A DNA stretch of 64,000 nt, from positions 124,001 through 188,000 of the forward strand of contig NZ_CP107783.1 in NCBI RefSeq assembly GCF_036345255.1, in the 5' to 3' direction. The notes beneath the pieces are model-generated. The model was not told where the DNA came from. It did no database searches and saw nothing but the letters and a program-made list of their open reading frames with translations. Positions 1 to 64,000 of this stretch are shown piece after piece; the first letter of the stretch is position 1, and every line of letters begins with the position of its first letter. Both the position numbers and the translations under genes were made by a program. The DNA is from Streptomyces sp. NBC_00569. Its GTDB lineage: Bacteria > Actinomycetota > Actinomycetes > Streptomycetales > Streptomycetaceae.

Positions 1-1170
1 GGGGGACCCGTGGCCTGGTCCAGCCGGCTCGCAGGCCCCGTCGAGAAGGGAGCAGGACGAGCGGGTGCCCGGCGAGGCCTGTAGACGATCAACCTGCTGC
101 GGGGGCCGATGAACACCTCCACCACGGTTGCGGCCCTCACGCCGTCGATAAAGCGGGCGTACCGGCCAAAGACCTCCAGGGCCCGGGCCGGGCCCGGGAC
201 GGGCCCGAAGGCTGCGCTCAGCACACTGCGGAACATACCCATGACGGCTGCGACCGGCAGCAGACGCGGACTGTCAGGACGCGGCCGACAACGGACGTGG
301 ACTGTCAGGGCATCCGGTTCAGGGCAGTGGACCACAGCGGCCTCGAGCCGAAGGTCCTCCCTCCTGGTGAGGGTCTTCGGCCGACGCAGGATCCATCATC
401 GTCGCGTCCTTACCGGCCAAGACGGAGGAGGAATCGGGACTCGCCATCGCCAACCGGCTCCACCACTCCGCCGGACCCCCACCCCCCACCCTCGGCCCTC
501 GGCCCTCGGTCCTCGGCCTGATCGACAACCAAGGCCCGCTTCACGCTCTGCACGACGCGCACCGGCGCCACAGCACCCAATGCACCACAGCCAGCGCGCA
601 CCGGCAGGCATGCGCCACCTGTGGTGCTCGGCTATGAGATGGCCGAGAGCCACTGGGCACCCCCAGGGGGAGGTCCCCTCATGTCTCATCCGCAGGTGTT
701 GGCGGGCGCCGGGACGCCCGCACCGGTGCTGTCACAAGCGCAGGTGCCACCTGCGGCGAAGCGTAGAGATGCCCGGACCCGGCCGATCGGCATGCGTGCG
801 CCCGTGGGTGACGGCCCGCCTCCCCCGTGATCGTTCAGGACTTGGTCCGGAGGATCCGTACGCGCATCAGATCGTGGCCCGCTTTCGATCGCCGTCCGGC
901 CGGGTCTTGGAGCCGGCCGGCGGGTTGGCCCTGTGCGCGGCACCGACACACCCGGAGCCCATCACCGGCCGGATCCCCCGGCCGGCCAAGCAGCCCAGGG
1001 GCATGTTCTCGGCTCGCCGGCAGGAGAGGAAAACGTGTCCTGGAGGCCCTCACCTCCAGGCCGGACTCCCCTTTGCAGGCGAGCATCGGTAATCCGCCGG
1101 CCCACCCGGCCGCGCCGCGAATACGGAATGCATTTCTGCTATTACCGTGAGCAAATTAAGCGCCTTCAAT
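1..1170. other. no supportable gene
   Basis: I see no convincing gene. Long open frames exist on both strands (up to 327 codons), but they overlap each other, lack ribosome sites, are dominated by Arg, Pro, Gly and Ser as random high-GC frames are, and show no recognisable domain. The end of the stretch becomes less GC-rich as the control region of the transglycosylase gene begins. Confidence 0.6.
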
Positions 1171-1255
1171 GTGGTGCAGGTCACATGATTTACGTCACTC
1201 TTGTCCGACTTTGAGGTATTTGCCGCGTGGGGTGGGTCATATGGCCTGCGTCACT
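1171..1255 (+). promoter_or_regulatory. two Crp-like sites within a direct repeat
   Basis: GTGGTGCAGGTCAC at 1171-1184 fits exactly the Streptomyces Crp consensus GTG-N6-GNCAC. GTGGGGTGGGTCAT at 1227-1240, 56 bp downstream, fits it except for the last base. Both lie in a longer imperfect direct repeat (1179-1199 and 1235-1255) that ends in CGTCACT. Crp is known to control germination and cell-wall lytic genes in Streptomyces, which suits the downstream transglycosylase gene. Binding is inferred. Confidence 0.5.
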
Positions 1256-1426
1256 ATGAAGACGAATAGTAGACCGGGACCGCGTGTTCCCCAGGTTTTG
1301 CGGCGCCCCCGGATCACTTTTGACCACCCCATACTAATCCCCATCGTAAAAGGGAGTCATTGACCTGGGTTTCCTCCCTGATTAACAATTCTTGGCATCA
1401 CCCCCCGACGGAACAGGAATTACTGC

Positions 1427-1891
1427 ATGCAGATCACCGCGATGCCCAAGAAGTTCGCCCGCATGACCAAGACCAAGAAGATGTCGCTGGGCATGGTCGC
1501 CGCCGGCGCCGCCGTGATGGCCGGCACCGTCATCAGCGCCCCCGCCGCCTCGGCCGCCACCGCCGCCCCCTCCGGCAACGTCGACACCTGGATCAAGGAG
1601 TCGCTGAAGGTCATGCACGCCCAGGGCATCCCGGGCACCTACGAGGGCATCCACCGCAACCTGATGCGCGAGTCCACCGGCAACCCCAACGCCATCAACA
1701 ACTGGGACTCCAACGCCGTGAAGGGCATCCCCTCCAAGGGCCTGATGCAGGTCATCGACCCGACCTTCAAGGCCTACCACGTCGCCGGCACCTCGCAGAA
1801 CATCTACGACCCGGTCGCCAACATCACCGCCTCCGCCAAGTACGCCGCGGACCGCTACGGCTCGATCGACAACGTCAACTCCGCGTACTGA
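1427..1891 (+). CDS. secreted lytic transglycosylase (SLT domain)
   Basis: A 154-residue protein with a basic N-terminus (MPKKFARMTKTKK) and a hydrophobic stretch ending in APAASAA, a Sec signal peptide cut near residue 44. The mature part is a short SLT-type lysozyme-like domain: the segment HRNLMRESTGNPNAIN carries the catalytic Glu of the E-S motif, GLMQVI matches the GLMQ motif, and the C-terminus has the NI-A--Y-A--RYGS pattern. Enzymes of this family cleave peptidoglycan beta-1,4 bonds with formation of 1,6-anhydro ends and act outside the cell. I took the ATG at 1427, behind an AGGA about 10 bases upstream; the ATG at 1442 is an alternative. Monocistronic, preceded by Crp-like sites. 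Confidence 0.88.
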   Translation: MQITAMPKKFARMTKTKKMSLGMVAAGAAVMAGTVISAPAASAATAAPSGNVDTWIKESLKVMHAQGIPGTYEGIHRNLMRESTGNPNAINNWDSNAVKGIPSKGLMQVIDPTFKAYHVAGTSQNIYDPVANITASAKYAADRYGSIDNVNSAY

Positions 1892-2035
1892 TCCCACCCG
1901 ACACACCACCCCGCACACACGGCCGACAGCGGGCGCCACACCCCCGCCCGCACCACGCCAAGAAGACGAACCACCGCAGGCCGCGTCCCCCACGGCCGGC
2001 CTGCCCACGACAGCCGAACACTCCCCTGCCACCCA

Positions 2036-2203
2036 CACGGCACGCCCCCACCCCGGGCACCCCCACGCCACGGCAGCGGTCGAGACGGCATCGAACAACA
2101 CCACGCACACAGCGCACGCGCCCACGCGGCATGCCCCGACCCCGGGCGCCCCCACGCCGTGGCTGCGGTCGCAACGGCGTCGAACAACACCGCACATACA
2201 GCG
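2036..2203. repeat. imperfect 79-bp direct repeat, period 89
   Basis: Two copies (about 2036-2114 and 2125-2203) share most bases, including the run TCGAACAACAC and the flanking CACGCC/GCGGTCG blocks. The copies lie in different reading frames, so the repeat is unlikely to encode a repeated peptide. I see no gene in the surrounding 1892-2586. Confidence 0.7.
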
Positions 2204-2326
2204 CCTGCCCCCGCGCACGCCCACGCACCCGCGGGGACCGTCCCGGCGCCGGGCTCCGCCCGCCCACAGCACTACCGTGCTCCCCGCACCGACGGGTACC
2301 TCAAGGACGCCGGCAGCGCACTGCCC

Positions 2327-2368
2327 GTCATCACACCCGACGCGAACGTCATCACGCCCGACGCGAAC
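2327..2368. repeat. 21-bp tandem repeat, two copies
   Basis: Units at 2327-2347 and 2348-2368 differ at one base (GTCATCAC[A/G]CCCGACGCG...). In one plus-strand frame they would encode a repeated VITPDAN, but that frame has no recognisable gene. Confidence 0.7.
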
Positions 2369-2440
2369 GGCGCCGCGTACGTGTAGGGAGAAGCTGAAAA
2401 AGGGGCCCTGCCTGAAGGCTTGGACGGTGAAGACGACGAG

Positions 2441-2474
2441 GGGCCCGACTGGTCGAGATCTTCGTATCGGGCCC
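2441..2474. terminator. inverted repeat, possible terminator
   Basis: GGGCCCGA (2441-2448) and TCGGGCCC (2467-2474) form a perfect 8-bp stem with an 18-base loop. It lies downstream of the minus-strand oxidoreductase gene that ends at 2587 and could terminate it. Confidence 0.4.
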
Positions 2475-2586
2475 TGTGGCACTGCACACGAAGACCCTCC
2501 CCTCAACACCTCCCACCGCCCTCCCCCGCCGCCGGGCCACGCAGCCCCGCCCGCACCCTTCGCGCACGCTGAACCAGGTCGGCCCG

Positions 2587-3615
2587 TTACGACTGCAGGT
2601 TCAGGGTGATGTGCGGAGCCAGCGCGCGCAGGAACTCGGTGGCGTCGAAGATCTCACCGGCGGCCGCAACGCCAACAGTGCGGGTACGCCCGGACAGGAC
2701 GCGCTCGAGGGCCTCCACGACAAGAGGGGCCGTGACGGCATAGATGTCTTGACCGCGGGCCACAGCGCGGCGTTCGGCGCCGCCCGAGCGCACGAGGGCG
2801 TCGATGAGGAAGGTCTGGCCGGACCGTCCGTACGCGTCGGCCGCGGTCGGTGCCGGCGTGTCCGGGGCCGCGATGTCACGGACGGCTGCAGCCGTCATGT
2901 AGGTGGTGACGTCCGAAATGGGCAGGTGGCTGGGCACGGTGACCACGTCGGCCATCGTGAACTCCCCGATCACCGGCTGGGGGCCCATCGGGGCGGGGAA
3001 GTCCCATTCCATGGTGGGCGGCGCGTCGGTGCGGTACTCCCACTGCCCTCCGACGTAGCGCATGCGCCGCTCGCCGCGGCGCTCTCGCGAGACCGCGCCC
3101 GAACGCCGCGTCCCTGCGGTGGGGTGCCAACTGCTCAGCCCGTAGGCGATGTGCGCCTCGTCGGCCTCGGTCCAGTCGCCCATCGCTACGGTGATCAGCA
3201 GGTCGCCCAGCCCGCCGAAGAAAGCCATCGCCGGGACGATCACCGCGCCCTCCCGCCGTGCCCGGCCGGCGAAGTGCGCGAACGTGTCGATGTTCGCCTC
3301 GATCTCAGCCGCCACATCCAGATACGGGACCTTCGCCCGCAACGCCGCCTCGATCACGGGGGCAGCCGTCGAGGCGAAGGGGCCGGCGCAATTGATGACG
3401 GCGGCCGCGCCGGCCAGCGCACGCTCCAGTGCCTCCGGGTCGTGCACCGTCGCCGGGCGGGCCTCCAGACCGCTCTCGTGGGCCAGCGCCTTCAGCTGGT
3501 CCGCATCACGGCCGGACAGCACCGGGACGAACCCGCGTTCCACCAGCTCCGCCACCACGAACCGCCCGGTGTGCCCGTACGCACCGAACACCGCGACCGT
3601 CTGCCCCGACCCCAT
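2587..3615 (-). CDS. saccharopine dehydrogenase-like NAD(P)-binding oxidoreductase
   Basis: 342 residues. The N-terminus VAVFGAYGHTGRFVVAELV is a Rossmann glycine-rich loop for NAD(P), followed by SGRDADQL and VINCAGPF, typical of the saccharopine-dehydrogenase NADP-binding family (trans-acting enoyl reductase-like). The ATG at 3615 follows GGGGAG. It is divergent from the AraC/GlxA-type regulator, with about 140 bases between the start codons, so that regulator may control it. Family members act on diverse substrates and I cannot name this one. The reading frame is intact. Confidence 0.85.
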   Translation of the reverse strand: MGSGQTVAVFGAYGHTGRFVVAELVERGFVPVLSGRDADQLKALAHESGLEARPATVHDPEALERALAGAAAVINCAGPFASTAAPVIEAALRAKVPYLDVAAEIEANIDTFAHFAGRARREGAVIVPAMAFFGGLGDLLITVAMGDWTEADEAHIAYGLSSWHPTAGTRRSGAVSRERRGERRMRYVGGQWEYRTDAPPTMEWDFPAPMGPQPVIGEFTMADVVTVPSHLPISDVTTYMTAAAVRDIAAPDTPAPTAADAYGRSGQTFLIDALVRSGGAERRAVARGQDIYAVTAPLVVEALERVLSGRTRTVGVAAAGEIFDATEFLRALAPHITLNLQS

Positions 3616-3753
3616 CAGACCGCTCCCCTGCCCTTGTATGCCCGCTCCAGCGCCGGTCCCTGGTCACCCGGCGCGCTCTGGCTCCAAGAGCCTGGCGCGA
3701 AGCGGCACTCCCGCACGAGTGTCTGCAACGACATGACCCATACACTTTCGGAC

Positions 3754-4737
3754 ATGCCCACCGTCGCGTTGGCCATCACCGATGGCATGTTGCACCTCGA
3801 ACTGTCCCTGGCCTGCGAGGTCTTCGGTGCCGACCTGACCCACATCGCCAACCCCTGGTACGACTTCTCGCTCTGCGGACCGCGCGCCGTACAGGTCGAC
3901 CGCTTCACCATCGAACCCGACCACGGGCTCGACCACCTCGCGCACGCCGACACCGTGATCGTCCCAGGCTGGGCCGATACCGACCAGGACCCCCCCGCCG
4001 ACCTCGTCGACGCCGTCCGCGCGGCCCATGCGGCGGGCGCACGCGTGGCCTCCCTGTGCACCGGCGCCTTCGTCCTGGCCGCGGCCGGCCTCCTTGACGG
4101 CAAGCGCGCCACCACGCACTGGGCGCACACCCGCGAACTGTCCAGGCGCCACCCGAACATCACCGTGGACCCAGACGTCCTCTACGTCGACAACGGCAGC
4201 GTACTGACCTCCGCCGGCAAGGCCGCCGCCATGGACCTGTGCCTGCACCTGGTACGCCTCGACCACGGCTCGACCATCGCCAACAAGATCGCCCGACGCC
4301 TGGTCGTACCGCCTCACCGGGACGGCGGCCAGGCCCAGTTCATCGCCACGCCCGTCCCCGAACCGCGCAACCATCCCCTCGCCGACCTGTTCCCCTGGGT
4401 CCTGGCACGCCTCGACCAGCCGCTCACCGTCGAGGACCTTGCCCGCCAGGCACGGATGAGCTCACGTCACCTGGGCCGCCACTTCAAGCAGGTGACCGGC
4501 ACCACCCCACTGCAGTGGCTCCACACCCAACGCATCCGGCACGCCCAGGAATTGCTGGAGACCACCGACCACACCGTCGACACCATCGCATCAACCACCG
4601 GAATGGGCACCGCCACCACGCTGCGCCGCCACTTCGCCCGCACGGTCGGCGTCCCACCGGACACCTACCGCCGGACCTTCCGCGCTCAGCCGCTCATCAC
4701 CTCCCCCACCCAGCCGCAGCAGACCCCACCACGGTGA
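3754..4737 (+). CDS. GlxA-type AraC family transcriptional regulator
   Basis: About 327 residues from the ATG at 3754 (an in-frame ATG at 3733 is also possible). The N-terminal two thirds is a DJ-1/PfpI-like domain (VALAITDGMLHLELSLACEV, then ARVASLCTGAFVLAAAGLLDG around the nucleophile elbow, then ATTHW). The C-terminal 100 residues are two AraC helix-turn-helix motifs (LTVEDLARQARMSSRHLGRH and TVDTIASTTGMGTATTLRRH). This architecture belongs to cytoplasmic regulators of the GlxA/FtrA group. Position suggests control of the divergent oxidoreductase gene; the effector is unknown. Confidence 0.9.
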   Translation: MPTVALAITDGMLHLELSLACEVFGADLTHIANPWYDFSLCGPRAVQVDRFTIEPDHGLDHLAHADTVIVPGWADTDQDPPADLVDAVRAAHAAGARVASLCTGAFVLAAAGLLDGKRATTHWAHTRELSRRHPNITVDPDVLYVDNGSVLTSAGKAAAMDLCLHLVRLDHGSTIANKIARRLVVPPHRDGGQAQFIATPVPEPRNHPLADLFPWVLARLDQPLTVEDLARQARMSSRHLGRHFKQVTGTTPLQWLHTQRIRHAQELLETTDHTVDTIASTTGMGTATTLRRHFARTVGVPPDTYRRTFRAQPLITSPTQPQQTPPR

Positions 4738-5496
4738 CCACCAGGCCTGCTCCCGGCACCGCCTGACAGCGGCTCGCAACCGCCCTTGGCCACAACGCCC
4801 AGAACAGACAGCCGACTCAATTGCCATAGAGAGCAGCTCCGTCACAGGTGCGGTGACCGAGCACCATCACTGGCGCCGCTCGCCAAGCAGCCTGCTCAGC
4901 CCGGCTATGCGCAGCGCCCCGTCCGAGAATTCCCGCACGGGCCCTGCCGACTCGTCGCAGCTCACGAACAGCCGATCAGACAGGTGGATACGCGAGTTGA
5001 GTGCCGTGGACAATCAGCAGCCTGCGCCCCATGTCTCTCGTCACGGCCTGCCACCCTGATGCACCTCCCCCACAGCTTGTACGGACAGGCGCCTCACTCA
5101 CGCCGGGGAATCCATGGATCCCTGAACACCTCAACGGCACACGATGCGGGTGTTCAAGACGGTGCACGCCGGACTCGGCCAGCAGTTGGAAGCAGGCGTA
5201 CGAGACGGCCACGTACCCTCCCGCCCAGACGCGGCCCGGCCCGCGGCCCCGGGCCGGCCCCCATACGACGACATTGTGCAGCGGGGACCGGGCCGCGGGT
5301 TGATTCGGCCATCGCCTCGAGTGCGGGCCTCTGCTTCACATCGGGCCCGGCCGTCACCACGGCAGGAGCGGCGGTGGGGGCGTAGAAGATCTCTCCGCGC
5401 AGGACGACCTCGGCGCAGCCAGTGGCTGGGCGTCACCCGAACCCCGCGGCAACCGGAACGGGCCACACCGGCCCAGGACAGACAGCAGACACAAAA
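4738..5496. other. no supportable gene
   Basis: Several overlapping open frames on both strands, none with a ribosome site or domain. I call nothing here. Confidence 0.5.
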
Positions 5497-5531
5497 AAGA
5501 CCCCGCACCACACAACTCGGTACGGGGTCTT
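5497..5531. terminator. stem-loop terminator
   Basis: AAGACCCCG (5497-5505) pairs perfectly with CGGGGTCTT (5523-5531) around a 17-base loop. The A-run before the left arm gives a T-run on the minus strand, so it would work best for minus-strand transcripts. Confidence 0.7.
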
Positions 5532-5594
5532 CACAGAGCGCCGGGCAGGCCTTGCACCTGCATCTCCCCACAGGAAGCGGGACGTCTTTCCTTA

Positions 5595-6454
5595 GAAGTG
5601 ATTTCATTTGGGGAGTCTGCGGTGGCAGATGAGTGTCGCGGCGATGGCGACGAAGGCAAGGAAGTGTTCGGGCTTGCGTTCGTAGCGGCGGTGAAGTCTG
5701 CGGCAGCCGGCGAGCCAGGCGACGGAGCGTTCTACGACCCAGCGGTGTCGTCCGAGGCGGTCGGAGTTTTCGATGCCTCGGCGGGCGATGCGGGGTGTGA
5801 TGCCGCGTGAGCGGAGCCATCGACGCAGGTGAGGGTAGTCGTAACCTTTGTCGCCATGGAGCTTGTCCGGCCTGCGGCGGCGCGGTCCGCGGCGGGACCT
5901 GATCGGTGGGATCCCACGGGCGAGAGGCTCAAAGCCCTGACTGTCGTGGGTGTTGGCCGCGGAGATTCCGAGCGAGATCGGAAGGCCGTTGCGGTCAACT
6001 ATGAGGTGGATTTTGGACCCCTTCTTACCTCGGTCGGTCGGATTCGGTCCCGTCAACTGCCCCCTTTGAGCGCGCGGACACTCACCGAATCGATAGCGCA
6101 GCGCGACCAGTCCAGCTCGCCCTGGACGCCGAGTTCATCGAGCACCAGGCGGTGGAGCCTGGCCCACACTCTGGCCTGGGACCACTCGGTGAAACGCCGG
6201 AAGGCGGTCACACCTGACGGTCCGATACCAGGTGGGAGTTGGTTCCATGTGCATCCTGACGTGGCTACGAACACGATGGCCGCCAGCACTTCACGGTCCC
6301 CATGCCGTCGCCGGCCGCCACCCTGAGGACGCGTCGGCGCTGGAGGAACCACCCGCTGGAACAACTCCCACAAGCCGTCCGGCACCAACCGCTCAACAAG
6401 CTTCGTCGTCACGCCATCAGCATCCCGCAAGATCACACCAAACGAAATGACTTC
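5595..6454 (-). mobile_element. IS5-family insertion sequence, about 860 bp
   Basis: The ends are imperfect inverted repeats: GAAGTGATTTCATTTGG at the left and, read inward from the right, GAAGTCATTTCGTTTGG. TTA stands directly outside both ends (5592-5594 and 6455-6457), a 3-bp target duplication. Inside is a two-frame transposase of the IS427-like type. Its sequence is not the same as the element at 13751-14618, though size and target preference agree. Confidence 0.8.
5604..6436 (-). CDS. IS5-family transposase, two overlapping frames
   Basis: The first frame (6436 down to about 6053, 127 residues) holds the helix-turn-helix half (LVPDGLWELFQRVVPP, LPPGIGPSGVTAFRRF) and the first DDE aspartate in the context CAIDSVSVRALKGGS. 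The second frame (to 5604) carries NPTDRGKKGSKIH, HGDKGYDYPHLR with the second Asp, and the C-terminal RWVVERSVAWL with the Glu. The frames meet at AAAGGGGG (6060-6067 on the complementary strand), a -1 slippage site, as is usual for this group. The frames are otherwise open, so the element may be active. Confidence 0.85.
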
Positions 6455-6528
6455 TTAGACCACCAACGCACAGCCTGCCAACGCGAATTCCGCCGACCAG
6501 CCCAAGATCAACAATACCAGACACAACA

Positions 6529-6573
6529 CACCGACCTCACCGACCCCACCGACCCCACCGACCCCACCGACCA
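6529..6573 (+). repeat. 9-bp tandem repeat CACCGACCC
   Basis: About four to five copies of a 9-bp unit, which would encode Thr-Asp-Pro repeats in the plus frame that runs into the HAD remnant. It sits between the IS right end and the gene remnant. Confidence 0.7.
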
Positions 6574-6607
6574 AGACACAGACAGCAAACCGTTAGAAAT
6601 CCGCGAT

Positions 6608-7006
6608 GACGCGCCCGCCGCCGCCGTTGCCCTCCTTCGGGACCGATCGCCTGCACCATGGACCTGCGTGATCGTCACCAATGGCCGCACCGCTCAACAG
6701 GAAGCGAAGATCCGCAACACCGGGCTCGACCAACTCGTCCAGGGCTGGGTGGTCTCCGAGTCCATCGGTCACAAGAAGCCCGAACCGCAAATCTTCCATG
6801 CCGCAGCAGCAACCGTCCGGCTTCCTTTGCCTGGTGCATGGGTCATCGGCGATTCACCCCATGCTGACATCGCCGGCGCCGAAGCGCTCGGGCTTCGAAA
6901 CGTGTGGGTGACGGATGGCTCGCCCTGGCCCCAGAACTCCTACCAGCCAACCCACATCGCCCAAGACGTCGCCACCGCGATCAGCCACGCCATGAGGCTG
7001 CCGTGA
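6608..7006 (+). pseudogene. HAD-family hydrolase, 5' end missing
   Basis: The plus frame from about 6608 reads ALLRDR, VIVTNGRTAQQEAKIR, SIGHKKPEPQIFHAAA and WVIGDSPHADIAGAEALG: HAD motif II (VTNG), motif III (KKPEPQIF) and motif IV (GDSPHADI). Motif I (DxDxT) and the start are absent. The upstream sequence is the 9-bp tandem repeat and then the IS end, so the gene has lost roughly its first half. The surviving 3' end is intact and overlaps the 3' end of the facing acetyltransferase remnant by 26 bases. Confidence 0.8.
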
Positions 7007-7166
7007 TCGCCCAGCGCTCGTGGTCCCGCCACTGGTCGTTGATGAACTCGACAGCGGCCGAGTAACCCTCACGCTGGATACCCAGACGCTTGACCAGGTT
7101 CAGCGACGATGTGTTGTCCGGCTGGATGTTCGCCTTCAGCCGGTGCATTCCTGTTGGCTGAACCAT
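6981..7166 (-). pseudogene. GNAT acetyltransferase, C-terminal fragment
   Basis: 61 residues reading HRLKANIQPDNTSSLNLVKR, LGIQREGYS, DHERWAITA. This is the C-terminal RimJ/RimL-type segment (PDN-SL-L--RLGF-REG) of a GNAT acetyltransferase. The acetyl-CoA loop and N-terminal half are missing upstream of 7166. It converges on and overlaps the HAD remnant, so both genes broke at their 5' ends while keeping the shared 3' junction. Confidence 0.75.
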
Positions 7167-7258
7167 CGCGGGATCTTACGCAAGCCACTCGTCGACGCGT
7201 CCAGCAGCCAGCGGAAGATTCGGCCGCAGTGGTATAGGCCCGGCGGTGACCTGAGCGT

Positions 7259-7420
7259 TCAAGGCCGTTGGTTCAGGGCCTGGGTCAACTTTCTGTTCGC
7301 TGCTAGGGCGGCTTCCCACTCCGCTGTCGGCTCTTCCAGCTCTCCTTGTCCGTCAACGATCTCCCGCTCAGGGAGAGCGATTCGACGCTGGAGCTGGTCG
7401 ACGCTGGCCGGGGTGAGTTG
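7259..7420 (-). pseudogene. coiled-coil C-terminal fragment
   Basis: The minus frame ending at 7259 has about 50 residues with a heptad-like, charged pattern (VDQLQRRIALPEREI, EWEAALAANRKLTQALNQR). It resembles the C-terminal coiled coil of small proteins that accompany integrases, but I cannot assign a family. No start or N-terminal domain is visible. Confidence 0.3.
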
Positions 7421-7477
7421 AGCTTGTTCTATACCTCTGGTGCTTCTCAGGCCTGCCACATCTATGGTGCCGTGGTG

Positions 7478-7640
7478 ACACATGGGCTGTACCCACGACT
7501 CGCGGAAGCGTTCCCAGCACTTGCTACCGAGATCGCTGAGCTGCTGCGTGCTAAGGGTGAACCACTGGCCGAGGTGGTCGCTGGCCTGCCCTACCACGGC
7601 CCGTGCACCTGTACCCGTTGCACGAAGCGCGAGCAGGACG
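7478..7640 (+). pseudogene. fragment of an unknown protein
   Basis: The plus frame reads PRLAEAFPALATEIAELLRA and VAGLPYHGPCTCTRC, with protein-like composition and a Cys-x-Cys motif, then runs into the decayed CRISPR repeats at 7646. I recognise it only as resembling small Streptomyces hypothetical proteins. Start and end are not preserved. Confidence 0.35.
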
Positions 7641-7645
7641 TGCGC

Positions 7646-7795
7646 GGACACCACCTCCGCAAGCACGGGGGCGACCCAGCGCCGGGCCTACCTCGTGAGC
7701 CCCGACGCGGACCATCCCCGCGGGCGCGGGGGCGACAGCAGGCCGATCCCGGTCCCGGCCGTGGCGACCGGACCATCCCCGCAGGCGCGGGCGCA
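7646..7795 (-). CRISPR. decayed type I-E CRISPR array, three repeats
   Basis: Repeats begin at 7646, 7709 and 7770. The middle one (7709-7736, 28 bp) has the canonical Streptomyces I-E form, starting GGACCATCCCCGC and ending GGGGGCGAC. The first is diverged by substitutions and a 2-bp insertion; the third loses bases after position 20. Both spacers (7676-7708 and 7737-7769) are exactly 33 bp. By comparison with E. coli repeats the crRNA strand would be the minus strand. No cas gene is in the window. The right end is cut by an IS630 transposase fragment. Confidence 0.8.
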
Positions 7796-8168
7796 AAGGT
7801 GAGCTCAAGGGCTTCACCTGGCAGGACTACCACGACCTCATCGTGCGGGCACACATTCAGCTCGGCGGCCCCGATCGTGTTGGTCTGGGACAACCTACGC
7901 ACTCACCTCATGCCACAGATGAAGGCTTTCATCGCTGCGAATGACCACTGGCTGACGGTCTTCCACTTCCCCTCCAACGAGCCCGACCTCAACCCGCAGG
8001 AAGGCATCTGGTCCCTGGCGAATCGGACTATCGGGCCACCTCGCCGCCGTGAACCTCGACCAGGTGGCCTCCGCAGGCAAGCGCAGCCTCAAGAAGATCC
8101 AGTACCGCCCACACCTGGTCGACGGCTGCCTTGCTGGCACCGGCCTCGCCATAGACGACAGCCAGTGA
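7788..8168 (+). pseudogene. IS630-family transposase, C-terminal remnant
   Basis: In shifting frames the plus strand reads KGELKGFTWQDYHDLIV, then LVWDNLRTHLMPQMKAFI, FHFPSNEPDLNPQEGIWSL and KKIQYRPHLVDGCLA. These are the DDE-superfamily signature blocks of IS630 transposases, including the D-N and P-LNP-E motifs. At least two frameshifts (about 7870 and 8035) separate the blocks, and the N-terminal two thirds is missing. It abuts the decayed CRISPR repeat. Confidence 0.75.
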
Positions 8169-8313
8169 TCAGGCCGCCATCACACATTCAACTTCGCTTG
8201 TGCCATGGGGTGATACCGGCACCGCACACAAGGTGGTAGTCCTTGCCGCGATTGTCCCTCAATGGTGGCGGCGCCCAGCTTGTGGACGCCGCCCCGGGGA
8301 GGGGAGGTAAGGC

Positions 8314-10155
8314 TCAGCGGGCGTGAAGAACCATGGCCGAGCCACCGCCACGGCGCTCGGGCTCGGCGACCGCTTCGATCTTGCCGCCTGGCAGGAATTC
8401 CAGTGCTGCAACCGCCCCGATCTCCGGCGAGGGAGTGAAGGCACTCGGGGCCAGGACGAACTTGTGGCCCAGACGTTCCAGCGCCGTCCGCTCAGGCGAG
8501 TCGAGGAAGGCCGGTTCGGCCTCGGTCGCCACCCCGTTGCGCTGGGAGATCCGCGGCTCGTCGACCGCCTCCGGCAGGGTCATGCCGAGGTCGAGGCGGT
8601 TGAAGAGGGTCTGCAGCACGGTGGTGATGATCGTGGAGCCGCCGGGCGAGCCGATGGCGATCATCGGCTTGCCGTCCTTGAGCACGATGGTCGGCGACAT
8701 GCTGCTGCGGGGGCGCTTGACGGGTCCAGGCAGGTTCGGGTCCGGCACACCTTGGGTGATCGGGGTGAAGTCGAAGTCCGTCAGCTCGTTGTTGAGCAGG
8801 AACCCCCGCCCCGGCACGGTGATGGCTGAGCCGCCCGTCTGCTCGATCGTCAGGGTGTAGGAGACGACGTTGCCCCAGCGGTCGGCGGTCACCAGGTGAG
8901 TGGTCGACGTGCCCTCGTACGGCTCCGGACTGCCGGCGCCCTGCTTACAGTCCGAGTCGGGGTGACGCGGGTCGGCAGGTGCGACCGGGCTGGTCAGCAC
9001 GGCGTCGGGGCGGATGAGACAGGCGCGGTCCTTGGCGAACTCCTTGGACAGCAAGTCCTTCGTGGGCACGTCCGAGAAAGCTGGGTCGCCCACCCAGCGG
9101 TTGCGGTCGGCGAATGCGATCCGGCTGGCCTCCAGGTAGTGGTGCAGGGCTTGAACCTTGTCGGCGGACGACAGGTGGAAGTTCTCCAGCATGTTGAGCG
9201 CCTCGCCGACCGTGGTGCCGCCGGAGGACGACGGCGCCATCGAGTACAGGTCAAGGCCGTGATAGGTCGCGTGAGTCGGTGCCTGGTCCAGGACCGAGTA
9301 GCGCGCGAGGTCGCTCTGTTCCATCAGCCCCGGGCGGACGTTGCGGCGGGAGCCGGGAGCCAACGGCGGCTGCTGAACGGTCTTCACGACATCGCTGCCG
9401 ATGTCCCCGTGGTACAGCGTGCCAATGCCCTTCTGCGCGATCTCGCGGTAGGTGCGGGCGAGGTCGGGGTTGCGGAAGCGGGAGCCGACCCGGGGAAGTT
9501 CGCCATTCGGCAGGAACAGCTTGGCAGTAGGGGTGAAGTCGCGGAAGCGGTCCTCGTTCATCTGCGTCTGGGCGCGGAACTGGTCGCCCACGACGAAGCC
9601 GTCGTCGGCGATCCGGGTGGCCGGCCGCAGAGCCTTTGCCAGCGAGACGGTGCCCCACTCGTCCAGCGCCCTCTGCCACGTGGCCGGGGTACCCGGGACG
9701 CCCACGGACAGGCCCGAGTTGACGGCCTCGTCGAAGGGAATGGACTTGCCCGTGGCAGGGTCGAGGAAGGAGTCGGAGCGCATCCGGGCCGGGGAGGTCT
9801 CCCGGCCGTCGATGGTGCCCAGCTTCCCGGTCTTCGCGTTGTAGTAGACGAAGTACCCGCCGCCTCCGACGCCCGCGGAGTACGGTTCGACCACACCGAG
9901 CGCGGCGGCTGTGGCGACCGCGGCATCGGCCGCGTTGCCGCCATGCCGCAGCACGTCGAGACCGGCCTGGGAGGCGTACGGGTTCACGCTGGAGACCGCG
10001 CCTCCGCTGCCGACGGCGACGGCCTGTTTCGGGGGCGGTCGAAGCCCGGAATCGTCGGCGGCCGACGCGGGCGAAGGAGTTCCGGTGCTGATCAGAAGGG
10101 GGGCGGTGAGCACCGCTGCGGACACGGCAGCGACGATGGCACGGCGAACGGCCAC
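8314..10155 (-). CDS. ggt: gamma-glutamyltranspeptidase, secreted
   Basis: 613 residues from the GTG at 10155, which follows GGAG at a good distance; an upstream in-frame start at 10251 lacks one. A signal peptide covers about the first 32 residues. The large-subunit part has the usual LRHGGNAADAAVATA and GVGGGGYFVYY. The autoprocessing site is GTSTTHL, with the catalytic Thr at about 418; it leaves a small subunit of about 196 residues, the normal size, with PRSSMSPTIV and GSPGGS. The enzyme hydrolyses or transfers gamma-glutamyl groups from glutathione-like peptides outside the membrane. It is flanked by two CRISPR relics. Confidence 0.93.
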   Translation of the reverse strand: MAVRRAIVAAVSAAVLTAPLLISTGTPSPASAADDSGLRPPPKQAVAVGSGGAVSSVNPYASQAGLDVLRHGGNAADAAVATAAALGVVEPYSAGVGGGGYFVYYNAKTGKLGTIDGRETSPARMRSDSFLDPATGKSIPFDEAVNSGLSVGVPGTPATWQRALDEWGTVSLAKALRPATRIADDGFVVGDQFRAQTQMNEDRFRDFTPTAKLFLPNGELPRVGSRFRNPDLARTYREIAQKGIGTLYHGDIGSDVVKTVQQPPLAPGSRRNVRPGLMEQSDLARYSVLDQAPTHATYHGLDLYSMAPSSSGGTTVGEALNMLENFHLSSADKVQALHHYLEASRIAFADRNRWVGDPAFSDVPTKDLLSKEFAKDRACLIRPDAVLTSPVAPADPRHPDSDCKQGAGSPEPYEGTSTTHLVTADRWGNVVSYTLTIEQTGGSAITVPGRGFLLNNELTDFDFTPITQGVPDPNLPGPVKRPRSSMSPTIVLKDGKPMIAIGSPGGSTIITTVLQTLFNRLDLGMTLPEAVDEPRISQRNGVATEAEPAFLDSPERTALERLGHKFVLAPSAFTPSPEIGAVAALEFLPGGKIEAVAEPERRGGGSAMVLHAR

Positions 10156-10522
10156 GGTATCTCCGGTGACTTGGGGCTGAGGGGGGGTGACCGAAACCCT
10201 GCCAGCGTCCGAATGGATCTCCAACGAGAGTCCGCAAGATTTGCGTGACATCTGAGGTTCCCGATCAGTAACTCAAAATACTTTGCAAAAAAGCGCCCAT
10301 GCCTGGATTGCGGCAAGCCGTGCATCCTCCCACTGGCAAGGCGCTCGCCCCCGCTCCGATGCCCGGCACTGTCCCCCTGCGGCATCGAACCGTATTGATG
10401 CAGCCTCACCTCGCGGTGCTGCAGAGCTTCTTTCCGGCCTCTGTCCGACCCGCCCGCAAACCTGGACGTCAGGGCCACCACCAACTCCCCGCCGGCCAGC
10501 CGGAACCACGACCGTCTCCAGC

Positions 10523-10730
10523 GGACCATCCCCGCAGGCGCGGGGCGACCCTCGACGCTTCACAGCCTCCTGCTCACCGCGCGGAGCATCCCCGCGGGCC
10601 GGGCGACCCTCGATCCGCCCGGGCGTAGTTCCGGCGCTGCGGGCCATCCCCGCAGGCGCGGGGGCGACCTCGACGGATGGATGCTGTACGTCCTCAACCG
10701 CAGACCATTCCCGCGGGGGCCCGGGGCGAC
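10523..10730 (-). CRISPR. decayed type I-E CRISPR array, four repeats
   Basis: Repeats at 10523-10549, 10583-10607, 10641-10668 and 10702-10730 (27, 25, 28 and 29 bp) share the core CATCCCCGC or CATTCCCGC and a GGGGCGAC-like end, and each carries different point changes or small indels. The three spacers (10550-10582, 10608-10640, 10669-10701) are all exactly 33 bp. The third repeat is canonical. The repeat family is the same as at 7646-7795, 2.7 kb away. No cas genes or leader are recognisable. Confidence 0.88.
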
Positions 10731-11072
10731 CAGCACCGCGGTCAGAAGCAAAGCTTCGGCACGGTCGGCGGGGGCACCTGCCTCTGACTCCGTCCACGAG
10801 CTTCGACAGCACTTGTTCATCGTCTCGGGAGGCGGCCGGATCCGTCCGCGCCCGATGTTCACGAGAACGGGAGGCATCCCGACTGCCTCGGCTCGCCCGG
10901 CCCCTGGTGCGGGCCAGGCGTCCTCCATTCGGCCCCGCAGTGATTGCCGTAGGGCGAAAGTGGAGGTGGGCTGTCAGTGCGCCCGGTGACATTCGCGGGC
11001 GCCAAGAGGGCGGGCGCCCTGCCGAAGAGCAGGGCCAGCCTCCGCCCACCCACACGAGACTTGGAGATATCC
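10731..11072. other. no gene seen
   Basis: After the last CRISPR repeat I find no further repeat unit and no protein-like frame up to the ribosome site of the next gene. Confidence 0.5.
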
Positions 11073-11246
11073 ATGCCGTACCGCAAGGGACAGCACGTGG
11101 AGTACCGCGACCAGCAGGACGAGCTTCAGCGCGGCGAGATCCGAAGCGCCGAGGGCAGCGGGGCGCAGACTCGCTACGCCGTCCAGAACGAGGCGACCAT
11201 GAGCGAAGACAAGGTCAGCGAGAACCAGATCGAGCGGGCGCTGTAG
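11073..11246 (+). CDS. small TUDOR-like (hypervirulence-associated) protein
   Basis: 57 residues starting MPYRKGQHVEYRD, behind TTGGAG. The start and the charged beta-rich pattern resemble DUF2945, the hypervirulence-associated TUDOR-like domain, but the protein is shorter than most members and the middle is diverged. Function is unknown. It is followed by a strong terminator. Confidence 0.65.
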   Translation: MPYRKGQHVEYRDQQDELQRGEIRSAEGSGAQTRYAVQNEATMSEDKVSENQIERAL

Positions 11247-11265
11247 TACGCCTCTGCCGACGCAG

Positions 11266-11298
11266 CCGCCGTTGCACCGAACCAAAGTGCAACGGCGG
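11266..11298 (+). terminator. perfect 12-bp stem-loop terminator
   Basis: CCGCCGTTGCAC (11266-11277) and GTGCAACGGCGG (11287-11298) pair perfectly around a 9-base loop, 20 bases after the stop of the small TUDOR-like gene. Confidence 0.85.
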
Positions 11299-11723
11299 AC
11301 TGCTGGATGCCCTGCGACAGTGGATGCACCGGCAGTTCCCAGTACGCCGGGTCAGGCACAGTCGATGTCGGCCGACTCTCCGCGCGCAGGCCGTGTGCTG
11401 GTGAAGCGAAGAGCTACGGGGTGAGGCTTCTTCGCGGATCATCCGGCGCAGGCTGGTACGGGCGGCGGCGAGGTGACGAACGAAGCCACGCGCGGCGGTT
11501 GCACGGCCCGCTGACCCCGTTCCGGGCATTTCGTCACCTCTGGAACCGCATTTCTCGATTGGTGTTGCGGTTGACGAACAACTCCTTCGACCCCGGCCTT
11601 TGATCACCCAGGGCCTGAGAAGTTCCCGGCGTGGCGATGACTCCAACATCCGGTGCGTTTCTATATTTTCCCGTGCATTCAGCTGTCTAGATCCAGATGT
11701 CGACGACTTCGCGGGGACGGAAC
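11299..11723. other. intergenic, no gene seen
   Basis: No convincing gene. The last 60 bases are AT-richer and probably hold the promoter of the following secreted protein. Confidence 0.5.
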
Positions 11724-13403
11724 ATGGGTGTACGACGGCTTGCTGCGGTCGCAGTGGCGGCGCTGACGATGTTGGCCGGAGCGGCTGTGCCGGTCCAGGC
11801 GGCAGCGGCGCCGTGCCCGCTGCCGGGCGGCTTCGAGATCGACGGCGACCTGCAGGCCGGTACCTGCACACCCTCGGGCGACGACTGGACCACGCCAGGA
11901 CTGAACGTGGAAAGCACCACGGACGGCGGCTCGTACCAGACAGTGAGCAAGGACGACAGCGTCCCGGCGGCCTGGGCGTCCAGTGGGTCCACCCCCGACA
12001 AGAGCCTCTTCACCGGGGCGTACGCCGCCTCCCGGGTGATCGATGGGCACTATTACGTCGACGTGGCCTGGGAGCGTGAGGCGACATCCGGCACCCAGAA
12101 CTACGCAATCGAGATCAACAACGCGCCCGCCAACGCCCCGGACGGCACGCCACAGCCGAACCGTTCCACCGGTGGCGGGGTGTTCTACCTTTCCTCGCAG
12201 GGCTCCGCACCTCCCGTCTTCGACTCGGCGTGCTCGTTCACCTCGCAGAGCAACTACGGGACGACCTGCACGAGCTCGCCCTCCAGCTTCACCGGGGCGA
12301 TCAACACTGCCAGCGTCACCGACGTCTTCTGTGGTCAGGCACTTCCCGCAGGGTCCTTCTTCGAGGTGGCGCTGGACGTCACCGCACTGACCGGCATCGT
12401 GCCGAGCTGCCCCGGCCCGTCCGCGGCCAGCGTGTATCTGCGGGCGATCACGGGATCGGGCCACAACGGCAACCTGAAGGGCTACTTGCAGCCGATCACG
12501 ATCCAGCCGAACACGACCTGCGTCAGTCCGCCGATGACCACGACCGCCACGCCGGGCGGCTCGACCAACACGCCGGACACCATCCAGCACGACGACGCCA
12601 CGGTCGGCACCGAGGACGCGCCGGGCGCCGGCACGGCGAAGTTCTACCTCTGCCCGCCCCCCGTCGTGACCGCCAACGGCGGCGACTGCTCCGCAGACGG
12701 AACGCTCATCTCCACGACCACGCTAGACGCCAACGGCCAAGCTTCATCGGCGACGGTCGGCGGCGAAGGCGGCGCGGCCGGCACCTCTTGCTGGCGCGCC
12801 GAGTTCACCCCGAGCGCCAACGACCACCACTACCTGCCGGCCACGCACACCAACGCGACCACCGAGTGCTTCACGATCGCCCCACCTGCCCACACCCTCA
12901 CCGTGACGAAGACCGGCAGCGGCACCGGAACGGTGACCAGCACCCCGGCCGGCATCACCTGCGGCGCCACGTGCAGCCACGCGTTCACCGACGAAACCGC
13001 CGTGACCCTCGCTGCCACGCCCGACAGCGGTTCGAACTTCGCCGGCTGGTCCGGCGCCTGCTCCGGAACCGGCACCTGCACCTGCACGGTGACCATGGAT
13101 GCCGACAAGATCGTGACGGCGGCCTTCAACGCCGGTCCGCCGCCCGTCGGCCCGCCCGACACCACCATCCGGAACGCTCTGGTCATCAAGAGGGCCCACC
13201 TGGCCGTCTTCACGTTCACCGGCTCCCGCGGCGTCGTCCCACTCAGATTCTTGTGCCGGCTCGACAAGGCACCCTTCACGGCATGCCGCTCACCCAAGCT
13301 CTACACGCACCTGACGACAGGCAGCCATACCTTCCAGGTCGAGGCAATCGACTCGCGAGGACAGGCCGATCCAATTCCGGCCACGCAGAACTTCAGCATC
13401 TGA
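11724..13403 (+). CDS. secreted protein with bacterial repeat (InlB B-type) domain
   Basis: About 559 residues from the ATG at 11724, which follows GGGGACGG; an ATG at 11697 is in frame but poorly placed. A Sec signal peptide ends near PVQAAAAP. Residues about 30-270 form an unrecognised beta-rich domain with paired Cys, and about 270-385 are Thr/Gly-rich and Ig-like. About 390-465 match the bacterial repeat fold (TLTVTKTGSGTGTVTSTPAG, GWSGACSGTGTC). The C-terminus (FLCRLDKAPFTACRSP to the end) resembles a short Ig-like module. There is no sortase motif or C-terminal membrane helix, so it is probably released. Function is unknown. Confidence 0.82.
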   Translation: MGVRRLAAVAVAALTMLAGAAVPVQAAAAPCPLPGGFEIDGDLQAGTCTPSGDDWTTPGLNVESTTDGGSYQTVSKDDSVPAAWASSGSTPDKSLFTGAYAASRVIDGHYYVDVAWEREATSGTQNYAIEINNAPANAPDGTPQPNRSTGGGVFYLSSQGSAPPVFDSACSFTSQSNYGTTCTSSPSSFTGAINTASVTDVFCGQALPAGSFFEVALDVTALTGIVPSCPGPSAASVYLRAITGSGHNGNLKGYLQPITIQPNTTCVSPPMTTTATPGGSTNTPDTIQHDDATVGTEDAPGAGTAKFYLCPPPVVTANGGDCSADGTLISTTTLDANGQASSATVGGEGGAAGTSCWRAEFTPSANDHHYLPATHTNATTECFTIAPPAHTLTVTKTGSGTGTVTSTPAGITCGATCSHAFTDETAVTLAATPDSGSNFAGWSGACSGTGTCTCTVTMDADKIVTAAFNAGPPPVGPPDTTIRNALVIKRAHLAVFTFTGSRGVVPLRFLCRLDKAPFTACRSPKLYTHLTTGSHTFQVEAIDSRGQADPIPATQNFSI

Positions 13404-13476
13404 GTTCGCCCCCAGACCCGTTCACAAGACGCCTGCGCGCAGACAACTGACCACCGCATCGGCCTTAGAGGTGACA

Positions 13477-13510
13477 GACGGCGCCTCAACTAGTTGACCC
13501 AGGCGCCGTC
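13477..13510 (+). terminator. 10-bp stem-loop terminator
   Basis: GACGGCGCCT (13477-13486) and AGGCGCCGTC (13501-13510) form a perfect stem with a 14-base loop, 73 bases after the secreted protein gene. Confidence 0.8.
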
Positions 13511-13750
13511 GGCCGGCAGCCCGGCCACACCTCACCCCGTCGAGTAGGGGTTGAGTGGCTCACTGATGTCTGGCAACTACTCACGCCCGTAATCCCGCAC
13601 GGGAATCGAGGCACACCAGCGCCGGTCACCACGACCGGCGGACACCGAAGGAGAACTACTGATGGCCGCTCTGGACGAGATCACGAACGTCATCGCTGAG
13701 ATCATCGAGGAGTTCACGGGCATCCCTGCCGCGGATGTCGACCGGAATAA

Positions 13751-14618
13751 GACGGTGTCCTATGTGGTGAGTCGGGCGTATCGCTTGTAGCAGCACAGGG
13801 CTGCGGCGAGGCCGAGGAAGGCCAGGTAGTTGCGTGGGTGGCGTTCGTAGCGTGGGCTGAGTCGTCGGTAGCCCGACAGCCACGACATGGTTCGCTCGAT
13901 GACCCATCTGCGGCGGCCGAGTCGTTCGCTGGACTCGATCCCCTTGCGGGCGATACGCACGCCGATGTGCTTGCCCCATAACCATTTACGCAGGTGGGGC
14001 ACATCGTAGGCTTTGTCGGCGTGGAGACGCTGGGGTTTGAAGTACCGGCCGCGGTGAGGGTCGTGTCTCGTTTGGTGACCCATGATCATGGGCCTCAGCG
14101 CGAGGCTGTCGTGGGTGTTCGCGGCTGAGAGGCCGACGAGGAGGGGCAGTCCGTTTGCGTCCGACAGGACGTGCATCTTGGAGCCCGGCTTGCCTCGATC
14201 CACGGGGCTCGGGCCTGTGAGTTCGCCCCTTTTTTGGCCCTGACATGTGCGGAGTCGAGGACTGCGCGGGAGAGGTCGAGCAAGCCAGCGTCATCCAGTC
14301 GGTGCAGGATCTCCTCGTGCAGCCGGCCCCACACACCGGCTCGTGACCAGATCAGGAATCTGCGGTGGGCCGTCGACTTGGATATCCCGAAGCACGGCGG
14401 CAACGCCCGCCAGGCACACCCACTGACCAGCACATAGATGATCGCCGCGAACAGCGTCTCATCAGGCGTGTCCTGCGTCCCGCCACCCTGCGGCCGCACT
14501 CTGGACGGCGGGATCAACGGCTTCGCAATCTCCCACAACCCGTCCGGAACAATCCAACTCCACGTCCCCTGACCCATGTTGAGAACCAATACCCCGACTC
14601 ACCACATAGGACACCGTC
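13751..14618 (-). mobile_element. IS5-family insertion sequence, 868 bp
   Basis: The terminal inverted repeats are perfect for at least 26 bp, beginning GACGGTGTCCTATGTGGTGA at the left; the right end at 14618 is the exact complement. TAA is duplicated outside both ends (13748-13750 and 14619-14621). The perfect ends and intact host-gene halves suggest a recent insertion. Confidence 0.92.
13760..14577 (-). CDS. IS5-family transposase, two overlapping frames
   Basis: The first frame starts at ATG 14577 (MGQGTWSWIVPDGLWEIAKP) and contains PPCFGISKSTAHRRFLIWSR and the first catalytic Asp in AVLDSAHVRAKKG. The second continues with PSPVDRGKPGSKMHV, HADKAYDVPHLRKWL (second Asp) and RRWVIERTMSWLSGYRRL (Glu), ending at 13760. 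The switch occurs at a run of six A and four G on the coding strand (about 14226-14236), a -1 frameshift site. No inactivating change is seen. Confidence 0.88.
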
Positions 14619-14781
14619 TAAGGCCTTCTCGAGTGATCTGGGAATCGACGAGCCGACCAAGAATGAGATCGTCAAAGGCATTGAGGAACGCTGCGACGTC
14701 AAGATCGACGGCTCGGACAGCAAGGAGTTCGCGACCGTCGGCGACGCTGTCGATCACATCTACAACCACCGGAACTGAGCC

Positions 14782-15094
14782 CGCAGTCACACGGGCATCC
14801 GCAGGCTCGTAGCCTGGTGATGATCACCCGAACTCAGAACGACGCGAACTCCGATGCCGCGTCCAAGGCCAGTTTGGAGGCGCTCCTGGCTCGCACCGTG
14901 CCCAGCCACACCCTGCACGGGCGGGTGACGTGCCGCACGACGTGCTCACCGGCGACCGTGCAGATCCCGGCTGGAGCCCGCCCGCCCCTCCCCTACCGCG
15001 TGCGCAGGGAACGGGCGATGGCCTGGGCATGCTGGAGCAACGTGAGGTCCTGCTGATCCCAGGTGTCGGCGAGAGATGTAGTGGTGGCTCATGA
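14782..15094. other. no clear gene; possible minus-strand 3' remnant
   Basis: A minus-strand frame ending near 15003 reads SLADTWDQQDLTLLQHAQAI with coding-like third positions, so the 3' end of a lost gene may survive here. I cannot assign it. Confidence 0.25.
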
Positions 15095-15180
15095 TTTGAA
15101 ACCTCCCCCAGCTAAAGCAGGGGGATTCCTAGCTCACGTGGCCTGATCCCCGGCGGGGATGCAGGTCTTACACGATCAGC
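15095..15180 (-). ncRNA. IS605-type right end with omegaRNA-like hairpin
   Basis: Just beyond the tnpB 3' end, the minus strand contains TCCCCC and GGGGGA arms (15104-15125) closing a short loop, followed by AGGTTTCAAAT. This hairpin type is common at the right ends of Streptomyces IS605-like tnpB elements, where the tnpB 3' region yields the guide omegaRNA. Expression and exact ends are inferred. Confidence 0.45.
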
Positions 15181-15181
15181 A

Positions 15182-16337
15182 CTAGCCGGGACAGAGACCA
15201 GCCCGGACGAGCATCACACGGGCTGAGTTTTTGTCCCGAGGTCGGGACACCCCGCACGTGGTGCACGTATACGTTCGTTCTGAGAGGCAGCGCGTGCTTG
15301 GTTCTCGCTCCGCATGCTGCGCAGTCCATCGTGGTGTGCGCCGGGTGCACCAGGTGCACGGACCGGCCGTGCTTACGGGCCATCTCGGCCAGGGCTGTCT
15401 TCGTCGCGCCGATCGCCGCGTCAGCGGCCTTCTTGGCCATGGTGGACTTCGCGAGGAACTTCGGCCGGAAGTCCTCCACGGCCAGGCCGTCATGGTCGCG
15501 GACGACCTTCTTGGCCCACTTGCGGGCGGTGTCCTGACGCTGCCGGGCCACCTTCTTGTGCAGCTTCGCCGTCTGCCGCTTCGCCTCGCGGTAGCCCTTC
15601 GATCCGGCGCATCCACGCTTCGGCTTACGCCGGGACATCATCCGCTGATAGTGCGCCCAGCGCTGGGCGGCCCTCTTCCCGTGCTGCGGGTGAGGAAGGT
15701 CGTGGTCGTCGCTGGTGGTGGTCGCGGTCTCCTTCACACCCCAGTCGATCCCGATCACCCGGCCGGTTCCCGGCAGTGTCTCGGGCATGCTCGCCACGAC
15801 GAAAGACGCGTACCAAGCTCCGGTGCTGTCGCGGTAGACGCGGACGCTGGAGGGTGGCTCGGGAAGGGCACGCGACCACACGACCGTCACGGCGATGCCG
15901 CCTGCCAGGTGCAGGCGGCCGCCCTTGAGCCGAAAACCCCGCCGGGTGTAGTTCAGCGACAAGTCGTCCTGGTGCTTCTTCTTGTACTTGGGCATCCCGG
16001 CCCGCTGCCGCACCGGCACAGCGGCCCTGATGTCCTTCAGCGCCTTCGCCCCCGACTTCGCGAAATCGCGTATCACCTGCTGCTGAGGAACGCTGGAGCC
16101 CTCGCGCAGCCAGCCCATGCAGGCACGCGCCTCGGTCAGCATCTTGTCCAGCCGGGCCGGACCACACTTCTCGTTCTCGGCGTGCGCCCTCTTCGAGCGG
16201 GCGCAGCACTCATTCCACAGCCACCGGCACCGCGCCCATTCCGCTGCGAGAGCGCCAACTGCGGTGGACGACACGCGAAGACGGAAGGTGTAGCGGGCAT
16301 GCCCGACACCTGCCTTCTCCTGCGCCGCGTTCGTCAT
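15182..16337 (-). pseudogene. tnpB: IS605-type TnpB nuclease, frameshifted
   Basis: About 384 residues from ATG 16337. The N-terminal helix-turn-helix and RNA-binding part (WARCRWLWNECCARSKRAH), the RuvC-I motif GRVIGIDWGVKETAT with its Asp, and HDGLAVEDFRPKFLAKS with the RuvC-II Glu are intact. In the zinc finger (CAACGARTKHALPL) a one-base loss near 15285 throws the frame off; the shifted frame continues SERTYTCTTCGVSRPRDKNS, which has the second Cys pair and the RuvC-III Asp. The protein as encoded lacks these and should be inactive unless the shift is a sequencing error. No tnpA is present. Confidence 0.82.
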
Positions 16338-16467
16338 GAACAGCAACCTATCCGGGAGGACTGACAGTTGAGAGCTCTGAACCAATATGGGCTGCCCCAC
16401 CACCACGACGGGAGCACGCCGATCCGCCCAGCCGGCGAATCACCTTCCCCTGCCCTGCTCCGCAGGA

Positions 16468-16518
16468 GTCCGATTCCTCTCCAGCCTGAAGGCCGGGGCA
16501 TCCTAGGAGGAATCCGGT
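16468..16518. other. second IS605-like end hairpin
   Basis: ATTCCTCTCCAGCCTGAAGG followed by CCGGGG and CTAGGAGG forms a hairpin of the type found at ends of Streptomyces IS200/IS605 elements. It lies upstream of tnpB and interrupts the DUF6228-like remnant. Confidence 0.4.
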
Positions 16519-16519
16519 G

Positions 16520-16745
16520 AATTCCTCCACTGCGATGGCCAGTTCGCTTCGGACGTGTGATCCAGTGTGCTCGGCAGCCAGTGTCAGCCCGTCCTCGAGA
16601 CAGCGCCCGGTCCGGGTCCGTTCCATCCACGGAACTCTTCAAGCAGCTCAGCAAGGAAGACGCCGAGGCGGTCACCGCCCCAGGTCCTCACCATGACCTC
16701 GATCTGCACCGAACCGCGCGTCCGTCGGCGCTCCTGCCTGGCTGG
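16520..16745 (-). pseudogene. DUF6228-like protein remnant
   Basis: In two minus-strand frames I read VRTWGGDRLGVFLAELLEEF RGW, then after a one-base shift CLEDGLTLAAEHTGSHV. Together they match the conserved W-GD-L--FL--L--DFRGW-G and L-L-A-H-G-HV pattern of the DUF6228 family. The N-terminal half is not recognisable, and the 3' end runs into the IS605-like hairpin. Confidence 0.45.
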
Positions 16746-16749
16746 AAAA

Positions 16750-17153
16750 CCGAGCAGCGTGCCCGAGAAACGGGCACCGGCCTTGACCGATGCCCCCGGT
16801 GTGGAATCTCACCGGCTGGCCCGCGATGGCCGTGATGCGCCGATAGGCGGCACGGCATGATGCGTACACCTCGTCGCCGTTTCGGTCCGCTACGAGCCTG
16901 CGGACCGGTCCTGGCTGGCCGCGCTGTCGTCGCTGATACCGCGCTGGCGCCGGAGCCGTGCCGGGCGAGGAGGCAGACCGGCCTAGCTTCTTGTAGGCCA
17001 GCCAGTCCCGCTCCAGGCTCGCCGTGATCCTGCATGGACGTCGGCGCGGACCTGCGGGGTGACGTGCTCGACTTCACCGCTCGAGTAGTGCAGGTGCAGG
17101 CCCTCGCGACTGGCGTCGCACAGGATGGCGTGGGCCTCGTGCATGACTGTCAT
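16750..17153 (-). pseudogene. decayed gene of unknown family
   Basis: From the ATG at 17153 the frame gives 56 residues (MTVMHEAHAILCDASREGLH...) to a stop at 16983. The adjacent frame continues in protein-like fashion (ITASLERDWLAYKKLGRSAS, then ASCRAAYRRITAIAGQPVRF), implying a frameshift near 17030. The ATG follows directly on the stop of the upstream frame ending at 17154, so the two were probably translationally coupled. No family recognised. Confidence 0.4.
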
Positions 17154-17342
17154 CTAGAGCTGCGGGACCGGGGCCGTGGTGAGCTCGTCGATGACGGTCT
17201 CGTAGTCGATCCCGAGGACACCCCAGTCCTTGCCCTGCTTGTCAAGCCAGAGGGTGACGTCAGAAGAAGAAGACGACCTTGCCCAGCCGGGTGGCCACTC
17301 TAAAACTGGCGGTCGCTGTTGACAGGTGGGTGTTCCCGACAA
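17154..17342 (-). CDS. small hypothetical protein or C-terminal fragment
   Basis: The frame encodes up to 61 residues, of which the last 38 (DVTLWLDKQGKDWGVLGIDY..., ending APVPQL) look genuine. It ends immediately before the ATG of the next frame. I see no ribosome site for its start, so it may be the 3' end of a truncated gene. Confidence 0.35.
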   Translation of the reverse strand: MSGTPTCQQRPPVLEWPPGWARSSSSSDVTLWLDKQGKDWGVLGIDYETVIDELTTAPVPQL

Positions 17343-17387
17343 GAGCAGGCCGGAGCAACCTTGTGCCTGAGGAAGGCCAACGTAAGG

Positions 17388-18122
17388 ATGTTGGTCATGG
17401 CTGCTGGGGAGGGTGAGGGGACGGGAAGCCGTTCCGCGGTGCCGGGCGACGGCATATCCGCCGAGGACACGGTGCCCGCGTCGGGCGAGGGGGGAGAGGA
17501 TGCGTTCGGCGGGGTGACGACCACGCTGTGGGGCTCACTCATCGCGTTGGCGGGCTTGCTGACCGCCCTGGGCATGAACAGCGACAGGCTGTTCGTCGCG
17601 CTCAACAATCAAACGGGGTGGACGCTGGTTGCACCCGCGCTGGCCATCTTCGCCGTCGGTTTCACTCTTTACGCGTACTTCACCCATAAAAGACTGCTTC
17701 TGTTAGTCGGAAGTACGGCCTATATCGCAGCTTTTGTCGCCTCATTGGTCGCCGCCACCCTCGCCGCTGCCGGGAATGGCAGGCCGACCGTGACAAGCGT
17801 GAGCCTGACGGGTCAACGGCCCCAGGTTTCGCTGACGTTCACCGTCCAGGCTGCCGGTGTCGATCGCAACGATCATGTAGCTGCGTTCGTCCGGTTGCTG
17901 AACGCACGTGAAGGCGGCCAGGCGGATACGGAGCTGTATTCGGGATCTCTCAGGCCTGACGACATGGGCAAGGTGGATCAGAAAGTCACCATTCCACTCA
18001 CTCTGCCCAGGAACACCACTCATGTCACCATCAACGTGTCCAACAGCGGAGACAAGGGCAGGAGCCATTGCACCACCCGTTCTCCGACTGCTCCGGCATG
18101 TGTGACGGTGAAACTGCCGTGA
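17388..18122 (+). CDS. membrane protein of unknown function
   Basis: About 244 residues from the ATG at 17388 (ATG 17397 is an alternative; GAGGAAGG lies upstream of both). A Gly/Glu-rich cytoplasmic N-terminus is followed by three hydrophobic helices (LWGSLIALAGLLTALGMN, LVAPALAIFAVGFTLYAYF, LLLLVGSTAYIAAFVASLVA) and an extracellular beta-rich C-terminal domain of about 110 residues (VTSVSLTGQRPQVSLTFTV..., PLTLPRNTTHVTINVSNSG). No family recognised. The frame is intact. Confidence 0.7.
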   Translation: MLVMAAGEGEGTGSRSAVPGDGISAEDTVPASGEGGEDAFGGVTTTLWGSLIALAGLLTALGMNSDRLFVALNNQTGWTLVAPALAIFAVGFTLYAYFTHKRLLLLVGSTAYIAAFVASLVAATLAAAGNGRPTVTSVSLTGQRPQVSLTFTVQAAGVDRNDHVAAFVRLLNAREGGQADTELYSGSLRPDDMGKVDQKVTIPLTLPRNTTHVTINVSNSGDKGRSHCTTRSPTAPACVTVKLP

Positions 18123-18412
18123 GAGAGTGAGTCCGGGCGAGCGGTGCGCAAGGACGAGGCTAGGTGGACGTCGCAGGACATCGACGGCGCGTATATCCCG
18201 GCCGAGTACGTCGAGGTACTGGAAGTCTTGTACGGGGTGTCGCCATTCGTTCCGTGACCCAGCTCAGGCATCGATCGGCACCGGCACGGGGCCACATGTG
18301 CCCGTCTGACAGCCCGTTCGCCACCCGCCTGGCCTGGGTCCTGCGTGATCTGCCGTCGGGCTGATCACTTCCCCGTCCGGTCGAGGTTCCCCCGTCGTTC
18401 GGGAGGTGCTGA
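18123..18412. other. possible gene remnants only
   Basis: A plus frame at about 18145-18257 reads RWTSQDIDGAYIPAEYVEVL and another near 18300-18363 reads FATRLAWVLRDLPSG. Both look like 3' ends of lost genes; neither has a start or family. Confidence 0.25.
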
Positions 18413-18545
18413 TTAGCTGGCCAGGGCGGGTTGACGGGGTTTCAGGTTCGGTTGTTCGGGTCTGCTCGGCACAGCGCTTCTCCTCGAACTCGATCGGGCT
18501 GAGCCAGCCGAGCCGTTCCTGGATGCGGCGACTGCCCGTGCTGCC
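18413..18545 (-). pseudogene. IS3-family transposase, C-terminal tail
   Basis: The minus strand reads RRIQERLGWLSPIEFEEKRC and then a Thr/Pro-rich tail, the characteristic end of IS3 OrfB transposases. Only about 40 residues remain. The frameshifted kinase gene upstream now reads into this region. Confidence 0.7.
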
Positions 18546-18624
18546 AGGGGGGCAGGCACGGGTGGGCTGGACTTGAGACTAGGCACGTCGTTCGTCGCGG
18601 GGCGTACGCAAGCACGGCTGTCGG

Positions 18625-19510
18625 TCAGAGGCCGCAGACGGCGCGTAGGGCCTGGTCGACGCGCGCCATGGTGGTGGGGTCGACGGTGCCGAGATGCCAC
18701 CGCTCCGTACAGAGCGCAGCGCCGCGGGTCCTCGCCGTCCAACCAGCCGAGCAGGAAGGCAGAGGCAAAAGCGTCACCCGCGCCATTGGAGTCCACCACC
18801 GAGGCTGGGGGCGTGACCGCCGGAACGTGCGTCAGCTCGCCGTCGGCCAGCACATGGGCTCCCCCGGCCCCGGCCATGGCAACCACGATCCGAGCCCGGC
18901 CGCGCGCGGCGATATCGCGCATCGTGCGCTCCGGATCGGCCAGAGCGGTGGCGGACACGAAGACGATGTCCGCGGCCAGCGCGAAGGGCTCGTGGTAGGG
19001 GTTGATGCCGTCCCAGTCGTGCAGGTCGGTCGAGATGGTGACACCGGCTTCCCGCAGTAGGGGCATCGCGTACGCGCACGGGTGGGTGATGGCGACGTGC
19101 GCGTGACGGCTGGCGGCCGCGAGCGCGCGAACTGTCACCTCGGGCAGCCGGTCGGTGTCTCGTGAGCGGCTGTCGTCATACAGGGACAGCCGTCGCCCGT
19201 CGGGTCCGACCAGGTTGACAGCGCGCTTGGTGCCCCCAGACAGCGGGATCTCTGTGAAGGGAATGGCCCGCTCACGGTGAAGCGCGCGGACCAGGTCGCC
19301 CTCGCGGTCGTCGCCGACCATGTCGAGGTGGTGGGTGCGCAAGCCCGGCTCCCGCACCCCCAGCGCGACGAAGTCCCCGCTCTGCCCCGCGCAAGTCTCG
19401 ATTCCCGGACGGATCATGTAGCTGTCGGCGAACGGGAGCGGCAGTTCGGGAACGTAGACGATCATGTCCACTCCCGCACCACCCAGGACCAAGACATCGA
19501 TGTCGGGCAT
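18625..19510 (-). pseudogene. PfkB-family sugar kinase, frameshifted near the C-terminus
   Basis: Starts at ATG 19510 behind GAGAGGA. PfkB ribokinase-like fold: LVLGGAGVDMIVYVPELPLP at the N-terminus, GPDGRRLSLYDDS, and the catalytic signature SNGAGDAFASAFLLG with the GAGD anion hole and Asp base. After GAVA (about 18695) a one-base shift displaces the last 23 residues; the correct frame reads HLGTVDPTTMARVDQALRAV and stops at 18625. The shifted frame runs on into the IS3 remnant to 18413, replacing the tail with unrelated sequence. All catalytic motifs are before the shift, so activity is possible. Substrate unknown. Confidence 0.8.
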
Positions 19511-19815
19511 GCTGAGGTTCCTCTCGAGCCGCTGTCGGCCGCCGAGTCAAACAGCACGCCAGAGATACGGCAAGAACTTGCAGGAACTTTCTGCAATCTG
19601 ATAGCGGGCGACCGCCCTGCTGAGGGCTCTGCTGGTCCTGACGAACCGCGAAGTCTCCCAGTGACTGACGATCTTCACCGAAGTGATCCGCTCACGACCA
19701 GCACGAGCACCCCGGACTTCATGCACACCAGGCCTGTGACCTGCAACTTCACAATGCACACTGCACACTGGAGGAAGGGACGCACGTGCGCGGACCGGAC
19801 CGGAGGTGTGGTGCG
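19511..19815. other. divergent control region
   Basis: The region separates the kinase and the PAS-HATPase gene. It contains a small perfect inverted repeat, TTGCAG/CTGCAA (19578-19596). GGAGGAAGGG at 19769-19778 precedes a GTG at 19786, an alternative start for the downstream gene. Confidence 0.4.
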
Positions 19816-21051
19816 ATGTCGAGCGGTGTCGTGCTCGCGCGAATCGCCGACGACGGGCGGATCGTCGCGTGGTCCGCGCGGGCCGCGGATCTGCTCGGCC
19901 GGTCCAGAGAGGAGGCTGAGGGCCGCACTGTGGCCGAGTTGACGGGCGGGGACAACGGCGCCATCGGACGCGGGGCCTTGCTGACCGCTCTCGGCGCGGT
20001 GTCCGTGCAACCGGTGGTCTCCGGCACCTCACTCGCTTGGGAGATACGCGACGAGCAGGACGACGACACCACGGCCCGCGATCAGGAGATCCTGCGGAGG
20101 CTGTTCGTCCACTCGCCGATCGACCTGAACGTCCTGGACGGGTCCCTGCGCATTGTGCGGTCCCAGAGCGGCACACGTGAAGCACCGCCGAGGGCGGATG
20201 AGGCCCCGGCCGGGCAGGACTTTCCTGAAGCCCTGGGCCTGGAGGACCCCGAGAAGGAGCGCGCGGTGGCGCGCCGGGTCCTCATGACCGGGGAGCCGGC
20301 GCTGCAGCGCATCGTGCGGGCCGCGCCGCACAACAGCTCGGGCCGCCCCGTGGCCTACTCCCTGTCGTACGTACGCCTTGAAGGAGTGGACGGCGAGGTG
20401 CTGGGCCTCGTGGCCTCGGCGCTTGACGTGACCGAGCACAAGCGGGCACTGGAACGGCTGGGGCTTCTGGAGAAAGTCCGCACCACCGTAGGCGAGCGGC
20501 TCGAAGTGGTGGCCGTGTGCCAGGAGTTGGTGGACGCCGTCGTACCGGAGTTCACGGGCATCGTGGTGGTCGAAGTCATCGAGGACGTCATCCGGGGCGA
20601 GGAGCCGCCGCTGGCTCCGGTGGACCATGACGTGCCGCTGCGGCGCGCCGCCTTCAAGGGGCTGGTGTCGGCTCACGCGGTGGGAGACGTGCGCCGACTG
20701 CCGGAGGGCACCCCCTTCTCCCGCGTCTTGAACGACCTGCGGCCCAGGCTGGTCACTGTGACGAAGGACAGCCCGTGGTTGTCGGCGGAACTCATCGTCA
20801 GCGAGCTGGTCGCCAACGCGCTGCGCTACGGCGCCCCGCCATATCGGTTGCGCCTGATTTTCGACGGGCGTCTGACCTGCGAAGTCCGCGATTTGGGCGA
20901 CAGCGTCCCACACCTGAAACACGCTCGCACCATCGACGAGGGTGGTCGCGGCCTTTTCATCGTGGCGAGCGTCGCCGACGGTTGGGGAATCCGGTATCAC
21001 GCCCAGGGCAAGACGGTCTGGGCCCAGCAGAGCACAGCATTGGCGGGCTAG
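19816..21051 (+). CDS. PAS-PAS-HATPase protein, apparent internal deletion
   Basis: 411 residues from ATG 19816 behind CCGGAGG. Residues about 1-75 and 95-215 are two PAS domains (VLARIADDGRIVAWSARAAD; RLFVHSPIDLNVLDGSLRIV). Residues about 230-325 are the start of a GAF-like region. From residue 328 the sequence jumps to the HATPase_c_2 domain (ELIVSELVANALRYGAPPY, DEGGRGLFIVAS) of the anti-sigma kinase type. The 793-residue protein at 47461 matches along both parts but has about 370 more residues (rest of GAF plus PP2C) between the equivalents of DSPWLSA and ELIVSEL. It may act as a sensory serine kinase of RsbW type without phosphatase. Confidence 0.85.
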   Translation: MSSGVVLARIADDGRIVAWSARAADLLGRSREEAEGRTVAELTGGDNGAIGRGALLTALGAVSVQPVVSGTSLAWEIRDEQDDDTTARDQEILRRLFVHSPIDLNVLDGSLRIVRSQSGTREAPPRADEAPAGQDFPEALGLEDPEKERAVARRVLMTGEPALQRIVRAAPHNSSGRPVAYSLSYVRLEGVDGEVLGLVASALDVTEHKRALERLGLLEKVRTTVGERLEVVAVCQELVDAVVPEFTGIVVVEVIEDVIRGEEPPLAPVDHDVPLRRAAFKGLVSAHAVGDVRRLPEGTPFSRVLNDLRPRLVTVTKDSPWLSAELIVSELVANALRYGAPPYRLRLIFDGRLTCEVRDLGDSVPHLKHARTIDEGGRGLFIVASVADGWGIRYHAQGKTVWAQQSTALAG

Positions 21052-21125
21052 AACTCCAGCAGCGTTTTGCTATCTGGCCTGGTCAGAAGCATCGTTGGGA
21101 GTGTAGTTGGGTGATGGTGTATCAA

Positions 21126-21163
21126 GCCCGCTCGTTGGCGGACCGCCCCGCCAACGAGCGGGC
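21126..21163 (+). terminator. 16-bp perfect stem-loop terminator
   Basis: GCCCGCTCGTTGGCGG (21126-21141) pairs perfectly with its complement at 21148-21163 around ACCGCC, 75 bases after the PAS-HATPase stop. It is one of the strongest hairpins in the window. Confidence 0.9.
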
Positions 21164-21299
21164 CGTCGCCCGTAGCGGCGGTGACAGGCGAGGGCCTGGT
21201 GCCTGCGCTGCCGCTGCGACCAGCTCACAGCGTGCAGGCGAATCGGCCGGCAGGGCCGGGGTGTGGGGTGAGTTGCCTTTCTCGAACCGGTGGTTATGT

Positions 21300-21601
21300 G
21301 GTGAGGAACTGCGATCGAGGCGCCGGACTCCAGCGGCCTGGCGAAGTTTTGCGCCGAACTCCTCGGTTGGCACATTGCGCACGAGGAGCTGGGCACGGCC
21401 ATCGTCGCTGCCTCCCCACAGGGGCCGTTCTTCGTGTTCCATCAGGCGGATGCCTATGGGGCTCCGGTGTGGCCTCCGGCCGAGGGCGAACAGCGCCCGA
21501 TGATGCACTTCGACTTCCGGGTCGGCGATCTGGATTCGGCGTTCGCCGAGGCGGCCCTGTTCTCGTATTGCTACCGTCAGGTGGCGTGTAGAGCTGAGTG
21601 A
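21300..21601 (+). pseudogene. VOC/glyoxalase-like protein, truncated
   Basis: The plus frame reads AIEAPDSSGLAKFCAELLGW, EELGTAIVAASPQGPFFVFH, and MMHFDFRVGDLDSAFAEAAL, the N-terminal two thirds of a Streptomyces VOC domain protein. It then breaks into an unrelated short tail. The N-terminal Met is not evident and the last beta-strands are missing. Confidence 0.65.
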
Positions 21602-21763
21602 CCGCCACAGCCCTCGTTTCCCTGGGCTGGCGCCTCGTTGAGCTGAACGAGTGACGGTGAGGGGTGGGGTTAGACTATGCACTACGACATCTGTGGTGCT
21701 AGCGCTCGATCCGGTAATTCGCTGCCTGGGTCGCTTCTCCCGTGCTCCCAGCGGCGGACCCGG

Positions 21764-22447
21764 TCACGCTCGATGACTGAGCGACACAGCGTCCAACGTC
21801 TCCATGACGATGCGGCTTCCGTTGAATCTATAGACGACGAGCTCGGCATGACGGCATTCGACCTGGCCAAGGGCGAGCTCCCGGCGCTCACCCACCCAAT
21901 CCACGACGGCTTGCGGCTTGGTCAACGGACGCGTGAAATGCACCAGCGTCGAGTACCAGATATTGCGGTCGAAGTCGGCCTCCAGCCAGGCCTCTTCGCC
22001 CAATGCGTCTTCGTAAGCGTCATACAGGCGCTCGATGGCGTCATCCGACGGCTCGGCGCACAGCATGATGCAGCCTGGTGTCAGGGTCAGACCCGACAGG
22101 GTCAGCCGAACAGGGCCGATGACTCTCGCCGCCGTCCGTAGCGCCGCTATGTATCGGGATACCCGTGCGTCGCCGTCCGGGACCGATAGACGGTGCTTCT
22201 CCAGCGCGCGAAGGGTGAAGTGCGAGGAGTCAGCCGTGCCCGTCGGCCAGTGTCCTTCCCCAGCAACACTCATCGCCTCGCGGGTGATCTCCCCGATGCT
22301 GCGGGCGGTCGCGGCGTCAGGTCGCATCACGACGGACATAACCCAGCGGTCCCCGCCATTCACAGGCGGCACCTGGCACTGAACCGCACCAGCCAGAACC
22401 GCATCCCGACCCCGCTCAAACAACTCATCGAACCTCGTTGCGTACAT
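21764..22447 (-). CDS. 2H phosphoesterase-like protein (2'-5' RNA ligase fold)
   Basis: 227 residues from ATG 22447. Two H-x-T motifs typical of the 2H phosphoesterase superfamily are present in order: SSHFTLRALE in the N-terminal lobe and STLVHFTRPL in the C-terminal lobe, spaced about 95 residues apart. Such proteins hydrolyse cyclic phosphates or ligate RNA ends; the actual substrate cannot be told. It is intact and has no obvious operon partner. Confidence 0.65.
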   Translation of the reverse strand: MYATRFDELFERGRDAVLAGAVQCQVPPVNGGDRWVMSVVMRPDAATARSIGEITREAMSVAGEGHWPTGTADSSHFTLRALEKHRLSVPDGDARVSRYIAALRTAARVIGPVRLTLSGLTLTPGCIMLCAEPSDDAIERLYDAYEDALGEEAWLEADFDRNIWYSTLVHFTRPLTKPQAVVDWVGERRELALGQVECRHAELVVYRFNGSRIVMETLDAVSLSHRA

Positions 22448-22733
22448 GCCGAACGATCATGCCGCACGACCGTCGGCCATGGACAGCGCGAGCAGTGGGT
22501 TCGCAGTGGAGATGGTCCGCTCGCTGTGCCCGGATTCACGGGCCAGCAGCGGTAGAAGGGCCAGCAGCAGGACGGCCGCACTGCCGGTCCCAGAGCCGAC
22601 GGTCAGCGCCGCCTTGATGGCGTCGATCGGCCTCTTCGTCGGCATCCGTGACCATCTTCGTCGTCTGTCAGCCGAATTGGACGGGTGCAGCGGGTTGATC
22701 GAATCAGCTCAAGGCGGCGTGCAGAAGGGGTAG

Positions 22734-23147
22734 TTGCCCTCTGAGCCGACGGAGCGTCGACTCTTAGGCCGCACCTACGTCTTCGGAGATGACCCAGACA
22801 AGAGGCGTCTACTGGCGGACCTACCGGCGGTTTTCGACGCGGGGCAGGCCGTGTTTGCTGCCGATCCGGATATCACCGGACGGCAGTTGTACGCGGCCGT
22901 GAAGGAGCTCGCGGCCCAGGCAGGCTGGGAGATCGGCATCTGGCACACGGGGCACCTGGTCGGTGAGTTCCCGCACGAGACCATCGACGGGATGAAGGCG
23001 GAGTCGTACATCACGCCGGACAACGACACCCCGCTGCGCCGTACGGACCGGCTCGGCCGGACCTGCCACTGGATCCTGGAGCTGCACTTCGTAGATCGAC
23101 AACGCGGATTCGGCGGCTTCTACGAGCAGTTGCTCGACCTGGCGTGA
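22734..23147 (+). pseudogene. M24 metallopeptidase, C-terminal half
   Basis: The plus frame reads LLGRTYVFGDDPDKRRLLAD, GWEIGIWHTGHLVGEFPHE, RTCHWILELHFVDRQRGFGG and FYEQLLDL. This corresponds to the second half of a Streptomyces M24 (Xaa-Pro aminopeptidase-like) protein. It includes the histidines of HTGHLVGEFPHE and the Glu in LELHFVD, but lacks the N-terminal part with the metal-binding FADFGP-like segment. About 90 residues are missing, so it should be inactive. Confidence 0.75.
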
Positions 23148-23199
23148 GCACCGCAAGCCATCCCCGCTGCGGCGGACATGCCTTGCGGAGGTGGGAAGC

Positions 23200-23605
23200 T
23201 CAGTCAGCGGTCTCGTTGACCGCGTAGGAGTGGGCGCCGGCACCGGCGAGGGCGCCGCCGGAGACGATGAGGTACTCGTCACGGATGGGCTTGCCGTCGA
23301 GCCAGGATTCGAGGATCTCGCGGGTGCCGGCGGTGTAACGGGCCTGGGCGGACAGAGAGGAGCCGGAGATGTGCGGCGTCATCCGGTGGTGCGGCATGGT
23401 GCGCCAGGGGTGGTCGGCGGGGCGGGCTGCGGGTACCAGACGTCACCGGCGTAGCCAGCCAACTGGCCGCCCCTCAGAGCCTTTTGGACAGCGTCGCGAT
23501 CGACGATGCGGGCGCGAGCGGTGTTGATGAGGTAGACGCCGCGCTTCATGGTGGCCAGTAGCTCGGGTCCGCGCTCGGCGGCGGCGCGTAGGTGCGGAGA
23601 CCGTT
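23200..23605 (-). pseudogene. NAD-dependent formate dehydrogenase, C-terminal fragment
   Basis: Two minus-strand frames together read LLATMKRGVYLINTARARIV DRD, QLAGYAGDVWYPQPAP, and, after a frameshift near 23395, MTPHISGSSLSAQARYTAGT REILESW. These match the C-terminal catalytic half of NAD-dependent formate dehydrogenase, including the active-site His region. The N-terminal half and start are absent beyond about 23605. Confidence 0.75.
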
Positions 23606-23642
23606 CTGACGGGCGGAAGCACTCATGGGGGCCTCCGGGCGG

Positions 23643-23768
23643 GGTGGCGTCCTGATGGGCCCCGTCCGGTCGTGCGGTGGTGGCGGTGTCCAGGTGGAGC
23701 GCCCCACTGGACGTACGACCTGGACACCGCCGGCGCCGTGCGGCCCGCTTGGGTGTCAGGACGCCACC
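23643..23768. repeat. nested inverted repeats, 126-bp palindromic region
   Basis: The outer arms GGTGGCGTCCTGA (23643-23655) and TCAGGACGCCACC (23756-23768) are perfect complements. The inner arms GGCGGTGTCCAGGT (23682-23695) and ACCTGGACACCGCC (23718-23731) are also perfect. The segments between outer and inner arms match only partly. No gene overlaps it. Confidence 0.8.
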
Positions 23769-24003
23769 GCGCCCTGAGGTGTGCGCCGTCGCGCTCTGTC
23801 AGAACAGCGCGGTCAGGGAACGACTCCGCTGACTCGTGCACCAAGCGCCGTTACGACCCGGCCCGCCATCGTGTCTCGGCCCTGTAGCGGTGCCGCCCAA
23901 TGGCAGGCCGGGCCGGCTCCCCACCCCTCCGGAAACCCCGGGGGCGCGGATGCGTGGGAAAAGGCAAGCGGCCGGCTCGGTTCCCGCACCCCTCTCCGAG
24001 GCT

Positions 24004-24582
24004 TTACCCGATCGGGGCACCGGACGGCACCCGGGCCTCTCCCGTGCCGCCGTCGAGCCGCTCGCGCAGGCACGCGAGCAAGACGCCCATCGGCGCCAAC
24101 GCCAAGGGCAGAAGCACCAGCGCTACCGCGACCGGGGTGATGATGACGAGGACGCCGGTAACCCACACGTTGCCCCCGGTGGTGGCCAGCATGAGCAGCC
24201 CCGCCCAGTGCGCCACGTACGCCCCCAGCCACTTCAGCACCACGAAGGCGACGGCGACCGCGACCGCACTCAGCAGGCAGAGCCCAGTGGTGCCCAGCCG
24301 TGCCGTACGGGTCAGCGTCCAGGAACGGCGCATCGCTGCCGTCGCCGAGGAGTTGTCCGCCACCCGTATGGTGGTGGCCAGTGAGAAGCGGGCCAGGAGG
24401 ACGAACCCGAGCACCCAGATCACGACGGGCAGGATCCGGCAAGCAGCGCCGCCGCGCCGGCCAGGACGGCGGAGCCGAACACGGGGCGCCGATTGCGGCC
24501 GGTGATCCGCAAGGCCTCGGCCACAACGGGGGTGCCGGCCCGGCGGACGTCCGAACTGATCACAGAACTGCTGTCTGTCATG
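24004..24582 (-). pseudogene. integral membrane protein, frameshifted and shortened
   Basis: One frame starts at ATG 24582 (MTDSSSVISSDVRRAGTPVV, ending SAVLAGAAALLAGS). The main frame continues VIWVLGFVLLARFSLATTIR, MRRSWTLTRTARLGTTGLCL and three further hydrophobic helices to 24004. The W-LTR segment resembles membrane proteins related to the glycerophosphodiester phosphodiesterase membrane domain. Those have several more helices between the N-terminal part and VIWVL, so a deletion with loss of frame is likely. Confidence 0.55.
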
Positions 24583-24639
24583 CCGCACTCTCTCTGTTCA
24601 TGGACACCAGCCGCAGGGTACGGGCGGGATCAGATGCAG

Positions 24640-24684
24640 GTGAAGCCGATGCCTGGCCATAAGGGCGCGGGCGATCGGCTTCAC
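24640..24684. terminator. 11-bp inverted repeat
   Basis: GTGAAGCCGAT (24640-24650) and ATCGGCTTCAC (24674-24684) are perfect complements with a 23-base loop. It lies upstream of the minus-strand membrane gene, so it may belong to a lost neighbour. Confidence 0.5.
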
Positions 24685-25164
24685 GGGGGCGGGTGCGCCA
24701 ACACGTGCCTGCTCCTTCCGGTCGTCATGACCGGACCCCCGCGCCCTCGGCCACGGTCCTGCATTGGCCACGGCGACACACTTCTCGAGGACGTCGACCG
24801 CCTGGCGGTTCACTACGGACTCGGAGGCCGGAGCGGATCAGGTTCTCCCGGCGGCGGACCCAGCACGCGCTGTCGAGACGCTCCAAATTGCCCTTAGACG
24901 GCGGGACTTGCCGGCCAACCACGACTTCATGGCACGGCCGGTGACGCCCTGGTCGCGCGGCTCGGCACAGCCGGCCCTGCTGTCGAGATCGCGGATGCGG
25001 GCCCTCACCCCGTCCACGCCCTCATAGGTCTGCCCGCGCTCGGGTCCTGGCACTCCGTCATCCAGCCTCCACCCGGCCCCAGCTGACAGCCGTCGGCGTG
25101 AGAAGCCCGTCGCCCCGTGAAACACAGTTGCGGAATCACTCCCGCACCCCCAAAGATCGGCGCC
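24685..25164. other. no supportable gene
   Basis: A plus frame at about 24835-24955 reads AADPARAVETLQIALRRRDL and could be a fragment, but it has no start or family. Otherwise nothing. Confidence 0.35.
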
Positions 25165-25797
25165 ATGACTCCCCCGCCGGTTTCCCAGGCCACCCTGCGC
25201 CCTTACCGCCCCGAGGACCGCGACGCCCTCTTCGACATCTGTGTACGGACCGGGCACGAGGGCGGCGACTCCCGCCATCTCTACCCGGACCTGGCGCTCC
25301 TGCCGAACATCTTTGCCGCACCCTACGTGGTCCTCGAACCGGACCTGGCCTTCGTCGTGGAGGACGGCGGACGGGCCGTCGGCTACATCGTCGGTACAGC
25401 CGACACTGCATCCTTCGTCACCCGCTACCGTTCCGAGTGGCTCCCCGGCCTGACGGACCGCTACCCCGCCCCTGTACAGCCCCCGTCCACCCCGGCCGAG
25501 GTGATGACCGACTTGATGCACCGCCCGGAACGGATGGTGCTCCCGGAACTGGAGGCCTACCCGGCCCATCTCCACATCGACCTGCTGCCCTCCCACCAGC
25601 GGAACGGCTACGGGCGGCAACTCATGGATGCCTTCCTCGCCGCCCTGCACGCCAAGAGTGTCGCGGCGGTCCACCTCTCCATGGTCACCAGCAACACCCC
25701 GGCCCGCGCCTTCTACAACCGCGTCGGCTTCCACGAGATCGACGTCCCGGACCCCGGGCCTGTCACCTACCTCGGCCGGACCACCACCAGCCCCTGA
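25165..25797 (+). CDS. GNAT family N-acetyltransferase
   Basis: 210 residues from the ATG at 25165 (an upstream in-frame ATG at 25117 adds 16 residues of low-complexity sequence). ATLRPYRPEDRDALFDICVR begins the GNAT fold. HIDLLPSHQRNGYGRQLMDA is motif A with the Q/R-x-x-G-x-G/A acetyl-CoA loop, and SNTPARAFYNRVGFHEI is motif B. The long insert between beta-strands (TRYRSEWLPGLTDRY) is typical of a Streptomyces subgroup annotated as O-GlcNAcase-like acetyltransferases. Acceptor unknown. Confidence 0.85.
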   Translation: MTPPPVSQATLRPYRPEDRDALFDICVRTGHEGGDSRHLYPDLALLPNIFAAPYVVLEPDLAFVVEDGGRAVGYIVGTADTASFVTRYRSEWLPGLTDRYPAPVQPPSTPAEVMTDLMHRPERMVLPELEAYPAHLHIDLLPSHQRNGYGRQLMDAFLAALHAKSVAAVHLSMVTSNTPARAFYNRVGFHEIDVPDPGPVTYLGRTTTSP

Positions 25798-26126
25798 CAC
25801 GACGGCCCGGAGAACACAACAGAAGATCGAGTCCGCCGCGCCGCTCAGTACCAGCGCAGGTACGAACCGCTCCGGCTCCATCGGCGGGCGCCGCCACGCA
25901 CAGCGGGCAAGATCCGCCCATCCAGCCCCGGCGCAGATACGCAACTCACCTGATTCTTCGTCGAATTCAAGATCGTGGCCTCGATCGCATCCACCCAGAA
26001 GCCGATCATCCGTCTGGGCGACATCGGCGACCAGGTCCTCTCCCCCACCGCAGAGGCTGCACAATCTCGCCCGCTTGACTGGCCTGGGGCGAGTGCAAGA
26101 CTGCGGCAACCCGTTCACAACGAGCA
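25798..26126. other. no supportable gene
   Basis: Frames on both strands are short and conflicting. A plus-strand segment near 25950-26040 (FFVEFKIVASIASTQKPIIR) is protein-like but unassigned. Confidence 0.35.
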
Positions 26127-26438
26127 TCAGCGTTCCGCTTCTCTGTAGGCGTGGGTGAGCGATTCCATGAGGTGCGGGATTTCCACGAAGACGGATGCGG
26201 GGCCGAGGACATCCAGGACGCCCGAGCGTTGGACGAGTGTATTTACATCGGCTGAGGGACTCCGCCGCGGCATGTGCTTCTTCGCCACCGCCGCCTTCTT
26301 CGCCGCCGGTTTCCCGCCGCCTGCCTCCTTCGCCGCCTGCGCCCGCTTGATCGCCTCGCGCTGCGCCCTGCCGGGCCGCTTCTTCGGATGCCGACCGCGT
26401 GCCGCCTTGGCGGCCTTCTGTGCCGGGGTCTGTCCCAC
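26127..26438 (-). CDS. small basic protein, hypothetical
   Basis: 103 residues. The first 55 are extremely basic and Ala-rich (KKRPGRAQREAIKRAQAAKE, KPAAKKAAVAKKH), similar to Lys-rich tails of actinobacterial nucleoid proteins. The last 42 (SADVNTLVQRSGVLDVLGPA..., LMESLTHAYREAER) are different and helical. The start would be GTG 26438 without an obvious ribosome site. It could be a real small protein or a junction of two remnants. Confidence 0.4.
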   Translation of the reverse strand: MGQTPAQKAAKAARGRHPKKRPGRAQREAIKRAQAAKEAGGGKPAAKKAAVAKKHMPRRSPSADVNTLVQRSGVLDVLGPASVFVEIPHLMESLTHAYREAER

Positions 26439-26623
26439 GGGCGGAGCGTAGAGCCACTGGGGCGCCGACCGCCGCGCAGTACATCCCCACCAGTCATCTG
26501 CATTGCCTCTTCCGGGACGAAGACGCCACCGTCACCTGGGCCAGAGATGCCGTAACAGCTCTTCCTTGAGCCGGTTGGCGAGCTGATCGCCTTCCTGGAG
26601 GTCCTCCACTGGCAGACGGGCGT

Positions 26624-26694
26624 CCACCCCGCTTCGGCGTCCGGTCCGGCAGCAACGGCTCGATGCGTGCCCACTGGGCGTCAGTCAACGGCAC
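26624..26694 (-). pseudogene. IS5-family transposase, N-terminal fragment
   Basis: MPLTDAQWARIEPLLPDRTP KRGGR is the standard start of a large group of Streptomyces IS5 transposases. After about 25 residues the match is lost. Confidence 0.6.
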
Positions 26695-26707
26695 ACCAGA
26701 CCGACGA

Positions 26708-26876
26708 TCAGATCATCCGAAGGGGGCGGCCTGGTACCGAGAACAGGAGCAGCCCGTCCAGCGCCCCGCCGATGAGCGTGGCGTAAGTCCGGTGCGGGAG
26801 CCGGCCCGGGTTGCGGTCGTCATGATCGTGGCCGTAGACCCGAATGCGCCGGAGAGGAGGAATGACCTTCTGGTCA
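26708..26876 (-). pseudogene. fragment of a hypothetical protein
   Basis: The minus frame reads RIRVYGHDHDDRNPGRLPHR TYATLIGGALDGLLL and stops at 26708. The pattern TYA-L-GG-LDGLLL recurs in Streptomyces hypothetical proteins. No start codon is in frame, so the 5' end seems lost. Confidence 0.4.
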
Positions 26877-26945
26877 CTGTCGTCTGAGAGCGGCCGAGGG
26901 TCGGGCTGTGCGTGCTGACGATCCCTGCGCTGTGGCGATGGTGGT

Positions 26946-26972
26946 TGTCACATTCGCGGGCCCGGCGGTGTC
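26946..26972 (+). promoter_or_regulatory. ECF41-type promoter
   Basis: TGTCACA at 26946-26952, then exactly 16 bases, then TGTC at 26969-26972. The known ECF41 consensus is TGTCACA-N16-CGTC, so only one base differs. It lies 37 bases before the start of the operon that encodes the ECF41 sigma factor itself, implying autoregulation. Confidence 0.7.
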
Positions 26973-27008
26973 TTCATGCCGAACAGGCAAACGTCTAAGG
27001 AGAACACC

Positions 27009-27587
27009 ATGGCGCTACGGATCCCGAAGGCCGAGCTCCCCGCCGAGCTCCGCGAAAACCTGATCAAGCAGCTCGGCTCCGTGCCCGAGCCCAACGAGGT
27101 GCTGTGGAACAACCCCAAGCTCGCCGAGGCCAACCAGGAGTTCTCGGCCAAAGTGGGCACCTGGGACGCGGCCGACGCGAGCCTCAAGACGTTCGCGCAC
27201 ATGGCTGTCGCGGCACAGGTCGGCTGTAGCTGGTGCCTCGACATCAACTACTTCGCGGCACTGAACCAGAAGCTGGACCTGGCCAAGGCGAGCCAGGTGC
27301 CGCGCTGGCGGGAGTCGCAGGTGTTCACGCCATTGGAGCGGGAGGTGATGGAGTACGCCGAGGCCATGACGAACACGCCGACGACCGTCACCGATGAGCT
27401 GTCGGCGAGTCTGCTCGGCCAGCTCGGCCCGGCGGCACTGGTCGAGCTCACCGTGTTCATCGGCTTCGCCAACCTGGCGGCCAGGTGCAACACGGCGCAT
27501 GGGATCACCTCTCAGGGCTTCTCCGATGCCTGCGAGATCCCGCTGGCTGCGCGTCCTCAGACGTCCGACGTAGCGTCGACGGCATGA
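27009..27587 (+). CDS. carboxymuconolactone decarboxylase-like (AhpD-fold) protein
   Basis: 192 residues from ATG 27009 behind AAGGAG. The AhpD/CMD domain is shown by AHMAVAAQVGCSWCLDINYF, with the redox Cys-x-x-Cys and following Asp, and by LEREVMEYAEAMTNTPTTVT. Such proteins act as peroxidase/disulfide-exchange partners or decarboxylases. Its stop overlaps the ATG of the SigJ-type sigma gene by 4 bases (ATGA). This pairing is the conserved context of ECF41 sigma factors, where the CMD-like protein is a regulatory target, and the ECF41-like promoter upstream agrees. Confidence 0.9.
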   Translation: MALRIPKAELPAELRENLIKQLGSVPEPNEVLWNNPKLAEANQEFSAKVGTWDAADASLKTFAHMAVAAQVGCSWCLDINYFAALNQKLDLAKASQVPRWRESQVFTPLEREVMEYAEAMTNTPTTVTDELSASLLGQLGPAALVELTVFIGFANLAARCNTAHGITSQGFSDACEIPLAARPQTSDVASTA

Positions 27588-28456
27588 CCGAGGACCCGTT
27601 CGTCGCCCATCGCAGCCTGCTGTTCACGGTCGCTTACGAGATGCTCGGCTCCGCGGCCGACGCGGAGGACGTGCTTCAGGAGTCCTGGCTACGGTGGGCC
27701 GAGGTCGACCGGTCGCGGGTGATCGACGCGCGGGCGTACCTCGTCAGGACCGTTACGCGGCAGGCGCTCAACCGGCTGCGGACGTTGGCGCGCAGCCGCG
27801 AGGACTATGTCGGCGAGTGGCTGCCGGAACCGTTGCTGACCAGCCCTGATGTCGCCGAGGACGTAGAGCTCGCGGAGAGCGTCTCGATCGCGATGCTGAC
27901 CGTCCTTGAAACACTCGGGCCGACGGAGCGGGCAGTGTTCGTGCTCCGCGAGGTCTTCGAGCTGCCGTACGGCGAGATCGCCAAGGCCATCGGGAAGTCC
28001 GCGGCCGCGGTGCGGCAGATCGCGCGGCGAGCACGCGAGCATGTGGCGGCCCGGCGGCCGCGGGTGCAGGTGAGCCGGTCGGAGCAGCAGGCCGTGGTGG
28101 ACCGGTTCCTGCTCGCGTTGCGCACCGGGCAGTTGCAGGAGCTGGTGGACGTCATGGCGCCGGACGTGGTCTTGATCGCCGATGGTGGCGGGCTTGCGGC
28201 CGCCGCTCTGGCTCCGATCCACGGAGTCGAGTCCGTCGCGAAGGTGCTCGCGCGCACGGACCGGGCGGAAATGGTCGCGTTCGCGACGACGGCCGTGTGG
28301 CTCAACGGCGCACCTGCGGGCCGGATCGAGATCGACGGCGAGCTGGCCACGGCGGTGAGCCTCGTGGTGGAGAACGGGCAGGTCACCCGGGTCTACTTGG
28401 TGAGAAACCCGCGGAAGCTGACGAGACTCGACGAACCGGCTGAACTCGCCAGGTAA
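27584..28456 (+). CDS. sigJ: ECF41 (SigJ-type) RNA polymerase sigma factor
   Basis: 290 residues. Region 2 (LLFTVAYEMLGSAADAEDVL QESWLRW) and region 4 (LGPTERAVFVLREVFELPYG, KSAAAVRQIARRAREH) are joined by a linker with WLPEPL, an ECF41 hallmark. The C-terminal 100 residues form a SnoaL-like domain with VLIADGGG and a final NPRKL (NPDKL in most members), which regulates activity in place of an anti-sigma factor. It is translationally coupled to the CMD-like gene, and an inverted repeat terminates the operon. Confidence 0.92.
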   Translation: MTEDPFVAHRSLLFTVAYEMLGSAADAEDVLQESWLRWAEVDRSRVIDARAYLVRTVTRQALNRLRTLARSREDYVGEWLPEPLLTSPDVAEDVELAESVSIAMLTVLETLGPTERAVFVLREVFELPYGEIAKAIGKSAAAVRQIARRAREHVAARRPRVQVSRSEQQAVVDRFLLALRTGQLQELVDVMAPDVVLIADGGGLAAAALAPIHGVESVAKVLARTDRAEMVAFATTAVWLNGAPAGRIEIDGELATAVSLVVENGQVTRVYLVRNPRKLTRLDEPAELAR

Positions 28457-28477
28457 GTCGGTTGCTGCTCTGGTGTC

Positions 28478-28513
28478 GTGAGTGGTCCGGGCGAAACCGC
28501 CTAGACCACTCAC
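28478..28513 (+). terminator. 10-bp stem-loop terminator
   Basis: GTGAGTGGTC (28478-28487) and GACCACTCAC (28504-28513), a perfect stem with a 16-base loop, 21 bases after the sigma gene stop. Confidence 0.85.
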
Positions 28514-29149
28514 CACCGCGCTGGGCCAGAGCCCGACGGCGGCCAGGGGATCACTGACCCACGGAAAAGGAGATCACCGAGTGGCCGTCAATACACCGCT
28601 CCAACGGCCGTGACCCGCGCCTGCAGGGGATGGTCCCGCAGCCGTCAGCGCATTGGAGGCACCGTCGAAGTGGTCCCCGACCGCCAGCCGCCCCGCCTGG
28701 ATCTCCGTCCAGGCAGCGCATGATGCACCCCGCTCCGTTCATCTGTTCGCCGCCGCGGCCCGTCTGACCGCGTCGCGAGCCCGAGGCTCCCGGACGACGC
28801 GCAACAAGACAGATTGCGGCTCTGAACCCCGGGCACGCACGCGCCGGCCTGGTTCCGACGGTTAACAGTCGACCGGTACGGGTTACGCAGTACCCGGTAC
28901 GCAACCCGCCCCAGTTGGCAGTGCGCAGCCGCAGGCAGGGCCGGGCGGGCGGGCGGGTGTGCTGCGCAACTCCCTGAACCGCGTTGCGCAGCGAGCCCGA
29001 AACTCTGCGCACTGCACCCCGAGTCCGGGTTCCATAGGGTGCTGCGTAGTCAAGGGCCGGTACCAGCACCGGTCGCTGCGCACCGGGTCGTGAGAGCTGG
29101 CCGGGGCGCAGGCGGAGCCGCCGGATCCGGCCCGTGATCTCCCGCAAGG
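28514..29149. other. non-coding stretch with a TGCGCA cluster
   Basis: No gene with a start or domain. The right half contains the repeated TGCGCA motifs described separately. Confidence 0.5.
28884..29082. repeat. cluster of TGCGCA palindromes
   Basis: Perfect TGCGCA at 28922, 28963, 28985, 29006 and 29077, with variants TACGCA at 28884 and 28899 and TGCGTA at 29043. Several are preceded by G or GC and followed by AC or GC. Three consecutive copies are spaced 22 and 21 bp. Confidence 0.6.
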
Positions 29150-29488
29150 GCGCGCCTCGAACATCAAGAGCCTGGGAAGGCTCCGATACGTCGTCGAGCA
29201 GACCTTCGTCCTCGTCTCGCCAGCAAGATGCTTGGCCCCCGGCGCAGGATGTCGCCTGCCGTCTACAGCTCGCAGACCTGCTTGCGCAAGGCCGCGATGT
29301 CCGCGTCTTTCGCTGGCTTCGCGTCCGCCTCGGGCCGCTCGGCCTTCTTCGCGGTCTTGATCCACTGCCGCAACCTCTCGTGGTTCATGCCGAGTTCGAC
29401 AGCGGTACCCGGGGCGGGCCGCGCTCGACGAACGGGCCAACGCCATCGCGTCGGCCCGGAACTTCGCCGAGTACTTGTAGGTCCCCAC
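29150..29488 (-). pseudogene. IS3-family OrfA remnant, frameshifted
   Basis: Starts MGTYKYSAKFRADAMALARS at 29488. After a frameshift the other frame reads AVELGMNHERLRQWIKTAKK AERPEA and IAALRKQVCEL, and a further shift gives AKHLAGETR near 29215. These are the helix-turn-helix and leucine zipper of IS3 OrfA. At least two shifts and missing OrfB make it non-functional. Confidence 0.75.
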
Positions 29489-29539
29489 CTGGGACTCCTC
29501 TCCCCAAACTCAAGTCCCAGTGTCGAGGTGTCTACGATC

Positions 29540-30085
29540 AAGGTGGTGGGCCTCCTGCTGCGCGAGTACTACCCCGCTGTCATGGACGCCTTCCTTGCCA
29601 AGCAGGGCGGCTGGCCCGCAGGGAGGCCCGCCTAATCCGGGCCAAGGCGCCGACGCCGGCGGAGGGCTCGCGGCTGTCTCTGAGTCAGTTGCGCTCCGCC
29701 CTCAAGCGCGTCGGTCGCGTCCGCGGTGTTGAGGCGGAGGTTGGCCGCCTGCGTAGTGTCTTGCGAGCCGAGTACGCTCACCAGCCCGCGGCTGTCGAGA
29801 ACGCCTTCGGCAGGCAGCTTCTCCCTCTGCTGGAGCAGTTCGAAGCAGCCTTCCAGGCCAGTGACGAACTTGCCGAGGCAGGTGATGCCAGCTTTCGCGA
29901 ACATCCCGATGCCGAGGTACTCCTGAGGTTCCCGGGCCTGGGTGTCCAGCTCGCGGCGCGTGTTCTCACCGAGACCGCCGACGATCGCACACCGCTTCTC
30001 CGACGCCCGCGGACTGAAGGCATACGCCGGATCAGCACCCCTGGTCCGAACTGGGATCCAGTGGGGGACGCCAGCGTAGGTGATC
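29540..30085 (+). pseudogene. IS110-family transposase remnant
   Basis: Plus frames read LLREYYPAVMDAF, then RLSLSQLRSALKRVGRVRGV, AHQPAAVENAFGRQLLPLLE, and VLLRFPGLGVQLAARVLTET. This is the middle and start of the C-terminal (transposase 20) domain of IS110 enzymes with the conserved PG-G segment. Frameshifts occur near 29635 and 29995, and both the N-terminal RuvC-like domain and the far C-terminus are gone. Confidence 0.75.
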
Positions 30086-30097
30086 TTGCCGTGTACC

Positions 30098-32749
30098 TCA
30101 GGTCGTGTGGTTGATGGTCAGTTCCGTCCAGATGGTCTTGCCCTGTGGTGTGTATCGGGTGCCCCAGCGCTGGGCGAGTTGGGCGACCATGAAGAGGCCG
30201 CGGCCACCTTCCTCGAAGGCGCCCGCCCGACGCACATGGGGGGCGGTGCTGCTGGCGTCGGACACCTCGCAGGTAAAGATCTCGTCGTGCAGGAGTCGGA
30301 CAGTGATGGGCGGGGTGCCGTAGCGCACGGCGTTGGTGATCAGTTCGCTGAGGATCAGCTCGACGGTGAAGGCGATTTCCTCGAGGCCCCACTGGTGCAG
30401 GCGACGTACACATTCCGCGCGGACAGGCGCAACGGCGGCCGGGTCGGCGGGCACGTCCCATTGGGCGATTCTGTCTGGGTCGAGGGTGCGGGTGGTCGCC
30501 ACCAACAGCGCGATGTCGTCCAGGGGCTGTTCGGGCAGGAGCGCTTCGAGAACATCGGTGCAGGTCTGGTCACTGCTGCGGCCTGTGTGTCCGAGTGCGT
30601 GCTGCAGCCGGTCCAGGCCGTCGTTGATGTCTAGTTCGCGGTTCTCCACCAGTCCGTCGGTGTAGAGCACGAGTCGGCTGCCCGGCTCCAGGGTCATGGT
30701 GTGGGTCTCATAGGGTGCGCTGCCCAGTCCCAGAGGCAGGTTTGCCGGCACGTCGAGCATTTCCACGCCGCCGTCCGGACGGACCAGCACGGGGGGAACG
30801 TGACCGGCGCGGGCCATTTCGCAGTGCCCCGTCGTGGAGTCGTAGACGGTGTACAGCAGGGTGGCTCCTGTGACTGCTGCCGCTCCGTTGTCCGGTGCCG
30901 GTTCCTGGTCCAGTCGGCTGACGAGCTGGTCCAGGCACGCAAGGATTTCATCCGGATCGAGCTCCAGCGCGCTGAAGTTATGAATCGCCGTCCGCAAGCG
31001 GCCCATGGTGGCAGCGGCATGGAATCCGTGGCCGACCACGTCGCCGACGACGAGGGCGACCCGCGCTCCCGGCAGTGGGATGACATCGAACCAGTCACCC
31101 CCCACCCCGGCCTGGGCTGGTAGGTATCGAAAGGCGGCGTCGACCGCGTCCTGCTGGGGAAGCTCTCCGGGCAGCAGGCTGCGTTGCAGCGACACGGCCA
31201 AGGTGTGCTCGCGGGCATAGCGCCGGGCGTTGTCGATACTCACTGCTGCACGAGCGGCTAGTTCTTCGGCCGTGCTGAGATCATCCCGCTCGAAACGCTG
31301 TGGACCGCGCCGCCAGAAGTTGACCAGTCCCAGGACGGTTCCGCGCGCGTGGAGGGGCACTTGGATCACCGAGTGGAAGCCGGCCCGCAAAAGCCGATCG
31401 GCGTGTTCCGGAGCAATCGCTTGCCGGCCGGCCGTAGTGGCCAGGTCCGAGACGAGAACGGCACGGGGACCGGCGAGTCCTGGCGCCTGAGAAGTGGCCG
31501 GTTCCACGGTCACCTGGGCCCCCATGGGTTGTAGGGCCTGGCTCTCCGGGACACCCTTGATCGTCACACGGCGCATTGCCGGCGAAGCCCCTGGGGGCGG
31601 TTCTTGCCCTGTGAGGGCGGCATCGAGCAGGTCCACGGTGGCTACGTCGGCGAACCGGGGTACCGCGACCTCGGCCAGTTCCGTGGCGGTGCGTTCGGCG
31701 TCCAGCGAAGTGCCGATCCGCATCCCAGCGTCGTATACCAGCTGCAGCCGACGGGCGGCTGCCTCCGCTCGGCCGGTCAGGTCCCTGAGCTCGGTGGTGT
31801 CCCGCAAGGTAGTCACGCTGCCGGCGGGCCCGCCGCCTCGTCCGGTGGGCCGATGGTTGACCGCGAGCAGCCGGTCCCCGCCGTCATGGATCTCGTCGCT
31901 GCTGGAGCGGCCGGACCGCAGCATCTCTTCGGTGCGGGGCGGAAGGTTCAGATCGGCGATACGACGTCCTTCCGCATCGCCCGGCAGTTTCAGTAGCCGA
32001 CGTGCCTCGTCGTTGGCGAGTGTCAGCCGCTGCTCGCTGTCGACCACGATCACTCCCTCACGCACTGCGTGCAACACGGCGTCGTGATGCTCGTACATGC
32101 GCGTTACCTCGCTCGGCCCCAGTCCGTGGGTCTGGGCGCTCAGCCGTCGGCTCACCCATGCCGCTGCTGCTGTCGCCAGCAGTAGTGCTCCGACCGCCCC
32201 CGCCACCATCCAGGGCAGCGCCCGGTACAGCGTGGTCCGCAAGGTGGAGAGCTCGACGCCGGTGGTGACGATCCCGACCACGCGCTGCGATCGGTCTTTC
32301 ACGGGCACGACGGCTCGCACGGCGTCGGTGGGCGCGCCGTGGAAGAGCTCGGTATACGAGATCCCGGCCAGAGCGCGGCTGAAGTCTCCGGTGGCCCGCT
32401 TGCCGATGAGATCAGGGCGAGGATCGGTGTAGCGGAAGCCACGTGTGTTCAGCACCGCAACGAAGTCGACCCCTGCCGCTCGGCCGATCTGCTGGGCCAC
32501 AGGCTGAAGTGCCGCGCTCGGTGAGGCCGATCGCAGCGCCACCGCCGTGCTGGGCGAGTCGGCCAGAGACACAGCGGCGGCCATGGTGCGCTGACGTGCA
32601 CTGCTGATCTGCGCGCTGTGCGTCTGCCACACCAGTACCGCCATCGCGGCAAGCACCAAGAGCACGACGATCACCCACTGCAGGATGAACACCTGCCCGG
32701 CGACGGTTCGCAGCCCCGGCCAACGACCGTGCCGCGCTCTCCGCCTCAT
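30098..32749 (-). CDS. membrane sensor PP2C (SpoIIE) phosphatase with HATPase domain
   Basis: 883 residues. Helix about 20-42 and helix about 178-202 enclose an extracytoplasmic Cache-like sensor (RGFRYTDPRPDLIGKRATGD). Then PAS (about 215-330, EGVIVVDSEQRLTLANDEAR), GAF (about 345-510), SpoIIE/PP2C (about 520-735) and HATPase_c_2 (about 755-880, ELILSELITNAVRYGTPP, EEGGRGLFMVA). The PP2C metal ligands are present: VGGDWFD, VVGDVVGHG, LVLYTDGLVE and DDIALLV. It should both dephosphorylate and phosphorylate an anti-anti-sigma protein in response to an external signal. The gene is intact and monocistronic. Confidence 0.92.
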   Translation of the reverse strand: MRRRARHGRWPGLRTVAGQVFILQWVIVVLLVLAAMAVLVWQTHSAQISSARQRTMAAAVSLADSPSTAVALRSASPSAALQPVAQQIGRAAGVDFVAVLNTRGFRYTDPRPDLIGKRATGDFSRALAGISYTELFHGAPTDAVRAVVPVKDRSQRVVGIVTTGVELSTLRTTLYRALPWMVAGAVGALLLATAAAAWVSRRLSAQTHGLGPSEVTRMYEHHDAVLHAVREGVIVVDSEQRLTLANDEARRLLKLPGDAEGRRIADLNLPPRTEEMLRSGRSSSDEIHDGGDRLLAVNHRPTGRGGGPAGSVTTLRDTTELRDLTGRAEAAARRLQLVYDAGMRIGTSLDAERTATELAEVAVPRFADVATVDLLDAALTGQEPPPGASPAMRRVTIKGVPESQALQPMGAQVTVEPATSQAPGLAGPRAVLVSDLATTAGRQAIAPEHADRLLRAGFHSVIQVPLHARGTVLGLVNFWRRGPQRFERDDLSTAEELAARAAVSIDNARRYAREHTLAVSLQRSLLPGELPQQDAVDAAFRYLPAQAGVGGDWFDVIPLPGARVALVVGDVVGHGFHAAATMGRLRTAIHNFSALELDPDEILACLDQLVSRLDQEPAPDNGAAAVTGATLLYTVYDSTTGHCEMARAGHVPPVLVRPDGGVEMLDVPANLPLGLGSAPYETHTMTLEPGSRLVLYTDGLVENRELDINDGLDRLQHALGHTGRSSDQTCTDVLEALLPEQPLDDIALLVATTRTLDPDRIAQWDVPADPAAVAPVRAECVRRLHQWGLEEIAFTVELILSELITNAVRYGTPPITVRLLHDEIFTCEVSDASSTAPHVRRAGAFEEGGRGLFMVAQLAQRWGTRYTPQGKTIWTELTINHTT

Positions 32750-33526
32750 CAGTCCACCTCCAGAGGCACATGCTGTTCACCGCCTCGGCGTGGACAACCT
32801 GATACCGCGCGCAGCGCCCATACACCACACACGACGTATGCGGCTAAATCATTATCCTTGTCCCTGTTCGGATGCGGGTGAGCACAGACCGGCGTGGCCT
32901 GGAGAACCCGACTGGCACAAGGACCGTCGCTCTGGAGATCACGGTGGTGTCGGCACAGTGCTCACCGCACGGGGACCGAGCTCGGGCTCGGTCTGGCTGA
33001 GCCGTCGGACTCGCCTACCAGCAAGCCCAACGCGAGGCGCGCATGCCCGCCATCGCGCGCACGACTGACGACAGCCACCGCCACTACGAACTCCTCACCG
33101 GCCGCTGTAACGCACTGCTGAGCATCCTCGGCGGCACTACCACCCACGTGATCCTGACCAGCACGATCTTCACCCGCTGAGAGCGGCATCCCTGAAATCA
33201 GTCCCTGCGGACATCACACCGGCCCCACTGTCAGGCGCCTACGGCGGCGCGGTACTGACCTGCGGTGCCAACTGGCTCGGCCAAACGTCGCCGCACACGT
33301 CGGTAATCGGTATTCATCGCGGGTACGGTGCAGCACGGTCGGCCGTGACGGCGGCCGACGCCGCTCACCACCGCCGCAAGATCCACCTGCCGGGCCGAAA
33401 AGGGCGCGCTAGCATCGTCATGGATCATCTCGACGAGGCGGTCGATTCTGCCCTTCTCTGGTAGTGCGCCTCTCCCTAACAGCCACTTCCAAGACTTCCA
33501 GTCGCTCGCGAAAGTAGGTCGTCAGC
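32750..33526. other. control region and possible remnants
   Basis: An AT-richer patch near 32835-32870 is a possible promoter of the minus-strand phosphatase. A plus frame to 33180 (IARTTDDSHRHYELLTGRCN ALLSILGG) and plus or minus frames near 33300-33460 are protein-like but have no starts or family, so I leave them uncalled. Confidence 0.35.
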
Positions 33527-34423
33527 ATGACGTCTGTCGCAGACGATTTGAGCAGGGAGCCCACACCGGATCCGGCCGAGGACAATGCGTATTTCCCGTC
33601 GCCGTATTCGCTGAGTCAGTACACCGCTCCGAAGACCAACTTCGATGGGGTGAAGCACAAGGGCGCCTACAAGGGAAAGTTGAAGGTGCTCATGGTCGCG
33701 GCGGCAGAACGCTACATTCTGTTGGAGAACGGCAAGATGTTCTCCACCGGAAACCATCCGGTGGAGATGCTTCTGCCGGCGCACCACTTGATGGAGGCGG
33801 GCTTCGACATCGACGTCGCCACGGTGGGGGGCTACCCGGCAAAGCTCGAACTGTGGGCGATGCCGAACGAGGACGAAGCCGTCAAGGCGACGTACGAGGT
33901 CCTCAGGCCGAAGCTCAAGGCGCCCAAGAACCTTGCCGACGTCGTCGACAATGATCTCGACGGGGACTCGGACTACCTTGCCGTCTTCATCCCGGGCGGA
34001 CACGGTGCCGTGGTCGGTCTGCCGACCAGTGAGGCGGTGACCGAGACCCTTGACTGGGCGCTGTCGAACGACAAGTTCGTCATCACCTTGTGCCACGGAA
34101 TCACCTTGTGCCACGGACCGGCCGCATTGCTCGCCGCCTCGCTGGGCAAGAAGGAGTCACCCTTCAAGGAGTACTCGGTCTGCGTCTTCCCCGACTCGCT
34201 CGACGAGGGACCGAACCTCGACATCGGCTACCTCCCCGGCCGCCTGCAGTGGCTCGTTGCCGGTCTGCTGAGAGAGCAAGGACTGAATGTCATCAACGAC
34301 GACATGACCGGCAAGACCCACCGGGACCGCAAGCTCCTCACGGGTGACAGCCCGCTCGCCTCCAACAGCCTCGGACTCCTCGCGGCCGACGCCTTGGTCC
34401 AAGAGGTGCAGAGCAAGGGCTGA
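33527..34423 (+). CDS. hchA: glyoxalase III / Hsp31-type chaperone HchA
   Basis: 298 residues from ATG 33527. HchA features: N-terminal [41 protein letters not shown] with metal and acid residues, [14 protein letters not shown], and the nucleophile elbow. In HchA the elbow reads [12 protein letters not shown] with the catalytic Cys; here it is [18 protein letters not shown]. An exact 18-bp tandem duplication adds six residues and a second Cys. The remainder ([17 protein letters not shown] segment, [21 protein letters not shown]) is normal. The family converts methylglyoxal to lactate without cofactor and deglycates or chaperones proteins in the cytoplasm. Confidence 0.9.
34082..34117 (+). repeat. 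perfect 18-bp tandem duplication inside hchA
   Basis: ATCACCTTGTGCCACGGA occurs at 34082-34099 and again at 34100-34117 without a difference, keeping the frame. It repeats the codons for Ile-Thr-Leu-Cys-His-Gly at the active site. Confidence 0.97.
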
Positions 34424-34635
34424 CCTCGTACGGCGTCCCCCGAGCGTGAAGGATGGCGCTCGAAGACCGATCCTCCGCCGTAGTTCACTTTGCTGCGCCT
34501 CACCGGTGGTCCGGGACTGAGGTCATGCTCGGATTGGCCAGAACCGTTAACGAGGCCCTCGCATCCTGCTGAGGTAATGGCACGGCAACCGACCAATCGC
34601 AACAACGTCTTACAGAGCGCTTTTGCCCACCGAGA

Positions 34636-35118
34636 TTGTTGGGCGTCGATTTGCGGTCCGAGTCGGTGTGGGTCCTTGGGACGGGTGCGTCCGTTTTGCG
34701 GGGCGAGGGATTCATGTCGGCGTTCAGCGAGGGCGGCCTCGTCTCGATGCGCACCTACGGTCCGAACGGCCAGGACCACCAGGTGATCTCGCTGGCCGAG
34801 ATCCGCAGTGCATCCTTCGCCAACGGCCCCGGCGGTGCCCGCGTCCTGGTGGCCAGCGGCACCCAGTTCGTCGGCGCCTACGACCCGGCGGTCCTGAAGT
34901 CCGACGACAACTACGTGCGGTCCGTTGCCGAGTTCAGCGCGCTGGGCGCCCGCGAGCACTTCGTGGCCGACCTCGACAGTGACGGGAAGGACGAGATCGT
35001 CCTGCTCACCTTCGACGACCTGGGCGCCGACCGCACCGCGGGCCTGGTCGGCAACTCGGCGTCCCAGCCGTACACGGCGATCCGCTCGCTCATCACCCTG
35101 AGCATCGACAAGGGCTGA
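34636..35118 (+). CDS. FG-GAP-like repeat protein, probably N-terminally truncated
   Basis: Up to 160 residues; the likely genuine part begins around FMSAFSEGGLVSMRTYG (ATG 34714). Segments GPGGARVLVASGTQFVGAYD and REHFVADLDSDGKDEIVLLT resemble FG-GAP/VCBS beta-propeller repeats with a DxDxDGxxE calcium loop. There is no signal peptide and no good ribosome site, and the sequence just upstream (near 34600-34620) resembles an IS end. It may be the surviving C-terminal part of a larger secreted propeller protein. Confidence 0.55.
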   Translation: MLGVDLRSESVWVLGTGASVLRGEGFMSAFSEGGLVSMRTYGPNGQDHQVISLAEIRSASFANGPGGARVLVASGTQFVGAYDPAVLKSDDNYVRSVAEFSALGAREHFVADLDSDGKDEIVLLTFDDLGADRTAGLVGNSASQPYTAIRSLITLSIDKG

Positions 35119-35375
35119 CCACCGACAGCGTCCAATGCGGTGGATCCGCCACCGCGGTCCGGACACACCCGACCCCCTGGGCACAGGCCCAGGGTGTCTC
35201 CGCCCTCGATACGGGCATCCACTCGGGCCCCGCTCCCAACGCTTCCGGAGCGGAAGCATCCAGAGGCTGTCCTCATCGACAGCTCTGCGGCTCGTCCGGG
35301 GCTCCATCAGCTTGCGGCTTGACGGTCAACTCCCCTGCGTCATGCCTGAAGTGGGGTGGGTAGAGTACTGGCGTG

Positions 35376-35960
35376 ATGCAACGGGGAATCAAACTGACGG
35401 CGGTTGCGGGCATGTTGGTGCTGGCCCTCACAGGGTTCTCGACCGGACGGGGGCACGGACACTCGCGGGGGCACAGCAGCGGCGGGGGCGGATGCAGCAG
35501 CTCCTCACAGAACCACGGCAGTTCGTCGAACTCGTCCACGTCCGGCGGCGGCACCTCCGGATCCACGTACGGCGATGACGACGATGTGTACAGCAGCTCG
35601 TCCGGGTCATCCGGCGGCAGCGGCTCCACGCGACGGCCCCGCTACCGCTCCACGCCGTCATCTTCCGCGACCGGCAACGGGAAGTCGCTGGAGAACGGAA
35701 CCGTGCGCCTGATCAAGTGCGCCGACGCGAAGACGCCGTACGCCACCGTCCAGGTCAGCAACCCCAACAACAAGTCCATGCGGTTCGACGTCCATGTCGC
35801 GTTCCTCGATATGAACGACGGCACGGTGGAAGCTCTCTTCTACGAGGTCAAGGTGCCCGCAAAGGGCAAGGTGACCGCAAAGGTGCCGGTCGGCGGTGAT
35901 GACTTGGCAGCCGAGGTGGACCACTGCGAGGTCAATCCCGAGGCCCTCCAGCAGGTCTGA
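35376..35960 (+). CDS. secreted Ser/Gly-rich protein, hypothetical
   Basis: 194 residues from ATG 35376 (GTG 35373 is adjacent). A short signal peptide (LTAVAGMLVLALTGFSTG) lacks a lipobox Cys. Residues about 25-105 are a low-complexity Ser/Gly linker with an Asp run (GDDDDVY). The last 90 residues (NGTVRLIKCADAKTPYATVQ, VHVAFLDMNDGTVEALFYEV) form an Ig-like beta-domain with two Cys that could pair. Secreted or surface-exposed; function unknown. Confidence 0.72.
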   Translation: MQRGIKLTAVAGMLVLALTGFSTGRGHGHSRGHSSGGGGCSSSSQNHGSSSNSSTSGGGTSGSTYGDDDDVYSSSSGSSGGSGSTRRPRYRSTPSSSATGNGKSLENGTVRLIKCADAKTPYATVQVSNPNNKSMRFDVHVAFLDMNDGTVEALFYEVKVPAKGKVTAKVPVGGDDLAAEVDHCEVNPEALQQV

Positions 35961-36119
35961 CACGCCCCCGGAAGGCGCCCGGCGTACAGAGGCTGGTTGG
36001 ACACCCTGGCAAGCCGAGCGAGATGGAGACGTCTTCGCGGCTTGTACTTCCCGCGCACTGCGTGACCGTTTTCCGGTGCCTGGCTCGGTCAGCTGTCAGT
36101 GATTGTGGACCGGCCCGTG

Positions 36120-37004
36120 TCACCCCATATCGTCAAGCTTCTCGTAGAAGGACAAGAGGCCCTCTGCGAGCAAGTCGGGGCCCTCCATCGCCGCATAGTG
36201 GCCGATCCCTTCGAGGGAAAGGACACTGACGTCCCCGGCGACCTGGCGCAGGGTCGCCGGGGTGAACTCTCCCGATCTGCCGCTGGCGGCGAGCACGGGC
36301 ATGGGGAGTTTCCGGGATGCCAGTTGGCGGATTTCGTCGCCTTCCCGCAGCATCGATCGATACAGTCCGGCCGCGCCGTTGAACGCGTCAGGTCGTGCGT
36401 AGGAGCGGGCGAGTTCGTCGATGTCCTCGTCGGTGAACGCATCGGGGGTCACGCAGAGGGACGGGATCGCGTATTGCGCGAGGAATGCCCGTTCCCGTCC
36501 GGCGAGCAGCATTTCGGGGATGCCCGGGGCAGCGAGCACGCCGATGTGCCAGGCGCCGCCATGGGCAACGTCCGCCAGCTTTTCGACACCGAACCCGGGC
36601 AGCCCGGTCTCGATCGCCGCAAAGCTTCGCACGAGATCGGGGCGAGTGGCGGCGACACGGAACGTGGTGGGGCCACTGATGTCCTGGCCCATAAGGTGGA
36701 CGGGGCCCACGTCGAGCCGCGTGATCAGTTCACTCAGGTCCTGGGCCGCGGTCACGCTGTCGTGCGCTGTGGTCGCGGTGGCGGAGTCGCCGAAGCCGCG
36801 AAGGTCGGGGGCGAATACGCGGTGGCGCTCGCTGAGCAGGGGGATCAGCTTGCGAAAGACCCACCAGGTCTCAGGGAAGCCGTGGACCAGGACGACGGGC
36901 GAGCCGGCGGTTCCGGCCGATACGTAGTGCAGTTCGGTCCCGTTCACGCTGACACGGTGGTGCTCGACGCCCGCAATGCTGGAGCTGCCGGTAATGGGGT
37001 CCAT
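36120..37004 (-). CDS. alpha/beta hydrolase (epoxide-hydrolase-like)
   Basis: 294 residues from ATG 37004 behind GGGAG. Alpha/beta hydrolase core: SPVVLVHGFPETWWVFRKLI (oxyanion HGFPE), VFAPDLRGFGDSATA, the nucleophile elbow HLMGQDISGPTTFRVA with Asp in the GxD-x-SG context usual for epoxide hydrolases, and SLEGIGHYAAMEGP with the catalytic His. It is divergent from a MarR regulator, with two palindromes between them that overlap its promoter region, so it is probably repressed by it. Confidence 0.88.
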   Translation of the reverse strand: MDPITGSSSIAGVEHHRVSVNGTELHYVSAGTAGSPVVLVHGFPETWWVFRKLIPLLSERHRVFAPDLRGFGDSATATTAHDSVTAAQDLSELITRLDVGPVHLMGQDISGPTTFRVAATRPDLVRSFAAIETGLPGFGVEKLADVAHGGAWHIGVLAAPGIPEMLLAGRERAFLAQYAIPSLCVTPDAFTDEDIDELARSYARPDAFNGAAGLYRSMLREGDEIRQLASRKLPMPVLAASGRSGEFTPATLRQVAGDVSVLSLEGIGHYAAMEGPDLLAEGLLSFYEKLDDMG

Positions 37005-37023
37005 CGTTCTCCCGGATTCGATC

Positions 37024-37066
37024 GACAACATGGTTGTCAATCTACAGATCGACAACATAGTTGTCG
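37024..37066. promoter_or_regulatory. double palindromic MarR operator
   Basis: GACAACATGGTTGTC (37024-37038) and CGACAACATAGTTGTCG (37050-37066) are two near-identical palindromes, centre to centre 27 bp, in the 89-bp gap between the divergent hydrolase and marR genes. This is the typical layout for a MarR dimer pair that represses both genes. Confidence 0.85.
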
Positions 37067-37093
37067 ACCTCCGTTTCTCGTACACTCCGTCGC

Positions 37094-37576
37094 ATGGCAC
37101 GTTCCTCCGGCGCTGAACTCGCACTGCTGCTCCTCGGCGGCTTCCAGTCGATGGTCGACGACGTCCACAGCGAACTGGCGCACCGCGGACACCCGGGCGT
37201 GCGCGCATCGCATGAGTTCGCCCTGCGTGCCATCGACGAGGGAGCGGACACAGCCTCGGAGCTCGGCCGCCGACTCTCGGTCACCAAACAGGGTGCGGCT
37301 CGGACGATCACCGCACTGGAGAAGCTCGGATACGTCGAGCGGGAGCCGGACCCGAGCGACGCCCGCCTCAAGCGGCTGCGCGTCACCGACCGCGGCCACG
37401 ACATGATGACGCTCGGCGCCTCCCTCTTCGACGATGTGCGCGAGCGCTGGGCGGCGCATATGGGGCCCGACCAACTCAAGGCCCTTGAAGCACACCTGAC
37501 CCAGCTCGTCGCCAACCGGCCGTCGAGCGCCGAAGCCGCGGCACGACTCAATGAGGATCTCGGCGAGACCACCTAA
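37094..37576 (+). CDS. MarR family transcriptional regulator
   Basis: 160 residues from ATG 37094. Winged helix-turn-helix: SELGRRLSVTKQGAARTITA is the recognition helix, LEKLGYVEREPDPSDARLKR the wing with the conserved D-R-K. Helical dimerisation ends flank it. It is divergent from the hydrolase gene with a double operator. Ligand unknown; control of the hydrolase gene and itself is inferred from layout. Confidence 0.92.
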   Translation: MARSSGAELALLLLGGFQSMVDDVHSELAHRGHPGVRASHEFALRAIDEGADTASELGRRLSVTKQGAARTITALEKLGYVEREPDPSDARLKRLRVTDRGHDMMTLGASLFDDVRERWAAHMGPDQLKALEAHLTQLVANRPSSAEAAARLNEDLGETT

Positions 37577-38000
37577 GGACGACCGCCCATGACACGTCGG
37601 CCCGCCGCCGTCCACGTACCACGCTCCAGAATGGGTGCATCTGCAACTCCTTCGATCGTCACGCCACACCCACGCGGCCAAAGCTCGGTCCATGTGCCCT
37701 GTGCACCGCGCCCGAACCAGACAGCGCTATTCGGGCCACAGGACCGGTCGTCCCACTTCTCTCGAAGCCCGGGAAAGCACCGATTCCGCCGCAGCCAGCT
37801 GCCCTGGCAGGACCTGGTCAGAAGCAACCGCCGTACCTTTCGGGCGCTACGCGGCTCCACCTCGTAACCCTCCGTTCTGGCACCATGGCCAACTGAACGG
37901 CGTTCTCACCGAGATGGCCGCACCGTACTGAAGGTTCCTGACCGGACATCTTGCGACCGCCTCTTGGAGCTGAGTCGGTTCCGGGCAGTGTCAGACCTGC
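37577..38000. other. no supportable gene
   Basis: Only short overlapping frames; nothing recognisable. The last part precedes the unknown/Fic gene pair. Confidence 0.5.
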
Positions 38001-38795
38001 GTGTCACCGAAGCAGATCAAGGGCGCCGGAAACTTACGGGCCAAAGGCGCGCGGCTTTGGCATGATCGCTCCGTTGTCCTGCCCCGCCCGTTCTGGAGGA
38101 ACGCCACGGCTATCAATGACGAGCTCGCACCGGCCTGGTTGCCGTGGTCTGCCGTCGATCCCGATCGAATTGCCTTCGTCTGGAACGATGAGGAGGACTC
38201 CCAGGTCGCCGCGACGATCGCCTCGATGGTGCCCGCGGCCGGTGCCGGGTGGGAAGAGAAGCATCGCTTCACCACCGAGGTGACGGTGCTTTTGGCAGCC
38301 CGATACGGTCGGTGGACCTGCGGATGGCACTGGGCGGTCGGCGAGGGCGGTGGGGGCGGTGTCGTCACCAGCTGGTGCTGCGACTCTCATTCCATCGGTG
38401 AGCGCGCCGCGACTGCCGACAAGGTGATCGCGTCGTTGCTGGAGTGGCGCGACTGGCTGGAAGAACTGGCCGAGCGGTTTGCCCAGTTGGCGCCGCCTTC
38501 CGGAGCGGACGCCGAGGAGCGCAGCTGGCACCTGGAGCGGGCCGCCACCCGATTGGTGACAGTGGTCGTGGACCGCACAGGTGCCGAATGCGGTTGGTAC
38601 GGCCTCTGTCACACGGTGCTGACCTGGTTTCTCTCTTCGACGGGCATGAGGCCGGAAGCCGCGAGGGACGCGGTCGAGACCGCGATCGGTGGACGGTTCG
38701 AGAGCTGGACGCAACCGTCGCCGATGCTGGTCGAGAATGTGAGCGAGGGTCTCGCCGTGGGCCTGACCGGAGAGCGAGCCTACCGTGACCGCTGA
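38001..38795 (+). CDS. unknown protein encoded with Fic
   Basis: 264 residues from a GTG at 38001 (start uncertain; no clear ribosome site). No family recognised. Visible segments include NDELAPAWLPWSAVDPDRIA, TSWCCDSHSIGERAATADKV and the Trp/Cys-rich TCGWHWAVGEGGGGG. Helical C-terminal half. Its end overlaps the start of the Fic gene by 11 bases, so the two are translated together and the protein may modify or restrain Fic, as small partners do in other Fic modules; that is inference. Confidence 0.65.
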   Translation: MSPKQIKGAGNLRAKGARLWHDRSVVLPRPFWRNATAINDELAPAWLPWSAVDPDRIAFVWNDEEDSQVAATIASMVPAAGAGWEEKHRFTTEVTVLLAARYGRWTCGWHWAVGEGGGGGVVTSWCCDSHSIGERAATADKVIASLLEWRDWLEELAERFAQLAPPSGADAEERSWHLERAATRLVTVVVDRTGAECGWYGLCHTVLTWFLSSTGMRPEAARDAVETAIGGRFESWTQPSPMLVENVSEGLAVGLTGERAYRDR

Positions 38796-39558
38796 TGCCT
38801 TGGCTGCGTGGTGCCATGTCAGGAACCAGGTCAATTGGATTTCCGCGGCGGGTGAGACGCCGGCTCCGGTCGAGGCAGCTGTGGACGGCTTCGGCAACTG
38901 GTGCGTTGCGGGAGAGCGTTCCACCGATTCGGCCCGAGCCGACCGATTGCTTGCGGCCCTGGCTCAGGCCCACGCAGACGCATCGCGGAGGCGCCCCCTC
39001 ACTCTCCAGCTGCTGACTGAATGGCAGCAGCTTGTCCTCGGTCTGCCTGAGGTTTCGTTCCGACAAGGCGACGCCTTCGCCAAGGGTGGCCGGGAGCGGT
39101 ACGCACTCACCCCACGCACTCGGCGGGACTTTGAGCGTTGTCTGCGTGACAGCGCCGACCAGCGGGTACCCCTGCCGTCGCGCGCGGCCAGGGCCTACCT
39201 GGACGTGGCGTTCTTCCATCCCTTCGCTGACGGTAACGCCCGGCTCGCCATGCTCACCCTCGCCTATGTCCTGGAGCTGGAGGGAGTACGGCTGGATGAG
39301 GTCGGTCCCCTGCAGGTCACGCGTTACGCGGACGACGCCGCCGGCGCAGCTGACCTGGCTGTCCTGATCTCTGTACTCATCCGCTCGACCCACGGCCGGA
39401 CAGCCGGAGCCAGGCCGGAGGGAGCCGGTTCAAGACCGACGGCAGCTGACGGCGCGCATACTGCTCACCGTGTTCTGCCGGGCTGCTCTACGTGGCATCC
39501 CCCCGGCCCGTCGAGGTGGCCCACTGCCGGAACAGGCTCAGCACTTCACCGAGGTTGA
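38785..39558 (+). CDS. Fic-domain protein
   Basis: Up to 257 residues from GTG 38785. The Fic core is AYLDVAFFHPFADGNARLAM with the motif HPFADGNAR: the catalytic His, acidic residue and anion-binding Gly-Asn are present; the second Gly of GNGR is Ala and the last Arg is not in place. Upstream helices contain LQLLTEWQQLVLGLPEVSFR and a flap-like FRQGDAFAKGG. Fic proteins transfer AMP or other phosphates to Tyr/Thr/Ser. I see no inhibitory S/T-x-x-x-E/D-G/N-helix with certainty. The last 50 residues are low-complexity, and the final 71 bases overlap the facing Imm53 gene, so the true C-terminus may differ. Confidence 0.8.
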   Translation: MTADALAAWCHVRNQVNWISAAGETPAPVEAAVDGFGNWCVAGERSTDSARADRLLAALAQAHADASRRRPLTLQLLTEWQQLVLGLPEVSFRQGDAFAKGGRERYALTPRTRRDFERCLRDSADQRVPLPSRAARAYLDVAFFHPFADGNARLAMLTLAYVLELEGVRLDEVGPLQVTRYADDAAGAADLAVLISVLIRSTHGRTAGARPEGAGSRPTAADGAHTAHRVLPGCSTWHPPGPSRWPTAGTGSALHRG

Positions 39559-39814
39559 GCGGACCGCATGCCGCTTGGAAGACGTCGTCCGACACCTTCG
39601 TCATCACCCAGTCGGAGTCGCTGCGTCGCAGGTCTGTCCGCGCGTAGGCCCGGCCGGCCAGTGAAGTCTCTTCAAGATCGATGTCCACTGTCCAGCCCGG
39701 GTTGTCGAGCGTTGCAATGCGCACGCCCCACTCGTGCTCCCAGTCACCGTCGCACTGGGCTGCGTACCACCGTTGCAGCCAGCTGAGTTCGTCACCCGTG
39801 TCCGTCACGGTCAC
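39488..39814 (-). CDS. Imm53-family immunity protein
   Basis: About 108 residues from GTG 39814. LSWLQRWYAAQCDGDWEHEW GVRIATLDNPGWTVDIDLEE is the signature of Imm53 immunity proteins of polymorphic toxin systems, which bind and neutralise a cognate toxin in the cytoplasm. No toxin is adjacent, so it appears to be an orphan. Its 5' side is only 6 bases from the target duplication of a transposable unit, so its native promoter has been displaced; the transposon end itself contains an AGGAG-like sequence before the start. It converges on and overlaps the Fic gene. Confidence 0.82.
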   Translation of the reverse strand: MTVTDTGDELSWLQRWYAAQCDGDWEHEWGVRIATLDNPGWTVDIDLEETSLAGRAYARTDLRRSDSDWVMTKVSDDVFQAACGPLNLGEVLSLFRQWATSTGRGDAT

Positions 39815-39968
39815 CGATCCTAAGGACTCCTAACAAAAGTTGTGGGCTTGACTGGTTAGAGGTCGGTGTCGTGCACGAGGCCACAGGGTAGCGGGACGCG
39901 GTCAGCCGCGTAATCGCACGTGAGAAACCCGGCGACGTCGGCGATCATCCCCGGGATACTGGTCGCCC

Positions 39969-40715
39969 ATGGATGAGGTCAAAGTCGTCGTCGCCCATTC
40001 CGAGCGCGCGACCCTGCGCGTCGGCGATGTGTTTCTGAAGGTGGACGCCGATCAGGCGCGCATCGACGTCGAGGTCGAGGCGATGTCCCTCGCGCCAGTC
40101 CCAACCCCGGAGGTCCTGTGGCGCAAGCCGCCCGTGCTCGCGATCGCCGCACTTCCGGGGACGACGCTTGGGCGCCTCGGTGGGCCGTCGACCGGGTCGC
40201 CGGCGGCGTGGGCCGCGGCGGGGGCCACCATCCGGAAGTTGCACGATGCGCCGCTGCCGTCCCGGCCGGGCCAGGCCGGCCGGAGCATCGTCGCGTTGGT
40301 GACGGAACTCGACGACGAGTGCGAGTTGCTCGTGGCGAACGGCGTCCTGCCCGCGGACCTGGTCACCCGCAACCGCCAGGTCGCCGAGGCCGCGCTCCGG
40401 CCGTGGACTCCGGCGTTCACGCACGGCGACCTGCAGATCGCGCACGTCTTCGTCGACGGCGACGAGGTCACGGGCATCATCGACTGGTCCGAGGCGGGCC
40501 AGGGTGATGCCTTGTACGACCTCGCCACCTTCACGCTCGGACACGAGGAGCACCTTGACGACGTTATCGTCGGCTACGGCACCGACGTCGACCTCGACGT
40601 GATCCGCGCGTGGTGGTCGTTGCGAAGCCTGCTGGTGGTTCGCTGGCTGGTCGAGCATGGCTTCGACCCGTTCGCGCCGGGCTGTGAGGTCGACGTGCTG
40701 AGATCTCAGATGTGA
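39969..40715 (+). CDS. aminoglycoside phosphotransferase (APH)-like protein
   Basis: 248 residues from ATG 39969. The kinase-like core is PAFTHGDLQIAHVFVDGDEV with the Brenner motif (H-G-D; the usual metal-binding Asn position has His) and TGIIDWSEAGQGDALYDLAT with the DFG-equivalent Asp. The N-terminal lobe is short (VFLKVDADQARIDVEVEAMS). The family phosphorylates aminoglycosides or other small alcohols with ATP or GTP; resistance is possible but unproven. It lies inside a transposable unit between the outer terminal repeat and the IS. Confidence 0.85.
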   Translation: MDEVKVVVAHSERATLRVGDVFLKVDADQARIDVEVEAMSLAPVPTPEVLWRKPPVLAIAALPGTTLGRLGGPSTGSPAAWAAAGATIRKLHDAPLPSRPGQAGRSIVALVTELDDECELLVANGVLPADLVTRNRQVAEAALRPWTPAFTHGDLQIAHVFVDGDEVTGIIDWSEAGQGDALYDLATFTLGHEEHLDDVIVGYGTDVDLDVIRAWWSLRSLLVVRWLVEHGFDPFAPGCEVDVLRSQM

Positions 40716-40791
40716 GGCTGCGCGGGCCCGACTGCTGCGAGTGCGTTCTGACGCATCGAGCAGGCCATCTCCTGGGGCGCAACACCTACCC

Positions 40792-41669
40792 TTACTCCCG
40801 ACAAAGTGCAGTGCGGAGTCGTCGCCAGCAGATGACGGCGCAGCCGAGGGTGACGAACGCGTGGTGGATGTCGTCGCGGATCTCCCAACGGGTGCGCAGG
40901 CGGCGGAACCACTGCAGCAGCGCGATCGCTCCTTCCACGACCCAGCAGTAAACGCCTGGGCCGGAGCCGTGCCCGGGCCGCGCCGGACGATGTGCGGGGT
41001 GATCTGGAACCGGCGGACCTTGTACCGGTAGACCTCGTGGTCATAGCCGCGGTCGGCGTACAGGTGCTTGGGGCGGCGCAGTGGCTGGCCGCCCTTGCCG
41101 CGGATCGGCGGGACGGCCTGGACCAGCGGAATCAGTTGGGTGACATCGTTGCGGTTGCCGCCGGTCAGCGTCGTGGCCAGCGGGATGCCGTGCGCCTCGA
41201 CGATCACGTGGTGCTTGCTGCCAACCTTGCCCCGGTCCACCGGGGACGGACCGGTGGCCGGCCCGCCCTTCATCGCGCGGATGTGGCTGGAGTCGACTGC
41301 GGCGCGGGAGAAGTCCAGCAGGTCTGCGGCCTGCAGTTCGGAGAGCAGCAGCTCGTGCAGGCGCTGCCAGACCCCGGCCTCGTTCCGGTCCCGCAGCCGT
41401 CGCCAGCAGGTCATCCCCGAGCCGAAGCCCAGCTCCTGGGGCAGAAACTCCCAGCGGATCCCGGTGTAGAGAACGAACAGGATCCCGCACAGCACCTTGC
41501 GACTATCGAGCCGCTTACGAACCGGACGTCGCGGTTTACGCAGGATGACCGGCAGCAGCGGCTCAATGCGCGCCCACAGCTCGTCGTCGATCTCCCACGG
41601 CCTGGCAGCGGTCTTCCTCGTCTCGACTGGCTTGCACCCCCTTCGGCCAGCATCAACGAGAACTGACAC
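40792..41669 (-). pseudogene. IS5-family transposase, frameshifted
   Basis: Starts at GTG 41669. The frame contains WEIDDELWARIEPLLPVILR, LPQELGFGSGMTCWRRLRD, the first Asp in AAVDSSHIRAMKGG, PSPVDRGKVGSKHHVIVEA and HLYADRGYDHEVYRYKVRR with the second Asp. Near 40985 a one-base change breaks the frame; the adjacent frame continues YCWVVEGAIALLQWFRRLRT (with the catalytic Glu) to a stop at 40792. The element therefore looks immobile on its own unless the shift is a sequencing error. Confidence 0.85.
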
Positions 41670-41957
41670 GCCGTCATTCCCGGAGGTCCAGAAACCTCCT
41701 TTTGTTAGGAGTCCTAAGTGACCCATGAGAGGGCAGGTCCATGCCAGCACGGCACCCCGGGCACCTGAGCGACGGACCGCACATCGACGTCCGGGAACGG
41801 CACATCATCCAGCGAGCAGTCACCCACCAGCGAGGCATGGCCTGCCGGAACATTCCGTCACACGACTCGGTTACCTGGGATTCACGGAACTCCGGCCAGA
41901 TCCAGAACTTGAGATCGCCATCGGGCCTGCACGCTCGAGGATGGCGAAGGTTCACTG

Positions 41958-42404
41958 TCAACTGTGCCCTGCGAATGCTTCGTTCGTCAGCTCCTGCAGC
42001 TCAGCCAGCGGCATGTCGCGGAGGTGCTGTGTCAGCCCCCAACGGTGACCGAACGGGTCCAGCAGTTGCCCCTCTCGCTCGCCCCAGAAGGCGTCGTTCA
42101 AAGGGCGGATCACGGTGGCACCGGCATGGACGGCCCGCTGCCAGGCGGCGTCCACATCGTCGACATGCAGGTAGATGGCACCGCAGGTACCGCCGAAGTG
42201 CTCTGGTCCGAAGGACTTCAGCTCAGGGAACTCGTCGGCCAGCATCAGGGTGAGGGTCCCGATGCGGATCTGGACATGGATCAGTCGGCCGTCGGGCACC
42301 ACCAGCCTGGTGAGCTCCTCGGCTCCGAACGCCTTCTGATACCAGCTGGACGCCTCGTCCGTGCCGCGAGCGGTGAGGTGCAAGGTATGAGAAGTGAACG
42401 ACAT
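41958..42404 (-). CDS. VOC family (glyoxalase/PhnB-like) protein
   Basis: 148 residues from ATG 42404. PhnB-type VOC fold: TLHLTARGTDEASSWYQKAF GAEEL, GTLTLMLADEFPE, GAIYLHVDDVDAAWQRAVHA GATV, LLDPFGHRWGLTQHLRDMP. The last segment is typical of the group whose members follow SigJ-type sigma genes. It lies 123 bases downstream of the ECF factor on the same strand and may be in its operon. Substrate unknown. Confidence 0.87.
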   Translation of the reverse strand: MSFTSHTLHLTARGTDEASSWYQKAFGAEELTRLVVPDGRLIHVQIRIGTLTLMLADEFPELKSFGPEHFGGTCGAIYLHVDDVDAAWQRAVHAGATVIRPLNDAFWGEREGQLLDPFGHRWGLTQHLRDMPLAELQELTNEAFAGHS

Positions 42405-42527
42405 GGTCAGCCCTTTCTGAGATCTGGATCCTGGCCAGACAAGGCGGCGCATCGATGCGACGCGCAACCGGCTCGATGACTCGACGGCACAGCAGGGCGA
42501 GATGTCAGCTCCATCGGGGCAAGGAGG

Positions 42528-43460
42528 TCAACTGGCCCATGGCCGCAGCTTGTCCGGGTTGCGGATCGCCCAGATCCGTTGGATGTGGTCGTCGTCGATG
42601 TCGAACGCGTAGACGGTCAATACGTTGCCGCCCTTCATCGCGACGAGGCCCAGTTGGCCGTTGACCGTCCGTTCGACGAGGTCGAGTCGACCGGCGAGAC
42701 CCACCAGCCGCACGAGGAACTCCGCGACGGCTTCACGGCCTCGGACCGGGACCGGCGACGCCATCGCGCGACCGCCACCGTCGGCTACCGCGACTATTGA
42801 CGGGTCCAGCAGCTTCACCAGGGCATCCACGTCTTTGGCCTGCCATGCCCGCCGGAAGTCACGAACGATCGCAGCACGCCGCGGCGCCCCCGCACCACGG
42901 CTGCGGGCAGCGGCCACCCTCCGACGACCTGCGGAGGCCAGTTCCCGGCAGGCACCCGGTGTTCGGCCGACGATCTCGGCCACTTCACGAAACGGCACCC
43001 GGAACACATCGTGCAACATGAAGGCGACGCGTTCGGCCGGTGTCATCGCGTCGAGGACGACCAGGAACGCCATCTCGACGGACTCATCCAACGTGATGTG
43101 GTCGGCCGGATCATCCGCCGTCGACCCGAGCGAGAGCCCGCTCCACTCCGCACGAACCGGCAGCGGCTCGGGGATCCATGCGCCGACATAGCGTTCGCGA
43201 CGTACACGTGCCGAACGGAGTTGGTCGAGGCAGATCCGGCTCACAACGGTGGTCAGCCAGGCGCCTGGAGAGGCGATCCCTTCGCGGCGCGCCTCGGAAA
43301 GCGCGAACCAGCGAGCGTAGGCCTCCTGGACGGCGTCTTCCGCCTCGGTCAGCGAGCCGAGGAGCCGATAGGCAACATTCGCGAGGACGCCACGTTCGGA
43401 ATCGAACAGGTAGCCGTCCGGCCGCACCGGAGGCTCGTCGTCTCTGCCTGTGATCTTCAT
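42528..43460 (-). CDS. ECF41 (SigJ-type) RNA polymerase sigma factor
   Basis: 310 residues from ATG 43460, behind GGAACAGGA. Region 2: VLANVAYRLLGSLTEAEDAV QEAYARW; region 4: MTPAERVAFMLHDVFRVPFR EVAEIVGRTPGACRELASAG. The linker contains WIPEPLP and the SnoaL-like C-terminus has IVAVADGGG and a terminal NPDKLRPW, the ECF41 regulatory signature. The frame stays open upstream to 43733, but the added residues do not match the family. No clear ECF41 promoter is visible here, unlike at 26946. The VOC gene follows. Confidence 0.9.
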   Translation of the reverse strand: MKITGRDDEPPVRPDGYLFDSERGVLANVAYRLLGSLTEAEDAVQEAYARWFALSEARREGIASPGAWLTTVVSRICLDQLRSARVRRERYVGAWIPEPLPVRAEWSGLSLGSTADDPADHITLDESVEMAFLVVLDAMTPAERVAFMLHDVFRVPFREVAEIVGRTPGACRELASAGRRRVAAARSRGAGAPRRAAIVRDFRRAWQAKDVDALVKLLDPSIVAVADGGGRAMASPVPVRGREAVAEFLVRLVGLAGRLDLVERTVNGQLGLVAMKGGNVLTVYAFDIDDDHIQRIWAIRNPDKLRPWAS

Positions 43461-43669
43461 CGGTCCTGTTCCCCCAGTCTCCACGTACGAGTCTCCTCGT
43501 TCACACGACGAATCAGGACCCATCGATGTCAGCCGTCGACGCGGCTCGCCGGTCTTCTCATCGCCTCGGGCGCTGCGCCGTCGGTTCGGCTTGTCGGCGA
43601 ACCTGTCGAACGCAACGGCGACGGAGTGCTCCACGGGGCGCCACACCGTGCGCGGCAGGCGAAGGCAGT

Positions 43670-43959
43670 ACCTGTGACCTACGCATTCGCGGTCCAGTCG
43701 CCGGGCGGCGGCGAGTGGGGTGTTCCGCGACAAAACATCCGGCTCGTCCGGCAGCTTGCGGTCCGGCTGCTACGACGCACGGGGCGCCCACGTGCGCGGC
43801 ACGTACGCGAAGCCGCAGGGATCCAGCGGTGGGCGGACGAGCCGGGCGCGTGGGCTCAGACGCTGGAGCGGTTCGGGTTCACCGACGTCGCGGCCCGCGT
43901 CGCGCCCGCCCCCCAGGATCAGGAGCTGGGCACGCTGCTCGTCACCGGCCGGCGTTGAC
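43670..43959 (+). pseudogene. SAM methyltransferase, C-terminal fragment
   Basis: The plus frame ending at 43959 reads IQRWADEPGAWAQTLERFGF TDVAARV and DQELGTLLVTGRR, the characteristic C-terminal end of a group of Streptomyces class I SAM-dependent methyltransferases. The Rossmann core with the SAM-binding motif is not present upstream. Confidence 0.6.
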
Positions 43960-44177
43960 CTAGCGGACGATGTCCCCCCTGCGTCGTCGCTCGCGCTGAG
44001 GAGGCGGACCTGGCGCATGTTGCCGCCGCCGTGGGAGACGTTCATCATCACCGAGGGGTTGTGGTCGTCGGAGGCTCTCGGCGCGCTCCCCTCGAACGTG
44101 CCACCTTCCACGACCCAGTTCGACGGCCCTATTTAGCCGGTCCATGTATCGGCGCCGGCCCAGTTCCCGATCACCGG

Positions 44178-44414
44178 TTACCCGCCCTTGCGGCGGATCC
44201 AGGCCTCGTCGTCGAGCAGGAGACAGGTGTTCTCCCTCAACTGGATCATCGGCTTGCGGACTTGCTGGCATTCCTTCAGTTCGCGCACGCTGGGCCGGAT
44301 GCGTATGCAGCCCCGGTTCTCGTTGGCGGCGACCTCGTCGATGGCGACCTGGAAGGCGAGGTTGTCGGCCAGGGCGACCTCGTCGGACACATTCGTGCGC
44401 GAGGCAGCGCCCAT
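44178..44414 (-). CDS. small hypothetical protein
   Basis: 78 residues from ATG 44414, with AGGAG six bases before it. MGAASRTNVSDEVALADNLA, then NRGCIRIRPSVRELKECQQV R. The tidy ribosome site and codon bias support a real gene. No family recognised; cytoplasmic by composition. Confidence 0.6.
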   Translation of the reverse strand: MGAASRTNVSDEVALADNLAFQVAIDEVAANENRGCIRIRPSVRELKECQQVRKPMIQLRENTCLLLDDEAWIRRKGG

Positions 44415-44512
44415 CTCGTGCTCCTGGGGCATCGACTGCGGAGCCGGCGGGCGGGCAAGGGCGCGCGGCCCGGGTGCCCGCCCGCCGGAGCTCAGGCTCA
44501 GTCGGCCGAGGG

Positions 44513-44680
44513 CTAGGACTTCTTGCGTTTCGCTTCGGCCTCTGCCTTCCTCAGGGCCTCGCACCATTGGCAGCGCTTGGGGTCGTGCCCTTCTCCCTCT
44601 GGGCTGTCGAGCCAGTAGGCCCCGCTGAGTTCAGCCCGCACACCACTGACGTATTCATCGTGCTCACGGCGTTTGCTCAT
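44513..44680 (-). CDS. small hypothetical protein with a CxxC pair
   Basis: 55 residues from ATG 44680 (MSKRREHDEYVSGVRAELSG); an in-frame GTG at 44701 is possible. It contains KRCQWCEALRKAEAEAKRKK, with a Cys-x-x-Cys that could bind zinc, and a basic tail. Same strand as the neighbour at 44178, about 100 bases apart. Confidence 0.55.
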   Translation of the reverse strand: MSKRREHDEYVSGVRAELSGAYWLDSPEGEGHDPKRCQWCEALRKAEAEAKRKKS

Positions 44681-45039
44681 GCTTAACCCAACGGTCTTCA
44701 CGGTGACCGATATGAGCTTATTCAGATGATGACTACCAGGTTGTGACGCTCAAGTGGCATTCATGCTCCTTCGTTACATCACGTCGACCACCCGTGTCAC
44801 CAGGCCAGAGCTGCGGCCGTCCCTGATAACGGGTCGAACGACGCTGCACCTGGGAGACGCCCCGAGGGCGGGGAGGGCGTCGAGGCCAGCTCCGGGGCCG
44901 ATGCCGAGGGCATGGCCCTCACTGTGAGTCCTCCCTGAAGGCGGTCGGTGAGGGCTCGAAGGCTGATGCGCGGCAGAGTCTTAGGCGTTTGCGGTTGTCG
45001 CAGCCGTGCAGGGTCATACGACTGGAAGGAGAGACGGCT
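44681..45039. other. no supportable gene
   Basis: A conspicuous AT-rich patch at about 44700-44785 is likely the promoter for the two small minus-strand genes. Nothing else recognisable. Confidence 0.4.
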
Positions 45040-45175
45040 GCGATGAGCGTACGTACGGTGATCTCGGGTGCCGCGCTGACCGGCCGGCCTCGCAGTGCGA
45101 TATCGGCATAGCCTGCAATGTTGAGCGCCGTCGCACCGGCAACCCTCGCAACAGCTCCGCGAAGAAGCGACCGTA
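45040..45175 (-). pseudogene. N-terminal remnant of a membrane protein
   Basis: The minus frame reads IRSLLRGAVARVAGATALNI AGYADIALRGRP and then PEITVRTL. The pattern G-A-G--ALN---Y-DMALRGRPAS--PE is the start of a common Streptomyces membrane protein of unknown function. It breaks off after about 50 residues, and the rest is absent. Confidence 0.5.
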
Positions 45176-45269
45176 TGACCCTGGCGATGGGCGATCTTCC
45201 TGCCAGGCAAATGAAGCCCGAGTCAACCACCTCTGGTTCCGGCCGCAGGCAGCGGCCATCATCAATCCG

Positions 45270-47235
45270 TCATATGCGCCTGATGACCAGCACGGCTACG
45301 TCGTCGAGGTGGTCCACCTCGACCGCGGCTTCGAGAATTCGGTCGGCGATCGCCTCGGCGTTCAGTCCGTCGTGGAGAGCTTGGCCGGCCAGTGTGCCGG
45401 CCCGCTTCAGTCCGGTTTCCAGCGTTAGAGTCGGCCCTTCGACCACGCCGTCGGTGACCATGACCAGCGCGGCGCCCTCTTCCAGCGTGAAGGTCTCCTC
45501 TAGGTAGTCGGTGCCTGTCAGGACTCCAAGCACCGGACCGCCCGGCAGTTCACGGATGGCACTGCTGCCGTCCTCGCGTGCGCACAGCAACGGCACATGG
45601 CCTGCGCTGGCGCCGGTGACCTGTCCGTCGCGGGGATTGATGTAGAGCATGGTGCAGCTGGCGAATCGTGCCGCGTTCATCGTTATGAGCAGTTCGTTGG
45701 TGCGCGTCAGCACGGTTGCAGGTTCCGGTTCGTGTGGGGCGATCGCGCGGATGGATGTGCGTACCTGCCCCATGTAGGCGGCCGCGTCCACGTCGTGCCC
45801 TTGGCTGTCACCGATCTCCAGGGCCACTGTTCCGTTGGGCATCACAAAGGCGTCGTACCAGTCCCCGCCGATGTCGAGCCCGTCTCGGCTGGGCTGGTAG
45901 CGGGCGGCGACCTCCAGGCCCGGGAGATGGTCGGGCAGCGTGGGGAGCATGTGCTGCTGGAGCGCCGTGGCCAGCTCGACGCGTGCCTGTTGCAATCGGA
46001 TGCGCTTGAGTGCCTGGCCTGCCAGGTCGGCCAGAGTGCTCATGAGGGCGCGCTCGTCCGGGGGCGAGTGGTGCTCGCTGTCGTAGGTCACCGCCCAGCC
46101 CCCGAGCGGCTGGTCGCCGACCGGACTGAGGGGGATGATCGATATGGCGATGAAGGAGCCAAGGTACGGAGTACTGACTGCCTGCGGCCAACGGCGTATG
46201 AGTTCCTCGTGGTTGGCGATGAATTCCGGCGTGCCGGTTCGGATCGCACAGGGCAGCGGTTGCGGATCGTCCAGAGACACGCCAGCCATGGAGTCGCTCT
46301 GCCGCGGGTCGACCCCGGCATCGGAGGAGGCGCGTAGCAGCCCCGTCTCATCGTCGAGGAGTGTAAGCACGGCGCCCGTGCCGCCGAAGGTCGCGGCGAC
46401 CCGTGTCAGGACGACCTGCTGCAGTTCCTGCTCGCTGGCGGCGGTGATCAGCGCGGCGGAGAAGTCAGCGATCTCGTCGGCCCGCTGCCGCTCGGCAGCC
46501 AGCGTGGCCAGCGCTTTCTGTCGGTGCGCCTCGAGCTGGGTGTCGTCGCGGATCACTCCGAAGACCTGCTCGGGGCCTCCATAGCCGAGCTGTATCCGGC
46601 GAGTTTGGCAGGCGATATGGTGCCACTCCTCGTTCTCGGTACGGAACCGCAGGCTGATCCAGGGCGACTGGGCTACGGTCGAACGTACGAGCTGTCTCAG
46701 GGCCTTCCGGTCGTCCGGGTGAACCCGCCGGACCACCCTGGGCAAGGACACCGAGGCATGCGGAAACAGCAGGGCCAGGGCGGGAGCGCCACCCAGCCAA
46801 TCCAGCTGATGCTTCCAGGGTGCGTACATCCACAGGCCGAGGTCCGCGGCCTGTGGCAGCCAGCCGGAACGGGATCAGCAGACCGCCCGGGTCGTTTCGC
46901 GCGTCCACCGAGTGCACCCACACAAGCCTCTCGCGACTTGCGGGATCCTGCACTGGCCGGGCCTCGATGAGGCTGATCACGGATGCCTCGCCCGGTCCGG
47001 AGAACTCCAGCACACGCATGGCGACCGTCTTCGTTGTGGCCCCGTGTATCAGCAGACTCTCGGCTGCGGCACGCTGCGTTTCGGGCAGCAAGCTGATGAA
47101 GTCATGCCCTACGCATTGCTTCGCCGGCCTGCCCAGCGTCGCGGCCATCGGGGCGTTGAGAGACCGGACGGCGCCGTCCAGCGTCAGTAGAGCCGACGGA
47201 GTGGCCCATCGAAGGAATTCGTCCCAGGTGTCCAT
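45270..47235 (-). pseudogene. PAS-PAS-GAF-PP2C phosphatase, split by a frameshift
   Basis: The first frame starts at ATG 47235 behind GGGAG: MDTWDEFLRWATPSALLTLD GAV, a PAS domain to about residue 110, then VHSVDARNDPGGLLIPFRLA. Near 46860 the frame is lost and the adjacent one continues PQAADLGLWMYAPWKHQLDW with a second PAS, a GAF domain and a SpoIIE phosphatase ending at 45270. The PP2C residues are intact (IGGDWYDAFV, LEIGDSQGHD, SAGHVPLL, VMVTDGVVE, DDVAVLV). There is no HATPase domain. A single-base indel or sequencing error would account for it; if real, the downstream frame could still make a 519-residue phosphatase from ATG 46829. Confidence 0.82.
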
Positions 47236-47460
47236 AGGTCGCTCCCTGACAATCCTAGGGCGATGACCTAAACGATCCCTATCTATCGTATTCCGGTCTA
47301 TTCCGTGCGGCGCCCCGGGAAGGGAAGGCGCTCCAGGCCTTCCCCGACTGCCGCAGCAAGGCTGGTCAGGGTTGGATGGGGCGACCCCGCCGAGTCTGCG
47401 TGCCTCTGGCGGTGCATTTCGCGATCCGGGACGCCGCACGACGGGCCCCGCCTGCGTCGC

Positions 47461-49809
47461 TCACGTAGGACGCCCGGCATCGATTTGGCGCTCCGTTGAC
47501 ACCCCTGTCGGCTGCTCTGCCCAGACCGTCTTTCCATGCGCCTGGTAGCGGGTGCCCCACTGGTCCGCGAGGCTCGCGATGATGAACAGTCCTCGACCTG
47601 TCTCGTCGATGGTGCGGGCATGTTTCACCTGTGGAGCACTGGTTGCAGCGTCGCTGACCTCACAGGTCAGCATCCGCTCGAAGATCAGGCGTAGTTGCAG
47701 GGGCGGGGCGCCGTAGCGGACCGCGTTGCCGACGAGCTCGCTGACGATGAGTTCGGTGGTGAACGCCGTCTCCTCGTCCACCCGCCACACCTCCAGTTGG
47801 TGGCGGGCCGCTGCACGGGCGATCGGTGCGGCCTCGGGTCCCTCAGGCAGCGAGAGGGTCAGTACCCGATCTTGGGGTAGCGCCTTGGTGCGGGCGAGCA
47901 CCATCAGTGTCTCGCCCGTCCGGTGGCTGTCTGCGAGGGCATGCGCAATGTCGTCGCACAGGTTCTGCAGGGGCGCTGCGCCGGCGCCGTCCAGCAGTGG
48001 GCGCAGTGGAGCGGATGGCGCCAGGACCTCGTCCGCAAGCGCGGCCGTGCCCATCACCAGAGTGCTTCCTTCGCAGAGGTCGACGGTCGTCGAGGGGAAT
48101 GGGGTGTTGCCTGTTTCTGCGAGTGGGGGGCCCGGGGGGACGCGCAAGTCGGCCGAGCTGTCGTCGGGAAAGACCGCGACCGGCTCCGGGAGGCCGGCGC
48201 GGGCGATGGTGCAGGTGAGTTCGACCGGGTCGTAGATCGCGATGGCGCAGCCGGCAGTGAGCGGCTCACGGCTCAGGGGGTCCATGAGAGGCAGAGTTGC
48301 GCGCGCGGACACGAGACTGGCTGCAGTGTCGCTGAGGCGGGCCAGTAGCTCGTCGGGCTGCAGGTCCAGGGCGGCGAGTGTGTGGACGGCCGTCCGCAGG
48401 AGTCCCATCGTGATGGCTGCTGCGATACCTTGCCCCGCCACGTCGCCGACGATCAGCGCGGTGCGTGCGCCGGGCAGTGCGATGGCGTCGTACCACGCGC
48501 CGCCGCCTTCGGGAGCGGGAAGGTGGAGTTGGGAGATCTCCACGGTGGCGTGTGCGGCCGGTGGTTGGGGAAGAAGTCTGCGCTGGACGGTTCGCGCGAT
48601 GATCCACTCGCGCATGAACTGGCGGGCGTTGTCGATGCAGAGCGCAGCGTGGGCACACACGGCGGTCGCCACCGCTACGTCCCCCTCTTCAAAAGGGTCT
48701 TCTTGCTGGTGGCGGTAGAAGCTGATCACGCCGAGCGCATGGCCGCGCAACGCCAGCGGAGCCACGATCAGGGAGTGCGAACCGGATTTCCTGATGACTT
48801 CGGCTCGGGCCGGGTCGGCGGCAAGCCACGAGCTGTGCTCCTCGATCGATACGAGGCGTGGCCGCAGGTCGGACAGGACGTCTGAGAAGGGGGTGCCGAC
48901 CGGCAGGGGGGTGAAGACTCCGACCGGCAGGGGGCGAAAGACTCCGTCCGGGTGATCCGCGATTCGGCCTTCGAAGGCTGCTCGGCGCAGTGGAATGTCC
49001 CGGGGGACGGGTACCAAGGGAGGGTCCTCTCCGCCGACGACGTCTTCGATCACCTCGATGTCGGCGATGCCGGCGAAGGCGGGCACCACGGCCTCCACCA
49101 GCTCCCGGCAGACGTCCATCACGTTCAGCCGGTGGCCCACCCGGGCGCGAACCGTGTCCAAGAAGGCCAGTCGGTTCTGTGCCTTCTCCCGCTCGGTGAC
49201 GTCGACGGCGGACGCCACCAGTCCGACCGCATCGCCGTTGGGGTCCTCCAGGCGGAAGTAGGAGACGGAGTGAATACGGCGCGCGGGCCGGGGTGACGTG
49301 ATGCGCCGGACGAGCCGGTTCACCACCGGCACTCCGCTGTCCAGGACCCTTTGCGCCACGGCGGATTCTTCTTCAGGGTTTGCGAGTTCATACGCCTCGG
49401 TGAACTGCTTGCCCACCAGACGTTCCACCTCCGCGTCCCGCGGCCCACCGGTGGTGGTGCTCATGCGGACCACGCGCAGTTGATCGTCCAAGACGTGCAG
49501 TCCCACTGGGGAGTGGGTGAACACGGCCTTCAGGATCGCCACGTCCTGCCCCGACATGGTGTCCCCCGCCGAGAGCACCTGCCACACCACGGATGTACCT
49601 CGCAGTACAGGCTTGACCAGTACCGCGGCCGCATCCGTGAACTTGCCCCTCCGCCCTTCACCGTCAGTGGCGGCCTCACGCATGAGCGTGGATACAGGCT
49701 GGCCGACGGCCTCCTCGGCAGACCACCCGAAGAGTTCCTCAGCCGAACGTCCCCATTCGACCACCCGGCCACTCTCATCGACGAGGGCGAGCACGTCACC
49801 GCTGGGCAT
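47461..49809 (-). CDS. PAS-PAS-GAF-pseudoPP2C-HATPase protein
   Basis: 782 residues from ATG 49809 behind GCGGAGG. Two PAS domains (DVLALVDESGRVVEWGRSAE; LHVLDDQLRVVRMSTTTGG), GAF (about 245-420), PP2C-like (about 430-650) and HATPase_c_2 (about 665-770, ELIVSELVGNAVRYGAPP, DETGRGLFIIAS). The PP2C domain has lost key positions: GGGAWYD where active proteins have GGDWYD, LVMGTAALADE for LVLYTDGLVE, RAGLPEP for AGHPPP, and GETLMVLART for DDIALLVAR; only GDVAGQG remains. I infer a catalytically dead phosphatase attached to an intact kinase-type domain. It is a close paralogue of the shorter protein at 19816. Confidence 0.88.
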   Translation of the reverse strand: MPSGDVLALVDESGRVVEWGRSAEELFGWSAEEAVGQPVSTLMREAATDGEGRRGKFTDAAAVLVKPVLRGTSVVWQVLSAGDTMSGQDVAILKAVFTHSPVGLHVLDDQLRVVRMSTTTGGPRDAEVERLVGKQFTEAYELANPEEESAVAQRVLDSGVPVVNRLVRRITSPRPARRIHSVSYFRLEDPNGDAVGLVASAVDVTEREKAQNRLAFLDTVRARVGHRLNVMDVCRELVEAVVPAFAGIADIEVIEDVVGGEDPPLVPVPRDIPLRRAAFEGRIADHPDGVFRPLPVGVFTPLPVGTPFSDVLSDLRPRLVSIEEHSSWLAADPARAEVIRKSGSHSLIVAPLALRGHALGVISFYRHQQEDPFEEGDVAVATAVCAHAALCIDNARQFMREWIIARTVQRRLLPQPPAAHATVEISQLHLPAPEGGGAWYDAIALPGARTALIVGDVAGQGIAAAITMGLLRTAVHTLAALDLQPDELLARLSDTAASLVSARATLPLMDPLSREPLTAGCAIAIYDPVELTCTIARAGLPEPVAVFPDDSSADLRVPPGPPLAETGNTPFPSTTVDLCEGSTLVMGTAALADEVLAPSAPLRPLLDGAGAAPLQNLCDDIAHALADSHRTGETLMVLARTKALPQDRVLTLSLPEGPEAAPIARAAARHQLEVWRVDEETAFTTELIVSELVGNAVRYGAPPLQLRLIFERMLTCEVSDAATSAPQVKHARTIDETGRGLFIIASLADQWGTRYQAHGKTVWAEQPTGVSTERQIDAGRPT

Positions 49810-50167
49810 TCGAACACACCTCCGCCCTCCACCCCTGCCCACCCGTGCTGACGACAGGCCCGCTCACCCCACAGTTACATCGATCGGTGCAGTCCGCTTC
49901 TCAGCAGGGGTAGCCAAGGTCCGGGCCACACCTCGGGTCGCGCCCCGCCCATGATTCGGCGAAGGCCGGCCGACCGCTCGATGTCCAGCCTGGGTCTTGC
50001 CCCTCCAACTTTCACGCCGGGGCCGATGAGCTCGTCGCGCACGACTTTGTCCAGTAAGCGACAATCAGGTCCTGTCTGGTCCATGGATGACCCAGGGTCG
50101 TTGATCGGATTCCCGCCGCTGGAGGCCTGTCACGGGTGATAACCGGCATCCGTCACGGGAGGTCGAT
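49810..50167. other. intergenic, no certain gene
   Basis: A minus frame of 69 codons (49875-50084, MDQTGPDCRLLDKVVRDELI) is open but has no support. The rest separates two divergent genes. Confidence 0.4.
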
Positions 50168-50656
50168 GTGAGTACGCCACAAGCACATCAGGACGGTGCA
50201 GGGGACGCCGTAAAAGATCCGACCATCAATATGAGCCTCGAGGTCATCGTCATCCCGGTGGCTGAAGTCGACCGTGCCCTGCGCTTCTACAGGAGCCTGG
50301 GATGGCGGATCGACGCGGACTACGAAGCCGGCCCGGAGTTCCGGATCGTACAGGTGACGCCACCGGGGTCCGTGGGCTCGGTCATCTTCGGCCGCGGGGT
50401 CACCCCCGTGACGCCGGGCTCCGCCCAGGGTCTTTACCTCGTGGTCTCCGACATCGACCGCGCCCGCGCCGACCTGGTGGACAGGGGCGTCGACGTGAGC
50501 GAGGTCTTCCACAATGTCTACGACAACGGCGTCCAGGAGTCGGTGAACGGCCCCGATCCAGAGCGTCGCAGTTACGCCTCGTACGCCTCGTTCTGCGACC
50601 CGGACGGCAATGGGTGGCTACTACAAGAGGTTCGGGTGCGACTGCCCGGACGATGA
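50168..50656 (+). CDS. VOC family (glyoxalase/bleomycin-resistance-like) protein
   Basis: 162 residues from GTG 50168 behind GGGAGG. Single VOC module pair: MSLEVIVIPVAEVDRALRFY RSLGW, FRIVQVTPPGSVGSVIFGRG, LYLVVSDIDRARADLVDRGV DVSEVF and SFCDPDGNGWLLQEV with the terminal metal-binding Glu. The group is common in Streptomyces and often annotated as a glyoxalase; substrate unknown. A strong hairpin follows. Confidence 0.88.
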   Translation: MSTPQAHQDGAGDAVKDPTINMSLEVIVIPVAEVDRALRFYRSLGWRIDADYEAGPEFRIVQVTPPGSVGSVIFGRGVTPVTPGSAQGLYLVVSDIDRARADLVDRGVDVSEVFHNVYDNGVQESVNGPDPERRSYASYASFCDPDGNGWLLQEVRVRLPGR

Positions 50657-50735
50657 CGCATGACGGAGGCTTCGCCATGAAGGGTGCTGAATGGCACGGC
50701 CGCCACGTGACGTCGAACGCGCCGAAGCGAGCTGG

Positions 50736-50760
50736 CCGCCGCGCGAAGCCCGCGCGGCGG
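50736..50760 (+). terminator. 10-bp GC-rich stem-loop terminator
   Basis: CCGCCGCGCG (50736-50745) and CGCGCGGCGG (50751-50760), a perfect stem with loop AAGCC, 80 bases after the VOC gene. Confidence 0.75.
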
Positions 50761-50915
50761 TTGTCGAGAGGACGGACCAGTGGTTTCCGGGGAGGTTGCC
50801 GTGCCTCCTGGCGCTGTCCTGGTTGAGGCCGATGACCTCCACGGTCCTGCCGCGTCCGGCGCTCGGTGCACCAGCCGTCCCGTCGTCATCGGGGAGCGGC
50901 ACCAGGGCGGCGCCG

Positions 50916-52016
50916 TCATGCCTCGCACTGGCGTACGGCGAGGGCGGCGACGTCGTCGTCAAGGCGTCCTCTGCTGTAGCGCAGGAGATCGCGGTGAAGA
51001 GCCGCGAGCAGTTCGCGGGGCGGTGTCGGGGGCTGCCCGCGCATCCAAGCTGCCAGGGGGAAGAACTCGCCGTCGCGGGCGCGGGCCTCGGCTATCCCGT
51101 CGGTATACAGAAGCAGCAGGTCGCCGGGGGCGAAGTCGAAGGTGTCGACGTTGTAGTGATCGCCGATCAGCTCCGCGAGGTTGAGCAGTGGCGAAGGCGT
51201 GGCTGACTCGAGGAAACGGAGTTTCCCCCGGCTCAGGAGCAGCGGCGGGGGGTGTCCGCAGTTGACGATGCCGATACGTCTGTCATCGTGCGGGATCTCG
51301 ACGAGAAGGGCGGTGGCGAAGCGCTCCATCGCCCCCTCTGGCGGAAAGACGGCGTTGTAACGAATACAGCTGGCGTCCAGCCTGCGGGCGACGTCGACCA
51401 TGTCTTGCTCGCTGTAGGCCGCCTCCCGGAAAGCGTTGACGATCGCCGCGGCCGCCCCCACTGCCGGCAGACCCTTGCCCCGCACGTCACCGATGAGCAG
51501 CCTGACCCCGTAAGGCGTGTCGACCACCTCGTAGAAGTCCCCGCCGATGCGGGCCTCCGCCGCGGCCGCGAGGTACAGCGACTCGATCTCGACGCTGCCG
51601 CAGCGGCGTGGCATCGGGCTCAGCACCACCTGCTGCGCCGCATCGGCGACGAGCCGTACCTGGAAGAGGGTGCGCTCCCGCTGGAGGCGGACATGGCTTC
51701 CGTACGCGGCGGCCACGGTGACCGCGATGATCCCCGCGGCCGTCCACCACGTTCCCAGATCGGGAAAGACGAGGCCGAGGCCGATCATCAGAAACAGGCA
51801 GACCGTCCCGAGCAGGACGGTAGGCAGGACCGGCCACATGGCGGCGGCCAGGGCCGGCGCCGCGGGAAGGAGGCGGCTGAAGGCCAATTCCGGCGGAGTG
51901 GTGTAGGCCAGGCCGGCGATGACGATGGTCAGGATGACCGGCGACAGCCGTACAAGTCTTCCCGAGCCGGGGCGCCTACGCAGCCGCGGCCGTCCAGACT
52001 CGATCACGTTTCCCAC
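50916..52016 (-). CDS. membrane-bound PP2C (SpoIIE-type) phosphatase
   Basis: 366 residues from ATG 52016. Three helices in the first 110 residues (LSPVILTIVIAGLAYTTPP; LPTVLLGTVCLFLMIGLGLV; WWTAAGIIAVTVAAAYGS), then a linker QRERTLFQVRLVADAAQQVV and the PP2C domain. All metal motifs are present: IGGDFYEVV, LLIGDVRGKG, IVNCGHPPPLL, LLLYTDGIAEA and DDDVAALAV. Proteins of this layout (RsbU-like) dephosphorylate anti-anti-sigma factors. It is intact and ends close to the convergent VOC gene. Confidence 0.92.
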   Translation of the reverse strand: MGNVIESGRPRLRRRPGSGRLVRLSPVILTIVIAGLAYTTPPELAFSRLLPAAPALAAAMWPVLPTVLLGTVCLFLMIGLGLVFPDLGTWWTAAGIIAVTVAAAYGSHVRLQRERTLFQVRLVADAAQQVVLSPMPRRCGSVEIESLYLAAAAEARIGGDFYEVVDTPYGVRLLIGDVRGKGLPAVGAAAAIVNAFREAAYSEQDMVDVARRLDASCIRYNAVFPPEGAMERFATALLVEIPHDDRRIGIVNCGHPPPLLLSRGKLRFLESATPSPLLNLAELIGDHYNVDTFDFAPGDLLLLYTDGIAEARARDGEFFPLAAWMRGQPPTPPRELLAALHRDLLRYSRGRLDDDVAALAVRQCEA

Positions 52017-52158
52017 AATATCTACGTAATGGGGGCATGGCGCTCTGGCGGACCAAGTCGGGTGCGCGCCCCTCTCGCTCTACGGGCGATGAGCCCCCGA
52101 GGGCCGCGCCGCTCGACGCTGTACTGCGCGACGACCGCGCGGTGCTGCCCGTCGCCGC

Positions 52159-52371
52159 CTACTCCCCCAGGTACAGCCGCGCCCTTTCCACTGCTGTCCG
52201 TAGCTGCGGTAGTCCCTCCTGGAACTCGTGCTTCGCGGGCAGGTCGAAGGTCGGGAACCGGGTCGCGCTGGAACGCAGCGCCCAGACCTCGCTCTGACGG
52301 TGTCCTGTCCTGTCGGCAAGCCCAGAGGTGACCGAGCGGGACTCCTGCTGGTCTCGCGGCGGCGAGCCCAC
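52159..52371 (-). pseudogene. C-terminal fragment, family unknown
   Basis: The minus frame ends SEVWALRSSATRFPTFDLPA KHEFQEGL and RTAVERARLYLGE, with good coding bias over about 55 residues. Upstream there is no domain or ribosome site. It is probably the 3' end of a lost gene. Confidence 0.35.
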
Positions 52372-52407
52372 CTGGGCTGGATCGGCTGACCGGGATCCGA
52401 AAAGGCC

Positions 52408-52439
52408 GACTGGCCGGGGTCCTCGGGCCCCGGCCAGTC
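52408..52439. terminator. 12-bp stem-loop terminator
   Basis: GACTGGCCGGGG (52408-52419) and CCCCGGCCAGTC (52428-52439), a perfect stem with an 8-base loop. It is located just downstream of the small minus-strand gene at 52485. Confidence 0.85.
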
Positions 52440-52484
52440 ATGGCCTCACTTGGAGTCGCTGCGCCGGTCGATGCGCACAGCGGC

Positions 52485-52640
52485 CTACCGCGCTGTGTCG
52501 GGAGCCGGGGTCGTCGTGAACGGCAGCACCAGTCGGGAGGGATGTGCGGCGTCACGGAAGATCTTGTGGGTGACGGCGGGGCCCACCGGCAGGTGGAAGG
52601 CGTCCGGCGGCAGCAGCGCGTGGTGCGCGTCGGTCGTCAT
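52485..52640 (-). CDS. small hypothetical protein, 51 residues
   Basis: Starts at ATG 52640 with GGGAGAACAGCA immediately before it: MTTDAHHALLPPDAFHLPVG, then PSRLVLPFTTTPAPDTAR to the stop. The good ribosome site, codon bias and downstream terminator support it. No family recognised. Confidence 0.55.
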   Translation of the reverse strand: MTTDAHHALLPPDAFHLPVGPAVTHKIFRDAAHPSRLVLPFTTTPAPDTAR

Positions 52641-52775
52641 TGCTGTTCTCCCTGGCTGGGAAAGGCGGGCGCCCCGGAACCTGGGCCACGAAGACGGCGC
52701 TGCAGGCGGCGGCGAGTGTTTTCGCATAGCCCGGTGCCCGGGCGGCCTGCGCGGTCGAGTCCGACGGTCCGGCCG

Positions 52776-53254
52776 TCCTGTCCGGTACAGCACCAGGACC
52801 CGATCCGGGTAGCGATCCCCTTCCTGCTCCTACAGGGACCTGCCTTCCTGTTCATCCCCGTCGTCTCACGGCTCCTGCACCGTGTCGCCGCGTCATGGCT
52901 TCTGACCTCGGGATTCGTCCTCATTGGTCGTTCTCGGCCGACCTGTCCACCGCAGATCTGCCGCCCGGCCAGGCGGCAGCGGCTCACCAGATCGCCGAGG
53001 CCGGAGGCCCCATCGCCGTGAACAGCCTGCCGCTCGGCACCCCCGGATCCGCGGCGCACGATCTCGCCCTGCACGCCCTGGGCAGCGGCTTCAACACCGC
53101 CTTCCTGATGTGCGGGACAGCGGCGGTCATCGCCGCAGCACTCGCCGCCTTCGGCATGATCGGGGTTCACACCCGTCGTTCCGATGAGAACGAGGAGCCC
53201 ACCCCCCTGGCGTACGGACGCGACGGCGAACCAAAAACCGTCTTCACCCCGTAG
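52776..53254 (+). pseudogene. MFS transporter, C-terminal remnant
   Basis: One plus frame reads VAIPFLLLQGPAFLFIPVVS RLLHRVAASWLLTSGFVLIG, a transmembrane segment pair of DHA2-type MFS exporters. After a frameshift the next reads SAAHDLALHALGSGFNTAFL MCGTAAVIAAALAAFGMIGV, the last two helices, and ends at 53254. The N-terminal ten or so helices are missing. Confidence 0.65.
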
Positions 53255-53294
53255 GACACCCATCGCGCAAGGCTTCGGACAGAACCGTTCACTC

Positions 53295-53327
53295 GGAGGG
53301 CACCAGCCATGACAGCTGGGGCCCTCC
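53295..53327 (+). terminator. stem-loop terminator
   Basis: GGAGGGCACCAGC (53295-53307) pairs with GCTGGGGCCCTCC (53315-53327) apart from one mismatch, 40 bases after the MFS remnant. The rest of the gap to 53634 holds nothing I can call. Confidence 0.7.
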
Positions 53328-53634
53328 GCCTTACGCCGCCAGCAGATCCCGCAAGTTCGTACGACGGATTCCATCAGTAGCCGACCGATCAGGCTTGCAG
53401 CGGGGAAGCGCGCGGCGTGCCCAACTGCGTGACAACCGCGACGCACAGCAGCGAACCATGGACGTCCGGGACCATTGGCGCAGGCGGCGAGCGCCTCCCC
53501 CAAGGAGAGCGGGCGTCCCCAGCAGCTTCGGGACGAAGCGGTCGCTCCGTAGGGCCCGGCGCATGGGAAACCACGTGCTCAGGGTTTCACCCGTGCATCT
53601 AGGGCACTCGGCCAGTGAGCGCGGAGGTACTGAG

Positions 53635-53808
53635 ATGAGTGCCGCAGAGAAAGCCAAGGCAAAGGCCGAACAGGTTGTCGGAAAGACCGTACGAAAGGCG
53701 GCCCAGGCGGTGCACAAGGACACCCTCGCAGCAAAGGGTGCCGCCCTCGAGGCACGGGGCCACATGCGGGACAAGAAGGAGAGTGCTAAGGACACCTTCA
53801 AACGCTGA
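53635..53808 (+). CDS. CsbD-like stress protein
   Basis: 57 residues from ATG 53635 behind GCGGAGG. MSAAEKAKAKAEQVVGKTVR KAAQAVHKDTLAAKGAALEA RG ends in KKESAKDTFKR. The K/A-rich helical pattern and G-K-----G/A-N/D--L-AKG spacing match the CsbD family, small cytoplasmic proteins induced by general stress sigma factors. This fits a region rich in PP2C/HATPase regulators. Confidence 0.82.
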   Translation: MSAAEKAKAKAEQVVGKTVRKAAQAVHKDTLAAKGAALEARGHMRDKKESAKDTFKR

Positions 53809-53917
53809 CAACGCCAAGGCTCTGAGCCACCGTGGCCACGTGGCGCAGGACCGTTGATAACGGCATTGCTTGTACTCCCTCCTGCAGGCGGGAGATTGCG
53901 CCGTCGTTGCTGCGCCG

Positions 53918-54234
53918 CTACGCGGCGCAGCATTCAGGCGGGAATCCGTGACTTCCTGTTTCATCGCGCTGTACCAGATCGGGTACTGGTCTTATCGGCG
54001 CTCCGCAGGCTGACGCCGCCGGTCCAGCGGCCACTCTCATGTTCTTCGCAGCGTTGTGGTCCCCGTCATGCCGGATGCCGCAGGCGGGGCAGGCCCATTC
54101 CCGCACGTCAAGAGGCTTGGGTCCGACCAGGTGCCCGCAGGCGGAGCACACCTGGGTGACTGGCGCCAATCGGCCGACCTTGATCAAGGTGCGCCCGTGC
54201 CGCTGCGCTTTGTAGCCGAGCAGGGCCAGGCCGC
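53918..54234 (-). pseudogene. tnpB: TnpB C-terminal fragment (second copy)
   Basis: The minus strand reads LLGYKAQRHGRTLIKVGRLA, QVCSACGHLVGPKPLDVREW ACPACGIRHDGDHNAAKNM: the zinc finger (two C-x-x-C pairs) and RuvC-III Asp (DGDHNAAKN) of an IS605-type TnpB. The first 70 percent is missing beyond 54234. It is not the same sequence as the tnpB at 15182. A hairpin-rich end (CTCCCTCCTGCAGGCGGGAG at 53875-53894) lies just after it, as at a right end. Confidence 0.8.
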
Positions 54235-54656
54235 AAACTGGGACCAGCCCGCATCGTGCACGCTCCCGGCCAGCCCGCTACGTGCAAGTCCGGACGCCGC
54301 GAGGCCTCCCCGCGAACCCTTGATCCTCAGGGATCAACTCCGTGGACGCTGCGATCGAGGCGGGCGACGGCGTCGAGCGCCGCCCGAAAGCGAGCCCCTC
54401 GACGGTAGCGTGACCACGGTACGCACCCGCGACGTGGGACTTCCGGTGTGGGCCGGGACATCTGCCCAGGCCACATACGTCGACGTCGAGTGGTCTGAGG
54501 ACGAAGACGACTCGTGGGGCTGCTGCAGCAGGGCTGAGGCGCGAGCCAGATTTTTCGGAGTCCGGCGGTCTGCGGATGTCGAGAACGTGCCACCGGCTCC
54601 GTCCCAGGGACATCAGCGGTCACCACCGGCCGCACGAGGAAGAAGGAGAAGACAGC
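54235..54656. other. no supportable gene
   Basis: The region contains a small inverted repeat TTGATCC/GGATCAA (about 54328-54345) and no protein-like frame with a start. Confidence 0.4.
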
Positions 54657-55097
54657 ATGGCGATTCAGCGGATGGACAACGTCGGCATCGTCGTCGAGGA
54701 CATGGATGCCGCCATCGCGTTCTTCGAGGAACTCGGTATGGAGCTGGAGGGCAAGGCGCAGGTCGAGGGACCCTTCGCCGACCAGTGCACCGGACTCGAC
54801 GGCGTCCGCTGTGACATCGCGATGGTCCGGACCCCAGACGGTCACAGCCGGCTCGAGCTGGCGAAGTACCGCAGCCCCGCGGCAATCAACGCCGGGCCGC
54901 GCAACCGCCCGCACAACATTCTGGGCACGCACCGCGTCATGTTCGCCGTCGACGACCTCGCGGACACCGTCGCCCGCCTGCGCCCTCACGGCGCCGAACT
55001 CGTCGGCGAGATCGCCCGGTTCGAGGACAGTTATCTGCTCTGCTACCTCCGCGGCCCGGAGGGCATCATCGTCGGACTGGCGGAGCAACTGAGCTGA
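54657..55097 (+). CDS. VOC family protein
   Basis: 146 residues from ATG 54657 behind AAGGAG. RMDNVGIVVEDMDAAIAFFE ELGMEL, GVRCDIAMVRTPDGHSRLEL, RVMFAVDDLADTVARLRPHG AELVG and YLRGPEGIIVGLAEQL, with the terminal metal-binding Glu. The first position that is His in glyoxalase I is Asn here (DNVGI), so the metal site may differ. Commonly annotated as glyoxalase; substrate unknown. Confidence 0.88.
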   Translation: MAIQRMDNVGIVVEDMDAAIAFFEELGMELEGKAQVEGPFADQCTGLDGVRCDIAMVRTPDGHSRLELAKYRSPAAINAGPRNRPHNILGTHRVMFAVDDLADTVARLRPHGAELVGEIARFEDSYLLCYLRGPEGIIVGLAEQLS

Positions 55098-55124
55098 GGG
55101 GCATCCAGTCGGCCCGTACTCATC

Positions 55125-55172
55125 TGCCGTACTTGACGTCCTCCTGCCCTGAGGGACGGGGATTCCCCTATG
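55125..55172. other. IS605-like end hairpin
   Basis: TCCTCCTGCCCTGAGGGACG followed by GGGATTCC resembles the ends of Streptomyces IS200/IS605 elements and may be the other end of the element whose tnpB fragment ends at 53918, with a VOC gene in between. Confidence 0.4.
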
Positions 55173-55344
55173 CGAACGTCGCCAGCGTGGTGAGATTTTC
55201 GAGGGTCATCACCAGGTGCCCCCAACAAGCATGGCCTGAGTCGCCGCACACACTGGCCTCGGCCGAATCGGCCACCTGAGCAGCCACGATTCCCTCTGCA
55301 GCCGGGGCACTAGAGTGCCCTTCGCGATCGAGGAAGGGATTGAC

Positions 55345-55644
55345 ATGGCAGAGAAGCGCTGGCAGCACAGGCAGGAAGAGCGCCTCGTAGGGACGTTGAC
55401 CCTCGCAGAGATCGACATGTTCTGGTCGGACTGCCACTTCGAGCCCGCTGCCGCTTGGGACGACCCCCGCCTTCTCTTCGCCGCCGCGCGGGATGCAAGG
55501 GTTCGCAGTGACGAAGAGGCTGCCCTGGCAGCCGATGAGTCGATGCATGCTGAGGGGCTCATCCTCGTCCCCGACGGAGGCGGCGACCCCATCACAGATT
55601 TTCCGATCCGGATCGACGGAGAGGCGGCCCGCTTCCGGCACTGA
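55345..55644 (+). CDS. hypothetical protein, 99 residues
   Basis: From ATG 55345 behind GAGGAAGG. MAEKRWQHRQEERLVGTLTL, AEIDMFWSDCHFEPAAAWDD, RLLFAAARDARVRSDEEAAL and LVPDGGGDPITDFPIRIDGE. Soluble, acidic, intact. I do not recognise a family. Codon bias and ribosome site support it. Confidence 0.7.
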   Translation: MAEKRWQHRQEERLVGTLTLAEIDMFWSDCHFEPAAAWDDPRLLFAAARDARVRSDEEAALAADESMHAEGLILVPDGGGDPITDFPIRIDGEAARFRH

Positions 55645-55833
55645 CCGCTCCCGGCTGGCACAACCAGCCGGACGAGTCATAGTGCAGAGAAGGTCGAGCT
55701 GGTCGGTTCCGTTGTCGAGCCTGAGCACGGCGAATTGGTCTCCCCGAGCCAAATGCTGAGGCGTTCATCGGTCGCTGGAAGTAGGTCCTGCGCCTCACGC
55801 GCAGCTCGCGCCTGCTGGCTAGGGTCGGTCGTC

Positions 55834-56295
55834 ATGGAGACCACAGGAATCGTTCGTCGCCAGACGGCGGAACGTATGCGCGACGCTCTGGAGCGGCTCG
55901 CCACCGAGCGAGATGTATGGGTGTCGACGGCTCACCCTGATCACGGGCCGCACCAGGTGCCGCTGTGGTTCTTGTGGGATGGGCGAGCGGTGTGGATGTG
56001 CACCAGCACCGCTTCCGTGTCTGCGCGAAACGTCCGCGAGGAGCCGCGCGTGCGCCTGTCGCTACCGGACACCTTTGACGTGGTGCTCCTCCAGGGTGAG
56101 GCGGAGTGCTACCCGGATCAGGAGGTCCCCGGAGGCGCAGCGGAGGCGTTCGCCGACAAGTTCGGGTGGGATCCACGCGTTGAGGAGGGTTCCTTTCTGT
56201 ATGTATGCGTGGTCCCGAAGACTGTGCGGGCTTGGCGCGGCGAGCCGGAACTGCGCGGGAGGGTCATCATGCGTGACGGGATGTGGCTGGCGTAG
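55834..56295 (+). CDS. pyridoxamine 5'-phosphate oxidase-like FMN split-barrel protein
   Basis: 153 residues from ATG 55834. Split-barrel fold signs: ERDVWVSTAHPDHGPHQVPL WFLWDG, VWMCTSTASVSARNVREEPR VRL and VVLLQGEAECYP. FMN or F420 binding is typical of this superfamily; the pattern is closer to the general PNPOx-like group than to true PdxH. Cytoplasmic oxidoreductase of unknown substrate. The C-terminus ends VIMRDGMWLA. Confidence 0.82.
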   Translation: METTGIVRRQTAERMRDALERLATERDVWVSTAHPDHGPHQVPLWFLWDGRAVWMCTSTASVSARNVREEPRVRLSLPDTFDVVLLQGEAECYPDQEVPGGAAEAFADKFGWDPRVEEGSFLYVCVVPKTVRAWRGEPELRGRVIMRDGMWLA

Positions 56296-56927
56296 CGGCC
56301 GTCCCTCGCCGACGCGCCTCTCTCGGATCACGCTCCACAGCTGTCGTACTCATCAGGGCTGTCCCGCCATCGTCTTTGAGTCGGCGGGGGGGAGAGTGGC
56401 TGTGGTGTGAACTTCCCTTTCGAGCGGCGAGGTTGAGGTGATGAAGCCAGGAGATGCCGGGCACGGCCGATGGACTCCGTCTCCCTTGGGACGGCAGTCC
56501 CCGAGGATCATCCCGGTCTTCATGCGGGCGAAGGTGCTCGGTAGCGAGCTTCATACAGGAGTGGGTCCAGAACAACCGTCTTGGCGGTCCGAGCACGTTC
56601 GGCCGTCTTGCGATCGGGACGATGGACATGGGCATGAACGTCCAATACCTGTACGTCCAGATGCAAGTGACCGGCGACATCGCCCACTATCGCCCCGGAT
56701 GTGACCATCCCTCAGAAGTGCTCGGCCATGGCCTCTGCGCGGCGGGGCGGCTGCCTCCCAGCCGCGCAGAGCCTCGCAACAATCAAAGCACTGGCTGACC
56801 CGGCTTCCAGCATGACGTCACCGTCGACCGCAGGACGTCGTTGCCGGAGACGCGGCGCCCGCTCCGGCGGCGGGCCAGGGCGAAAGGCTCGACGACACGG
56901 TCTTCGCGGTGTATCAGCCAGTGGCGG
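56296..56927. other. no certain gene; one protein-like fragment
   Basis: A plus frame at about 56550-56700 reads IQEWVQNNRLGGPSTFGRLA and MGMNVQYLYVQMQVTGDIAH, which looks genuine but has no start, end or family. The rest up to 56927 is unassigned. Confidence 0.35.
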
Positions 56928-57491
56928 TCATCGGGCGGCCTTGCGGTAGCGACTGAGGACGGCGGCCCCGACCCGCTCAGCAGCCAGGCACTCCAGCTCG
57001 GCGTGGGGGCCACCGACCGGGAAAAGGCGCTGCCCGGTGCCGAGGACAGTCGGAAAGGTCAGCAGCCGGTATTCGTCGATCAGGTCCGCGGCCATCAACC
57101 GGTCCACGACGCTGAGGCTTCCGGTGACGACCATGTTCCGGCGCTCTCGTCTGACGGCATCGACCAGATCGCCCTCCAGGAGCTGGGAGTTCGACCACGC
57201 CGAGGTGTCGGAATCGGTCAGGGTGCGGGAGGCGACCAGCTTCGGCACGGCGTTCATCCGCGCGGCGAACGGGTCGTCGCGGCCCGGCCACAGCCGCGAG
57301 AACAGCTGCCAGGTAGTGCGCCCGAGCAGCAGCACCCCGTCATCCAACGTGCGGCCGAGCCGGAACTTGTCCCCGGCGACAGCCTCCGGGCCGTTCCGGA
57401 ATGCCCAGCCGCCCCCCGGCGTGCCCGCGGACCCGTCCGGGTCGGACACGATGCCGTCCAGGGTGATGAACTCGATGACGATGACGCTCAC
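56928..57491 (-). CDS. dihydrofolate reductase-like (RibD C-terminal) protein
   Basis: 187 residues from GTG 57491 behind GAAGGGAAC. VIVIEFITLDGIVSDPDGSA, DDGVLLLGRTTWQLFSRLWP, KLVASRTLTDSDTSAWSNSQ, NMVVTGSLSVVDRLMAADLI DEYRLLTFPTVLGTGQRLFP. This is the RibD-C/DHFR fold with NADPH-binding GS and the D-Y-L---P---G-G-RLF motif. It follows the SigG-type sigma gene by 57 bases on the same strand and may be its target or operon partner. Confidence 0.88.
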   Translation of the reverse strand: MSVIVIEFITLDGIVSDPDGSAGTPGGGWAFRNGPEAVAGDKFRLGRTLDDGVLLLGRTTWQLFSRLWPGRDDPFAARMNAVPKLVASRTLTDSDTSAWSNSQLLEGDLVDAVRRERRNMVVTGSLSVVDRLMAADLIDEYRLLTFPTVLGTGQRLFPVGGPHAELECLAAERVGAAVLSRYRKAAR

Positions 57492-57548
57492 GATGAGGTT
57501 CCCTTCGGTTCGGTGCTCACCAGTACCTACCGGGCTCACCACCCCGAC

Positions 57549-58487
57549 TCATCGCTCCCGGCGCAAATGATTGGCAGGAATTTCGCGCGGCAGCCCGAAG
57601 CCGTCAAATACGCGCGGATCGGCGAACACCACGTTGCGCGTGATGCGGCCGCCGGTGACGGTGAAGACCTGCAGGGTGTGCAGACGGCGTTTGCCGCCGG
57701 GCTGCGGCGCGTACGCGGCGAGCGCAGGCTGCCCGTTGGAGGTCAGCGCCCGCATGCCCCATCCCGGGCCACGCATCGCGAACACTCGCTCTAGGAACCG
57801 TCCGTAGTCCCGGCTCCCCCGGTACCACAGCGGCACTGGCGGCATCTCCAGCACCGCGTCCTCGGCCAGGAGCTGCACCAGCGCGGGGACATCCGCCGCC
57901 TCGAACGCCTGCATGTACCGCTCGATGACCGAGCGCACCTCAGGATCATCCGGCTCGGTGACCGCACCCATATCGCCCACCTCGGCGAGGGCGGCGCGGG
58001 CGCGCTGCAGCGCGCTGTTGACCGCTGCGACCGTAGTCCCCAACTGCTCGGCGACCTCGGCGGCGGTGAACGCAAGCACCTCACGCAGCACCAGCACCGC
58101 CCGCTGCCGCGCCGGCAGGAGCTGCACCGCCGCCACCCACGCGAGCCGCAGATCGGCCCTGACCTCAATATCGAACCGCGCGTCGGGGAACGGCTCCAAC
58201 CAGGACACATCGGGTGCCGGTACCAGCGGCGCACCGGGATCGTCGCTGGGCATGCCCAGTCCGCACGGCAAAGGACGCCGACCGCGCCCCTCCAGTGCGG
58301 TCAGGCACGCATTGGTCGCGATCCGGTACAGCCAGGTTCGCACCGACGCGCGCGCCGGGTCGTACCGGTCGCGGGCCTTCCAGGCACGCAGCAGCGTCTC
58401 CTGCACCAGATCCTCGGCCTCGTGGAACGACCCCAGCATCCGGTAGCAGAACACCACCAACTCGCCCCGGTACGGCTCGAAGTCCAT
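57549..58487 (-). CDS. SigG-type ECF sigma factor with SnoaL-like domain
   Basis: 312 residues from ATG 58487. Region 2: VVFCYRMLGSFHEAEDLVQE TLLRAWKA, then ASVRTWLYRIATNACLTAL; region 4: LLPARQRAVLVLREVLAFTA AEVAEQLGTTVAAVNSALQR AR. After about residue 190 a SnoaL/NTF2-like domain follows (VIERYMQAFEAADVPALVQL, LWYRGSRDYGRFLERVF). This layout is the SigG (SigX5/ECF56-like) family, whose C-terminal domain modulates activity. Probably transcribed with the DHFR-like gene. Confidence 0.9.
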   Translation of the reverse strand: MDFEPYRGELVVFCYRMLGSFHEAEDLVQETLLRAWKARDRYDPARASVRTWLYRIATNACLTALEGRGRRPLPCGLGMPSDDPGAPLVPAPDVSWLEPFPDARFDIEVRADLRLAWVAAVQLLPARQRAVLVLREVLAFTAAEVAEQLGTTVAAVNSALQRARAALAEVGDMGAVTEPDDPEVRSVIERYMQAFEAADVPALVQLLAEDAVLEMPPVPLWYRGSRDYGRFLERVFAMRGPGWGMRALTSNGQPALAAYAPQPGGKRRLHTLQVFTVTGGRITRNVVFADPRVFDGFGLPREIPANHLRRER

Positions 58488-58658
58488 CGGCCTATCATGC
58501 CGCACAGCGGCCTCACGCCTAGGCGGGCCTCAGCAGGGTTCGCCGGGGCTTTGCACAGGCACCACTCGACGCCCCTCCCCGACAATGACCCTCTCTGCGA
58601 CCACATGCGGCGGTTGTGACTCCGGTCGCGTGACTGCAGACGGCTGGAGAGCGGGCGC

Positions 58659-58700
58659 GCGTCGGCCCGCCGGCACGAGGAAGAGCCGACGGGCCGACGC
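58659..58700 (-). terminator. 16-bp stem-loop terminator
   Basis: GCGTCGGCCCGCCGGC (58659-58674) and GCCGACGGGCCGACGC (58685-58700) pair at 15 of 16 positions around a 10-base loop. It lies between the PIG-L gene and the sigma gene and would terminate the PIG-L transcript. The remainder of 58488-58842 holds no gene. Confidence 0.85.
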
Positions 58701-58842
58701 CTCAACCTCGCACCCGCTGCCGATCGGCAGCCGTCCGTTCGCGACGGCCAGCCGGGCCGCGGCGCGAAGGGTCCCGCCGGGCCGGGCGCGAGTGGTCCCG
58801 TCGGGCCGGTGCTTCACATGCCCGGCACTTCGGGCGGGCGGG

Positions 58843-59676
58843 TCAGCGTAGGCCGGCGAAGAGATCGTTCTCGGGTACGGCCGCGCCGGTGGCGTCCTTG
58901 ACCCGTACGAAGGTCTCCATGCCCATCAATTCGCCGAACCTCTCCTTGCCCATCTTGAGGAAGAAGATGTTCTCGCCCTGACTGGCGTGCGCGGCCAGCG
59001 CGTCGAACTTCTGACCGCTGAACGCGGTGGTGTCCACCCACGTGGTGATCTCATCGTCGGGGAGGCCGATCTCGGCCAATGCGGCGGCCTCAGCGGGATC
59101 CGGCTCCGGCATGTCCTCATGAAACTCCCGCATGATCTCGCCGAACCGCTGCATCCCCGAGCGGGGCATCGTCGTCCAGTACACCTTCGGTGTCAGCTCG
59201 GTCATCTCCACCGCCGCCATCGTGATGCGGTGGGCCTGGATGTGGTCGGGGTGGCCGTAGAAGCCGTTCTCGTCATAGGTGACCACCACATCGGGCCGGT
59301 AGTGCCGCATGAGTTCCGCGAGACGGGCAGCGCCCTCCTCCACGGGGGTCTGCCAGAAGGAACCGGGGGCGTCGTTGCTCGGCCAGCCCGTCATCCCGGA
59401 GTCGGCGTAGTCCAGCATCTCCAGATCGCTGACCTTCAGGACGTCACAGCTCGCCTCGAGTTCTTGACGGCGCATCAAGGCGACAGCCGCCGGATCGTGT
59501 CCGGGATCGCCCGGCTTGACACCCCCCGGTCCATCACCGCAACCGCCGTCGGTACACGTCACGAGAACCGTGCGGATACCCTCCGCCGCATACCGCGCAA
59601 GGACCCCGCCGGTTCCGGTGGCCTCATCATCGGGGTGAGCGTGCACAGCCATCAGCGTCAAAGGCCGTTCAGTCAT
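58843..59676 (-). CDS. PIG-L family deacetylase (MshB/Mca-like)
   Basis: 277 residues from ATG 59676. The zinc motif AVHAHPDDEATGTGGVLARY (H-P-D-D) and the second site ENGFYGHPDHIQAHRITMAA (G-H-P-D-H) define LmbE/PIG-L amidases. The length and CTDGGCGDGP segment resemble mycothiol-pathway enzymes (GlcNAc-Ins deacetylase or mycothiol conjugate amidase), but the choice between these and other N-deacetylases cannot be made from sequence alone. Intact, monocistronic, followed by a terminator. Confidence 0.88.
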   Translation of the reverse strand: MTERPLTLMAVHAHPDDEATGTGGVLARYAAEGIRTVLVTCTDGGCGDGPGGVKPGDPGHDPAAVALMRRQELEASCDVLKVSDLEMLDYADSGMTGWPSNDAPGSFWQTPVEEGAARLAELMRHYRPDVVVTYDENGFYGHPDHIQAHRITMAAVEMTELTPKVYWTTMPRSGMQRFGEIMREFHEDMPEPDPAEAAALAEIGLPDDEITTWVDTTAFSGQKFDALAAHASQGENIFFLKMGKERFGELMGMETFVRVKDATGAAVPENDLFAGLR

Positions 59677-59941
59677 GAAATTCCTCCTGCAGCAATACGT
59701 CTCAGTCCGAGTGCGCGGCGGTGTACCACGCCCCCAGGGCCGGAACCTGTCGGTGCGGCCGACCTTGCGGTCTCCGTGCTCCTCGCCCCATGCGGCGCCG
59801 CTCCCTCAGCCGATGCAACAGCGCCGACCGGACCAGCTGTTCCCGACACGACGGCTCGACCTCCAGACTCGGCGTTTCCACGCGATCCAGACGGCACGCC
59901 ATACCCCGCCGCCAGCAAAGCGGGAACCTACCGGCTCGCCC
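59677..59941. other. decayed coding sequence
   Basis: The minus strand near 59870-60000 reads GEAVFGELLELVPAAAHGRG in one frame with coding bias but without a start. It may be the displaced continuation of the frame at 59942-60265. Confidence 0.3.
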
Positions 59942-60265
59942 CTACCGTGCGCTGCGGCTGGAACCAATTCGAGCAGCTCGCCGAATACAGCCTCGCCCTC
60001 CGGACCCACCACAGGCACCCGAGACCTGCACGGAACAGGCACGGAACAGGCACCGCACTGCATTGCACTGCAGTGCCGCCACGATGGCCGTGCCCCGGGG
60101 AGCCAGCAAGGGCGTGCGTTTCTCTTCGCCCGAGGGCATCAGCCCCGCGTGTCCCGCCCGAGGCACGGCGAGCTGGTTGACGAACATCAGGATGTCGACG
60201 GGGTCCCATGCCAGGTCCAGGCGACGGCCATGGCCATGGCCATGGCCATGGCCAGCGTCTCTCAC
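59942..60265 (-). CDS. possible small protein or broken gene with His-Gly repeat
   Basis: The GTG at 60265 overlaps the stop of the upstream gene (GTGA). The first residues are RDAGHGHGHGHGRR, encoded by a hexamer repeat, then LDLAWDPVDILMFVNQLAVP with very GC-rich third positions to about 60055. Beyond that the bias is lost and the neighbouring frame looks coding, so a frameshift near 60040 is likely. Family unknown. Confidence 0.4.
   Translation of the reverse strand: MRDAGHGHGHGHGRRLDLAWDPVDILMFVNQLAVPRAGHAGLMPSGEEKRTPLLAPRGTAIVAALQCNAVRCLFRACSVQVSGACGGSGGRGCIRRAARIGSSRSAR
60226..60254. repeat. hexanucleotide repeat (GGCCAT), nearly five copies
   Basis: Four exact GGCCAT units at 60226-60249 and a partial fifth to 60254, at the start of the possible small gene, where it encodes alternating His-Gly. 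Confidence 0.95.
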
Positions 60266-60525
60266 TTCTCGATGTTGTTGAGCGAGCCGAGTCGGCGGGA
60301 CAGCGCGGCCAGGCGGTCAGTGATGAGAGCCAGGCAGTCCGGGCACCAGCGTTCACCCGGCTTGTCCAGGTCCAGCGGCACGTCCTGCTTCGGCGCCGGG
60401 AGCACTATGCCGACAGTGTCAGAGCAGGCGATGGCCTGAAACTCATTCACCGTGTCGCCGACGGGCTTGTGCCACACCAGGGTCTCGGACCGGCCCTCGG
60501 TGACCCGCCCTCGTGTTGCCAGCAT
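60262..60525 (-). CDS. hypothetical protein, 87 residues
   Basis: From ATG 60525, preceded by GAGG. MLATRGRVTEGRSETLVWHK, DTVNEFQAIACSDTVGIVLP, DKPGERWCPDCLALITDRLA ALSRRL. A Cys-x-x-Cys near the C-terminus plus an upstream Cys could bind a metal. Intact; the stop overlaps the next start by 4 bases. No family recognised. Confidence 0.6.
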   Translation of the reverse strand: MLATRGRVTEGRSETLVWHKPVGDTVNEFQAIACSDTVGIVLPAPKQDVPLDLDKPGERWCPDCLALITDRLAALSRRLGSLNNIEK

Positions 60526-60789
60526 GATCAGTATCCTCACTTCTCAGTGTGCTCGAATGCGGCCCGAATGGCAGCCGGCGTCTTCGTATCGCGGATCCGA
60601 CATCCCTGCACCTTCCCGGAGCCGGGCCGAGAGCGATGAGCGGGGACTCCAGGCCATTATCCCACCAGCCTTCTGTGGTGCCCTCGTTGAGGACGTGGGT
60701 GAAGGAACGGACCGGCAAGGCCCCGCAGGCAGGAGCCGCCGGTCTCTCGTAGATCGTCGGCTGATATCTCGCCACCGCGAGCAACGACC

Positions 60790-60896
60790 GCGCTGAGGTT
60801 GTCGTCCGACCGCTTCCCCCCACGCAAAGACTCAGGCAGCAACGACGACCGGACGAACTCCCGCTCGTCATCGGGCCGTTCACGGTGACCTATCAC
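60790..60896 (-). pseudogene. IS5-family transposase, N-terminal fragment
   Basis: The minus frame reads DDEREFVRSSLLPESLRGGK RSDD, matching the start of Streptomyces IS5-type transposases (DDEWEFV-PLLP-SLRG-KRLDD), and is lost after 30 residues. The remainder of 60526-60997 shows nothing else. Confidence 0.5.
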
Positions 60897-60997
60897 TCAA
60901 GCGAGATCCACTAGTCAAGATCCTTTGAAGACACGCCCCAACGGTCCGACCACCGGCGGGACCCACGACCACGTGCATCCAGGCGACGACATGCCCC

Positions 60998-61423
60998 TCA
61001 CCGGAGAACGTGCAGACTCGCCGTCGCGAACACCGCTGTCACCCAGGTCCACAGCACGGCGAGAGCGACATGTCCGCCGGTGCGCAGGCGGTGGCCACGC
61101 CACAGGCGCGGGGAGAAGTAAGCGAACTCCATGATCCAGCGCAGGCCCCAGAAAAGAGTCTGGGCGCACAGCAGAAACGTAGGCAGGGGCGCGCCAGTGA
61201 GGAGGTCCGGAGCGAACGCCAGCGGGAGAGTGCCGAGCAGCGCGCAGGTCAGGGCGATGAAGACGAGGTGGGCGTAGGAGACCTGGCGTGTCAGCAGGCT
61301 GCTGGCGCGCAGATCGCCGGGCCAGCCCAGGACGCGCGGCAGCACGGTGTGCACCAGCCCCATGACGATGAGGGCCAGGCCGATCAGACGCAACTGGCCT
61401 GTCAGGGAGAAGAGTTGGGGCAT
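60998..61423 (-). CDS. four-helix membrane protein, unknown function
   Basis: 141 residues from ATG 61423. Four hydrophobic helices: LIGLALIVMGLVHTVLPRVL, AHLVFIALTCALLGTLPLAF, LPTFLLCAQTLFWGLRWIME and HVALAVLWTWVTAVFATASL. Last gene of a coupled operon; its start overlaps the methyltransferase stop by 22 bases. The family is not certain. It may host a lipid-linked step with its neighbours; that is inferred only from context. Confidence 0.78.
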   Translation of the reverse strand: MPQLFSLTGQLRLIGLALIVMGLVHTVLPRVLGWPGDLRASSLLTRQVSYAHLVFIALTCALLGTLPLAFAPDLLTGAPLPTFLLCAQTLFWGLRWIMEFAYFSPRLWRGHRLRTGGHVALAVLWTWVTAVFATASLHVLR

Positions 61424-62169
61424 GTCTCATCCTTGGTGAAGGCGAATGCCGTGATCAGGTGGGCGAGACGGCGCTCGGTCGTGGGGCGCAGTCCGGCGTG
61501 GGCGGCGAGGCGCAGCCATTCCGCGCGGGGCAGGAAGTGCCAGGCGCCGGGCCCGAACGCGGCCGTGTTCGCGATGTCCCTGAGGTGTTCGGTGAGGACG
61601 AGTGTGCCTCCGGGGCGCAGTATCCGGCCGCATTCGGTGAACAGTTCCTCCCGATCTCGTGCCCGACGTAGTTCGTGTGCGGCGAAGACCAGCAGGACCG
61701 CGTCGGTCCCGGCTGTGGGAAGCGGCAGCGTGTCGGGGCGGCCCGGCAGGGCGTGGGCGGGCGGCGGCACGCGGCGCCGTGCCCGGCGTATGGAGCCCTC
61801 ACTGGTCAGTGCCGGGTCGTACAGATCGACGGCGGATCGCCGTGCGGCGGGCCAGCGTGCGGCGAGAGGGGCACTCACCTCGTCGAGTCCACAGCTCACC
61901 ACCACGTACGCGGACGGGGTGCGGGGCAGCAGTGACGCCAGCCAGTGGTAGGCGTACAGGTCCGAGCGGTCGTAGACGTACCAACTGGCCGCCGTGGCCG
62001 TGCCGAGAAGGGTGATTGCCGCTGCGGATCCGGAACGGGCAAGGCGGCGCAGAGGGCGTGGCAGGTGCCCTACGACGGCGGCCGCGCCCGCTGCGGTGGC
62101 CAGGCCCGCCGCGTACTGAGGCCAGTTGTAGGCGATGACGTCGCGCGCGCCTGAGTGTCGTCCGCTCAT
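61402..62169 (-). CDS. membrane-anchored class I SAM-dependent methyltransferase
   Basis: 255 residues from ATG 62169. The first 85 residues contain two hydrophobic segments (YAAGLATAAGAAAVVGHLP; GSAAAITLLGTATAASWYVY). The methyltransferase domain follows: SAYVVVSCGLDEVSAPLAAR is a loose motif I, DAVLLVFAAHELRRARDREE and ECGRILRPGGTLVLTEHLRD match motifs III to post-III. The ATG overlaps the DUF2071 stop (ATGA). Substrate unknown. The membrane anchor and the DUF3419 partner suggest a lipid-related acceptor, by inference. Confidence 0.82.
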   Translation of the reverse strand: MSGRHSGARDVIAYNWPQYAAGLATAAGAAAVVGHLPRPLRRLARSGSAAAITLLGTATAASWYVYDRSDLYAYHWLASLLPRTPSAYVVVSCGLDEVSAPLAARWPAARRSAVDLYDPALTSEGSIRRARRRVPPPAHALPGRPDTLPLPTAGTDAVLLVFAAHELRRARDREELFTECGRILRPGGTLVLTEHLRDIANTAAFGPGAWHFLPRAEWLRLAAHAGLRPTTERRLAHLITAFAFTKDETCPNSSP

Positions 62170-62957
62170 CGCCGGCCGCCGCTCTCGCTGCGACGCACCC
62201 CACGGTGCCAGCCGTAGTCGACGCCGTCGATGTGGAATGCGTTGGCGAGCACAGGTCGGGTTCCGGCGAACGGGCCGTGATCGAAGAAGGTCAGACGGCG
62301 CACGTCAACCGTCACGGGTTGCGGGTCCCATCGCGTGCGGAATGCCTTGATGACGATCACGGAGCGGGTCTGTGGCTCGTACTCGAAGGTGTACGGCAGT
62401 GGTCCGGCGAAGCGGCGTGCGGCGCGCTCGTCGGCGAACGGGCTGTTCGGCGGTAGCGGCGCCGGGGTTTTGCGCAGGTCGGCGCGCACATCCAGATCGG
62501 CGTGCCCGTCGGCGGTGTCGACGCAGAACTCCAAGGCGTTGCCCGTGACCTGCGAGCGTATGCGGGCCAGGCGGTAGTTGTAGCGAGTGAGCAGGTTGCC
62601 GCCGAGTTGCATGAAGCGGGTGTTGGTGTCGCTGCGCAGGATGCGCAGGCCACGCATGGTGCGGCCTCCAGGGGTGGGGAAGCGGGTGAAGACGCGGTAG
62701 CCGGTCAGCAGGAAGTCGCGGCCCAAGCGAGCGGGCAGCCCGGCCGGCCGCAGGTCTCGGGTATCGACCACGGCGGCGGCCACGAAGCCGTACTCCACAT
62801 CCTGTGCACTGGCTCGGTAGGTGTCGAGTTCCAGGAACGGCGGCACGAGGGGGCGCAGCACCTCGGCGGGCAGGGCGTAAGTCAGGACGAGGGAATGCGC
62901 GAAGTGGCTGCGTATCGATATGGGGTGACGTTGTATCAGGTACGACGGGTTCCTCAC
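62166..62957 (-). CDS. DUF2071 (acetoacetate-decarboxylase-like fold) protein
   Basis: 263 residues from GTG 62957, behind AAGGA. HPISIRSHFAHSLVLTYALP AEVLRPLVPPFLELDTY is the typical DUF2071 opening. The core continues with GRDFLLTGYRVFTRFPTPGG RTMRGLRILRSDTN, and the C-terminus ends VLANAFHIDGVDYGWHRGV. The family has no established reaction. It overlaps its upstream neighbour by four bases (GTGA) and its downstream neighbour by four (ATGA), so it belongs to the operon. Confidence 0.78.
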   Translation of the reverse strand: MRNPSYLIQRHPISIRSHFAHSLVLTYALPAEVLRPLVPPFLELDTYRASAQDVEYGFVAAAVVDTRDLRPAGLPARLGRDFLLTGYRVFTRFPTPGGRTMRGLRILRSDTNTRFMQLGGNLLTRYNYRLARIRSQVTGNALEFCVDTADGHADLDVRADLRKTPAPLPPNSPFADERAARRFAGPLPYTFEYEPQTRSVIVIKAFRTRWDPQPVTVDVRRLTFFDHGPFAGTRPVLANAFHIDGVDYGWHRGVRRSESGGRR

Positions 62958-63886
62958 GGATCGATCCTTCTGTCGTTGGTGCCGTCCGGGTTTGCGCCCA
63001 GACGGACTACGCGTACGACGCCCCACAGCGCGGAGCGGTCCTGTGCGGCCCAGCCGGCTCCGGCCGGTCCCGGTTCGCGGAAGCTGCGCAGGACGACGAT
63101 GCCGCCGGGGCGTACTGCGTGGCGTACGGCTGCGCGCAGTTGTCCGGCGAAGGCCGGGCCTGGACCGTCGAGCACGTTCGACAGTGTTGCGGCGTCGTAT
63201 CCGCCGCGCGGCGCTCGCTCCAGGACGTCCACCACGTCGCCCTGGACGAGGCGTACATCCGGAGCGTGCACCGGCTCCGCGTCGGGCTGTTCGGCGCCCA
63301 CGAACAGCCGCCACAGCCAGGGATTGCGGACATTGGGGTGGCGGGCGACCGTCCGCTCCAGGCGCTGCCGGAGCACTTCGTCGAAGCGCGCGGGGACCAC
63401 TGACGCGAATGAGGGAAGCAGCGCCATCGCGAGCGCCCCGCCCGGCCGCAGGGACCATCGCATCAGGCGGCGCAGCCCGGGTCCGTCCAGGTCGCTGCGC
63501 CAGCACCGGACCTGCTGGACGGGATCGTCCAGAGCTAGGAAGCCGCGCAGCGCGGCCTCACGCCAGGCAGGCAGCAGTGTCCCGGCCACGCCGCGCCCCA
63601 GTCGCATCAGTGTCTCCGCGGCGCCTTCCACGCTCGCGCCGCCCGCAAGGCGGGCGCGGGCATAGGCGAGCTGCACCGGGTTGACATCTACGGCCGTCAC
63701 GTCATGGCCGGCCTGACTCAGGGCGGCCGCAGTGTCGCCCGCGGAGGCGATGCACAGCACCCGCGAGCGCGATGCCGGCAGGACGCCGAGCTCGATGCCG
63801 TAGTCCTCGTACATCCGCCCGAACAGCAGACGCGGGCCTCCGAAACCACCGAGGATCCGGCCACGGGTCCATGGGGTGGCACTCAT
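62954..63886 (-). CDS. DUF3419 (BtaA-like) SAM-dependent transferase
   Basis: 310 residues from ATG 63886. LLFGRMYEDYGIELGVLPAS, RVLCIASAGDTAAALSQAGH and DVTAVDVNPVQLAYARARLA form a Rossmann SAM site of the DUF3419 type. Later come SDLDGPGLRRLMRWSLRPGG, NPWLWRLFVG, DVVDVLERAPRGGYDAATLS NVLD and PGGIVVLRSF. The best studied DUF3419 protein, BtaA, transfers the 3-amino-3-carboxypropyl group of SAM to diacylglycerol in betaine-lipid synthesis. This one is shorter than BtaA and may use another acceptor. Coupled on both sides. Confidence 0.83.
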   Translation of the reverse strand: MSATPWTRGRILGGFGGPRLLFGRMYEDYGIELGVLPASRSRVLCIASAGDTAAALSQAGHDVTAVDVNPVQLAYARARLAGGASVEGAAETLMRLGRGVAGTLLPAWREAALRGFLALDDPVQQVRCWRSDLDGPGLRRLMRWSLRPGGALAMALLPSFASVVPARFDEVLRQRLERTVARHPNVRNPWLWRLFVGAEQPDAEPVHAPDVRLVQGDVVDVLERAPRGGYDAATLSNVLDGPGPAFAGQLRAAVRHAVRPGGIVVLRSFREPGPAGAGWAAQDRSALWGVVRVVRLGANPDGTNDRRIDP

Positions 63887-64000
63887 CGGGCCGCCGCCTT
63901 CGCAGAGGATTCCGCGACCATCCAGACCAGCGCGACGAAGGCCAGATTCTGCGTGAGCAGACGCCCGGGCTCATCGATCTGCCCCGGACTGAACAGCAGG
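63883..64000 (-). CDS. partial gene at the window edge, membrane-like C-terminus
   Basis: Only the last 38 residues are in the window: LLFSPGQIDEPGRLLTQNLA FVALVWMVAESSAKAAAR. FVALVWMVA is hydrophobic enough for a helix end. The stop overlaps the next start (ATGA), so it is the upstream member of the operon. Family cannot be assigned from this fragment. Confidence 0.6.
   Translation of the reverse strand, partial: LLFSPGQIDEPGRLLTQNLAFVALVWMVAESSAKAAAR

Follow-up and report, generated by a model that had tools for sequence, protein, structure and literature searches.

Layout of the operon

The stretch of DNA analysed here, called the window throughout, is 64,000 nucleotides long and spans bases 124001-188000 of a 10.32-Mb single-contig Streptomyces chromosome. 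At its edge lies an operon of five minus-strand genes (Table 1), with the nearer contig end some 185-188 kb away. An earlier note on this DNA had described five overlapping genes, and we could confirm them: the methyltransferase and E genes overlap by 22 bases, and the other three junctions by 4 bases each. The gene cut by the window edge encodes a DoxX_3 protein, which we read from the sequence beyond the edge (L003, where adding 56000 gives the window coordinate). Further upstream of DoxX_3, we saw only transposase-like pieces, judged by eye, and unrelated genes.

Table 1. Genes of the operon and palindrome sites of the same genome
Feature	Position	Strand	Description
DoxX_3 (PF13781) membrane protein	63883..64000, full gene to 64317 (L003:7883-8317)	-	First operon gene, cut by the window edge; 144 aa from GTG
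DUF3419 (PF11899) BtaA-like protein	62954..63886	-	310 aa; predicted class I SAM-transferase fold with helical insert
DUF2071 (PF09844) protein	62166..62957	-	263 aa; GTG start; acetoacetate decarboxylase-like clan (available part of PMC4520260)
SAM-dependent methyltransferase (Methyltransf_11)	61402..62169	-	255 aa; N-terminal part weakly hydrophobic
Four-helix membrane protein E	60998..61423	-	141 aa; without Pfam family
Palindrome TTGAACGCGTTCAA	64335-64348 (outside the window)		Upstream of the cassette; begins 31 bases before the DoxX GTG
Palindrome site			Followed after about 41 bases by a TIGR01777 oxidoreductase with DUF1731; start called mechanically
Two palindrome sites			One lies 28 bases before a 78-aa frame, the other 34 bases before one of 174 aa; both frames are membrane-protein-like, with starts called mechanically
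Tandem pair of palindromes			At 74 and 28 bases before the mechanically called start of a membrane-protein-like frame of 136 aa; genes for a DCC1-like thiol oxidoreductase and for a regulator of the TetR family come next
Palindrome site			Seventh site, with no clear gene beside it

Conservation of the five-gene cassette

The genes DoxX_3, DUF3419, DUF2071, methyltransferase, and E follow one another in the same order and on the same strand in 30 of the 31 loci that carry an intact member of this DUF3419 subfamily, window included. Recurrence of the gene order in other genomes was a check proposed for this operon, and the neighbourhood is conserved. The operon is not a chance arrangement, because order and strand are kept in homologues. 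The set of loci consists of our own and 38 fetched ones, namely 36 neighbourhoods, L005, and L119, a linear plasmid of Streptomyces sp. Caat 7-52. Eight were left out of the 31: five where only DUF3419 fragments are present (L104-L107, L117) and three distant DUF3419 relatives (L101-L103), near which the other four genes are all absent. The exception to the common order is L089, where E does not adjoin the other genes and a methyltransferase-E pair is found elsewhere in the same genome. About 1.4 kb is inserted within the methyltransferase of L100, and one gene was matched in two pieces in L108 (DoxX) and in L111 (methyltransferase); all five genes lie within simple length limits in 27 of the 31 loci. 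With starts picked mechanically, overlaps of exactly 4 bases join DoxX to DUF3419 in 26 of 30 other loci, DUF3419 to DUF2071 in 23 of 30, DUF2071 to the methyltransferase in 13 of 30, and the methyltransferase to E in 25 of 29.

Searches with the DUF3419 protein gave matches in 12 of 199 Streptomyces genomes at E 1e-3. Four of these are full length (own genome included), one is a fragment at 6e-10, and seven are weak (E 4.5e-5 to 9.5e-4) and lie outside the neighbourhood set. In the family, 28 of 394 genomes matched at 1e-10, spanning 5 of 17 genera, with four of the 28 matches partial; in a search of the genus of G701, taken as Kitasatospora, 7 of 21 genomes matched, G701 included. Seven of 394 genomes matched in the class. 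A profile search of the phylum found 55 of 396 genomes at E 1e-3, nearly all of them weak; only our own genome and G345 pass 1e-10, and all of the others are outside the neighbourhood set. The nearest named relatives are from Streptomyces, at 91-93% identity. A scan of genome contigs yielded one true relative (L005), and L006 was rejected, as its reading frame is spermidine-synthase-like by eye. The cassette is conserved in scattered soil actinobacteria. In more distant organisms, genes for DUF3419 and for E or the methyltransferase may also lie on common contigs, to judge from matches on contigs of equal length (7240, 5475, 6697, and 41264 bases), which is suggestive only.

The DUF3419 protein is related to BtaA

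BtaA is the SAM:diacylglycerol 3-amino-3-carboxypropyl transferase that starts betaine-lipid synthesis. The DUF3419 protein of the cassette belongs to the same Pfam family, matching PF11899 at 48.7 bits against a cut-off of 28.2, and the presumed rhizobial BtaA reaches 380.8 bits. The latter (WP_017961320.1 of Rhizobium leguminosarum, L123) is presumed to be BtaA from its family and its neighbour. A profile of three rhizobial copies is homologous to the cassette protein over 256 columns (probability 95.5, E 1.4e-8). However, the cassette protein is shorter (310 aa versus 414 aa), shares only 23% identity, and is encoded in a different operon. A segment of BtaA containing GLLGRFIGAAH, a feature chosen from the rhizobial copies, is gapped in five aligned subfamily members.

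Structure prediction gave a confident SAM-transferase fold for the protein. Its best Foldseek match in the PDB is weak (E 8e-4, TM 0.28), and no solved BtaA is among the fold matches listed. The comparison with BtaA called for in the earlier note is thereby answered for its SAM half, with both the SAM-transferase fold and the BtaA homology retained. Judged by its sequence, the protein is a shortened BtaA homologue. The predicted fold and the homology fit transfer of 3-amino-3-carboxypropyl (acp) and of methyl groups alike.

DUF2071, DoxX_3, protein E, and the methyltransferase

The DUF2071 protein matches PF09844 at 42.3 bits, over the cut-off of 27. According to the available part of PMC4520260, DUF2071 belongs to the acetoacetate decarboxylase-like clan and lacks the Schiff-base lysine. 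Unlike known DUF2071 proteins, those of the cassette form a subfamily of their own with many invariant residues (14 aligned sequences), and the best sequence match in the PDB is at E 0.43. The DoxX_3 protein matches PF13781 over its full length (55.7 bits, cut-off 25); it stands apart from DoxX_3 in general in being single-domain and in its frequent 4-base overlap with DUF3419. The YqjF literature was considered and set aside, as the parts available are about the E. coli yqjF gene.

The last gene had been read as a four-helix membrane protein, and this is borne out for E: AlphaFold2 predicts four long helices with a pLDDT of 94.4. Invariant residues among 57 aligned sequences are His25, Arg46, His52, Arg95, and Trp92/108/125/127, and none of these 57 sequences has a convincing Pfam family (best E 0.0036). 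At least 171 relatives were found at E 1e-3 among the candidates scored, and those named among the matches listed are all actinobacterial. A profile comparison of E with DoxX_3 showed no relation between them, and the fold matches of E are generic four-helix bundles.

The methyltransferase carries a Methyltransf_11 domain (PF08241, 34.7 bits, cut-off 21.2). It had been called membrane-anchored, and while the methyltransferase part of that description stands, the anchor is weak, with hydropathy of the N-terminal segment peaking at only 1.18 in a 19-residue window. Values for the same segment in six homologues range over 1.1-1.7, and in two of these no N-terminal peak precedes residue 40. As for BtaB, we took the methyltransferase gene adjoining the rhizobial DUF3419 gene (L123:4435-5109) as its presumed representative. 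In the cassette, the gene after DUF3419 is DUF2071, and the methyltransferase comes after that. The presumed BtaB and the cassette enzyme are both SAM-dependent class I methyltransferases in an operon with DUF3419, but there is no useful profile match between them: 4% over 41 columns, a weak test given the single BtaB sequence.

A separable triad

A profile search with E matched 34 of the 297 genomes searched in the family and 3 of the 296 searched in the class, our own included in both. Of the 34, eight are missing from the DUF3419 matches, and we judged them to lie within the set searched for DUF3419. An intact triad of DUF2071, methyltransferase, and E stands without intact DUF3419 at L161, L163, and L165, and at L159 the triad is accompanied by a 31-residue DUF3419 relic. 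Incomplete sets were seen at L160, L162, and L164, and a contig end at L166. Plasmids also carry the triad, in six records, only one of which has a DUF3419 match; some of these are perhaps the same plasmid resequenced. In two of the five plasmid records that lack DUF3419 (pSA3239 and a relative), the gene ahead of the triad is of the ArsR type, and neither of the plasmid triads checked for DoxX (L125, L126) has it. These two copies are under clear constraint, with dN/dS of 0.16-0.27 between them. Constraint is weaker in the chromosomal triad-only copies, at 0.27-0.72 overall and 0.49-0.72 for the methyltransferase. Conversely, an intact DUF3419 of the subfamily without DUF2071 and methyltransferase was found in none of the 31 loci, counting the split methyltransferase of L100.

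The triad occurs without intact DUF3419, and therefore methylation need not follow a BtaA-like step. In the simplest reading, the DUF3419 step requires the triad, which acts before it or by itself. Alternatively, the triad-only copies may be operons decaying after loss of their first genes. Because constraint is weaker in the chromosomal copies, these may be decaying, and the asymmetry may then reflect gene loss only.

These observations bear on the betaine-lipid route that the earlier note had invoked, a BtaA-like transfer and then N-methylation. An operon for DGTS would have the DUF3419 protein make diacylglyceryl-homoserine and the methyltransferase trimethylate it, thereby saving phosphate. 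The PF11899 match over its cut-off, the profile homology to presumed BtaA, and the company of a methyltransferase and membrane proteins in one operon all agree with such a pathway. However, the subfamily member is about a hundred residues short of the rhizobial protein, the triad is found without intact DUF3419, and PHO boxes do not rise above background. Scored against the PHO box consensus, the best upstream site reaches 8 of 14 for the window and at most 11 in 34 other loci, and 200 shuffles of the window stretch give 8-12; phosphate control was therefore rejected. A canonical betaine-lipid operon is not supported, because the methyltransferase has no useful match to the one presumed BtaB sequence, and we regard DGTS synthesis as improbable.

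Selection and mobility

The genes of the window are under purifying selection, with dN/dS of 0.15-0.34 against four relatives (Nei-Gojobori). The five proteins also agree in their pairwise distances across 27 loci (correlations of 0.75-0.94), as expected of genes that moved or were inherited together. No neighbour family occurs in more than five of 35 loci, frames overlapping the operon aside. The families that reach five loci show synteny in genera g248 and g251. A further four occur in four loci each or in fewer genera, among them a SpoIIE-type phosphatase (four Streptomyces loci) and a transposase-like protein. It had been allowed that upstream genes might place the operon in a known unrelated pathway; as far as seen in these 35 loci, the neighbours do not. 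The cassette appears to move as a unit, and the operon was probably spread by horizontal transfer.

An anti-phage defence cassette is a candidate explanation, since the operon is sporadic and located on chromosome arms and plasmids, and there is one PADLOC match (mad2, E 1.2e-6). That match is only 25.7 bits and covers positions 294-426 of a 492-position model, however, and the other four proteins match no defence model at E 0.01; we consider a defence role highly improbable.

Small molecules such as nocardicin and metallophores receive acp as well. The cassette could serve a soluble specialised metabolite, with acp added to a small molecule and the membrane proteins acting in export or in a membrane-bound redox step. 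Its sporadic, partly plasmid-borne distribution would suit this, as would the surroundings of other distant DUF3419 proteins, which resemble small-molecule pathways: UbiA, PEP/pyruvate-binding, and AMP-binding genes in one setting, an iron-containing redox enzyme, a GNAT protein, and an RND transporter in another. The cassette itself, however, has no activating, carrier, or peptide-bond enzyme and no conserved neighbour family, and at least two of its five proteins are membrane proteins. We consider a soluble product unlikely.

A palindrome shared by full and triad-only operons

The palindrome TTGAACGCGTTCAA upstream of DoxX has the pattern TTGAAC-NN-GTTCAA. It was noticed in the data before being counted, and its chance expectation in L003 is 0.03 with two mismatches allowed. 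Of the other 30 intact loci, 18 have the palindrome within the interval from -350 to +60 around the DoxX start, which makes 19 of 31 when the window is counted. Three of the five fragment loci have it as well, and L167 also carries one. In all four chromosomal triads (L159, L161, L163, L165) it precedes DUF2071 by 129 to 319 bases, and it occurs nowhere else in the 636,842 bases of 35 other loci with a cassette or fragment. It is absent from 12 of the 31 cassettes (five Streptomyces, four g248/g251, and three Nocardiopsis), from two of the five fragment loci, from L160, L162, and L164, and from both plasmid triads read. We also considered a LexA box, which has a 4-base centre, and rejected it, as the centre of the palindrome is 2 bases.

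The palindrome links full and triad-only operons to one control. Our own genome has seven sites (Table 1), versus none for the reversed control. We propose that the TetR-family protein encoded beyond the tandem pair (G000:C1:4371102-4371920) binds the palindrome and controls both its own operon and the cassette. The palindrome hints at membrane or redox stress and not phosphate limitation, because no PHO box was found.

A stress or detoxification role would take the DUF3419 protein as an ordinary methyltransferase, in a set acting by methylation or reduction on lipophilic poisons, quinone-like or other, with DoxX and E as quinone-linked membrane partners. This reading is favoured by the company in which the operator is found in our own genome (a TIGR01777 oxidoreductase, a DCC1-like thiol oxidoreductase, and small frames resembling membrane proteins), by the linked TetR- and ArsR-type regulators, and by the sporadic distribution. 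However, the homology of the DUF3419 protein is to an acp transferase family, and the regulon comes from sequence matches in one genome. We hold this role to be rather unlikely.

Proposed function and significance

Our tentative preference is for a self-contained, horizontally spread membrane operon that would methylate a lipophilic acceptor and add acp from SAM to it, under a TetR-bound palindromic operator. DUF2071, the methyltransferase, and E would form the core that makes, holds, or methylates the acceptor. The DUF3419 protein would then use SAM as the donor of an acp group for that acceptor, with methylthioadenosine set free, and DoxX_3 perhaps holds the DUF3419 protein at the membrane. 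The product would be an amino-acid-headed, lipid-like molecule. The operator, present in our own genome and most Kitasatospora loci, would be common to small membrane-protein and redox genes. The modified lipid headgroup suggested in the earlier note survives as the leading candidate in altered form: a betaine-lipid operon is not supported, the methyltransferase core is separable, and many carriers have the common operator. A bolder form of this proposal is a mobile operon for a new class of acp-headed, methylated lipid or isoprenoid, built by a trimmed BtaA and a DUF2071 enzyme and plugged into a chromosomal TetR membrane regulon through the operator that it carries; this we find doubtful.

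With this operon, the functions of DUF2071, of DoxX_3, and of an unclassified four-helix family can be tested within a small set of genes, as can that of a BtaA-like enzyme that does not belong to the BtaA/BtaB pair. Should the operon make an amino-acid-headed lipid, this would add a membrane lipid that we did not find reported for these actinobacteria in the open-access literature. The common operator suggests which regulator to remove for the product to appear. We found no such operon in Streptomyces in the open-access literature, and nothing there joining DoxX with DUF2071 or homoserine lipids with an actinomycete; among the matches listed for betaine lipids and Streptomyces, no title mentions the operon, and one match merely cites a fungal compound. 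According to the available part of PMC7937720, the most common phosphorus-free lipids of Streptomyces are ornithine lipids. The DUF3419 literature, by title, deals with algae, with betaine lipids and seed plants, and with a smut fungus.

Sequences in and around the cassettes and at other proposed operator sites

In the strain's own genome, tandem copies of the proposed operator, TTGAAC-NN-GTTCAA, precede membrane-protein-like, DCC1-like and TetR genes, and this gene set is likely the home of the palindrome's regulator. The sequence TTTCACGTGAAA lies upstream of the cassette in L096, L097, L098, L105 and L116 (DUF3419 loci of other genomes, the gene being a fragment in L105), with one to three copies each, 54–141 bases ahead of the operon; we take it to resemble parS chromosome-partition sites. 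Downstream of the window's operon, on the same strand, are genes for a PIG-L deacetylase, with no matches in the remaining cassette loci, and an ECF sigma factor bearing a SnoaL-like domain at its C-terminus, with a single distant match among them. In one Nocardiopsis cassette (L100), the methyltransferase gene is split by ~1.4 kb.

DUF3419 proteins in other gene sets

Two distant DUF3419 proteins sit in a gene set other than the cassette. On a mycobacterial linear plasmid, the neighbors are an iron-containing redox enzyme, a GNAT protein and an RND transporter; in L102, DUF3419 is followed by a frame whose start appears very similar to that GNAT. On a Roseinatronobacter plasmid, UbiA prenyltransferase, PEP/pyruvate-binding and AMP-binding proteins stand in a row with DUF3419, perhaps as another 3-amino-3-carboxypropyl-transfer pathway.

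Coordinates of the features described
Feature	Position
Palindromes and TetR gene set	G000:C1:4370093-4371920 (= L178:6594-8421)
PIG-L and sigma factor genes	window 57549-59676
Interrupted Nocardiopsis cassette	L100:6075-8245
Mycobacterial plasmid DUF3419 set	L120:9470-15131
L102 DUF3419 set	L102:8566-11468
Roseinatronobacter DUF3419 row	L122:141-7231
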